Source: Thermococci archaeon
GTDB taxonomy: Archaea > Hadarchaeota > B88-G9
DNA length: 39,991 nt
NCBI GenBank assembly: GCA_003660555.1
Contig: QMUK01000003.1
Location: 1-39,991, forward strand
Reading direction: 5' to 3'
Shown: piece after piece, positions 1 through 39,991 of the stretch
How positions within the stretch are numbered: position 1 is the first letter of the stretch
Layout of the letters: each line of letters starts with the position of its first letter
The notes under the pieces: model-generated
Seen by the model: the letters and a program-made list of their open reading frames with translations, nothing else
The model's database searches: none
Told to the model about the DNA's origin: nothing
Position numbers and translations under genes: made by a program

Positions 1-5
1 CCTCC

Positions 6-350
6 GTGACCCTTAGGGAGGAGGTAGTGAGGCTTCTAAGGGAGGAGAGCAAGAGGAAAGGAATAGGCCTAAACGAACTGATACTGAAGTTGATAGAGGA
101 CCGTCCTAGGACGGTCCTAGGTGACGTAGACAAAAAATCTGCTTTGAGGATTAGAAGACCCTACGGATTCCCTCCTACTGTGAATCCCCAAGAATCGGAT
201 TCTGGTTCATTCCTATGGTGCGGGGGACGGGATTCGAACCCGCGCAGGCCTACGCCACGGGACCCTCAATCCCGCGCCTTTGACCTGACTCGGCCACCCC
301 CGCTCCACATCGGTGAAACTCCCCACGATTTAAAGGATTTTCCCATCTAA
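6..350 (+). CDS. Possible ribbon-helix-helix-type protein fragment, edge-truncated
   Basis: Only the first 40 or so residues look like real protein: an amphipathic, charged stretch (REEVVRLLREESKRKG followed by LNELILKLIED) like the two helices of CopG/VapB-type ribbon-helix-helix DNA-binding proteins. The reading frame is open to the window edge, so the GTG at position 6 is probably internal and the gene starts outside. Past about residue 45 the frame runs through a 22-bp palindrome and then antisense through tRNA-Leu, so the C-terminal part is probably not native. A frameshifted or decayed antitoxin-like gene would explain this. No toxin partner is visible inside the window. The family call rests on the helical pattern alone. 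Confidence 0.3.
   Translation: MTLREEVVRLLREESKRKGIGLNELILKLIEDRPRTVLGDVDKKSALRIRRPYGFPPTVNPQESDSGSFLWCGGRDSNPRRPTPRDPQSRAFDLTRPPPLHIGETPHDLKDFPI
97..118. repeat. Perfect 22-bp palindrome
   Basis: Two 11-base arms, AGGACCGTCCT and its reverse complement, abut with no spacer at the 3' end of the plausible part of the left-edge reading frame. It could be an operator for a dimeric DNA-binding protein, a hairpin in RNA, or a recombination site. Nothing else in the window repeats it. Confidence 0.7.
216..303 (-). tRNA. tRNA-Leu(GAG)
   Basis: On the minus strand the acceptor arms GCGGGGG and CCCCCGC pair perfectly. The anticodon stem CGGGA/TCCCG encloses the loop TTGAGGG, giving anticodon GAG. 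A long variable arm follows (type II, as expected for Leu), and the T arm carries GGTTCGAATCC. Discriminator A and an encoded CCA (216-218) are present. No intron is visible. A TATA-like element lies about 30 bp upstream. Confidence 0.95.
328..336 (-). promoter_or_regulatory. TATA-like promoter of tRNA-Leu
   Basis: The minus-strand element CCTTTAAAT is centred about 29 bp upstream of the tRNA-Leu 5' end, the expected archaeal TATA-box distance. A second A/T-rich block, CTTTTAAAAT, lies near 389-398 and could be an alternative. Confidence 0.5.
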
Positions 351-426
351 GGGAGATCCACTCCAATTGATATCTCCATCTCAGCCCATTTTAAAAGCGA
401 TGAGAAGATTCAGGGAATCATGGAAC

Positions 427-1770
427 CTATTGATACCGTATAAGATATTTATTCACTATCTCCTCTTCCGACAGTCCCTTTAGTAAGTACTTCAGACCTC
501 TGGTAGTGAAGAACCAGTCTTCAAAGAATCTATCTAGGTTCTTGCCACTCACTTCCTTTGAAACTTCCATGAAATCTTCTAACTCTGCTCCATCTTTGAA
601 TTCCCTCAGGAATCTCCTGATAATCTCCTCGAAGCATTTCTCTCCGACAATGGAATTGAGAATGTGGAGTATCCAGACGCCGAGAAAATAGGAGGCATCG
701 GTGAGTTTATATTCTCCATACTTAAAAAGAGGAGTATCCTCTAAAACAGGAGTCTTTTCACACATTTCCGAAATTTTAGCCCTTGTTCTCTCGAGTAACT
801 GGTCGAGATCCGCTCCTAAAATGTTTTTCTCTGCCAGTACTTGGAAGTAACTAGCAAATCCCTCATCCAAGAATCTAGATCGATCTCTCGATCTCACGTT
901 CCATAGGTGAGCTATTTCATGATAGAGATTTCTAACTCTCCTAGGGTCAACGAACACGTCTCTGCTCAGTAGAATGCCACAAACGTCAGCCTGTCCACCC
1001 CAGCCGGAGGGAATCTCAATTATTGTGTATCCTTTCCAAGTCACTGGCCTTCCGAATTTACTGACGTAGAAATCTAAAGCGGCTTTCGTATGGTTCAGGA
1101 TTCTACTTGCATGTCTTGCATCTTCTTTCATAGAGAAAATTAATATCTCGCCATCCGAAGAGGAAATTACATCGAAATTTCCTATTGCTATGTCAATGCG
1201 CCAGCTAGGGAACTTACTTTCGTATACATACTCGATCAAATCATCTTTCCTCCTTTTGTACTTCAATTCCCCGAGATTAGCCACCACGTATCCTTCCGGA
1301 ACTGACACCCTTACCCTGTAATCGAAGGATTGAGAGAGGATCGCATCCAATAGTTCCAAGAAATTTAAAGCACCTATTATTGGATATGAAAAAGAATCTG
1401 GCCTAATTAGTGTGTATTCCTCAGATATGTGGTCTTTGACGTAGTTGAACGTTTTCTCATATGGTCTAATTTCACCTTCGTATCTGATTTCAAGCACGTT
1501 GCGTGAACTATCAACATCGATTCGAACTGAGTTGACTTTCAAATCTAAGTCATCGAAGGAAGAAACTAGTTGGGTAAACGGAACCTCTTTTCCTTGAGAA
1601 GTGACTGAGAGGACTCTTAGACCCCTGTTCAATATAACCTCTAATTCTCCTTTCCTCTTGACACTTAAGTCTATAGAGCAATTCCCTTCCAAAAACTCAT
1701 TTGAGGGGAAAACGTTCAGTTTAATCCAATACTTATTCACTCTCACTCTTGCGTCATTCATGATTATCAC
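427..1770 (-). CDS. M1-like zinc metallopeptidase (gluzincin)
   Basis: A 447-residue protein with the zinc site HEIAH at residues 284-288 and a downstream Glu in DEGFASYF (E303). The later ASYFLGVWILHIL segment matches the catalytic-Tyr region of M1 aminopeptidases, and the N-terminal third looks like the beta-rich M1 domain. Two oddities stand out. The spacing HExxH-x14-E is shorter than the classic x18. The GxMEN exopeptidase motif is not recognisable; GWGGQADVCG occupies that region. It is shorter than typical M1 enzymes (600-900 aa), lacking the C-terminal helical domain. It probably cleaves peptides, but aminopeptidase specificity is unproven. The GTG start has GAGG 10 nt upstream; an in-frame ATG at 1761 is the alternative. 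It follows rpoD after about 90 bp. Confidence 0.75.
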   Translation of the reverse strand: MIIMNDARVRVNKYWIKLNVFPSNEFLEGNCSIDLSVKRKGELEVILNRGLRVLSVTSQGKEVPFTQLVSSFDDLDLKVNSVRIDVDSSRNVLEIRYEGEIRPYEKTFNYVKDHISEEYTLIRPDSFSYPIIGALNFLELLDAILSQSFDYRVRVSVPEGYVVANLGELKYKRRKDDLIEYVYESKFPSWRIDIAIGNFDVISSSDGEILIFSMKEDARHASRILNHTKAALDFYVSKFGRPVTWKGYTIIEIPSGWGGQADVCGILLSRDVFVDPRRVRNLYHEIAHLWNVRSRDRSRFLDEGFASYFQVLAEKNILGADLDQLLERTRAKISEMCEKTPVLEDTPLFKYGEYKLTDASYFLGVWILHILNSIVGEKCFEEIIRRFLREFKDGAELEDFMEVSKEVSGKNLDRFFEDWFFTTRGLKYLLKGLSEEEIVNKYLIRYQ

Positions 1771-1786
1771 ACACTTACAACCTCTT

Positions 1787-1807
1787 CCTCTGAAGGATCA
1801 TCAGAGG
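1787..1807 (-). other. Stem-loop in the leader of the metallopeptidase gene
   Basis: CCTCTGA and TCAGAGG form a perfect 7-bp inverted repeat around a 7-nt loop. It lies between rpoD and the M1-like gene, about 17 nt before the GTG start. It may end rpoD transcription imperfectly or structure the leader. No U-tract follows, so it is not called as a terminator. Confidence 0.4.
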
Positions 1808-1857
1808 AAATCGGATTGGTCAGAGAACTACAGCTAAGAAAACTTTCTTATCGAATG

Positions 1858-2667
1858 CTAAACACCTGTACCTTCTATAGCAGCTTTCAGTTCTCTCAAG
1901 AACTCCTCTGCCTTCTCCTCTAGTATTTCAGATGCCTTAATAACTATGACCTCTGGTTCTAGGGATCCTGTGCTTTCTACCTTGAATATAAAGGATTCTT
2001 TGTCGTGAAACGGAATTATTGCATCTAATTCGCAAGCTTCTGAGCACTCCTTGCAAAGAGTACATTTCAAGACGTCTTTCACAATCAATTTCTCATCTCT
2101 GATTTCGAGTATTTTCTTGGGACATCTCTCGACACAGTCTCCACAGAGATCGCAAGATTCCCTGTCTATCCCTATTAGTGGAACGTTCTTATATGAGCAA
2201 GAGTTCGTCGCCTGCCACTTCGCATGTTCTTTCCCTCTCCCCAGTCTGGCTAATGCCTCTAGTTCGATTTCCTGTCCCTCTCCGAGTTTGACTATTGGGA
2301 TTTGGTCATCCACAGGCACTATCTCCTTGTCCTCCGAGATGAAGTCTCCGGAGTAAACAACTCCAGGACCCCTTTTGTTTAAGGTCAAGCTCACTTGACA
2401 GAGTGGGCACCCTCTTCCCTTACAATCACATTCCTCTTGAAACACGAATCTCTCTAAATCTGTTTTTATCGGAATTAGCCCCAATCTCAAAGCCAATATC
2501 TCATCATACATTACAGAGGAGTTCTTGTGTATTATGACCTCATCTATGGCTAAGACTGGGACTTCAGAGATCATTATTCTCCTGAGAGCATTAGCATAGC
2601 CTGTCTTGAGCCCCTCCACTTTGAAAACCAGTTCTAAGTCATTCCTCTGGAGGACCTCTATTTTCAC
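1858..2667 (-). CDS. rpoD: DNA-directed RNA polymerase subunit D (Rpo3) with two ferredoxin-type clusters
   Basis: Archaeal counterpart of bacterial alpha and eukaryotic Rpb3, part of the D-L-N-P assembly platform. The N-terminal dimerisation motif NALRRIMISEVP is at residues 26-37. A ferredoxin-like insert carries two complete four-Cys sets: C172/C175/C178/C182 and C202/C205/C208/C212, each able to hold a [4Fe-4S] cluster. A further Cys group (C80, C82, C87, C90) lies in the insert domain. Some archaeal D subunits have lost one or both clusters; here both are intact. The GTG start overlaps the uS11 stop (TAGTG). It is the last gene of the uS13-uS4-uS11-rpoD operon. Confidence 0.97.
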   Translation of the reverse strand: MKIEVLQRNDLELVFKVEGLKTGYANALRRIMISEVPVLAIDEVIIHKNSSVMYDEILALRLGLIPIKTDLERFVFQEECDCKGRGCPLCQVSLTLNKRGPGVVYSGDFISEDKEIVPVDDQIPIVKLGEGQEIELEALARLGRGKEHAKWQATNSCSYKNVPLIGIDRESCDLCGDCVERCPKKILEIRDEKLIVKDVLKCTLCKECSEACELDAIIPFHDKESFIFKVESTGSLEPEVIVIKASEILEEKAEEFLRELKAAIEGTGV

Positions 2668-3059
2668 TACACTCTCCTCCCTCTTCTCCCTCCGGGCCTT
2701 CTAGTGGTGTCGTGGGGTATCGGCGTTACGTCCTCTATTCTACCAATCCTAAGTCCAGCTCTGGCTAAACCTCTTATAGCAGCTTGAGCACCAGGTCCTG
2801 GAGTCCTAGGTCCATGTCCACCTGGGGCTCTGACCTTCACGTGTACACCCTCTATGCCCTTTGCCATGGCCTCTTCAGCAGCTCTGAGAGCTGCTTGCAA
2901 TGCCGCATAAGGAGAGGACTCCTCCCTATCGGCTTTAACGATCATTCCTCCAGACCACCTACTGATCGTCTCAGCACCAGTCAAATCGGTTATGTGTACA
3001 ATAGTATTGTTGAAAGAGGCGTATATGTGGGCAACTCCCCATTTACCCTTCCTCCTCAA
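2667..3059 (-). CDS. rps11: 30S ribosomal protein uS11
   Basis: 130 residues with the uS11 core ([18 protein letters not shown]) and the [20 protein letters not shown] loop, ending in the basic PGGRRGRRV tail. It sits on the platform of the small subunit. No ATG or GTG is available near the N terminus. The TTG at 3059 has GGGGTG 7 nt upstream, inside the end of uS4, and is the only sensible start. It is translationally coupled to uS4 upstream and rpoD downstream. Confidence 0.97.
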
Positions 3060-3063
3060 TGGG

Positions 3064-3582
3064 CTACACCCCCTCTGCCCTCTCAGGATGACCTAGTTTA
3101 GCTATCGGAGAAAGCGGATAATAAGAAATCAGCTCTTCCTCCTCTCTTTTGACCAAGTAACTTGGACAGGTTACTCTTCTGTCTCCAATGCCAATGTGTC
3201 CGTGAACTATGAATTGTCTAGCCTGTTTGATGCTTTTCGACAACCCTTTCCTGTAAACCATGGTTTGCAGTCTCCTTTCTAGGAGATCCTCTACAGTGAG
3301 AGAGAGGACGTCATCGAGGGTGCTTTCCTCCTTGAGTAGCCCTAGTCTCTCTAGCCTCTTCAGTAGCTGTTCTTTCTCTTTCTCTGCCTGCTCTGTATGT
3401 AGAGCTAAAAGTCTCCTGGCATTTCTTCTTATTCTTCTTAGCATGGTTTCGAATCTCCAGAGTTCCCTCTTGCTCTTAAGACCGTACTTCCTGACTATCT
3501 CAGCCTCTCTCTCCAACCTCTCTCTCTGCCAAGGGTGAGGAGGAGTGTCGTATTTCTTCCTAGGTCTCTTAGGATCACCCAT
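3064..3582 (-). CDS. rps4: 30S ribosomal protein uS4
   Basis: 172 residues. [18 protein letters not shown] is the usual archaeal uS4 N terminus. An S4-type RNA-binding domain covers roughly residues 100-160 ([30 protein letters not shown]). It is a primary 16S rRNA binder. I chose the ATG at 3582 because GGTG lies 6-7 nt upstream and it matches family N termini; an in-frame ATG at 3600 would add six residues. It lies between uS13 and uS11, the usual archaeal order. Confidence 0.96.
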
Positions 3583-3619
3583 TGGATCACCTTCCCTCAT
3601 TCTCCATAAAATCTAGCTA

Positions 3620-4078
3620 CTACTTCTTCTTCCTCCTTCTAACCCCTATTACGGGTCCTCTCCTGAAATTAGCTCTAGTTCTTTGTCCTCTTAGGGGAAG
3701 ACCTAGCTCGTGTCTTATCCCTCTGTATGATCTTATTCTCTTGAGTCTATTGACGTCTTCTCTAATTTGCATCACCAAATCAGAGCCAATTAAGTGTTTA
3801 TCTACCCCCTCCTCGTAGTCCTTCTTCCTGTTGAACATCCACTTAGGAACTGTAGTCCTTCTCAGATCTCCTATAGCATTCTCTATTTTTTCTATTTCCT
3901 CTTCAGATAATTCTCCTAGCTTCTTGCTTGGATCTATCCCCAAATCTAGGGAAATAGCTCTAGCCAATCTCCTGCCTATGCCTTTTACTCCAGTGAGAGC
4001 CAACTCTACCTTTTTCGTCCCATCTAAGTCTGTCCCAGCTATTCTGACTATGTATTTTATCTCTCCTTCTTGAGGCAT
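3620..4078 (-). CDS. rps13: 30S ribosomal protein uS13
   Basis: 152 residues. It has the uS13 N terminus (YIVRIAGTDLDGTKKVELALTGVKGIGRRLA, helix-two-turn-helix) and the C-terminal RSYRGIRHELGLPLRGQRT segment that contacts tRNA and 16S rRNA. The frame stays open upstream into tRNA-Ser, but the start is the ATG at 4078, preceded by a strong GAGGAGGT. Only 18 nt separate it from the tRNA-Ser(TGA) CCA end, so the mRNA probably begins by processing of a tRNA-mRNA precursor. Confidence 0.97.
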   Translation of the reverse strand: MPQEGEIKYIVRIAGTDLDGTKKVELALTGVKGIGRRLARAISLDLGIDPSKKLGELSEEEIEKIENAIGDLRRTTVPKWMFNRKKDYEEGVDKHLIGSDLVMQIREDVNRLKRIRSYRGIRHELGLPLRGQRTRANFRRGPVIGVRRRKKK

Positions 4079-4096
4079 TCCTGTACCTCCTCGGCT

Positions 4097-4182
4097 TGGC
4101 GCCGGGGCAGGGATTTGAACCCTGGTGGCCAAGAAGGCCACGGGCTCTCAAGGCCCGCGCATTACCTCTCTGCCACCCCGGC
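4097..4182 (-). tRNA. tRNA-Ser(TGA)
   Basis: Acceptor arms GCCGGGG/CCCCGGC pair perfectly. Anticodon stem CGGGC/GCCCG encloses loop CTTGAGA, giving anticodon TGA. The long variable arm (TGGCC..GGCCA hairpin) and discriminator G are typical of serine tRNAs. The CCA is encoded (4097-4099). It differs from the tRNA-Ser(GGA) at 24979-25064 at only two positions in the body: the wobble base and one D-loop base. Confidence 0.96.
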
Positions 4183-4210
4183 ACGTCTTGAGACCCTAAC
4201 GTACTCTAGT

Positions 4211-4218
4211 TCATAAAC
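4211..4218 (-). promoter_or_regulatory. TATA-like promoter of tRNA-Ser(TGA) and the uS13 operon
   Basis: The minus-strand element GTTTATGA lies about 32 bp upstream of the tRNA 5' end. It is in the 60-bp gap after the radical SAM gene, so it could drive tRNA-Ser and then uS13-uS4-uS11-rpoD. It overlaps the inverted repeat at 4214-4234. Confidence 0.4.
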
Positions 4219-4234
4219 CTTATCCTCAGGTTTA
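4214..4234 (-). repeat. Inverted repeat just after the SPASM radical SAM gene
   Basis: TAAACCT and AGGTTTA form a 7-bp stem with a 7-nt loop, starting 8 nt after the radical SAM stop codon. It may act as a weak 3'-end hairpin for the peptide/maturase transcript. It also overlaps the likely TATA box of the following tRNA. Confidence 0.35.
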
Positions 4235-4242
4235 CCCAGAAT

Positions 4243-5592
4243 TCAACCGGACTGATAGTCCAATGGTGTCACTGAGAAATCCTCCCATCCAAGTGATTCA
4301 GACACTTTCTTTCTAGCGAATTCTGTCAACATTCCTAAAATCTCCTCTTTCCTACAATCAACTCTCGTAGGTACGTTAATTAGCCTATGGTTGGCACAAG
4401 CACCGAAGCAGGATGGTAATAGAGGACACTCCTTACAATCCCTCAGGGACGTGGCGTCATAGCATAGGAACTTCATTAACTCTTTGGAGTAGAAGTTGAC
4501 TCCTTCTCGAATGCTTCCCACGACTCCCTCTTCACTAGTTACCTTTTCCCAGCACTTACCTAGGGAACCATTTGGCAAAACCGTATATGCCCAAGGGTGT
4601 GTGGCAGTACAAACACTCGTCCTCATGGAAGGTAAAGTCGCAGGAAGTGGAAATTCCGAGCGAAATCTTCTTGAGAATTCCCTGAATCTATTTTCCTCTT
4701 CAATTTGTAATTCCGGATAACAAGCTCCTCTTCCTAGGTCCCGGTACCAATATCTGATAGGAGCGATTGAGAGGAATACCTCTTTGCCCCTCTCTTCCTT
4801 TAAGAAGTCTAACTCTTTCAGAAAGTTAATAGTAGACTTCAAACTTTCTTCATTGGCATCTCTCTCATCTAAATTCAATCTTATCAAGACTTTCAATCCT
4901 TTCCCGAGTATTGATTCAATTCCTCTTAGTATACTGTCCAGAACGCTTTCCCCATTCATCGTCCTCCTAGAGGAGTGTCTCTCTGGTGGCACCTCTAGGG
5001 TGACCTGCACCCACTCGATTCCCAAATCAGAGATTTCGTCACAGAATCTCTCCAAGAGGACTCCATTGGTTATTAATCCCGCGGAATATCCACTAATATT
5101 AGACAATTCATTAGAAATGAATTCAATGGCCTCCCAATTTAGTAAAGGCTCTCCACCATACCAAACGACGTTTATCCCTCTGAACCCATCAATTACACCA
5201 TTCACCCACTCTACTAATTTCTCGCATGTGTCTAAGTTCATCTCTTCGAATCCAGACTTATCCAATCCTTGGTAGCAATAGGGACACTGCAAATTACACT
5301 TGAGTGTAGGGAGTATCACCAGGTTCAGGATCCTGGACGAGAATCTGTAAAAGTTCCATTTAGCGTAGCAAATTCTCCTCTCATCTATTTCCTTTTCAAC
5401 TAAGAATCCGTGATCTATCAAGAATTCTAGGTCTTCTTTGTCTTTGGCTAGAGATGGTTTCTTCAAGACGCTGAGTAATTCATCATTTATTATCGCAGCA
5501 CTCTCTCTAAGAGAGTTCCAAACGAAGAATACCTCCTCATCCTCTCTTTTAACTGATAAAATAACGTTGTATGTGCTTGGTCTCAGCTTCAT
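4243..5592 (-). CDS. SPASM-domain radical SAM peptide maturase (candidate RiPP enzyme)
   Basis: A 449-residue protein in three parts. Residues 1-85 look like a small peptide-recognition domain, as in other SPASM maturases. The radical SAM core has C99-NLQ-C103-PY-C106, which binds the SAM-coordinating [4Fe-4S] cluster. The C-terminal SPASM domain has the full Cys layout: C, then G-SLGK-C, then CKECPLLPSCFGAC (C-x2-C-x5-C-x3-C), then a last C, enough for two auxiliary clusters. The WYGGEPLLN stretch is the usual second-strand motif. Family members form thioether or C-C bonds in ribosomal peptides. It starts 3 nt after a Cys-rich short gene, its probable substrate. An anaerobic sulfatase maturase-like role is less likely, as no sulfatase is present. 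Confidence 0.85.
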   Translation of the reverse strand: MKLRPSTYNVILSVKREDEEVFFVWNSLRESAAIINDELLSVLKKPSLAKDKEDLEFLIDHGFLVEKEIDERRICYAKWNFYRFSSRILNLVILPTLKCNLQCPYCYQGLDKSGFEEMNLDTCEKLVEWVNGVIDGFRGINVVWYGGEPLLNWEAIEFISNELSNISGYSAGLITNGVLLERFCDEISDLGIEWVQVTLEVPPERHSSRRTMNGESVLDSILRGIESILGKGLKVLIRLNLDERDANEESLKSTINFLKELDFLKEERGKEVFLSIAPIRYWYRDLGRGACYPELQIEEENRFREFSRRFRSEFPLPATLPSMRTSVCTATHPWAYTVLPNGSLGKCWEKVTSEEGVVGSIREGVNFYSKELMKFLCYDATSLRDCKECPLLPSCFGACANHRLINVPTRVDCRKEEILGMLTEFARKKVSESLGWEDFSVTPLDYQSG

Positions 5593-5595
5593 GGA

Positions 5596-5850
5596 TCACA
5601 CTGCCTCTTTGACTGGACTACAGTATATTCCACAGGTGAATTTACATGCTGGAATCTCGACAGTCAAGTTAGAACTACAGTCTCCGGCGGCATCGCTGGA
5701 TATGACTCTAGCTGGGTCCAATGTCAAAATCAAATCAGGCCCCTTGTATACGGATATTCTCTTGTTATACTCTCCTATGGTCATTTCACTGTCTTCCTCT
5801 TGATAGGACACTCGAGAGAGCTTGAGTCTGTTCCCTTCCGGAACTACCAC
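5596..5850 (-). CDS. Candidate RiPP precursor peptide with Cys-rich C terminus
   Basis: 84 residues from the GTG at 5850, which has GAGGTG 6 nt upstream. A GTG at 5859 in the same frame is part of that Shine-Dalgarno motif and is rejected. The first 50 or so residues are Cys-free, charged and strand-forming (leader-like). All four Cys lie in the last 24 residues, spaced C-x10-C-x3-C-x3-C (ACKFTCGIYCS), after an AAGD segment that could mark the leader/core junction. No signal peptide or membrane helix is seen. The gene is 3 nt upstream of the SPASM radical SAM enzyme, the usual precursor-maturase order. I recognise no named family. The alternative is a small metal-binding protein partner of the enzyme. 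Confidence 0.7.
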   Translation of the reverse strand: MVVPEGNRLKLSRVSYQEEDSEMTIGEYNKRISVYKGPDLILTLDPARVISSDAAGDCSSNLTVEIPACKFTCGIYCSPVKEAV

Positions 5851-5907
5851 ACGAATCACCTCATTTAGTTTTGATTTCCCGCGAATACAAAAACTTTTCT
5901 ATCAACA

Positions 5908-5934
5908 CTATATCTGATTTTTTCAAATTTAAGC
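5908..5934 (-). promoter_or_regulatory. Probable promoter region of the peptide/maturase pair
   Basis: The 90-bp AT-rich gap holds two minus-strand TATA-like blocks: CTTAAA (around 5928-5933) and GATATAG (around 5908-5914). They lie about 80 and 60 bp before the GTG start, leaving leaders of roughly 55 or 35 nt. I cannot tell which is used. Confidence 0.35.
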
Positions 5935-5943
5935 GAAACTATT

Positions 5944-5952
5944 GGAGAAAAA
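5944..5952 (-). terminator. U-tract terminator after the methyltransferase
   Basis: TTTTTCTCC follows the TGA of the methyltransferase directly. Archaeal intrinsic termination needs mainly a U-rich tract on the RNA. This would end the long ribosomal/secY/cbf5 transcript and separate it from the peptide/maturase pair. Confidence 0.45.
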
Positions 5953-6546
5953 TCATTTTTCGGACAGATACACACCAAAGCCAGACTCCTTCCCTATTTC
6001 TTTAGCGTTACCAAAATTTTCCTCCATTAATTCCATAATTCTCCTTCCACCCTTTCTCCTCCTTGCTACCATTTGTAGCACTCCACCTTTAAGGAGATGC
6101 TCCTTTGCTCCAGAGATTATCTCCTCGATAAGGGAGAATCCGGCGGAGATAGGAGGATTACAAATTATGGAATGAAATCTCTCTTCTTCAATGGGGTCAT
6201 AAAGGTGTCCTAGTCTCACCTCTGCATTCTCCACGGAATTCAGCACCAAGTTCCTTTTAGCTAACTCCACGGCCCTCTGGTTTACATCGGTCATCACCAC
6301 TCTCTTACAAAATCTGGAAAGAACTATACCTATCACTCCATATCCACATCCTAGGTCAAGTATCTCCCAATCTCTGCCCAATATGATATGTTTCAGCAAG
6401 ACTCTCGTTCCAGTATCTATTCTTCTATAAGAGAACACCCCAGGAGATGTTTGAAACGAGAAAACAAGTCCACGAAACTCGAACTTAATTGTAAATATTT
6501 TCTCTCTACTTTTAGGTCTCTCTGAGAAGTAATGGTTGAAATCCAT
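5953..6546 (-). CDS. RsmC/RlmG-like class I methyltransferase, probable RNA guanine-N2 methylase
   Basis: 197 residues with a Rossmann SAM-binding motif I (ILDLGCGYGVIGIVLS), an acidic motif II (MTDVNQRAVELAKRN) and the catalytic NPPI motif (ICNPPISAGF) used by methylases of exocyclic amino groups. It resembles the stand-alone archaeal homologues of bacterial 16S rRNA m2G methyltransferase RsmC. Its place 3 nt after cbf5, another RNA-modification gene, supports an rRNA or tRNA target. The exact site cannot be inferred. Confidence 0.8.
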   Translation of the reverse strand: MDFNHYFSERPKSREKIFTIKFEFRGLVFSFQTSPGVFSYRRIDTGTRVLLKHIILGRDWEILDLGCGYGVIGIVLSRFCKRVVMTDVNQRAVELAKRNLVLNSVENAEVRLGHLYDPIEEERFHSIICNPPISAGFSLIEEIISGAKEHLLKGGVLQMVARRRKGGRRIMELMEENFGNAKEIGKESGFGVYLSEK

Positions 6547-6549
6547 TCA

Positions 6550-7503
6550 TCAGGTCCCCCAGAACCTGGGATAAGTTCCAGGTTCCATTAGCACTTTCCA
6601 ATTCCTTATCATCAACCCTCTTCTAGCTTCGAAGATTTCCTTTGAACTCTTTAGGCTTTTCCCCAAAGCCACGAGCTCGCCCTTTAGGGTAAAGATAGCG
6701 ACTACGTCCCCCTCTTTTATCTTGGGGCTCAGCTTAACTACCCCAGGGGCTGTGAGACTTGCTCCATGGCATATTGCATCTACAGCAGTGTCCCTGATGT
6801 ATACCTTTGGAAGACCAGAAACAGCGAATTCAACAGGCTTTATCATTTCCCTGAGGAATTTCTCTTCACCATCTTCTTTCCAAAAGAAATAGGCATCAAC
6901 TAAGTCTTGTAAAGTAACGGAGTCCTCCTCCGAGAAAACCCCAGTCTTAGTTCTTCTCAACTCAGCCATGTGTGCTCCAACTCCCAAGACGTCTCCAATG
7001 TCCACGCAAAGTTTCCTCATGTACGTACCGGCTTCACACCCGATTCTCATTAGGACATCTCTCCCTCTAATTTCCACATCTTCTATGTAGTAGATTCTCC
7101 TTCTCCTCAGTCTTCTCCTCACTGCTGATTTGAGAGGAGGTCTCTGGTAAATGACACCTACGAATTCCTCTATTACACTCAGTATTTTGTCCTCTGACAC
7201 GTCTCCGTGCAATCTCATTACACAAACGTATTCCTTATCAGATGGGAGCAGAACATGAGATATCTTCGTACTTTTCTCCAAGGTAACTGGTAAAACTCCT
7301 GAAACCTTGGGATCCAATGTGCCTCCATGCCCGGCTTTTCTCAATTGCATTATTCTCTTTATCCAAGCGACTACTTCGTGAGAACTCGGTCCTCTCGGCT
7401 TATCCAAGTTAACTATTCCTCTCTCTATCAGTTCCTCTATCTCCCTCTCCTCTGGTTTCTTCCCATAAGAGGGGTCTGTCTCAGCTTCAGCCTTTATTAG
7501 CAA
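6550..7503 (-). CDS. cbf5: tRNA/rRNA pseudouridine synthase Cbf5 (TruB family)
   Basis: 317 residues. The TruB catalytic domain has the motif HGGTLDPKVSGVLPV, with the catalytic Asp in GTLDP. A PUA domain occupies about residues 235-310. Archaeal Cbf5 acts with Nop10, Gar1 and L7Ae in H/ACA guide RNPs and can make tRNA Psi55. The start is odd. A good AGGAGAG sits 5 nt before an ATG at about 7514-7512, but that ATG is out of frame and stops after five codons. The in-frame TTG at 7503 is about 16 nt from the same motif. TTG use or a one-base indel in GGG would each explain it. Confidence 0.95.
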   Translation of the reverse strand: MLIKAEAETDPSYGKKPEEREIEELIERGIVNLDKPRGPSSHEVVAWIKRIMQLRKAGHGGTLDPKVSGVLPVTLEKSTKISHVLLPSDKEYVCVMRLHGDVSEDKILSVIEEFVGVIYQRPPLKSAVRRRLRRRRIYYIEDVEIRGRDVLMRIGCEAGTYMRKLCVDIGDVLGVGAHMAELRRTKTGVFSEEDSVTLQDLVDAYFFWKEDGEEKFLREMIKPVEFAVSGLPKVYIRDTAVDAICHGASLTAPGVVKLSPKIKEGDVVAIFTLKGELVALGKSLKSSKEIFEARRGLMIRNWKVLMEPGTYPRFWGT

Positions 7504-7537
7504 CCCATCTTCATTTAATCTCTCCTTTTTTATTCTA

Positions 7538-7768
7538 TCACCCCGTTTCTTCTAGTTTTTCAATTTCTTTCTTTATCTCTTCATCGCTTTTGCCCTTTAC
7601 CTCTATCACCTGTGGTAAAGGCTCTAGGTGCTTGACATTACATCTCCTCTTTCTGACTTCTGGCCCAATTACTAAAACGAAATTCTCATCTATTCTCTCC
7701 AAGACGACACACTTCTTCCCAGCTTCCCTTCCAGCAGTCTTTAAGCAAACCCTACCTATCTCTAACAT
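7538..7768 (-). CDS. rpl14e: 50S ribosomal protein eL14
   Basis: 76 residues, a short KOW-type SH3-like protein ([25 protein letters not shown] followed by HLEPLPQVIEV) with an acidic helical tail. It overlaps the end of cmk by 7 nt and lies 34 nt before cbf5. The cmk-eL14-cbf5 order is common in archaea. Confidence 0.93.
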   Translation of the reverse strand: MLEIGRVCLKTAGREAGKKCVVLERIDENFVLVIGPEVRKRRCNVKHLEPLPQVIEVKGKSDEEIKKEIEKLEETG

Positions 7769-8328
7769 GGAGATCTACCCCCTTTTAGGAATTTCAGGGC
7801 ACATTCGATGATTTTCAGGAGACCCTCCGGTTCCCATTTCTCTGAGTTTATTATTAGATCGTATGGGGCTATGTCCTCGAGATCTATACCATATGCCCTC
7901 ATATATCTCTCTCTTTCCATACATTCTCTCTTCCTTATTCTTTCTATTGCTTCCTCCAACGGAATGCCATCTCTTTCAGACACTCTTCTGCCCCTCACTT
8001 CCAAGGGGGCGTGAAGATACACTTTCAGGTCAGCGTCCTCCAAGATCCACCCTCCGAGTCTGGAGTCAACCACTAAATTCTCTTCCTTATCCCTAAGGGA
8101 TTCGACTATCTCCTTTTGCTTCCTATCCAGCTCCTCATCTATTCTCAAATCTCTCAACGCCCTCTCACTAAATTCCTCTAAGCTCATGCCTCGTTCTCTG
8201 GCCATCTCTCTGAATATTTCCCCTATGCTTATCAGTTTGAAACAGTCCCTTTTAGAGAGAAGCTTGGCTAAGGTGCTCTTTCCACTTCCTGGTGGCCCAC
8301 TTATCGTTACAACTAGACCTTTACCCAA
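7762..8328 (-). CDS. cmk: Cytidylate kinase, archaeal type
   Basis: 188 residues with a Walker A P-loop GPPGSGKST at about residues 11-19, an NMP-binding region, and the lid region [17 protein letters not shown]. It phosphorylates CMP/dCMP to the diphosphates in pyrimidine salvage. The TTG start lies within the end of eL34 (16-nt overlap), with GGGAGG just upstream. This small archaeal form is routinely found in this ribosomal cluster. Confidence 0.93.
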
Positions 8329-8594
8329 GCCTCCCTAGCCCTCCTGATCAATTCTCTCCTCAAACACCTCGGACAAAGGTATCCTCCATATGGTCTGTTC
8401 GGTCTCCTCTCACTCTTTGAAAGCTTCCTCATTTCGCTAGGTCGCAATCTAGGAACACCATTTAGGATAGAACCACAATTGGCACATTTAGCCCAGTCCA
8501 CCTTCTTCCTCCTGTAGTGGATTACTGTTCTCCCTCCTGGAGTCCTCCTGTATACTTTCCTAGCTGAACTACTTCTTTGCCAAGGCTTAGGCAT
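8313..8594 (-). CDS. rpl34e: 50S ribosomal protein eL34
   Basis: 93 residues. The N terminus is [21 protein letters not shown], followed by a zinc-ribbon pair CANC and CPRC. ATG at 8594 is preceded by GGGGGT. It overlaps cmk at its 3' end. Confidence 0.96.
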
Positions 8595-8606
8595 GTTCGA
8601 CCCCCA

Positions 8607-9188
8607 CTATCTTATTCCAAATAATTTCCTCCAAAAACTACTGAATGCCCAAAAACACAAGAGATACCAACCCAGATAGCCTAGCCATTCCCTGCCACCT
8701 ATTAGGGGCAAGAAGGAAGGAATCTTGAAGGGAAGCATCACCACTTTTCTCTGCCCTATGAGGTCAAACAGAGGATTGGCCATTCCTCCCAGAGAGATGC
8801 CTTCTTCCATTGATATCCAACTCAGAGAGTAGTTGTGTCTTAGCCAGTAGAAGAACAAGAATAGCGGGACTATATAGATCAGTGTAGGTTTGAAGTTCTC
8901 CTTCATCATTTCAAATTGTAATTCATTCATTTTCTGCATCTTCTTTTGCATCTTCATGACGTTCTTCTTTTTGTCCTTGATTCCCTCCTTCCTCAGAGAA
9001 TTCAGCTCTTTCCTAAGCTTGTCTAGCTCCTCTCTTATCCTTAGTACTTTCTCCTGATCCACGACCTTCAGATATATTAGAGTGATCACTAGAGTTATCG
9101 CTATGGAGAAGATGAGTATCAGCGAGGCGGGATATGGAAGCAAAGGTCCAAAGATCTTGTCCATGAAGGAATAAAAGGAATCTAACAT
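8607..9188 (-). CDS. EMC3/TMCO1-like membrane protein (DUF106, Oxa1/YidC superfamily)
   Basis: 193 residues. One transmembrane helix near residues 15-40, then a strongly charged coiled-coil hairpin (about 45-90, LRIREELDKLRKELNSLRKEG onward with a KMQKKMQKMNELQFEM amphipathic segment), then two more membrane segments (about 102-115 and 160-190). That is the Oxa1-superfamily layout of archaeal DUF106 proteins, relatives of EMC3 and TMCO1 that help insert membrane proteins. Its place directly after secY fits that role. ATG at 9188 has GGAGGGG upstream. Confidence 0.85.
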   Translation of the reverse strand: MLDSFYSFMDKIFGPLLPYPASLILIFSIAITLVITLIYLKVVDQEKVLRIREELDKLRKELNSLRKEGIKDKKKNVMKMQKKMQKMNELQFEMMKENFKPTLIYIVPLFLFFYWLRHNYSLSWISMEEGISLGGMANPLFDLIGQRKVVMLPFKIPSFLPLIGGREWLGYLGWYLLCFWAFSSFWRKLFGIR

Positions 9189-9205
9189 TCCTTATTCCCC
9201 TCCTG

Positions 9206-10639
9206 CTACCGACTTACTTCAAATACCTTCCTTATTGCTGGGAACATCTCACTGAGCTGTTCTGAGGCCATTTCTTCGTATAGTCTGTACACTATCCCAG
9301 TAGTAAGCAATATACCTGTTCCTGTGCCCAAGGCTCCCCATAGGTCAGCGAACGAGGCTATGAACCCTATGAAGGCTGAACTCATTAACGTTATAGGCGG
9401 GATGTATCTCCCAAGTATCTTCTCCATAACTCTGATATCCCTTCTGAATCCTGGTATCTGCATTCCAGCCTTATGCAGTTGCTGAGCTACGTGCTTAGCA
9501 TCCATTCCAGTTATGTCCACCCAGAGCCACCCGAACATTATGGAGAAGGAGATCATTGCTCCAACGTAAACTAGGAAATGGGGGAGATTCTCCATGAAAG
9601 TTCCTGTGTACAAGGAGTGATATAGCTTGGGCGGAGAGCTCAGATAATAGGCTAGCCCACCGACCAGGTTTCCTTCAACGTCCCATTTAGCTATTAAGTC
9701 TGCACCCGGGGCACCCACTTTGTGCAATAGGAATCCCCACAGCCTCACGTTTTGGAACAGGGCCACGGTGAGTATTACTGGTATATTGGATACGTATACG
9801 AACCTCAGAGGATATCTACCCCTTGCACCCCTCACAGATCCATAGGTCAATGGAATCTCTATTCTCATACTCTCTGCGTATACCACCATCACGAATACTG
9901 CTATGGTTGCCAGAACTCCTATCATGTCAGGATATATGCCAGGTTTTATGATAGTTTCCGATATTGGAGGGGATCCCTTCAATAGAGAGTTGACGAAATC
10001 AGGAATGGCTCCAATTTTGTGTCCAGGCAATCCCTCTGTCTCGAGAGGAGAGAAGGCCATCCACATTATCTGTTTAGAAACACCAGCTGCTATGAAAAGG
10101 CTAACACCACTACCGAATCCCCATTTGGAGACGACCTCGTCCCAGAACCATATCATTATTCCTCCTATGAACATCTGCAAGGCTAGGATCCAAGTGGTCA
10201 TGTCCATCTGAGGAGCGTACTGAAATCTAGATAGAGTAAAAGCCTCGAAGAGTGTGAGAACTATTACCAAGATTTTCTGTGTTCCTTGAAAGAGTACTCT
10301 GTCCTCTGGGTTAGTGTAATCTATGTTAATCATTTTTCCTCCGACTAGAAGTTGCATCACTATTCCGCCGGTGACTATGGGTCCTATTCCAAGTTCTATT
10401 ATGGATCCCCTCTCCGAGGCCATGACAGTTCTCATTAGATCTGTGAATAGAGCAACTCTCGGCAGTTCTTCTGGTAATTTCCACATTTTAACCTCAGACA
10501 TCACGTAGAACAGAATTAATACTACTAGGGTCCAAAACAATTTCTCATTGAAGGAGACATGTCTCTTAGGAAGAGAGACCTCAGGCATTCTTCTTATCAC
10601 AGGCATCAATACTCTGAGTTTTGACTCAGGCATTCTCAT
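9206..10639 (-). CDS. secY: Preprotein translocase channel subunit SecY
   Basis: 477 residues with about ten transmembrane helices. The N-terminal cytosolic segment, a plug-like region (GSIIELGIGPIVTGGIVMQLL), the basic cytosolic loop with SMRIEIPLTYGSVRGARGRYPLRFVYVSNIPVI, and the C-terminal RREIRVMEKILGRYIPP-type loop are all typical of Sec61-alpha/SecY. It exports and inserts proteins through the cytoplasmic membrane with SecE and Sec-beta, not found here. It overlaps the end of uL15 by 14 nt. Confidence 0.98.
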   Translation of the reverse strand: MRMPESKLRVLMPVIRRMPEVSLPKRHVSFNEKLFWTLVVLILFYVMSEVKMWKLPEELPRVALFTDLMRTVMASERGSIIELGIGPIVTGGIVMQLLVGGKMINIDYTNPEDRVLFQGTQKILVIVLTLFEAFTLSRFQYAPQMDMTTWILALQMFIGGIMIWFWDEVVSKWGFGSGVSLFIAAGVSKQIMWMAFSPLETEGLPGHKIGAIPDFVNSLLKGSPPISETIIKPGIYPDMIGVLATIAVFVMVVYAESMRIEIPLTYGSVRGARGRYPLRFVYVSNIPVILTVALFQNVRLWGFLLHKVGAPGADLIAKWDVEGNLVGGLAYYLSSPPKLYHSLYTGTFMENLPHFLVYVGAMISFSIMFGWLWVDITGMDAKHVAQQLHKAGMQIPGFRRDIRVMEKILGRYIPPITLMSSAFIGFIASFADLWGALGTGTGILLTTGIVYRLYEEMASEQLSEMFPAIRKVFEVSR

Positions 10640-11063
10640 CCCCTAGCCGCTCTATTGCGCCACCTACCTCCTCAATCTTCCTTATTGCCTTTTCGGAAAA
10701 ATGTCTGGCAATTATAGTCACAGGCTTCTTTAACTCCCCTTTTCCGATTACTCTGTCGTATCCCAATGAAACGAGGTCTAGCACAAGAGTGCCATCTTCC
10801 CTCTCTTGAGCAACTCCTCTATCGATCATCTGGCTTATCTGCCACAAATTTATCTCACTACTTGGTCTTCTCCTAGGGGGGGTAAACCCATGTTTTCCGA
10901 AGTGATCGGGGTCATACTTCACGATCCAAGTCCACTTGTGTTTATGACTTCCGGCCATCCCTCTCCCACCTCTGTGTCCTGCCCCTTTTCTCTTCTTTAC
11001 GCTACCTCCACCGCATGTTCTACTCCCTCTGAGTTTCCTTATTTTCCTCCTCTTTCTCCTCAA
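10626..11063 (-). CDS. rpl15: 50S ribosomal protein uL15
   Basis: 145 residues. Basic Gly/Arg-rich N-terminal part (RRKRRKIRKLRGSRTCGGG, HRGGRGMAGSHKHKW) and a folded C-terminal domain. I place the start at the TTG at 11063, with GAGGTG 6 nt upstream. The in-frame GTG at 11072 is part of that Shine-Dalgarno motif. Confidence 0.95.
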   Translation of the reverse strand: MRRKRRKIRKLRGSRTCGGGSVKKRKGAGHRGGRGMAGSHKHKWTWIVKYDPDHFGKHGFTPPRRRPSSEINLWQISQMIDRGVAQEREDGTLVLDLVSLGYDRVIGKGELKKPVTIIARHFSEKAIRKIEEVGGAIERLGDENA

Positions 11064-11076
11064 TTCAAGCACCTCA

Positions 11077-11553
11077 CTAGATCATCCTAGATAACAAGGA
11101 GTTTATCTCTTCTCCCCTGTATCCGAGAGCTCCACCTTCAGAGAAACTTCTTTTAATTCCTCCAAATCCCTTCTTGGGAGGTCTTAACCTGAAAACTGGC
11201 TTCAAATTAGGTATATCGGATAACTCCGCTTTAAATGACATGAATTCATCCACGAACTCATCTATGGAGGAAAATCTCGTATTATCTCTTAAGTATTCGT
11301 CAGTCAGTCTCTTATTCCCACTCAATCTCCCTCTTTTTCTCAGCAATTTGATCATGGAATCTCTGTTTATTTCACCCCAAGTCAGACATTCCTTAGCCCT
11401 TTGGAACATCCCTAGGTAACTAGGCCTATTGTCTACCACTACAGCGTGATTGGGTTTGTTCAATCTCAACATCTTCATGGTGTCCTCTGCTCTGAAGTCT
11501 ACTCCAACTGTGCCTCTAACTCTAATAACACAAATCCTCCTAATTTCAGTCAC
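11077..11553 (-). CDS. rpl30: 50S ribosomal protein uL30
   Basis: 158 residues, the long archaeal/eukaryotic form of uL30: ferredoxin-fold N-terminal core ([27 protein letters not shown]) plus the extended C-terminal domain ending [24 protein letters not shown] start within the end of uS5. Confidence 0.95.
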
Positions 11554-12163
11554 TTCTAATCACCATGTCCGAAGTTTTCTTGAGAGCATCGAATACTGCT
11601 TTAGCGAAGTTTATGGTAGTTTTAGTTTGCCCCAAGGTCCTGGACCAGACATCTTCTATACCAGATAGTCCGATAATTACTTTTCCAACGTCTCCTATGG
11701 CTAACCCCAATCCCCTAGGGGCTGGCAAGAGGACGACTCTCACGCTGGAGGACTTCCCCTCTACCCTGAATGGTATTGAATGAGGTCTGTCACAACCACA
11801 TTCCCAAGAGCCACATCCTCTCCTCACCTGGTATATGTTGAGCTTAGCATCATCGATTGCTTTCTTTATCGCAGGTCCAACCTCCTTTGCCTTTCCCTGA
11901 CCCAATCCTACGTATCCTTCCCTATTACCCACTGCTGCCACTACCCTGAACTTAACTCTCCTACCGCTGTCGGTCATCCTCTGAACCATACTTATGTCTA
12001 TTACTTCTTCCTCCAAGCGAGGTAGAAGCGCGTCTACTATCTCTGGCTCCTTTATCGGTATTCCTCTCCTCATTATTTCCTCTATGCTCGTTATTTCTCC
12101 TTCCTTGACCATTCTACCTATTTTGGTCCTCGGGACCCACTCCTCTAGGGACGCCTCTGCCAA
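11546..12163 (-). CDS. rps5: 30S ribosomal protein uS5
   Basis: 205 residues. A double-stranded RNA-binding-like N-terminal domain ([21 protein letters not shown]) is followed by the S5 C-terminal domain ([25 protein letters not shown]), which contacts the decoding region. It starts with TTG at 12163, with GGTG 5 nt upstream, just after the uL18 stop. Confidence 0.97.
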
Positions 12164-12167
12164 TGGA

Positions 12168-12749
12168 TCACCCCTCGAAACTCTCTAATATTTTTTCCTT
12201 TATTTCGTCAAAGTGTTTTGGAAGATCTCTTGGATCCAACCCTCTATTAAAGTAATGCGAAAACCTCTTCTTGGAATCCTCTCCTAGAAGTTCAGCATAT
12301 GACGATATGTGTTCTCCTCGGATCCTTGATTCCTCCGGTAAAACTTCGCTATCGTGGGGGACATCTAGACCAGCGTCGATTACTCCTTTTAGGGCAGCGT
12401 AGATTTTACTACCTTTTACCGATGGATAAAGTCCCATGTCCAAGACTACTTCTCTTATTCCCTTTGATATACCTCTTAGTCCGCACAATAGTCCCGTTAG
12501 ATAAGCAGCCGGCAAATTAGAGCAATATCCTTTCCATCCGAGTTTCCTGAGTTCCTTGGAATGAGCTGAGCATATTACTCTATCTCCTTCAGGTTTTGCT
12601 TCAATTATTTGGACAGTTAGGTGTCTAAGCGACTTTCTTATGACGAGACGAGGTTTTCCAGAAAGAAGTAACTTGTACCTTAGCCTGTAGTCCGTCTTAC
12701 CCTCTCTCCTCCTCCTAAACATTACCTTATACCTAGGTCCCCTTGCCAT
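12168..12749 (-). CDS. rpl18: 50S ribosomal protein uL18
   Basis: 193 residues, the archaeal/eukaryotic L18 (eukaryal L5) that carries 5S rRNA. Motifs: [24 protein letters not shown] and the basic core around residues 20-50. ATG at 12749 (MARGPRYKV) has GAGGGAG upstream and matches family N termini; an in-frame ATG five codons earlier is unlikely. Confidence 0.96.
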
Positions 12750-13203
12750 TTCTCTCCCTCTCAAGAAGCTCGTGTTCTTTGACGTACATCAGTAGGTGAG
12801 ATTTACTCCTGAAGAATCCTCCCTTAGCCATTAAGTACAATTTCCTATAAGTTCTACGTTCTATCTCTCCTTTATCCCTCATTTCCTTCAACAACTTTCT
12901 TATTGGCCTTATACTCTTCATCCATGCCTCCTTTCTCCTTAACCTAGCGGTTTTTCTCCCTTTTCTTCTGCCGTGCCCCCTTCTTCTACCTTTTTTTCTT
13001 TTGACATCTCTTTCTCTCGCCCTGTGTCTGCTAGTCCCTTTCTCTTTTTTGACTTTTATAACACCTCTTTTGACCAAGAGTTTAATGTCTTCTCCAGTGA
13101 CAGCAGACTTCACTCTATCTAGTTCATCTGGATCTATCCAAATTCTCTCCATCCCAACACCTAGGATTCTGGAGGCCATCCTTCTCTGTACCTTGAGGTT
13201 CAA
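12733..13203 (-). CDS. rpl19e: 50S ribosomal protein eL19
   Basis: 156 residues, highly basic, with the eL19 N terminus (MNLKVQRRMASRILGVG), the SRHRARER linker and a long C-terminal helix. The TTG at 13203 is the start: GGGTG lies 6 nt upstream and the resulting N terminus matches the family exactly. GTG (13212) and ATG (13209) in the same frame fall on or beside the Shine-Dalgarno motif. Confidence 0.96.
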   Translation of the reverse strand: MNLKVQRRMASRILGVGMERIWIDPDELDRVKSAVTGEDIKLLVKRGVIKVKKEKGTSRHRARERDVKRKKGRRRGHGRRKGRKTARLRRKEAWMKSIRPIRKLLKEMRDKGEIERRTYRKLYLMAKGGFFRSKSHLLMYVKEHELLERERNGKGT

Positions 13204-13208
13204 CGCCA

Positions 13209-13586
13209 TCACCCGTTCAATACTCTAATTCCCAGTTCCTTGGCCTTAGACAATATCTCAGCCCTCTTTCTCTTTCCAACGGAGGAAGATATTCTTACTG
13301 CTTCAGCTTCTGGATTAACATCGCTCAATTGGGACGGGCTAGATACCAAAACTTCCCTGTATCCACTGGGGTGAAATCCCCTTATGGTCCTTGGCTTTCT
13401 GTATCCCACTTTGACTCTAGGGGGCTTTTCCTTCATCCCAATCCTTACCTTGCTGTCCTTTCCTCTAGGTCTTCTCCACTTGTCACCTAGTTTCTTGAAC
13501 CTGAAGTACTCGTATCTGACAAATTTGGGGATCTTTCTGGCCTCTTTTTCCTTTTTTCTCAGTCTCTTTACTTCTTCTGGCCTCAT
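13209..13586 (-). CDS. rpl32e: 50S ribosomal protein eL32
   Basis: 125 residues with the eL32 core [36 protein letters not shown] and a C-terminal [11 protein letters not shown] motif. ATG overlaps the uL6 stop by 4 nt, so translation is coupled. It is placed between uL6 and eL19 as in most archaea. Confidence 0.96.
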
Positions 13587-14143
13587 AATACCTTCTCCCC
13601 CTTCCGAACTATGTATATTCCGTCCTGGAATACTCTGTGGTCTAAACCGACTATTCTGGTGGCCTGTTCTATATTGGCTGCTGTTTGTCCTACTTTCTCC
13701 TTGTCGATCCCCTCTACGAGTATAGTGTCTCCTTTAACGGAAACTTTGACTCCATCTAGGATTTTAGCTCTTCTAGGGCTCTTTTCTCCAAGGAAGTTTT
13801 CTATTATGACTTGGTCCCCCTCTACTTTGACTGTTACAGGGAAGTGAGAGTAAACCAACTTCATTTCATAGGTGAACCCCTCTGTGACACCCTTTATCAT
13901 GTTCCTCAGGTGGGAAGAGTACGTTCCTAACATCGCTTTGTCTCGCCTCTTCGGCAGGATTGATTTCAGAATGACCTTCTTCCCTTCTGTGGATATCAGT
14001 ACATTGTGGTAGTCCAGTACCCTTCTAATCTCACCCAGTTTCCCTCTGACTATTACTTCTCTGTTTCTCCCCTCTCCGTGCACTTCCACTTCTACACCAT
14101 CTGGAATCTCTATTTCTTCCTTTATTTCCAAGGTTCTAGGCAT
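13583..14143 (-). CDS. rpl6: 50S ribosomal protein uL6
   Basis: 186 residues in two homologous L6 domains. [19 protein letters not shown] is the conserved second-domain motif. It lies near the GTPase-associated centre. ATG at 14143 ([14 protein letters not shown]) has AGGGGTG 5 nt upstream; an upstream in-frame ATG (14164) overlaps uS8 and lacks such a motif. Confidence 0.96.
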
Positions 14144-14153
14144 TTGTACACCC

Positions 14154-14546
14154 CTAATATGCATATGCTAGTAACTTACCTCCTATTCCCATTTCCTTGG
14201 CTTTTTTATGAGATATAACTCCATGAGAAGTAGTCAAAACTAGGACACCTATGTTTCTAGCTGGCAGAAATCTCTTCTCCCATTTTTCCATTTCCTCTAC
14301 TTTGACGGAGTATCTAGGTCTTATCACTCCACACTTGTTTATCCTTCCAAGCAATTTCACCCTGAATATCCCAGCTTTACCATCGTCTATGAGCTCGAAT
14401 TCTCCTATGTACCCTTCTTCTTGCAGAACTCTCAGGACATTGCCTATTAACTTAGAGGCCGGCTTTATCACACACTCTCCGTGTCCAACCCTTTCGTGGT
14501 TCAATATGTTAGAAAGAGCGTCTGCTAGAGGATCTACCAAGGACAA
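14154..14546 (-). CDS. rps8: 30S ribosomal protein uS8
   Basis: 130 residues with the uS8 signature [16 protein letters not shown] and C-terminal [16 protein letters not shown]. It is a primary 16S rRNA binder in the central domain. It starts with TTG at 14546, with GAGGGG upstream, 13 nt after the uS14 stop. Confidence 0.96.
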
Positions 14547-14559
14547 TTGTATCCCCTCG

Positions 14560-14721
14560 CTACATGTATTTCTTGAACCCCATTTTACGAGCGACTTCTC
14601 TGAAACACTTTCTGCATAGCATCAGTCCGTACCTCTGCATTACTGCTATGTGTGTACCACATCTGGTACACTTCCTAGATCCCTTCCCTAACTTCTTGCT
14701 ACCTTCAGTCTTCAACCACAT
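14560..14721 (-). CDS. rps14: 30S ribosomal protein uS14 (zinc-binding)
   Basis: A 53-residue protein below the usual ORF-length cut-off. Translation gives [18 protein letters not shown] and a zinc finger CTRC-x14-CRKC within a basic protein ending FKKYM. It is the C+ form of uS14. The ATG lies inside the last codons of uL5 (17-nt overlap) and is preceded by GGGGGTGA. It fills the expected slot between uL5 and uS8. Confidence 0.95.
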
Positions 14722-15238
14722 TCACCCCCAGCTCCTCAGATACGAACTCTATTGCCTCTTCTTTACTAACTCTATGCCTCTTCGGTATTTTGCCTCTCTT
14801 TATCTTTCTCCTCTTAACTCTATGCCCGGGTTTTTCTAGAGTGACGCACACGTCCATCCCGAATATGCCAACTTCTGGATCGTACTTCATTCCAGGTATG
14901 TCTATGTGTTCTCTTATTCCGAAGGAGAACCCCCCCTCCAGAGAGAAGTTCTCTCTCCTGAGGTTATAGTCTACTGCTCCTAACAACTTTTTCAAGACTT
15001 CTATTGCCCTTTTGCCCCTTAAGGTTACCTTACAACCTATTGGTTCTCCCTTCCTTATGCCGAAATCTCTGTTAGTTCTCTTAGCTATAGTTCTCACGGG
15101 TTTCATCCCAGTTATTTCTTCTAGCAACTTCTCTGCTTTGCTTAACCTCTCCCCAGATTCTCCCACACCCATGTTAACGGTGACTTTCTCTATCCTCGGT
15201 TTGGTCATCGGCTGCTTCTCCCAAGCTTCCTTGAACAA
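14705..15238 (-). CDS. rpl5: 50S ribosomal protein uL5
   Basis: 177 residues. Motifs: [44 protein letters not shown], and the [18 protein letters not shown] region. It binds 5S rRNA and the P-site tRNA. TTG at 15238 has GAGGTG 8 nt upstream and an in-frame stop just before it, so the start is well supported. Confidence 0.97.
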
Positions 15239-15250
15239 TTATTCATCACC

Positions 15251-15961
15251 TCAGCGTATTGTCAACACAGGCTCTTTCTCTCCCACAGGGAAGGCGTACT
15301 CCATTAGAGTCTCCATTGGTCTCCCATCTAGTTCATATCTAATTACGTTTGGTTGGGGCCCTTTTATTATCTTAATTTCGGATAACGTCCCTATCTCTCC
15401 GAAATGTCTCCCTCCTATTATCAAGATCTTCACTCCCTCTTTAAATCTCACAGACTCCAATATTTCCTGTTCCGGTATTCTGATTAGTAGAGAGTCCATC
15501 GTCTTGTACTTATTGACGTCGCTTTGATCTATCAGTATGTTCCTTCCATCGTGTAGGTTTAGCTGTATTCTTCCCCCTTTGACGTATCTTTTATCCTCAA
15601 TTCTACACAATTTCAATTCTTTCTCTTTTTCTGGTATTTTAATTGGCTCCAGCCTCCCATTGCTCATGGAAACTATCCTGAACACGTCTCCGGTATCAGG
15701 TATCTCTACTACATCCATGAGTCCAACGGGAAATTTGTAATCCTTCCTGACTCTACCATCGACGAGTATTTTACCAGATTTTATTATTTTTTTACCTTCT
15801 CGGGAATTTCTGGCGTACTTCAATCTATCTCTTATTAGAACAAGTAGGGGTATGCACATGTCTTTTGGATGGGGGCCTGGAGATGGCTTCACTGCCCACT
15901 TATGCTCCTTCCTTGGTATTTTATAGTGATCTGGGGAGACGAGCCTCTTCAAATGGGGCAA
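15251..15961 (-). CDS. rps4e: 30S ribosomal protein eS4
   Basis: 236 residues. N-terminal HLKRLVSPDHYKIPRKEHKWAV-type motif, an S4-like domain (LLVLIRDRLKYARNSREGKKI), the central eS4 domain and a KOW-like end (LIIGGRHFGEIGTLSEI). TTG start at 15961 with GAGGTG 5 nt upstream, right after uL24, the usual archaeal order. Confidence 0.96.
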   Translation of the reverse strand: MPHLKRLVSPDHYKIPRKEHKWAVKPSPGPHPKDMCIPLLVLIRDRLKYARNSREGKKIIKSGKILVDGRVRKDYKFPVGLMDVVEIPDTGDVFRIVSMSNGRLEPIKIPEKEKELKLCRIEDKRYVKGGRIQLNLHDGRNILIDQSDVNKYKTMDSLLIRIPEQEILESVRFKEGVKILIIGGRHFGEIGTLSEIKIIKGPQPNVIRYELDGRPMETLMEYAFPVGEKEPVLTIR

Positions 15962-15965
15962 GGAA

Positions 15966-16334
15966 TCACCTCTTTCTCCTCTCTACGATTTTCCTCCTTT
16001 CTTCATCATCCAAGTTCACTTTTGTTATTAGGAGATTAGATGGATGAATTGGATAGTAAACATCAGTTCCGTCAGCTTTCTCGAGTATCGCTCCCTCTAC
16101 GAAGACCCTCATTCTCTTCAAGTCTACTTTAGCCACCTCTCCCTCTAAACCTTTAAAGTCACCTCTCGTTATTGTTACTCTGTCACCGGCTCTGACGGGC
16201 AATCTCTTTACTCCCAACTCCTTTCTTAGTTCCTTAGATAACTTAACTGACATTAGTTTTTGTCTTAAGTGAAGTGGGGACCTGAAAAGCCTCTTCCTTT
16301 GTTTCCTCGGCTGACTGCTCTTCTTTACGCTCAT
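15966..16334 (-). CDS. rpl24: 50S ribosomal protein uL24
   Basis: 122 residues. The KOW motif [21 protein letters not shown] is at about 46-66, flanked by a basic N-terminal extension. It is an assembly initiator of the large subunit. ATG at 16334 is between uL14 and eS4. Confidence 0.96.
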
Positions 16335-16346
16335 TTCATCTTCCCC

Positions 16347-16766
16347 CTAGACTACTATGCTGGCGGCTCCTGCTATCTTAGGCCACCTCTCAACTGCCTC
16401 TCTTGCAACTGGACCCCTTATTTCCGAGCCCTTTGGGCTACCGTCGGGATTCGTTATTATAGCTGCATTGTCTTCGAAGAATATTCTTATTCCATCTTCT
16501 CTCCTGTATTTCTGCCTCTGTCTTATTATCACAGCGTATAACACTTGTTTTCTCATCTCCGGAGTACCTTTTTTTACGGAAACTACAACCATGTCCCCTA
16601 TCATAGCTGAGGCCCTTCTTCTCAGGACGCCTTTGTATCCAATTACTGATATTATCTCCAACTCCTTAGCTCCAGTGTTATCTGCGCATATTAGCCTAGA
16701 CTTCGGCTGCAATCCCCTTGTCCTTCTTGGACCAGGAACAAATGAGGCTTTACTACCTTTAGGCAA
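16347..16766 (-). CDS. rpl14: 50S ribosomal protein uL14
   Basis: 139 residues with the uL14 motif [21 protein letters not shown] and the C-terminal [22 protein letters not shown]. It is on the subunit interface near the sarcin-ricin loop. TTG at 16766 has GGTG 6 nt upstream, in the gap after uS17. Confidence 0.96.
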
Positions 16767-16771
16767 TTAGT

Positions 16772-17098
16772 TCACCCTCTCCCAAGTTTTTTAATTATAA
16801 CAAAGTGTTTCGTCTTACTTATCGGTCGAGTCTCCATGATCAGTACCCTGTCTCCTTCTCTCGCATTTATGCAAGGAGGATTATGAGCTGGGATCTTGGA
16901 AGTTCTCTTCTCATATCTCTCGTACTTCCTGACGTACTTGTAGTACTCTCTCTTCACTATTGCGGATTTTCTCATCTTCGCACTCACTACAATACCTTCA
17001 AGTACTCTACCCCTCACTGGTAAGCTACCATGGAATGGACAGTTCTCATCGTTACATTCCTCATCTGGTGGCTCAATTTGGATTCCTATGTCCCTCAT
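16772..17098 (-). CDS. rps17: 30S ribosomal protein uS17
   Basis: 108 residues. The archaeal N-terminal extension contains [19 protein letters not shown]. The OB-fold core has [19 protein letters not shown] and [25 protein letters not shown] overlaps the Rpp29 stop by 4 nt. Confidence 0.96.
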
Positions 17099-17361
17099 AT
17101 CTTATACCTCTTTTTGAGTCTTTCCTCAGGTCTACCAAGCAGTAATTTCCCATCAACCCTTAATCCATCTATTAGGAGCACGACGTTCTCCTTAGCCAAC
17201 ACCACCGCCTTACTTCCACGAAGTATTTTAAGAGTTTTCCTAGTTTCGTCTATTACCTCTCCTCTCACGCCAATCAAGGATGGGTCTGGGCTAGCCAATA
17301 CCTCCACTTCTTTCCCTATTATGCCCGACCTTAGTACTGCCAGTATTTTTCTCGCACTCAT
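17095..17361 (-). CDS. rnp1: RNase P protein component 1 (Rpp29/Pop4 family)
   Basis: 88 residues, a Sm-like beta-barrel: [31 protein letters not shown]..  then a [14 protein letters not shown] strand. It binds the RNase P RNA specificity domain with Rpp21 for tRNA 5' maturation. Placement between aIF1 and uS17 is standard in archaea. It overlaps both neighbours (1 nt upstream, 4 nt downstream). Confidence 0.92.
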
Positions 17362-17669
17362 TATCTCACGTCTATGGAGTCACTGGGGAATCCCATTTCC
17401 ACAAGTATTTCCTTGACTTTCTCTCTGTGATCTCCTTGAAGCTCTATTTTCCCGTCCTTGTACGTTCCCCCACAAGCCAATTTCGACTTAAGCTTTTTAG
17501 CCAAATCCTTTAGGTCTATTTCCCTTTCGTCTATCCCTTCTATTATGGTCATTATTTTTCCGAATCGTCGCTTCAGTGCGTATATCCTGATGCTCTGCTG
17601 CTCCATTGCTATCTGGTTGCACACACAGAGCTCCTCCGGCAGACCACAAACCTTACATATCTTAGACAT
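17361..17669 (-). CDS. Translation initiation factor aIF1 (SUI1 family)
   Basis: 102 residues. An N-terminal zinc-ribbon-like segment (CKVC, CVC) is followed by the SUI1 domain ([37 protein letters not shown]). It controls start-codon fidelity on the 30S subunit. This matters in a genome that uses many TTG starts. ATG at 17669 has GGAGGAG upstream. Confidence 0.95.
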
Positions 17670-17702
17670 CTGCTATCTTACTCCTCCTTTTGGTTTTTTT
17701 AC

Positions 17703-17906
17703 TTATAGGACACCTCTTTCTCTCTTTATTGTTATGAGTCTAGCTAAAGTCCTCCTAATTTCCTTCATTCTACCAGGATTCTCTATGGAACCACCAGAAG
17801 CTCTTATAGTCTTTTCCCTAGAGAGTTCATCTCTCATCTCTCTTATTTTCTCATCTATCTCCTCAAGACTCATGGCTCTGATTTCCTTGGCTCTCAGTAT
17901 CGCCAA
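17703..17906 (-). CDS. rpl29: 50S ribosomal protein uL29
   Basis: 67 residues forming a helical hairpin: [23 protein letters not shown] and [19 protein letters not shown]. It sits at the exit-tunnel rim near the SRP docking site. TTG at 17906 has GAGGTG 7 nt upstream. Both lie inside uS3, giving a 44-nt overlap. Confidence 0.95.
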
Positions 17907-18591
17907 TCTCTTTCACCTCTTTATCAACATCGCTATTTTCAGTGGTGAGTGAGTCCTCAGATAGGAATCCCACTTCCTCAACTATTTTAGATTCATCTAT
18001 ATCTAACACTTCGACCTCATCGGGCAACCTGATGTCAGGTGGCATTATCTTCACGGTCACACCTATTACGCCAGGTTTCAGCCTAGCCACTGCGAAACCA
18101 CTTCTAACCAATACTTGTGCAGGTTCTCCAGCCTTCTTGAGATACCCGTCAGAGAACTTCACGTATCTGGCTCTCTCACCAGTTAGCTTACCAGCTATTT
18201 TTATCTCAGCACCTCTTGCTCCAGCACCCATTATTCTCCTTAAGGCCGAGTATGCAGCTCTCCTGAAGTGAACTCCCCTTTCTAGCATCCTAGCTATTCT
18301 GTATGCCATTACTTCTGCATTTAATTCTGGGACTTCTATTTCCTTAACTTCTACTTGCGGATTGTCCAGACCGAATCTTCTCTCGAGTTCCCTAGTTATG
18401 TCTCTTATCTTTTTCCCCCTTCTCCCGATTACCAATCCAGGCCTCTCTGCATAGACTTTGACTCTAGTACCTAGAGGAGTCCTGTGTATCTCTAATCCAC
18501 CAAATCCAGCCCTCTCTAGCTCCTTTCTTAGGAATTCCTCTATCTCCATGTTCCTAATTCCTTGCATAACGAATCTTCTCTCGGTATCCAT
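17863..18591 (-). CDS. rps3: 30S ribosomal protein uS3
   Basis: 242 residues. KH domain with the GRRGKKI loop at about residues 57-63 ([15 protein letters not shown]), then the S3 C-terminal domain ([24 protein letters not shown]). The last 40 residues are acidic and probably disordered, as in many archaeal uS3 proteins; this tail is where uL29 overlaps. ATG at 18591 has GAGGT 8 nt upstream. Confidence 0.97.
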
Positions 18592-18595
18592 GGAG

Positions 18596-19063
18596 TCATA
18601 CCTCCTCTGCTATCACTTCTATGTGGGTCAAGGGAGTATTGAAGGGAGTAGCCCTTCCGAATGCTCGTGGGATTATCCCTCTTATAACTGGACCTCTGTG
18701 GGCCGAAATGTGTATTATTTTCAATCTATCTGTATCAAGTCCTTTATAGTCGGCATTGGCCTCTAAGTTCTCTAAAACCTTGAGTATTTCCTTAGCTGCT
18801 TTCACTGGATATCTTCCTGCGAACCAACCCTCTAATCCCCTTCTGTGCCCCACTTTCTTCTTGTGTCTCTTAAATGGAACAGGCCTCTTCATTGAAATAA
18901 CGTCCTCTAGGAACGCCTTAGCTTTACTCAGACTCATTCCTCTTATTACATTGCATATTTCCCTAGCGTGTTTTGGTGAAATTCTTAGATCATTTGCCCT
19001 AGCCTTAGCAATTTTCCTTTTAGACAATTTTTCTTCAGGAATTGAATACCCGAAGTGAGGCAT
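18596..19063 (-). CDS. rpl22: 50S ribosomal protein uL22
   Basis: 155 residues. Motifs: [32 protein letters not shown]-type core and the long tunnel-lining hairpin, ending HIEVIAEEV. It is between uS19 and uS3. Confidence 0.96.
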
Positions 19064-19078
19064 TTTCTCCCCTCTCTG

Positions 19079-19486
19079 TTACTTGATTGGAACGTACATG
19101 CTAGACCTAGTCGCTCCTATTCCAGGGTCTCCGTGTTCGACCTTCTTCCTAGTCGGGGAGAACTCTCCTAGGTAGTGTCCTATCATCTCTGGCTTTATCT
19201 CCACTAGATGAAACTCCTTTCCATTATGGACAGCAAAGGTAAGTCCAACCATTTCTGGAAGAATAATCAAATCTCTACAGTGGGTTCTTATTATCACTTT
19301 TTTTCCACTTTCTCGCATCTTTCTCGCTTTTTTCACCTTTTCTAGTACTTTCTTGTGACTCTCTGGCAACCCTCTTTTCAGAGACCTCCTCTGTCTAGAA
19401 GGTAGGAGGTTTATGAACTCATCCATAGGCATCTTCTTCAATTCCTCTAAAGTATATCCTCTATACCTGAATTCCTTCCTTGTCAT
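19079..19486 (-). CDS. rps19: 30S ribosomal protein uS19
   Basis: 135 residues. [20 protein letters not shown] is the archaeal N-terminal extension. The core has [17 protein letters not shown] and [23 protein letters not shown]. It is in the 30S head, paired with uS13. Confidence 0.96.
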
Positions 19487-19491
19487 TCACC

Positions 19492-20211
19492 TCACCTCTT
19501 CCTCCTACCGGTCCTTCTAGCAGCAATGTGTCCGACCTTTCTTCCCGGGGGCGTACCTCTGGAGACGGTAGTGGGCTTCCCTGGGCTATCGTGGTGTCCT
19601 CCGCCGTGCGGGTGATTCACTGCGTTCATGGCCACTCCCCTCACTATAGGATATCTCTTACCCCTAGCCTTCATAGCATGGTATTTCTTCCCAGCCTTGA
19701 CGAATGGCTTCTCTTTTCTCCCCCCACCTGCCACTATACCTACGGTAGCTCTACACTTCGAATCGAATTCTCTCATCTTTCCAGAGGGTAGTTGGACTAT
19801 GGTCTTTCCGTTTTCGTGCCCTATTATTACTGCGTAAGTTCCGGCAGCTCTCACTAACTTACCTCCATCTCCAGGAGTCACCTCTATGTTGTATACTGGA
19901 GTCCCCTCGGGTATTTCTCCAAGTGGGAGGACATTCCCCAATGATATTTTTGATCCTGGACCGAATTCTACTTCTTGTCCAACCAACATTCCCTCCGGAG
20001 CAATTACTAGTCTTTTACTTCCGTCTTCTAACTTAAGGACTGCCAAGGGAGAGGTCCTCCCAGAGTCGTGTATTAAGTCTATCACTACGCCTTTGCCCCT
20101 GCTACCACCCAGAGGATAGGGATGCCTAACGGCCCCTTTGAATCTGTGACTCGGAGACCTATAGGTGGGAGAGCCCCTTCCCCTTCTTTGTGACTTAATT
20201 CTCTTACCCAA
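19492..20211 (-). CDS. rpl2: 50S ribosomal protein uL2
   Basis: 239 residues. The peptidyl-transferase-proximal loop [15 protein letters not shown] is intact, including the functionally important His. OB and SH3 domains precede it. TTG at 20211 has GGGTG 6 nt upstream and gives [15 protein letters not shown], the canonical archaeal N terminus. In-frame GTG (20220) and ATG (20217) lie on or beside the Shine-Dalgarno motif and are rejected. Confidence 0.97.
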
Positions 20212-20223
20212 ACTCATCACCCG

Positions 20224-20484
20224 CTATAAAACACCTATTCTACTCGCAATTTCCGAAGCGGAATATTCTGGACTTAACTTGACGTATGCCTTTTTCTTTC
20301 CCTTAGGAGTATTGACGACATTCACTTTAGTCACCTTCACCCCATAGAGCTCCTCCACAGCCCACTTTATTTTGTGTTTGTTTGCATCTCTGGACACAAT
20401 GAATGTGAGCTTGTTCTCACTCTCCATGAGTCTTATGCTTTTTTCGCTTACTAAGGGATGAAGTATCACCTCTCTGGGATCCAT
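20224..20484 (-). CDS. rpl23: 50S ribosomal protein uL23
   Basis: 86 residues, the short archaeal form: [20 protein letters not shown], then [31 protein letters not shown]. It is at the exit tunnel, a docking point for SRP and SecY. It abuts uL4. Confidence 0.96.
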
Positions 20485-21264
20485 TCAATCACCCAATCTC
20501 TCTTTTAGCGACTCTATCGCTGCAGGAGTCCAGAGAGTCAGTCTACCTGGGTGCCCTCCAGGGGCTAGGTGCTCAACTCCCAATTCCGTAGCGGAGACGA
20601 CGTCAACACCAGGTAGGTTCCTCGCTGCTAGGAAGAACCTCCCGGGACTTCCAAGTACGACTAACGGTCCCTTAGCCTTTTTATACTTTCTCCCCCTCGT
20701 CTTCCCCTTCCCAGCCCTGATTTTCCTCCTCTTTTTAGCTCTCAGCACATCATCCATGACACCTATCTTGGAAAAGACATTTACAACATCTCTGGTTCTC
20801 TTCACCTCGGATATAGAGTCGTCGCATATTATTGGTAGATTCACTTCGCCTAGTACATGTCCTCTTGATTTAACCCATTCCTTACTAGCTGTAGCAGATA
20901 TTGCTGATCTGATTGCCAATTTCTTCTCTTTCCTATTTATCTTTTCCCATATTCTCTTCTGGGGTTTCGGTGGATGTGCTCTTCTACCTCCATAGGTCCC
21001 TGGGGCAAGTGCCCCCCTACCGGCTGCGTGATATCTGGATCCCTTTATTCTCGGAACTCTTGAGACCCCATGCCTTGGACCCCAAGATTCGGCCGTAGTC
21101 CTTTTCCCTGCTAGCACGTTAGTTCCCCATGGTTGTATTCTAGCGCTCAGAGAAGATAGAAAGGCTCTCCTTATTAGATCTGGTCTTATCTCCTCCTCAA
21201 AGAACGATGGCAGCTCTATTTCACCGAGTTCCTCCCCATCTATTGAGATCACTTTCCCAATCAT
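20485..21264 (-). CDS. rpl4: 50S ribosomal protein uL4
   Basis: 259 residues. The tunnel-reaching loop region is AHPPKPQKRIWEKINRKEKKLAIRS-like and basic; the C terminus has NLPGVDVVSATELGVEHLAPGGHPGR. ATG overlaps the uL3 stop by 4 nt. Confidence 0.96.
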   Translation of the reverse strand: MIGKVISIDGEELGEIELPSFFEEEIRPDLIRRAFLSSLSARIQPWGTNVLAGKRTTAESWGPRHGVSRVPRIKGSRYHAAGRGALAPGTYGGRRAHPPKPQKRIWEKINRKEKKLAIRSAISATASKEWVKSRGHVLGEVNLPIICDDSISEVKRTRDVVNVFSKIGVMDDVLRAKKRRKIRAGKGKTRGRKYKKAKGPLVVLGSPGRFFLAARNLPGVDVVSATELGVEHLAPGGHPGRLTLWTPAAIESLKERLGD

Positions 21265-22277
21265 TTAGCTCCAACTCCGTGTATGTATTTTATCTCTGGA
21301 CTGCCTACTGGAGCTCCCTTAGGTGGCCTTATGGCAGGCCTCATTCTAATTAATCTCTTAATTGGACCCGGAACACTGCCTTCTATTAGTAGAAAGTCGT
21401 TTCTTACGACACCGTAATGGGGGAATCCGCCTTTCGGGTTTATGTCAATCCATTTTTCTTCGTCTTCAGACTTGTAGAACATCCCCATAATTCTCTTGTT
21501 GTACTCCGTTCTCTGATGATAACCCATTTGCCCTGCCTGAGGAACTGTCCACATGGTCCTGGCTGGATGCCAGGGTCCTAGGTTGCCTACATGCCTCCTC
21601 TTGTCTCCTGCTTTTCTGGGCTGTATTTTTATTCCCCATCTCTTAACAGGCCCTTGGAATCCCTTCCCTTTTGTTACTGCTAACACGTCGACGAATTCCC
21701 CATTGCTAAACACGTCATTTACTCTTATTTCCTTACCCAGACGCTCTTCCGCTATTTCCATTCCCTTTCTCAAATCGCCTATACCTATTTCCATGACCTC
21801 AGGCCTCTTCTTCGGGAGAGTAGTAAGCCTAGGCTGTGTGTGCACCAAAGCTCTTAATTCAAATGACTTGCCATCGTCTGAGACCATCTCTTTTATCTCA
21901 TCTATGTCTTTATTTCTAGCCCTAGTCTTTGGCAATGTTTTTATTTTTCTCTTTAGATCTCTGTGAAGCTCTTCTGCCCAAGTCTCCGTTACACATCTCA
22001 ACCCATATTTAGTCTTCTCATAGAGCCTTAATCCAAACATAACTATTGGAGGAGTCTCTATTATAGTGACAGGGCTGAATATTTCCTTTCCATAATCATA
22101 GCTCCCTTCCCAATCGTCAACATATATCAGGTGGGTCATACCAACCTTATATCCGGCGAATCCCAATAGTCCATCCTTCGATTTAGCCCAAGTCCTAATC
22201 CTCGCTACTTGGCTTGATGCCCTCTTTCTCGGGCTGAACGCCAGCGACCCTCTCCTAGGTTTGTTCCACTTAGACAT
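21261..22277 (-). CDS. rpl3: 50S ribosomal protein uL3
   Basis: 338 residues. Motifs: GFAGYKVGMTHLIYVDDWEGS at about 39-59, and VTKGKGFQGPVKRWGIK followed by RHVGNLGPWHPART in the loop reaching the peptidyl-transferase centre. ATG at 22277 has GGAGGGG upstream, within the end of the SPOUT gene (8-nt overlap). Confidence 0.97.
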   Translation of the reverse strand: MSKWNKPRRGSLAFSPRKRASSQVARIRTWAKSKDGLLGFAGYKVGMTHLIYVDDWEGSYDYGKEIFSPVTIIETPPIVMFGLRLYEKTKYGLRCVTETWAEELHRDLKRKIKTLPKTRARNKDIDEIKEMVSDDGKSFELRALVHTQPRLTTLPKKRPEVMEIGIGDLRKGMEIAEERLGKEIRVNDVFSNGEFVDVLAVTKGKGFQGPVKRWGIKIQPRKAGDKRRHVGNLGPWHPARTMWTVPQAGQMGYHQRTEYNKRIMGMFYKSEDEEKWIDINPKGGFPHYGVVRNDFLLIEGSVPGPIKRLIRMRPAIRPPKGAPVGSPEIKYIHGVGAK

Positions 22278-23091
22278 TTCTCCCCCTCCTGATGTAATTG
22301 AGTATTGAGAGGCAGACGATTACTGCCTCCTCAGTCCTTATTGTCTCAACGCCTTGGTTAGGGACGAAGTTAAGCGTTAGGTCCAGCGCTTCCTCCAGTT
22401 CGAAACCCTCCCTATTTAAAATTTGCATCAACCCCTCTCTTGGTGATCCGAACACTAATGCAATAGACTCGGCGGATGAGATTAATTCCCTCTCTTTTTC
22501 GCCAATATGCCTCCCAAATTTAGAGGTTCCAACGAGAAAGTCATATCCTTTCGCTCTTATTTTTTTTATCGTAGTCCATAGGCCAGAATTCGTGGAAATC
22601 ACTCTATATCCCCAATATTTACCATTGACACTAGTTGGAGTGACTTCGGGGGGATCAGACAATCTCTCTATTTTGAACGTCATTCTCTTTCTGACAGGAA
22701 GTGGAATGGGGCACCAAGCGAGTCTCTGCAAACCTATGTCTATCATAGAACCTCTCCTTGTAGACCTAACTACAAAACCATCCCTTATTTCTCCTTCCAC
22801 TGGGGCAGATGTTGGATGATGCGGGGTTCTCAATGGAGGCAAGGAACCTACTTCCTCTAATGACTCATCAATCGGGAAAAGGTACTTCCTTAAGTATTGT
22901 GGTGTCTCCATGTACTCAAGGATTTTTCTAAGAAACTCCCCTTCTCTCCTTTTTCTTTCACGATCTAAGTATATGAACACGTCCTTTACACGGAAGATAG
23001 CGCATGCCCTTCCAATTAGCCCAGCTCTTTGAGTCGAAACCCTCTTATTTCCCAAGTCGACGACTGAGGAAGGTATGGCTATGGAAATCAA
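22270..23091 (-). CDS. SPOUT-superfamily RNA methyltransferase (COG2106 type)
   Basis: 273 residues resembling the archaeal/eukaryotic COG2106 family of predicted SPOUT RNA methyltransferases (uridine-N3 type). Visible points are the N terminus [39 protein letters not shown], and a C-terminal knot-like segment with [15 protein letters not shown]. Family members lie next to uL3 in many archaea. An rRNA target is likely but the site is inferred. TTG start overlaps the rtcB stop by 4 nt. Confidence 0.82.
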
Positions 23092-24530
23092 CCCTTAGCC
23101 ACACCCAGAGGAGTCATCCTAGCCACTTTCCTCGAGATACCGGCTAGGTCAACCGATCGGACGACCTCATCTACATCTTTATATGCATCAGGCACCTCTT
23201 CCGCCAATACTACCGGGCTTGCAGCTCTTATTACTTCCCCCTTGCTTTCTAAGAAACTCTTAACTTGCTGACCTCTGTACATTCTCTTCGCTCTAGCTCT
23301 AGAGAGAACCCTACCTGCACCGTGGCAAGTGGATCCAAATGTTTCCTCCATGGCCTTCTTGGTACCGACCAACACATAAGAGGCAGTCCCCATGTCCCCT
23401 GGAATTAGGACAGGCTGCCCAATCTCCCGATACTCCTTCGGTATGTGCTTGGATCCTGGAGGAAAAGATCTAGTAGCCCCTTTCCTGTGAACACAGACTT
23501 CCATCTTCTCTCCATTCACTTTATGTTCCTCGAACTTTGCTATGTTATGGGCCACGTCATACACTAATTTCAGTCCCAACTCATCTTCGTCAGCCCTGAA
23601 GACGGATTGAAAGCTCTCTCTCACCCAGTGAGTTATTACTTGCCTGTTACAGAAGGCGTAGTTTACAGCAGAATACATGGCAGCTATGTAATCCTCAGCT
23701 TCTTTAGACCCCAATGGAGCAGAAACTAGCTGTTCATCAGGCAATTTTATTCCGTATTTTCTCACAGCACTTCTCAGCACGTTTATGTAATCGTCACATA
23801 TTTGATGCCCAAATCCTCTGGATCCAGTGTGTATCATCACCAGTATTTGACCTTCTTCTAATATACCCATCTTAGATGCCGTGTTGGGATCGAATATTTT
23901 GTCTACCCTCTGAACCTCCAAGAAATGATTTCCCGAGCCTAAGGTACCCAACTGAGGTCTACCCCTCTCCTTGGCCCTCCTACTGACCTTGGACGGATCA
24001 GCTCCATCCATCATACCTTTCTCTTCTATGTGTTCTAGGTCTTCCTCTCTACCGAATCCCCTCTCCACCGCCCAAGTAGCTCCGTTTATAGCGACGTCAT
24101 CTAACTCACTTTCGCTTATTCTCAATTTACCTCTGCTCCCAACACCGGAGGGAATATTCCTGAATAGAGTATCTACTAGTTCCTTGAGTTTGGGTTTAAC
24201 GTCCTCTTCCCTAAGTGTGGTAGTCATTAGTCTTACTCCACAGTTTATGTCGTAGCCTACGCCACCTGGGCTTATCACACCATCTTCCAGACTGAAAGCG
24301 GCAACTCCACCAATTGGAAATCCGTATCCGAAGTGTGCATCTGGGAGCATTATCGAATACTTCTGAATTCCAGGGAGACATGCTACGTTTGCTCCTTGGG
24401 TGAAAGCCCCCTTCTCTATCTTGTTGATTATCTCGTTCGTGGCGTAAACTCTAAGTGGAACTCTCATACAGCTTTTATATCCCTTCGGGATTTCCCAAAT
24501 CGCTCTACCTATCTCCTTGGCATTTATCAT
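23088..24530 (-). CDS. rtcB: RNA-splicing ligase RtcB
   Basis: 480 residues, full length and without an intein. It joins 2',3'-cyclic phosphate and 5'-OH RNA ends in tRNA exon ligation using GTP and a divalent metal. Metal and active-site motifs: [15 protein letters not shown] (Cys ligand near residue 98), [25 protein letters not shown], and [10 protein letters not shown] containing the His that takes the GMP. ATG at 24530 has GAGGTG 7 nt upstream. It directly follows its activator archease and precedes the ribosomal genes. Confidence 0.97.
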
Positions 24531-24544
24531 CAGGAGACACCTCC

Positions 24545-24964
24545 TTAGATATCCAACAACACTTTGGTTTCATACCCCCCATTCACAGACTCAATTTCCA
24601 TCATGTGATACGTGACTGCTTTCACCTCTGTCTTAAACTGATGTTTTTCTGGATTTATTTTTTCTCCCCAGACTTTACCTTTTAACAAGTATTTCTCCCC
24701 GTCTTTTATTACCTTTACCGCGAACTTGGAGAACACCATTTCCTGGGTCTCCACCAAAAAGAGGAGTTCTGAAAGCCAATTGTGAAGCAGTTCTTTTAGG
24801 TCTGACCCTTTGAGTTCCACTTCCACGGAGTTTTTCACCTCTACTTTATCTAGGTCTACCATCACCGAGATCATTGCTTCAGCAGCCTTCTCAAATAGTT
24901 CTTCTATTGTACTTCCCCTCACTCTGTAAAGAACGTCTGCCGTATGATCCAAGAACTCATACAT
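24545..24964 (-). CDS. Archease, RtcB activator
   Basis: 139 residues with the archease N terminus [14 protein letters not shown] (metal-binding Asp/His) and C-terminal [10 protein letters not shown]. It stimulates RtcB guanylylation and turnover. It is 14 nt upstream of rtcB. The ATG at 24964 is only 14 nt after the tRNA-Ser(GGA) CCA; the Shine-Dalgarno AAGGAGGG starts right at the CCA, so 3' processing of the tRNA would create the mRNA leader. Confidence 0.96.
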
Positions 24965-24978
24965 CCAAAAACCCTCCT

Positions 24979-25064
24979 TGGCGCCGGGGCAGGGATTTGA
25001 ACCCTGGTGGCCAAGAAGGCCACGGGCTCTCCAGGCCCGCGCATTACCGCTCTGCCACCCCGGC
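24979..25064 (-). tRNA. tRNA-Ser(GGA)
   Basis: Acceptor arms GCCGGGG/CCCCGGC, anticodon stem CGGGC/GCCCG with loop CTGGAGA, anticodon GGA. Long variable arm and discriminator G as in serine tRNAs; CCA encoded at 24979-24981. It lies inside the gene cluster between uS10 and archease. Confidence 0.96.
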
Positions 25065-25088
25065 TCACATCTTGTGGAGAGACCCTAG

Positions 25089-25096
25089 TATAAAAG
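25089..25096 (-). promoter_or_regulatory. TATA promoter of tRNA-Ser(GGA)
   Basis: CTTTTATA on the minus strand, centred about 28 bp upstream of the tRNA 5' end, in the 44-bp gap after uS10. It is the only clear promoter-like element between uS10 and the uL3 cluster, so it may also serve archease, rtcB and genes beyond. Confidence 0.55.
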
Positions 25097-25108
25097 AGTG
25101 ACCCTAAA

Positions 25109-25420
25109 TTACTTTTCTCTTATTTCTATCTCTATTCTGACATCACCTGGGATGGTAACTCTCATTATCTGTCTCATAGCTCTTTCATCAGCTGCTATAT
25201 CAATGACCCTCTTGTGGACCCTCATTTCCCACTTCTCCCAAGTCTCGCTCCCCTCTCCATCTGGAGATTTCCTCACCGGCACTACGATCCTCTTAGTTGG
25301 GAGAGGGATCGGTCCAGATACATCTACTCCTACTTTCTCTGCAATTTTCTTGATGTCATTGCACACTTGCTCTAAACTTTTTACATCAGTGCTACTCAGT
25401 CTTATCCTAGCTATTTGCAT
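25109..25420 (-). CDS. rps10: 30S ribosomal protein uS10
   Basis: 103 residues. [40 protein letters not shown] and the C-terminal strand [13 protein letters not shown] are typical of archaeal uS10. I chose ATG at 25420, since the GTG nine bases upstream lies in the GGTG motif. It follows EF-1 alpha, the standard archaeal order. Confidence 0.96.
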
Positions 25421-25464
25421 CCGTAGCACCTAAGGCTTTTACTTTAACACACAAAATTATTGAG

Positions 25465-26751
25465 CTAGGCAGGAGTAATGTCTATACAGACTCCTGCCGC
25501 TATGGTTCTCCCCATGTCTCTTATGGCGAATCTACTCATTGGAGGTATGTCACTGGCTTTTTCTATTACCATAGGTCTAGTAGGTATTACTTTCACGACA
25601 GCAGCGTCTCCTGTCTTGAGGTGTTTTGGGTTCTCCTCGACTACTGCACCAGTCCTAGGATCCAGCTTCTGAAGCAGTTCTGAGAACGTACAGGCAACTT
25701 GGGCTGTGTGTGCATGGAATACCGGGGTATATCCAGCAGTTATTGCTGTAGGGTGATAGAGAACTATTATCCTAGCAGTAAACTCCTTAGCTACAGTGGG
25801 AGGATTGTCTGGATGACCAGCCACGTCCCCTCTCCTAACGTCCTTCTTTCCAACACCTCTGACATTGAAGCCTATGTTGTCTCCTGGTTCTGCTTTATCC
25901 ATTCTCTCGTGGTGCATTTCTATGCTCTTTACTTCACCTTGAATCGATCTGTTCAACCTGTGGCTGGCTGGCTCGAAAACTACGGTATCGCCGACCTTCA
26001 GTACCCCGGTTTCTACTCTACCAACGGGAACTGTTCCTACACCGGTTATTGAGTAAACGTCTTGTATGGGTATTCTGAGAGGCTTGTCTATGGGTTTCTC
26101 CGGAAGCTTGAATGTGTCTATAGCTTCTACTACAGTAGGTCCATTCCACCACGGCATTTTATCGCTCTTTTTAGTCACATTGTCTCCATAGAAAGCAGAG
26201 GCAGGTATATACAAGAACTTGTCTGCATCTCTGTATCCCATTGTTTTAAGCAGCTTGACTAAGTCGTTTTTCAATTCTTCGTAATCTTCCTCCTTATAGT
26301 CAACTAGGTCCATTTTGTTTATGACTACGATCATCTGTCCAATTCCTAGGGTAAAACAGAGGGCTGCGTGCTCTCTAGTTTGCGGCATTATTCCGTCTTT
26401 GGCATCCACTACTAGTATAGCTGCATCTGCTTGGGAGGCACCAGTTATCATGTTCTTAACGAAGTCTCTGTGCCCTGGGGCATCTATTATTGTTATGTAG
26501 TACTTCGAAGTCTCGAATTTCCTGTGAGCTACGTCTATGGTTAGACCCCTCTCTCTTTCCTCTTTTAGCTGATCCATTACCCAAGCGAACTTAAAACTCT
26601 CCTTCCCCACTTTCTTTGCTTCCTCCTCCAATCTCTTTATTACCTGCTCATCTATGGCCCCTGTTTCATACAGGAGCCTACCCACTAGGGTCGATTTCCC
26701 GTGGTCCACGTGTCCAACAAATACAACATTCAAATGTGGTTTCTCAGCCAT
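25465..26751 (-). CDS. tuf: Elongation factor 1-alpha (aEF1A)
   Basis: 428 residues. G-domain motifs: GHVDHGKST (G1, about residues 13-21), the [11 protein letters not shown] switch [13 protein letters not shown] (G3) and NKMD (G4), then two beta-barrel domains. It delivers aminoacyl-tRNA to the ribosome as the GTP complex. ATG at 26751 is preceded by GGGGG and sits 11 nt after uS7. Confidence 0.98.
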
Positions 26752-26762
26752 CTAAATCCCCC

Positions 26763-27362
26763 CTAACGAGCTGATCTAGCGATTCTTTCAATTTCTTCTT
26801 TTCTACTTATCGCATGGCTTTTCATATCATATTTAGATGCGAGTATTATTTCCTCCGCTAGACATTCCTCTATTGGTGCTGGATTTCTAAATGATCTTCC
26901 AAAGGCACCTAAGGCTATATTTCTCAAGGCTAAATCTACTCTCCTTTGCGGAGAACAATCTACGGCTATCGGATATGTTATACCACCGAAGGTAACTCTA
27001 GTTATCTCTTCCCTCGGAGCGGCGTTCTCTATGGCACGTACTAGCACCTGCACCGGATTCTCCCCCGTCTTCTTCTCTATTATTTCGAACGCCCTTTCTA
27101 CTATTTTCATAGCCTTTATCTTCTTTCCACAGGCTTTTCTACCCCTTATGAACTTGCCCATTATCTTTCTGGTTCCAGGCCCAGACCTCATTACTTTGTT
27201 GACCAGCCTCTCGACTACAGACATCTTCGACTTCCAAAACTGTTTCTTAGTATGTCTTCCGGATGAGTGAGGGACATAGACCGGCCTAAGGTTTATGTAT
27301 CTCTCTAGCCCTGGATCGCTAACTCTAACTTCACTTAGATCCCATTTTCCGAAGAGCTTCAT
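26763..27362 (-). CDS. rps7: 30S ribosomal protein uS7
   Basis: 199 residues. Core motifs: VYVPHSSGRHTKKQFWKSK, VERLVNKVMRSGPGTRKIMGK, and GGITYPIAVDCSPQRRVDLALR. I chose the ATG at 27362 (MKLFGKWDLSEV), 8 nt after the uS12 stop and with GAGGTG 9 nt upstream. The frame is open further upstream but that stretch overlaps uS12. Confidence 0.96.
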   Translation of the reverse strand: MKLFGKWDLSEVRVSDPGLERYINLRPVYVPHSSGRHTKKQFWKSKMSVVERLVNKVMRSGPGTRKIMGKFIRGRKACGKKIKAMKIVERAFEIIEKKTGENPVQVLVRAIENAAPREEITRVTFGGITYPIAVDCSPQRRVDLALRNIALGAFGRSFRNPAPIEECLAEEIILASKYDMKSHAISRKEEIERIARSAR

Positions 27363-27370
27363 GACAGAGT

Positions 27371-27799
27371 TCACCTCATAGGCTTCTGAGCTCTTCCCTC
27401 TACTATCTCCTCTAGGGAGACACCGTTCACTTTGACCACTTTCCATCTAACTCCAGGTATGTCACCCATTGATCTACCCTTGGCCCCACCTATTCCCTCT
27501 ACGATCACTTCATCGTGTTCATCTATGTAGTTTATTGCACCATCTCCGGGGCAGAATGCGGTTATCTGTCTGCCGTTCTTTATCAATTGTACTCTGACAC
27601 ATTTTCTGAGACCAGAATTCGGTTGCTTTGCCTCTAGTGCGACCTTCTCTAGTACTATCCCTCTGGCCTGTGGGGCACCCTCTAGTGGGTCGTACTTCTC
27701 CTTTAGTCTAAGCACTCTCCTTTTGTACTTTTTATCCTTCCACCTGAATCTCTTCCTATCCCTCATGAGTTTCCTAGCAGCCATTTCTCCTCTCGCCAC
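27371..27799 (-). CDS. rps12: 30S ribosomal protein uS12
   Basis: 142 residues. Decoding-site loops [19 protein letters not shown] and [21 protein letters not shown] are intact, as is [21 protein letters not shown] at 27799 has GAGGTG exactly 6 nt upstream. A GTG at 27808 in the same frame is part of that motif; ATG at 27784 is a further option. Confidence 0.95.
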
Positions 27800-27809
27800 T
27801 TTCGGCACC

Positions 27810-28241
27810 TCATAGTATCAATATATCATCTATTTCGTGATGCCTCTTAACTAGAGCTTTTGCCCTCTCTATGTTTTTCCCACCTTTCCCTATGGCTCTT
27901 CCCTTATCCCTTTCGGACACCTCTACTAGGGCCACCTTCCTCCCGTCCTTCCTGTCAGATATATGAACCTTTTTGATCTTGGCAGGTTGGAAGACGTTTA
28001 CTATGAACTGTTCCGGATCGTCCGAGTATTCGATTATGTCGACTGGTTTGCCTATTAGCTCTCTTAACCTCCTTATTTTACTCCCGCCTCTGCCGATAGC
28101 TTTCCCTATCTCTCCCTTGCTTACCACAAAGGTAACCCTATTATCTTCCTTGTTCACCACACAGTCTTTGACAGCAGCGCCTGTTATGCTCTCGAATATA
28201 GCGATGTATCTTATTTGATCAGTGTCGAATTTTATTCTCAA
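27810..28241 (-). CDS. nusA: Transcription factor NusA, short archaeal type
   Basis: 143 residues with two KH domains. [17 protein letters not shown] and [17 protein letters not shown] carry the GxxG loops. Archaeal NusA lacks the bacterial N-terminal polymerase-binding and S1 domains, as here. TTG start overlaps the eL30 stop (TTGA), with GAGGTG 8 nt upstream. It lies in the RNA polymerase operon, as usual. Confidence 0.94.
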
Positions 28242-28546
28242 CCCATTTCCACCTCTTCTTCTAGTATCTTAGACTCCCCAGGATTTACTATTCCTAGTAC
28301 AGAGACAGCAAAGGGTTTACCACAGGCAGCCCCTAATCTGTGGTTATCCCCGTTGAATTCACGGAACTTCGCTCCTGAAATGGAGCAGTAGTGTCTTATG
28401 TCTTCTTTGACTTCATTCGGACAATTATTTGACACAATTACCATCTTTATTTTCCCATTTTTCAGACCTTTAATAGTTCTTTCACTCCCAAGGATCACCT
28501 CACCAGTTTCCACAGCTTTTCTAATTAGAGATGCAACGTCAACCAT
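28238..28546 (-). CDS. rpl30e: 50S ribosomal protein eL30
   Basis: 102 residues of the L7Ae/L30e RNA-binding fold: [35 protein letters not shown], then [17 protein letters not shown]. It binds kink-turn RNA. It overlaps rpoA2 by 8 nt upstream and nusA by 4 nt downstream. Confidence 0.95.
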
Positions 28547-29720
28547 CTCTCTTCAACCTCCTGAATACCTCCGGACTCATTGTCAGCTCAACACCCCCGG
28601 TACCCAGAGGTATTTGTTGTCCCACTATCACGTTCTCTACCACACCTCTAAGGAAATCTTCCTCCCCTCTTAGTCCAGCCTCCATCAACTGCCTAACTGT
28701 AACTTCAAATGCTGCTCTAGCCAATACTGAGTGCTTCTCTCCACTAACTCCGTGTCTTCCTATTTGTTTCACTTCACCATCCATCGTCATCACATCAGCC
28801 ACCAGCATTATGTGTCTTATGTCAACGTTGAGCCCCTGTTCTTCTAAGGTGTTCTTTGCCTCCCTTATTATTGCTGCCCTAGCCGCCTCTATCCCAAGGA
28901 CCTCTTCTATTTCTCGTATGTTGTTCGTTGTAGTTCTCCTCCAGTCCACACCTTTTACCTTCAGCACTTCTTTGAGATTGGATCCATCTGTATATATCAC
29001 GTACTCTTCGCCCTCTTTCCTCACCATAACCCTCCTTATTCCCTTTATTCCCTTTATTCTAACCTCTTTCGATTTCATAGCAACTCTCCTCATTTCTAGA
29101 GGGTCTATTTCGTCCATCTCTATTACGATCTTATTTCCTTTAAGAGACACCTTCTTGTTCCTTAACGACTTCTTAATTTTGTTCAGAACATCTTTGGGAG
29201 AAATACCGCTTTCTCTCATCAGGTCTTCATCTAGATATATGACCAAGGAATAGTTCACCACATCCACTTCTGTTCTCTCGGATATATCACCCACTGTGGT
29301 TGATTCTATCTCCCTAGCAATTAACTTAGCCTTTTCTCGATCGTATCTGTGTTCTTCGTCTAAGTATATTGTCATCATTGGAGTGGAAGGTTCTTTTTTT
29401 GCATCTACTATTTCAATCAGTCTAGGTAATCCTAAAGTTACGTTGAACTCAGCTACACCAGCGTAGTGAAAAGTTCTCAACGTCATCTGGGTTCCTGGTT
29501 CTCCGATGGATTGAGCTGCTACTGTCCCAACTGCCTCGTTTGCTTCAACTAGACTTTCCTCGTACTCTTCCACTACTCTCTCAACTATCCTATTTAGTTT
29601 CTCTTCACTCAATTTGTCTTTCACTCTTTCTAGCTCGCTTTTTAGCTCTGATAAAATGGACCAAGGAATCCTACCGTCCAATTCTTTTAGTTTGTCGCTT
29701 ATTTCTTTCTCTGTGACCAC
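28539..29720 (-). CDS. rpoA2: RNA polymerase subunit A'' (Rpo1C)
   Basis: 393 residues, the C-terminal third of the beta'-like subunit. It contains the trigger-loop region [28 protein letters not shown] and the jaw and cleft domains. The GTG at 29729 is embedded in GGGGTG; the next GTG, at 29720, is 6 nt after that motif and is the better start. It is encoded separately from A', which argues against Thaumarchaeota, where A' and A'' are fused. Confidence 0.96.
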
Positions 29721-29734
29721 ATCGAACACCCCAT

Positions 29735-32362
29735 CTAATTCCCACTACTTTCTTCCTTGATTTCAACCTCTATTATCCTCTTTATGTTCACAGCTACACC
29801 CCTATCGCTTTTAGCTGGATCTACGCCATCTTCTCCGTATCTCAGCTGTACTATAGCACCTCTGGTATCTCTTACTGTACCATCGTATTCCACCTTCAGA
29901 TCTTGGAGAGCGTTTATTAGTCTCCTCTGCATGTATCCACTCTGTGCCGTTCTCACGGCAGTATCCACTAACCCCTCTCTCCCACCCATTGCGTGGAAGA
30001 AGAATTCTATCGGATCTAGTCCCCTCTTATAGCTCGATTTCACGAATCCTCTCGCCTTAGCACCTATGTCGCCGCGCTTAAAGTGGGAAAGTGTTCTATC
30101 TCTGTATCCCCTGGAGATTCTTTCTCCTCTAACAGATTGCTGCCCCAAACAGGCAGCCATTTGAGTTAGATTTAGCATACTTCCTTTTGCTCCAGTTTTA
30201 GCCATAATTACAGCGTGGTTATCCAGACCTAAATATGCACCGGCTATCTCACCAGCTCTGTCTCTAGCTTCTGCAAGCACTTGCATGATTCTCATTTCCA
30301 GAGTTTCTCTCAGAGTCTTCCCTGGAAGGGGCTCCAATTCTCCTCCCTCGTAAGCTCTTATTAGATCTTCTACTCTCTTCATTGCCTCGTTTATTATTTC
30401 GTCTATTCTCTCTAAGGCCTCCTCAGGCAAGTCCTCGTCACTGACTCCAGTGGTGAATCCTTTTTTCATGATGTACAGGAGAGTCATCTTTCCGAAAGCA
30501 TCTAGGAATCTTCTTGCTTCATCATTCCCATATTCCTTGGCTATTACGTGCAGTAACTCACTCCTCTCCAAGGCTCCTGTCGCATTTTTATCTAACACGC
30601 CCCGAATGAATTCTCCATTCCTTATCTCCACTACACCGTCCTCTTGGTCTGGGGGAAATACGTTCGTCTCGAACTTTATATTCAGTGTTTTAGGAAGCAG
30701 TTTACTTATTAGTTGCCTCCCGGTCCAATATTCTCTTCCGTTTATCACGTAGGCAGGTTTCGGAAGACTCGGGTCTATTCCGGACTGATAGAGGATGTAC
30801 TGAGCCTCCTCCTTCGTAAGTAGGGAGTCTTTCAGGCTCAGCAGGTAACCTCCAGAGATGTAATCCTGCACCGTTCCTATTATGGGCCCACCGAATCTCG
30901 GCGAGATTATGTGCTCTTGGACTAACATGAGTATTCTAGCCTCAGCCCTAGCCTCTTCACTCTGAGGTACATGCAAGTTCATTTCGTCACCGTCGAAGTC
31001 TGCATTGTAGGGAGGACAAACGCACAAGTTTGGTCTAAACGTCTTATAGGGCATCACTCTCACGATGTGGGCCATTATACTCATTCTGTGCAGAGATGGC
31101 TGTCTATTGAATAGGACGACATCTCCATCTTTCAGATGTCTCTCGACTATGTATCCTGGACCCAGCTCCTCCGAAAGCTTATCTCTATTTTTATCGGTTA
31201 TCTTCACCCTTTTTCCGTCAGGTCTTATTATGTAATTTGCTCCCGGATGATTTTCAGGTCCCCGCTTTACTAGCTCTCGCATCTCCTCTATGTTCCATTC
31301 TGTGACCCTTTCAGGCACGGTTAGCTCCATGGCTATCCTGACTGGCACACCAACTTCATTTATGCTAATCCATGGATCTGGAGATATAACTGTTCTAGCA
31401 GAGAAATCCACTCTCTTACCAGAGAGGTTTCCTCTGAATCTCCCTTCCTTCCCCTTTAGCCTCTGGGCTAGAGTTTTGAGGGCCCTACCGGATCTATGCC
31501 TAGCCGGAGGAACACCTGAGACCTCGTTGTTTAGGTATGTGGTGACGTGGTATTGCAATAGGTCCCAGAGATCTTCTATTATCAGCTGAGGAGCACCAGC
31601 TTCTATGTTTTCTCTTAATCTTTGGTTAATTCTGATTATGTCGACAAGTTTATGCGTGAGATCGTCTTCTGCTCTAACCCCGGATTCTAGTGTTATAGAT
31701 GGTCTAACGGTAACAGGTGGAACAGGCAGAACCGTTATGACCATCCACTCGGGCCTAGAGGTTTTAGGATTTATTCCCATTAGTTGTGCATCCTCATCTG
31801 TTATCTCCTCCAACCACTCTCTTATTTCATTCGGTAAAATCCTCCTCCCGTCAACTATGTACGTGGTAGGTCTCTCGAACTTTATTTTCGGCTTTTTCTC
31901 ACCGCAGTATGGACAAGTCTCTACCGAAGACGCCTCTGAGAGAACTTCGTTTGCTACCTTCTCAATTAAACTAAGTCTCTTCGTCTCGTGCTGTTTCATT
32001 CTATTCAGGTATTCCCTCTTCTTCTCTTCGGGTATCGTGAGCCTTCTGCAGTTTGGACAAGTGGCTTTCAGAATCTGATATATGTTCTTGGCAAATTCCA
32101 CATGTATTACTGGCCTAGCTAGTTCAATGTGACCGAAGTGTCCTGGACACTCTCTCATTCTTCCCCCGCAAGTCCTACACTTTAATCCTGGATCTATCAC
32201 TCCAAGTCTGGTGTCCATTAATCCCCTCTCTATGGGAAATCCATCCTCATCATAGGTGTCTGGGTTGGTTATCTCTAATACAGAGATCTTCCTTATTACT
32301 TCTGGAGGCAAAAGTCCGAAGGATATCCTATCTATTACTTTGGTGGAGTAACTCTCCATCAT
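29735..32362 (-). CDS. rpoA1: RNA polymerase subunit A' (Rpo1N)
   Basis: 875 residues. An N-terminal zinc site ([17 protein letters not shown], with CPNC and CPYC pairs further on), clamp and active-site double-psi barrel with the catalytic [10 protein letters not shown] motif around residue 455 that chelates Mg2+, then the bridge-helix region ([23 protein letters not shown]) near the C terminus. It is 5 nt from rpoA2 and rpoB on either side. Confidence 0.98.
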
Positions 32363-32367
32363 TTACA

Positions 32368-35300
32368 TCACGCCCTATCTCTGAGTCTCATCTTTGGGAA
32401 TATCAACATAGAAATGAGTTCATCTATCAATAATTTGAATGCATATGATACAGGGACCTGATATGCTTCCGTTTCTTCTTTACATATGGGACACACCACT
32501 ACGTCCTCTCTCTGCTTCTTGTATGAGAAGGACCCACACTTGGAGCAGACATAGGCTAAGTACCTGTCTGATTCATCTATGAGTCTCTCCTTAAGTAATA
32601 TTGCCGTACCATGTCCAACTAAGCAATCTTTCTCCATTTCACCAAATCTAAGTCCTCCTTCTCTTGATCTGCCCTCAGTTGGCTGTCTAGTAAGCACTTG
32701 CACAGGACCTCTAGCCCTAGCATGTATTTTGTCCGAGACCATGTGGTGCAGCTTTTGATAATAGGTTATACCGATGAATATCTCAGCTTCTATCATTTCC
32801 CCAGTTCTCCCGTCATAAAGGACTTCCCTACCATTCGGCTTGAACCCATATGCCTTCAAAAGCTCTCTTAGGTCAGACTCTCTTTCCCCCCTGAAAGCAG
32901 TCCCGTCAATTCTCCTCCCTTGGAGAGCACCAACTTTCCCTGCTATGGTCTCTATTAGTTGACCCACAGTCATTCTAGATGGTATTCCATGCGGATTCAC
33001 TATTATGTCTGGAACTATTCCATCTTCGGTGAAGGGAAGATCTTCTTGAGGGACTATTAGCCCTATAACACCCTTTTGTCCATGTCTTGAGGCGAATTTA
33101 TCTCCTAGCTCCGGGATTCGCTCGTCCCTCACCTTGACCTTCACGAGCCTAGTTCCCTCAGAGGTAGTCGTTAAGACTACAGTGTCCACTATCCCACTTT
33201 CTCCAGGCCTAACGTTAACTGAAGTCTCTCTCCTCCCCTCCATTGCTCCAAACTCTGCAATTCTTTCTTCCAAGAATCTAGGGGGACTTGTTCTCCCTAT
33301 AAGTACCTCTCCGCCAGATACAACTGTTTCAGGCTCTATTATCCCATCTTCTGCTAATTTTGAGTATTCTCTCTCATCTCTGTAACCTCTAACGTCTCTG
33401 GATGGTATTTCAAACCTATCCTCTTGGCCACCAGGGTACTTTTTCTCGTCCGCCTCATAAGTTCTGAAGAAGTGAGATCTGAACAATCCTCTCTCTATTG
33501 CTGACTTGCTTATGACTATTGCATCCTCCATGTTGTATCCGTAGTATGGCATTATCGCAATTACAACGTTTTGTCCCGCTGGCCTGTCATCGAAGCCTAT
33601 CACCTCCATTGGATCAGTCTTCACTATGGGTCTCTGAGGATAATGTAGGAAATGACCTCTAGTGTCTAACCTGAGCATGAAATTAGCCGAACCCAGGCCA
33701 AGAGCTTGCTTTGCCATTCCAGCCTCGTAGCTGTTCCTCGGACTTTGATTGTGTTCTGGGTATGGTATTAATCCAGCGCAAATTCCCAATATGGCTGCTG
33801 GATCTATCTCTACGTGGGTGTGTTCCTCAGTGACTTCTTCATCGCCTATAGCAACATATGCGTTTTCTTCTTCCTCTGCATCCAGGTATTCCACTATGCC
33901 ATTACGGACCAAATCAGAGAACTTCCATTCTCCCGTTTCTATTTTCTCTATGACTTCTTCAGTCAGTTTTGGTTTCCCATTCTCCACGATTATTAATGGT
34001 CTTCTCACTCTCCCAGCGTCACAATTCACGTATATTTCCTTCGTCTCCTCGTAATATGCTACATTTATTTGATCACTTATTTCTCCACTCCTTCTGAGCT
34101 CCTTTATTTTCTGAACTAGATCCAACCCGTCTTCGACCCTTCCTAGCAACTTACCGTTCACGTATACGGTCCAGTCCCCCTCTTTGACGCTACCTACACC
34201 GAGGTCTGTCAGCATTTGTTCTACTTCCTCCTCTGGGTATCCCTTGGAAATCTCAGCCATCATTGCTAGATTCTTAACTAGACCACAGTTTGGTCCCTCA
34301 GGGGTCTCGTTGGGGCATATTCTTCCCCAATGTGTGGAGTGTAGATCCCTTGCCTCGAAATGGGGCTGAGACCTGCTAAGTGGGGAAACTACCCTCCTCA
34401 AATGGCTCAAGGCAGACATGTAGTTCGTTCTGTCCAGTAGTTGACTCACACCAGTCCTTCCACCGACCCAGTTTCCGGTGGCCAGCGCATGCTTTATTCT
34501 ATCTGATAGGAGATCCGCCCTAACAGAGGTTCTAACAGATGGTTCTCTGCCTCTAGAGTATGCCTTGGTAAGTTGATATCTGATATCCTTCACTAAAGCT
34601 TGGAATGCCGATCTGAATAGATCTTCCATTAAGTCTCCAGCTAGTTTGAGTCTCTTATTAGCGTAATGATCTTTATCGTCTACACTTCTCAAGCCTAGGT
34701 GTAGCTCAATAGCCCTCTCTGCCATTTTGCCTAGGAAGTATGCCTTCTTTATCCTGTCTTCCTCTTCTTGGCCAATGTGAGGCAGTAGATATCTATCTAA
34801 AACTTGTTCAGCCCTCTTAAGCCTATATTCTTTTGGCTGTTCTGCAGCGACACGCTTACCTATGTAGTCCAGAGCCTCTTCCTGTGTGTGGATGTCTAGT
34901 GCTCTCTCTATGTTGAACATTATATCAGACGCCATTTCTGGATTTTCCGAGATGGCTTGGAATATCTCTCTGTCCTTCTCCAATCCCAAAGCCTTCATAA
35001 GTATCACGATTGGAATGTAACCGGGGATTGAAGGAAAACTAACTCTTATTAGTCCAGTTTTCCTCCTCTCAACAGTAACAGGAGCTCTGAATCCACCACT
35101 CATTGATATAACTTTAGCTCTACAAGTCCCTTCTTTTTCATCCTTCTCCACCATTATCCTGTTGACAGCCAAATCCTCTATCGAGACTATCACTCTCTCT
35201 GATCCATTTATTATGAAGTATCCTCCAGGGTCTCTTGGATCCTCTCCAGCTCTTATTAGCTCCTCCTCACTCATTTTAGATAGAGGACATATTTCTGACT

Positions 35301-35685
35301 TAAGCATCACTGGAATCTCCCCTATCCTAACTTCCACCTCTTGTTGCTCCATACCATTTCTTATGGGAGTCATTTTTAGATATATTGGAGCGGAATACGT
35401 TAGATTTCTTATTCTAGCCTCCATAGGAAGTATTTCTTTCCCCTGACCATCTGCTTCTTGAATAAATGGTCTCCCAACTCTTATTTTGCCTAATTTTACC
35501 TTAAAACCCTCTATCTCTGGTTCAATATATCCAACCTCATCTACTACTCTTTGGAGTCCCCTCTTTATGAATTCATTGTAAGAATCTAGATGCTGTCTAA
35601 CTAATCCTTTTTCGTCAAAGTAAGCTCTCATTAGGGACCATTTTTTCTTTTGTGAGATTAAATTGCCAGAATTACGAGAAGACAC
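32368..35685 (-). CDS. rpoB: RNA polymerase subunit B (Rpo2), single polypeptide
   Basis: 1105 residues, not split into B'' and B', as in most TACK archaea and unlike many methanogens. Motifs: GLVRQHLDSYNEF, HSTHWGRICPNETPEGPNCGLVKNLA, MPYYGYNMEDAIVIS and the HGQKGVIG region near the active site. A zinc pair CSKC/CPIC lies in the C-terminal clamp at about 1045-1070. GTG start at 35685 with GGTG 7 nt upstream, 6 nt after rpoH. Confidence 0.98.
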   Translation of the reverse strand: MSSRNSGNLISQKKKWSLMRAYFDEKGLVRQHLDSYNEFIKRGLQRVVDEVGYIEPEIEGFKVKLGKIRVGRPFIQEADGQGKEILPMEARIRNLTYSAPIYLKMTPIRNGMEQQEVEVRIGEIPVMLKSEICPLSKMSEEELIRAGEDPRDPGGYFIINGSERVIVSIEDLAVNRIMVEKDEKEGTCRAKVISMSGGFRAPVTVERRKTGLIRVSFPSIPGYIPIVILMKALGLEKDREIFQAISENPEMASDIMFNIERALDIHTQEEALDYIGKRVAAEQPKEYRLKRAEQVLDRYLLPHIGQEEEDRIKKAYFLGKMAERAIELHLGLRSVDDKDHYANKRLKLAGDLMEDLFRSAFQALVKDIRYQLTKAYSRGREPSVRTSVRADLLSDRIKHALATGNWVGGRTGVSQLLDRTNYMSALSHLRRVVSPLSRSQPHFEARDLHSTHWGRICPNETPEGPNCGLVKNLAMMAEISKGYPEEEVEQMLTDLGVGSVKEGDWTVYVNGKLLGRVEDGLDLVQKIKELRRSGEISDQINVAYYEETKEIYVNCDAGRVRRPLIIVENGKPKLTEEVIEKIETGEWKFSDLVRNGIVEYLDAEEEENAYVAIGDEEVTEEHTHVEIDPAAILGICAGLIPYPEHNQSPRNSYEAGMAKQALGLGSANFMLRLDTRGHFLHYPQRPIVKTDPMEVIGFDDRPAGQNVVIAIMPYYGYNMEDAIVISKSAIERGLFRSHFFRTYEADEKKYPGGQEDRFEIPSRDVRGYRDEREYSKLAEDGIIEPETVVSGGEVLIGRTSPPRFLEERIAEFGAMEGRRETSVNVRPGESGIVDTVVLTTTSEGTRLVKVKVRDERIPELGDKFASRHGQKGVIGLIVPQEDLPFTEDGIVPDIIVNPHGIPSRMTVGQLIETIAGKVGALQGRRIDGTAFRGERESDLRELLKAYGFKPNGREVLYDGRTGEMIEAEIFIGITYYQKLHHMVSDKIHARARGPVQVLTRQPTEGRSREGGLRFGEMEKDCLVGHGTAILLKERLIDESDRYLAYVCSKCGSFSYKKQREDVVVCPICKEETEAYQVPVSYAFKLLIDELISMLIFPKMRLRDRA

Positions 35686-35691
35686 AGGAGA

Positions 35692-36117
35692 TCACCCCTC
35701 TATTACATATCTATACGAGGTGAAGTAACCTGCAGTTGGGCTCTTTCTCTTTATTTCGACAATATCCCCGGGCTTAGCACCTATAGCTTTAGCAACAGGA
35801 TCAGATGCTTTCATTAGAGGAAGTAAATCTGGCGAAACCTCCAGTTTATTCAATATCTCTTTAGCCTCCTCTACACTCAATACTCTATGCTCCGGAACCA
35901 ATTCATGCTCCATTATATTAAAACCTTCTTCCCTACTAACACCATCTTTCTCCTCTCTCATTTTTTTCTGTCGTGTTTTACTTCTTCTCTTTCTTTCACT
36001 TCGATGAGATTTACTCTTGCTTTCAACTCCTTTATCCCTCTTTGCTTCACTGTCATCTCCAGCTATCTCAGTTTTCGGTATTTTCTTACTCTTCCTTCTA
36101 CTACCCTTCTTAGCCAT
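35692..36117 (-). CDS. rpoH: RNA polymerase subunit H (Rpo5/Rpb5) with a long basic N-terminal extension
   Basis: 141 residues. The last 75 ([49 protein letters not shown]) are a complete archaeal RpoH, which is normally about 75-85 residues. The first 65 or so are Lys/Arg/Ser/Glu-rich and probably disordered. ATG at 36117 has GGAGGG upstream. An ATG just before the core (MEHELVP) might be an internal start. The gene begins 23 nt after tRNA-Lys, and no promoter fits in that gap. Confidence 0.93.
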
Positions 36118-36140
36118 TCCTTCCCTCCTCTCCCCTTAAG

Positions 36141-36214
36141 CGGGCCCGCGGGGATTCGAACCCCGGACCACCAGGTTAAAAGCCTGGCGCTCTTCCAGAC
36201 TGAGCTACGGGCCC
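36141..36214 (-). tRNA. tRNA-Lys(TTT)
   Basis: Acceptor arms GGGCCCG/CGGGCCC, anticodon stem CAGGC/GCCTG-type pairing with loop CTTTTAA, anticodon TTT, and T arm GGTTCGAATCC. Discriminator G; CCA is not encoded (CTT follows), unlike the other four tRNAs of the window. It is 17 nt downstream of tRNA-Asp and 23 nt upstream of rpoH. Confidence 0.95.
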
Positions 36215-36231
36215 AACAAAATAATTGCGAG

Positions 36232-36309
36232 TGGCGCCCTGGTCGGGATTTGAACCCGAGTCTCGGGAGTGACAGTCCCGAATGATAGGCCGAGCTACAC
36301 CACCAGGGC
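36232..36309 (-). tRNA. tRNA-Asp(GTC)
   Basis: Acceptor arms GCCCTGG/CCAGGGC, anticodon stem CGGGA/TCCCG with loop CTGTCAC, anticodon GTC, discriminator G as expected for Asp. CCA encoded at 36232-36234. It begins about 4 nt after the 5S rRNA 3' end. Confidence 0.95.
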
Positions 36310-36313
36310 ACGG

Positions 36314-36432
<119 letters not shown>

Positions 36433-36458
36433 TACCCAAGTCGCACATTCCTGAGCCC

Positions 36459-36467
36459 TATTTAAGC
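36459..36467 (-). promoter_or_regulatory. TATA promoter of the 5S-tRNA-rpoH unit
   Basis: GCTTAAATA on the minus strand, preceded by the purine-rich AGAAAA (BRE-like), about 30 bp upstream of the 5S gene. It is the last clear promoter before rpoH, so it may also feed the RNA polymerase operon. Confidence 0.55.
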
Positions 36468-36514
36468 TTTTCTCCCTTAGGTACTCCAAAGAAGATCAGA
36501 CTGGAGCGGCTTCA

Positions 36515-36820
36515 TCACTCCTCAGTGACTACCTCCTCATCACCTGTTAGTAGTGAGTATGAGAACAATAGTGCTCCAACTACAATCAACACAAAGGCTA
36601 TTATGGACACTACGAAGCTCAGCCACCTGTCTATGTCCTTACCTTTCAGTATGAGGTTCCAGTCAACGAATCCAAGCGCTGATGATATCACTAAGAACAT
36701 GGAGCCGGAGAGTATGTAGTTCCATCCCAATGGCTCTTTATCCCTGAATATTGAGTATCTGTACAATACACCCATTACTAGTATCACTAGGGCGAATGCC
36801 AGCTCTCTTGGTATGTCCAT
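36515..36820 (-). CDS. Small three-helix membrane protein, unknown function
   Basis: 101 residues. Three hydrophobic segments: about 7-22 (AFALVILVMGVLYRY), 35-52 (YILSGSMFLVISSALGFV) and 70-93 (LSFVVSIIAFVLIVVGALLFSYSLL), with an acidic tail DEEVVTEE. I recognise no family. ATG at 36820 has GGGGGGT upstream. An in-frame ATG at 36841 lies at or above the predicted transcription start and is rejected. It has its own TATA-like element and no operon partner. Confidence 0.75.
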   Translation of the reverse strand: MDIPRELAFALVILVMGVLYRYSIFRDKEPLGWNYILSGSMFLVISSALGFVDWNLILKGKDIDRWLSFVVSIIAFVLIVVGALLFSYSLLTGDEEVVTEE

Positions 36821-36849
36821 CTCGCGACCCCCCAGTCCCATAACCCAGT

Positions 36850-36860
36850 TAGCTTAAATA
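36850..36860 (-). promoter_or_regulatory. TATA-like promoter of the small membrane protein
   Basis: GTATTTAAGCT on the minus strand, preceded by AAAAAG, about 35 bp upstream of the chosen ATG at 36820. This leaves a leader of roughly 10 nt containing the Shine-Dalgarno motif. Confidence 0.5.
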
Positions 36861-36920
36861 CCTTTTTCCACACGGATTCTGTTAACTCATTGGTGGTGGG
36901 ACGAAAAAAATGAAAATTTA

Positions 36921-37248
36921 TTAAGTTTTCGTCTTCTCTCCATTGGAGACAAACATACCCGACTTAACGATAATATAGGTGACTTCTCTTGCCAAATCTT
37001 CCCTATTTTCCACTTCTTCAATAGTAAAAATGCTACTACTAGTCTTGCTCTTATTCTAGCTCTTCTCGTAAGTTCAACTCCACGTTGTTTATACATACAG
37101 TAAAAACTTCCTGAAACTTTTTCATAACCCAACAAGACACCTGAAACCCTCTTTGGTCTTTCAGCATATCTCTTTTGTCGTCAGACATTTTCGGCTTACT
37201 GTCTTGGAAATTACAAAGTATTAAAAATTTTCGCGGAGTCTTCATCAT
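36921..37248 (-). pseudogene. Frameshifted coding remnant, unidentified
   Basis: Protein-like sequence continues across three minus-strand frames: MSDDKRDMLKDQRGF..VMKKFQEVF (start side), then YKQRGVELTRRARIRARLVVAFL, then TIEEVENREDLAREVTYIIV to a TAA at 36921. Frame changes fall near 37090 and in the poly-T near 37022. A T7 tract (36904-36910) follows the stop. The charged, helical composition could be from a mobile-element protein but I cannot name the family. Confidence 0.4.
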
Positions 37249-37249
37249 C

Positions 37250-38320
37250 CATACTGAAATTGTCGTGACTATCTAGACAGGATCGATGGGATAGGATTTG
37301 ATATACTTTTCGAACAGCTGAATGCTGATATCCCTCCTGTAAAATGATGAAAGAGCACAGAGATTATGCCAGCGACGTTTGTGAACACCCAGTCGTTTTG
37401 GAAGCATAGAGTTTTAATAGCTTGCTGAAGGTGTAAAGAATACATCGGGGGAGAGGAAAAGAAGGCCTACGTGAATAGTTGGAGGATACATTTACAATTG
37501 CGTTTTACATACCTCTAACTAAGGGAGAAGTAAAGACGACTTCTTTTGATAGGAAAAGATGGAAAATGCAGTTAATGTTGTAAAGGAAAAGATAGGAGAG
37601 GATGTTGTAGCGACATCCCTTTATAGACAACGGAGGTTTAGATAAACTCCCATGCGCGTGTTTTCTCGGAAGCTAACTCATGAACAGCAGACAAAACCTC
37701 TGAAAGTGAGATGATTTTACAAGATCTCTTGAAGTAATCCGGTTTATCCTATTCGGGACGAAGTAATGGGGACAAACAATTCACAAAACTCTCTCATGGA
37801 ACGCAGCAACTCCGATGCTCCAGCTCTTGAGTTCGATTACATAACACGATAAAGGAATTGTTTTGTCTCTCTGGAAAGACCATGGTTTTAATATTCCAGA
37901 TAGGACTTGGGAGAGATCGAAAAAAGCTTAAAGGGAGATCGGAGAAAGAGGTTTAGAGACAATAAGAATATTGTTTTGATTTATTTGTCTGAAAAGACCG
38001 TCTTAAGCATAGTGGATTGGGTCGTCAAGAAGGAATTAGAGATACTTACGATGTGCTTTGGAGTTTCCAACTCCTCACGGAAACATTGATAAGTCGCAAC
38101 ATTCACATCACTTATAATAATGAGAGGTTCTGCGACATCATCTCTGTCTATGAGAGATCAATCCCAGAGAGCATGATGGAGTCGCATTAGCTATATCTCC
38201 TACACTGTAGTTCTACGATTAGATAAGAGACCTCTATTTTGCCTACCAAGCAATTACTGAGTTAGAGCTACTTTTGATGTAGACTTCCATAGCACCGAGC
38301 TCCCCATAATTGAACTTTTG
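37250..38320. other. AT-rich gene-poor stretch with scattered plus-strand coding remnants
   Basis: No intact gene of convincing quality. Short plus-strand pieces look protein-like but are broken by stops and frame changes: MMKEHRDYASDVCEHPVV (from 37345), IAFYIPLTKGEVKTTSFDRKR (around 37497-37558), ENAVNVVKEKIGEDVV (around 37562-37610), and ICLKRP / NIHITYNNERF-type fragments near 38000-38130. The open frame at 37907-38089 (60 aa) is probably part of this relic. No CRISPR repeats, RNA gene or clear terminal inverted repeats were seen. A decayed insertion element or lost genes are both possible. Confidence 0.45.
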
Positions 38321-39892
38321 CTACACCTCTACTTCCTCTATTTTTATATCCATCGGCTCGAGAGGTCTATCTACATCCACTCCTCTCTTGATTGCCCATC
38401 TTCTTATGCTACGTATGACCAATCTTGAGCCCAATTTTGCAAGAGGTGCGAAAATCAAGAAGTTCGGATTACCTCTAGTTACCATCTTCAAACCGTGGTC
38501 TACCTCCCACACGAGATGCCTCCATGCATGATAGATGTGCAGAATCCTTCCTTTTGTAAGGTGTTCCTCAATATTGAAGAATTCCCCCTCTTTTAAGCTA
38601 CCCATCGGAACAAAAGCTAGCGGAGTTACAGTAAAATGTGCTCTCTTACCCAATTTCTCTTTTAACTTCTTTTCCATTGTTATTATCAGTCTCGCAGTCT
38701 CTATTCCATCCTCATCGGTTTCCCAAGGCAAACCAACTATAGTGGTATATGCCGGGAACCAGAAAAACTTATTAAATGCATAGGTCCCGTTCAATAAAAC
38801 CCAAGGCCACTCTTCTGCGCTGAATGGTTTCATCTTGTTGTTCGCAAGCTTTTTTATCAGCTCTGGAGACGCCGTTTCAAATCCTACCTGTATGCCAATC
38901 CATCTGTTTATTCCCGCATGGTTTAGTTCGGAAACCCTTTTAAGAATCCTTGGAGCAGCAAGCGCACCCGCTACTGTTCCGTGAGTAGGGTTTGCGAACT
39001 CTGCCTTCTCAAGAACCCTTTCGAAGAGCTCTATTACTGCATCTTCATTCGGATGGAAATTTCTTCTATCTTCGACCATGTAATTAAAGATATCCTCGCT
39101 GTGGAGCCATATCTTTTTCTGCCCAACTTTCAGATTAACTTCAACCTCTTCCATTATTCTTTCCATGGGATAGAATCTTGCTACCCTCAAATTCGGAGAG
39201 CAGAACTTGCATCCTCTGCCACATCCACGCATGACCTCTACCATTCCTTTATAGGTTGGATTTACAATCGGAGGTATTTCATCAACCTTTGGCCATGTTT
39301 TGATCTCTATAAATTTGTCCACTCCCCCACTCTCTATATCCCTGAAAACATCTCCTATTACATGTTCCACCTCTCCAGATATCACATGGTCTATGCCTAA
39401 TTCCTCGGTCAAATCCTGCTTTAATTTCAACTGCCACCCTGCCTGACCTCCAATGACAATCTTGAATTTGTATCTCTTTCTTTCCCTATAGTCTCTCAAC
39501 CTCTTTATAAAGGAGGTAAAAAGGTATTTCGAATAGGATGTTTTCTTTCCACCACCAGTAAACATTAAGGTTACAGGTCCCAAGCCATAAGGGTCCATTG
39601 TGTGTACTCCAACTATTGTAGTTTTCTCGTCTATGAATTTTTCAACCTTTTTTGGATGGGCAACAACAATATCTTCTTTCTTAAAACCATGTCTGAGTAG
39701 CGCTGCTTCCACCTTTCTTATTGCATACGGAGCCTGAATTAGTTTGCCATCATCGTCTGGAAGTTGGGTATCCAGAATTTTGTAGATGAAGTGAGGTAAA
39801 TCCTCAACAGGTGCACACGGTAAAAAGTCGAGCAAAGGTATATTCCTAAAGGTAGAGGTCAAACTCGGGTCAGAGGTTAGGACAATTCTCAT
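38321..39892 (-). CDS. B12-binding-type radical SAM protein, function unknown
   Basis: 523 residues. The N-terminal 200 residues resemble the cobalamin-binding Rossmann domain seen in COG1032 proteins (TTIVGVHTMDPYGLGPV, KIVIGGQAGWQL). The radical SAM motif is C224-GRG-C228-KF-C231, followed by a TIM-barrel core (WLHSEDIF, IGIQVGFETASPELIKKLANN, TTIVGLPWETDED). The DxHxxG cobalamin lower-ligand motif is not evident. Such proteins often do methyl transfer or unusual C-C chemistry; the substrate cannot be inferred. ATG at 39892 has GGAGGA upstream. It is isolated from the translation genes by the relic region. Confidence 0.8.
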   Translation of the reverse strand: MRIVLTSDPSLTSTFRNIPLLDFLPCAPVEDLPHFIYKILDTQLPDDDGKLIQAPYAIRKVEAALLRHGFKKEDIVVAHPKKVEKFIDEKTTIVGVHTMDPYGLGPVTLMFTGGGKKTSYSKYLFTSFIKRLRDYRERKRYKFKIVIGGQAGWQLKLKQDLTEELGIDHVISGEVEHVIGDVFRDIESGGVDKFIEIKTWPKVDEIPPIVNPTYKGMVEVMRGCGRGCKFCSPNLRVARFYPMERIMEEVEVNLKVGQKKIWLHSEDIFNYMVEDRRNFHPNEDAVIELFERVLEKAEFANPTHGTVAGALAAPRILKRVSELNHAGINRWIGIQVGFETASPELIKKLANNKMKPFSAEEWPWVLLNGTYAFNKFFWFPAYTTIVGLPWETDEDGIETARLIITMEKKLKEKLGKRAHFTVTPLAFVPMGSLKEGEFFNIEEHLTKGRILHIYHAWRHLVWEVDHGLKMVTRGNPNFLIFAPLAKLGSRLVIRSIRRWAIKRGVDVDRPLEPMDIKIEEVEV

Positions 39893-39960
39893 TTTAATCC
39901 TCCTCTGGTTTTCCAGTCTTATTGACGGACCTCTTCAATTTAGGGTTTGTGTTTTTTGTT

Positions 39961-39968
39961 ATATATGT
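39961..39968 (-). promoter_or_regulatory. TATA promoter of the radical SAM gene
   Basis: ATATATAA-like block on the minus strand (ACATATATAAC across 39958-39969), about 70 bp before the ATG, implying a leader of around 45 nt. Confidence 0.5.
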
Positions 39969-39991
39969 ACTCCCCCGTTCTTTTCCTGTGC

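Follow-up and report, generated by a model that had tools for sequence, protein, structure and literature searches.

Gene organisation of the locus

Within the window (the whole 39,991-nt stretch of DNA analysed here), a gene for a short Cys-rich peptide (5596-5859, minus strand) and a gene for a 449-aa radical SAM/SPASM enzyme on the same strand, which starts at ATG 5592 and ends at 4243, are separated by only 3 nt (5593-5595). The peptide is 87 aa long when read from GTG 5859 and 84 aa long from GTG 5850, and the latter is the better-placed start, with the Shine-Dalgarno sequence GAGGTG before it at a spacing of 6 nt; an internal ATG at 5784 with GAGGAAG upstream is a further possible start (62 aa). 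Both genes of the pair have good ribosome-binding sites, and a TATA-like stretch, CGCTTAAATT, found by eye upstream of the peptide gene (5926-5935, minus strand), is a candidate promoter. The sequence-only reading had described an 84-residue peptide with the pattern C-x10-C-x3-C-x3-C and all Cys near its C-terminus, followed after 3 nt by a radical SAM enzyme with a complete SPASM domain. The open reading frame at 5850-5596, together with the Cys triad and seven SPASM Cys of the enzyme, confirms this description.

Upstream of the pair, on the same strand, are genes encoding an RsmC/MJ0882-like methyltransferase and Cbf5/TruB, and downstream a tRNA-Ser gene is followed by rps13-rps4-rps11-rpoD. 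The methyltransferase gene (5953-6546) is apparently co-transcribed with truB (3-nt gap), and the remaining 27 genomes of the phylum yielded no match to it at E ≤ 1e-15. Neither an exporter or other transporter nor a protease adjoins the peptide and enzyme genes, as had been claimed from the sequence.

The maturase and its N-terminal domain

The enzyme, referred to below as the maturase, matches the radical SAM family of Pfam (PF04055) with an E value of 1e-18. Its top NCBIfam models are TIGR04463, Clo7bot, CefB, FlmE/OhkG and geopeptide (E 7e-54 to 2e-38), all below the cut-offs of the models. The best of them, TIGR04463, reached E 7e-54 and 183.2 bits against a cut-off of 525, and the scores were 159.3 bits for Clo7bot (TIGR04334, cut-off 600), 146.3 bits for CefB (NF038107, cut-off 600), 133 bits for geopeptide (TIGR04280, cut-off 400) and 68.3 bits for PapB (NF047865, cut-off 340). 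Maturases of the TIGR04463, Clo7bot, CefB and geopeptide groups align with the window enzyme over the full length, including the N-terminal domain, the radical SAM domain and SPASM, at about 27-29% identity, and their partners are likewise short Cys-containing peptides.

The maturase carries features expected of the radical SAM/SPASM RiPP class: the CX3CX2C core, present as the [4Fe-4S] motif C99-x3-C103-x2-C106 (5275-5298, minus strand), and the SPASM cysteines, present at residues 328, 347, 386, 389, 395, 399 and 413 (domain at 4354-4611, minus strand). In an alignment of the maturase with 16 relatives (17 sequences), the radical SAM triad is invariant, as are six of the seven SPASM Cys; the remaining one is nearly so. 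An AlphaFold2 model of the whole protein (pLDDT 84) gave CteB (5wgg) as its best Foldseek match (E 1.3e-14), with CteB and TigE closest over nearly the whole length and SuiB as a further near fold. VIA-align superposed the model on CteB with Z 25.2 over 386 residues, including an N-terminal part that is absent from the anaerobic sulfatase maturase. Thermocellin maturase CteB, the best whole-model fold, shares with the window enzyme the arrangement of leader-binding domain, radical SAM domain and SPASM domain.

The N-terminal part of the maturase (residues 1-88; 5329-5592, minus strand) was also modelled alone, with a pLDDT of 95. RRE or leader-binding domains make up nearly all of the top of its VIA-align list: the N-terminus of TigE (Z 8.9), MccB (6.8), TbiB1 (6.5), lasso B1 (6.5), McbB (5.4), PbtF (5.2), PqqD (4.6) and CteB (4.4). 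Except for that of TigE, the Z values are modest, and Foldseek by itself returned nothing at E < 0.001; the agreement across the list is nevertheless telling and points to an RRE-like, leader-binding fold. The leader-recognition (RRE) domain that a RiPP maturase is expected to carry or to have nearby is predicted here by structural match, and the earlier proposal that the N-terminus binds the leader gains support from the modelled fold of these ~88 residues.

Related cassettes in Thermococcaceae and other lineages

When 394 archaeal genomes were searched with the maturase, eight others had matches at E ≤ 1e-16, the best being in genomes G306 and G238. The Cbf5 protein of G306 matches Cbf5 structures in the PDB, which we take to be from Pyrococcus, at ~670 bits, so we regard this genome as Pyrococcus-like and its 94-genome family as most likely Thermococcaceae. 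Within these 94 genomes, three kinds of Cys-rich peptide adjoin the maturases. Type A precursors (32-36 aa; G306, G403, G406, G431 and G440, with a variant in G466) end in CG-x-FC-[NS]-P-[VI]-K, and their genes are followed by those for the maturase, an ABC ATPase and, in the loci that were read further, an ABC-2 permease. Type B precursors are about 70-77 aa long with 12-13 Cys, and type C precursors are recognised by NCBIfam as CefA (NF038108). The sequence-only reading had stated that few such systems are characterised in archaea. Pairs of this kind are themselves not rare, with at least three precursor families in Thermococcaceae, one of which is the known CefA. Predictions of radical SAM RiPP clusters in many archaea are on record, and a 2025 survey reports that experimental validation had until then reached only two haloarchaeal lanthipeptides (PMC12144867). 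In the literature on Clo7bot, TIGR04463 and radical SAM RiPPs of Thermococcus and Pyrococcus that our search covered, drawn largely from outside the subscription journals, we found no treatment of these cassettes.

The type B family, MEFEIIERGSGEGIAGN..., is found at L029:1213-1434, L044:1203-1415, L045:2841-3053, L046:1150-1383, L049:2886-3113 and L051:2218-2433, always adjoining a CefB-like maturase (that of L029 scores 343 bits against the cut-off of 600); one type B peptide that was scanned had no NCBIfam match and only a sub-cut-off match in Pfam. Leaders beginning MEWIV/MKWIM-(E/N/K)P are common to maturase-side peptides of Aminicenantes and Thermococcaceae (L056:6375-6763, L030:877-1077, L054:1081-1296), which is another cross-domain resemblance. 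Further arrangements were seen among the collected loci. Four related SPASM maturase genes of about 430-450 aa each stand in tandem in Methanosaeta sp. PtaU1.Bin112 (L057:2359-7699). In a Zixiibacteriota locus (L066:6392-6900), a maturase is followed by a tandem of three 40-aa peptides carrying a GCCC cluster, likely a precursor array, and the one scanned had no family match. In a 0.6 Mb archaeal genome (G097; L005:2539-2715), a SPASM maturase follows a 58-aa peptide that has three Cys and ends in a tail rich in Asp and Glu.

The precursor peptide and its conserved core

On its own, the window peptide has no credible match in Pfam, NCBIfam, PHROGs or the PDB, and tblastn searches of plasmids and phages for it returned nothing, in agreement with the earlier view that it lies outside known families. 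It lacks the leader of Clo7bot peptides (MKFIKKPARKFEEG), and it does not match CefA, a precursor with a Cys at every fifth position, whereas the CefA peptides of Thermococcaceae do. Among ranthipeptide patterns, neither the C-x3-D repeat of freyrasin (PapB) nor the SCIFF pattern is present.

A profile was built from the five Thermococcaceae type A peptides, each beside a related maturase, with the window peptide left out. Searched against all frames of the 1.3-Mb genome to which the window belongs, this profile placed the window peptide first (17.7 bits, E 0.006), and the runner-up had an E value of 0.67. An E value of 0.006 would be unimpressive over 394 genomes, but here the target was named beforehand. 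In a local test, the C-terminus of the peptide scored 17.2 bits, the best of 20,000 shuffles 11.3 bits, and the next best of 1,080 frames of the window 8.8 bits. The stretch aligned to the profile is FTCGIYCSPVKE (5605-5640, minus strand), which corresponds to F-[TI]-CG-x-FC-[NS]-P-[VI]-K of the Thermococcaceae peptides. Across the 94 Thermococcaceae genomes, the profile gave five strong matches (E < 1e-17), which are its training rows, and a sixth in G466 (E 4e-4), all beside a maturase; there was no other strong match in these genomes.

Several weaker matches to the profile were noted. Those archaeal matches at E 3e-4 to 3e-3 that were inspected, in G243, G101 and G124, are antisense to SRP54 or another gene and were rejected as chance. 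In G336, 12 weak matches fall at the same profile positions (e.g. G336:C24:288-326), mostly in ~55-aa frames and many near contig ends, and probably represent a repeat family. A weak match in G409 (C1:515101-515157; L180) has a type A-like leader, MDELIVLAGGKFGWEEMNFF, without the CGxxC core, in a genome that has no strong type A maturase match, and is possibly a decayed precursor.

The core is also found in a bacterium. In Aliicoccus persicus (Bacillota, L080), a short peptide ending ACGTFCSPIKTGPTPP is encoded 0.15 kb downstream of a SPASM maturase. A six-frame motif scan of all fetched loci (2.4 million residues), with a chance expectation roughly estimated at about 0.15 matches, returned the window peptide, the type A peptides, the Aliicoccus peptide and one looser chance match. 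The corresponding degenerate DNA pattern occurs once in 40 whole genomes with related maturases (~134 Mb), at the Aliicoccus site. The core CG-x-[FY]-C-[NS]-P-[VI]-K thus ends five Thermococcaceae precursors and one Aliicoccus precursor, always beside a maturase, and its invariant portion is the CGx[FY]C pair. The window peptide has the same architecture, being a short precursor with a conserved core directly adjacent to a SPASM maturase and ending in this motif.

Since the core motif is common to the peptides of the relatives, the conserved part of the window peptide is its last C-x3-C with the flanks. Conservation of all four Cys, as the sequence-only reading had anticipated, held in part: judged by sequence comparison, the last two (CGIYC), which are C76 and C80 when counted on the 87-aa form, belong to the shared core, and the first two are private to the window peptide.

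Outside the core, the systems diverge. The type A cassette resembles the window in having its CGxFC[NS]P[VI]K precursor directly upstream of a SPASM maturase, but this maturase is ~25% identical to that of the window, ABC ATPase and ABC-2 permease genes follow, and the leader (MEELIVLEKG..EPNF) is ~20 aa long, compared with an N-terminal part of ~60 aa in the window peptide. The Aliicoccus pair recalls the window in that a SPASM maturase has as its neighbour a short peptide with CGTFCSPIK close to its end; it differs in its bacterial host, in the position of the precursor gene downstream of the maturase gene, and in the GNAT and MFS-like genes that come next. No convincing alignment could be made between the leaders of the peptides from the window, Thermococcaceae and Aliicoccus.

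Distribution and evolution of the gene pair

Across the other 27 genomes of the phylum, the precursor had no match and the enzyme gave only partial matches in the radical SAM region (about 27-33% identity), so orthology of the pair within the phylum was rejected; no close orthologue of the pair was found in any genome searched. In the readable relatives of the phylum, the interval from truB to tRNA-Ser/rps13 is short or holds unrelated genes. The pair occupies a variable slot in an otherwise conserved ribosomal gene array. Because its GC and GC3 match those of the neighbouring genes, any acquisition of the pair was not recent. Bacterial contamination was likewise rejected, given the position inside an archaeal ribosomal array and the neighbour-like GC and GC3.

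Maturase trees were poorly resolved, with long branches. The window maturase fell in a 13-row set (96/92) with bacterial, Clo7bot/TIGR04463-like and type C archaeal enzymes, and the type A and Aliicoccus maturases fell in another set (90/93); the window maturase is sister to neither. Given that the leaders do not align and the maturases are not sisters, the shared core is perhaps convergent or exchanged. A common core with unshared leaders and enzymes would fit an ancient core, module exchange and convergence alike, and is the least explained feature of the system.

Discussion

Taken together, the pairing of the genes, the family of the maturase, its predicted RRE fold, the profile match and the occurrence of the core beside maturases in three lineages indicate that the window very probably carries a minimal radical SAM RiPP cassette of a precursor and a SPASM maturase, the reading first made from the sequence and now supported by the RRE fold, the family scores and the conserved core beside maturases. 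It is credible as a SPASM RiPP system whose precursor family is undescribed, not as an unknown kind of system.

According to the proposed mechanism, the precursor would be translated as an N-terminal leader and a C-terminal core ending ...CKFTCGIYCSPVKEAV, and the maturase would hold the leader through its RRE-like N-terminal domain. A hydrogen would next be taken from a residue of the core by the 5'-deoxyadenosyl radical that the radical SAM cluster generates, and the carbon that loses it may be joined through an intramolecular thioether to the sulfur of a Cys kept close to the SPASM auxiliary clusters, most probably one of the CGIYC pair. An unlinked protease might then remove the leader, and the product might be exported or used via unlinked functions. 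The docking, hydrogen abstraction and sulfur-carbon bonding steps follow what is established for CteB/PapB-type enzymes, as reviewed in PMC11002830. The residues conserved around the second core Cys, and hence candidates for attack, are an aromatic residue, Asn/Ser, Pro and Lys, with no C-x3-D motif. That the product stays in the cell, as had been suggested, is not compelled, since type A cassettes carry an ABC exporter and this genome has other ABC ATPases (at least a dozen matches); a homologue of the type A ABC-2 permease was not detected in it, which is a weak test.

Within the RiPP reading, thioether formation from Cys is likely by analogy, and the label "ranthipeptide/sactipeptide" given earlier is a guess at chemistry beyond what sequence settles. 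The best family scores of the maturase all belong to maturases of Cys-rich peptides (TIGR04463, Clo7bot, CefB and geopeptide), and what stays invariant in the core is precisely the CGx[FY]C pair. Both points speak against a different product, such as a C-C or C-O cyclophane, an epimerised residue or another Cys-derived ring, with the Cys acting as radical quencher or left free. Such an outcome is rather unlikely; in its favour, SPASM maturases as a class perform all these reactions, TigE and SuiB stand among the nearest folds besides CteB, and cyclophane-forming families appear in the NCBIfam list at lower scores.

It is considerably less probable that the peptide is a small protein that binds metal or forms disulfides, or else an unrelated reading frame, and that the enzyme acts on something else. 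Four Cys with a C-x3-C-x3-C spacing could bind metal, and an N-terminal part of ~60 aa is long for a leader when the Thermococcaceae leaders have ~20, but the RRE fold, the profile match and the same core beside maturases in three lineages speak against such a protein. We consider it very improbable that the maturase serves a precursor elsewhere, its neighbour being a relic or decoy. Other precursors could be absent from the assembly, which is a draft in 150 contigs; against this, the two genes are 3 nt apart and no second credible profile match was found in the genome (next E 0.67).

On the RiPP cassette reading, this archaeal system is compact, with just two genes and a defined core motif, and so easy to test, and a core common to archaea and Bacillota yields a concrete hypothesis on which residues are modified. 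The Thermococcaceae versions occur in a lineage that includes cultivable hyperthermophiles. We suggest, tentatively and as somewhat the less probable case, that CG-x-[FY]-C-[NS]-P-[VI]-K represents one RiPP scaffold, and that diverged maturases of two archaeal phyla and of Bacillota all install an identical small cross-linked ring. If so, there would have been strong selection on the scaffold while leaders, enzymes and export genes were swapped around it, and a radical SAM RiPP scaffold would be common to both domains.
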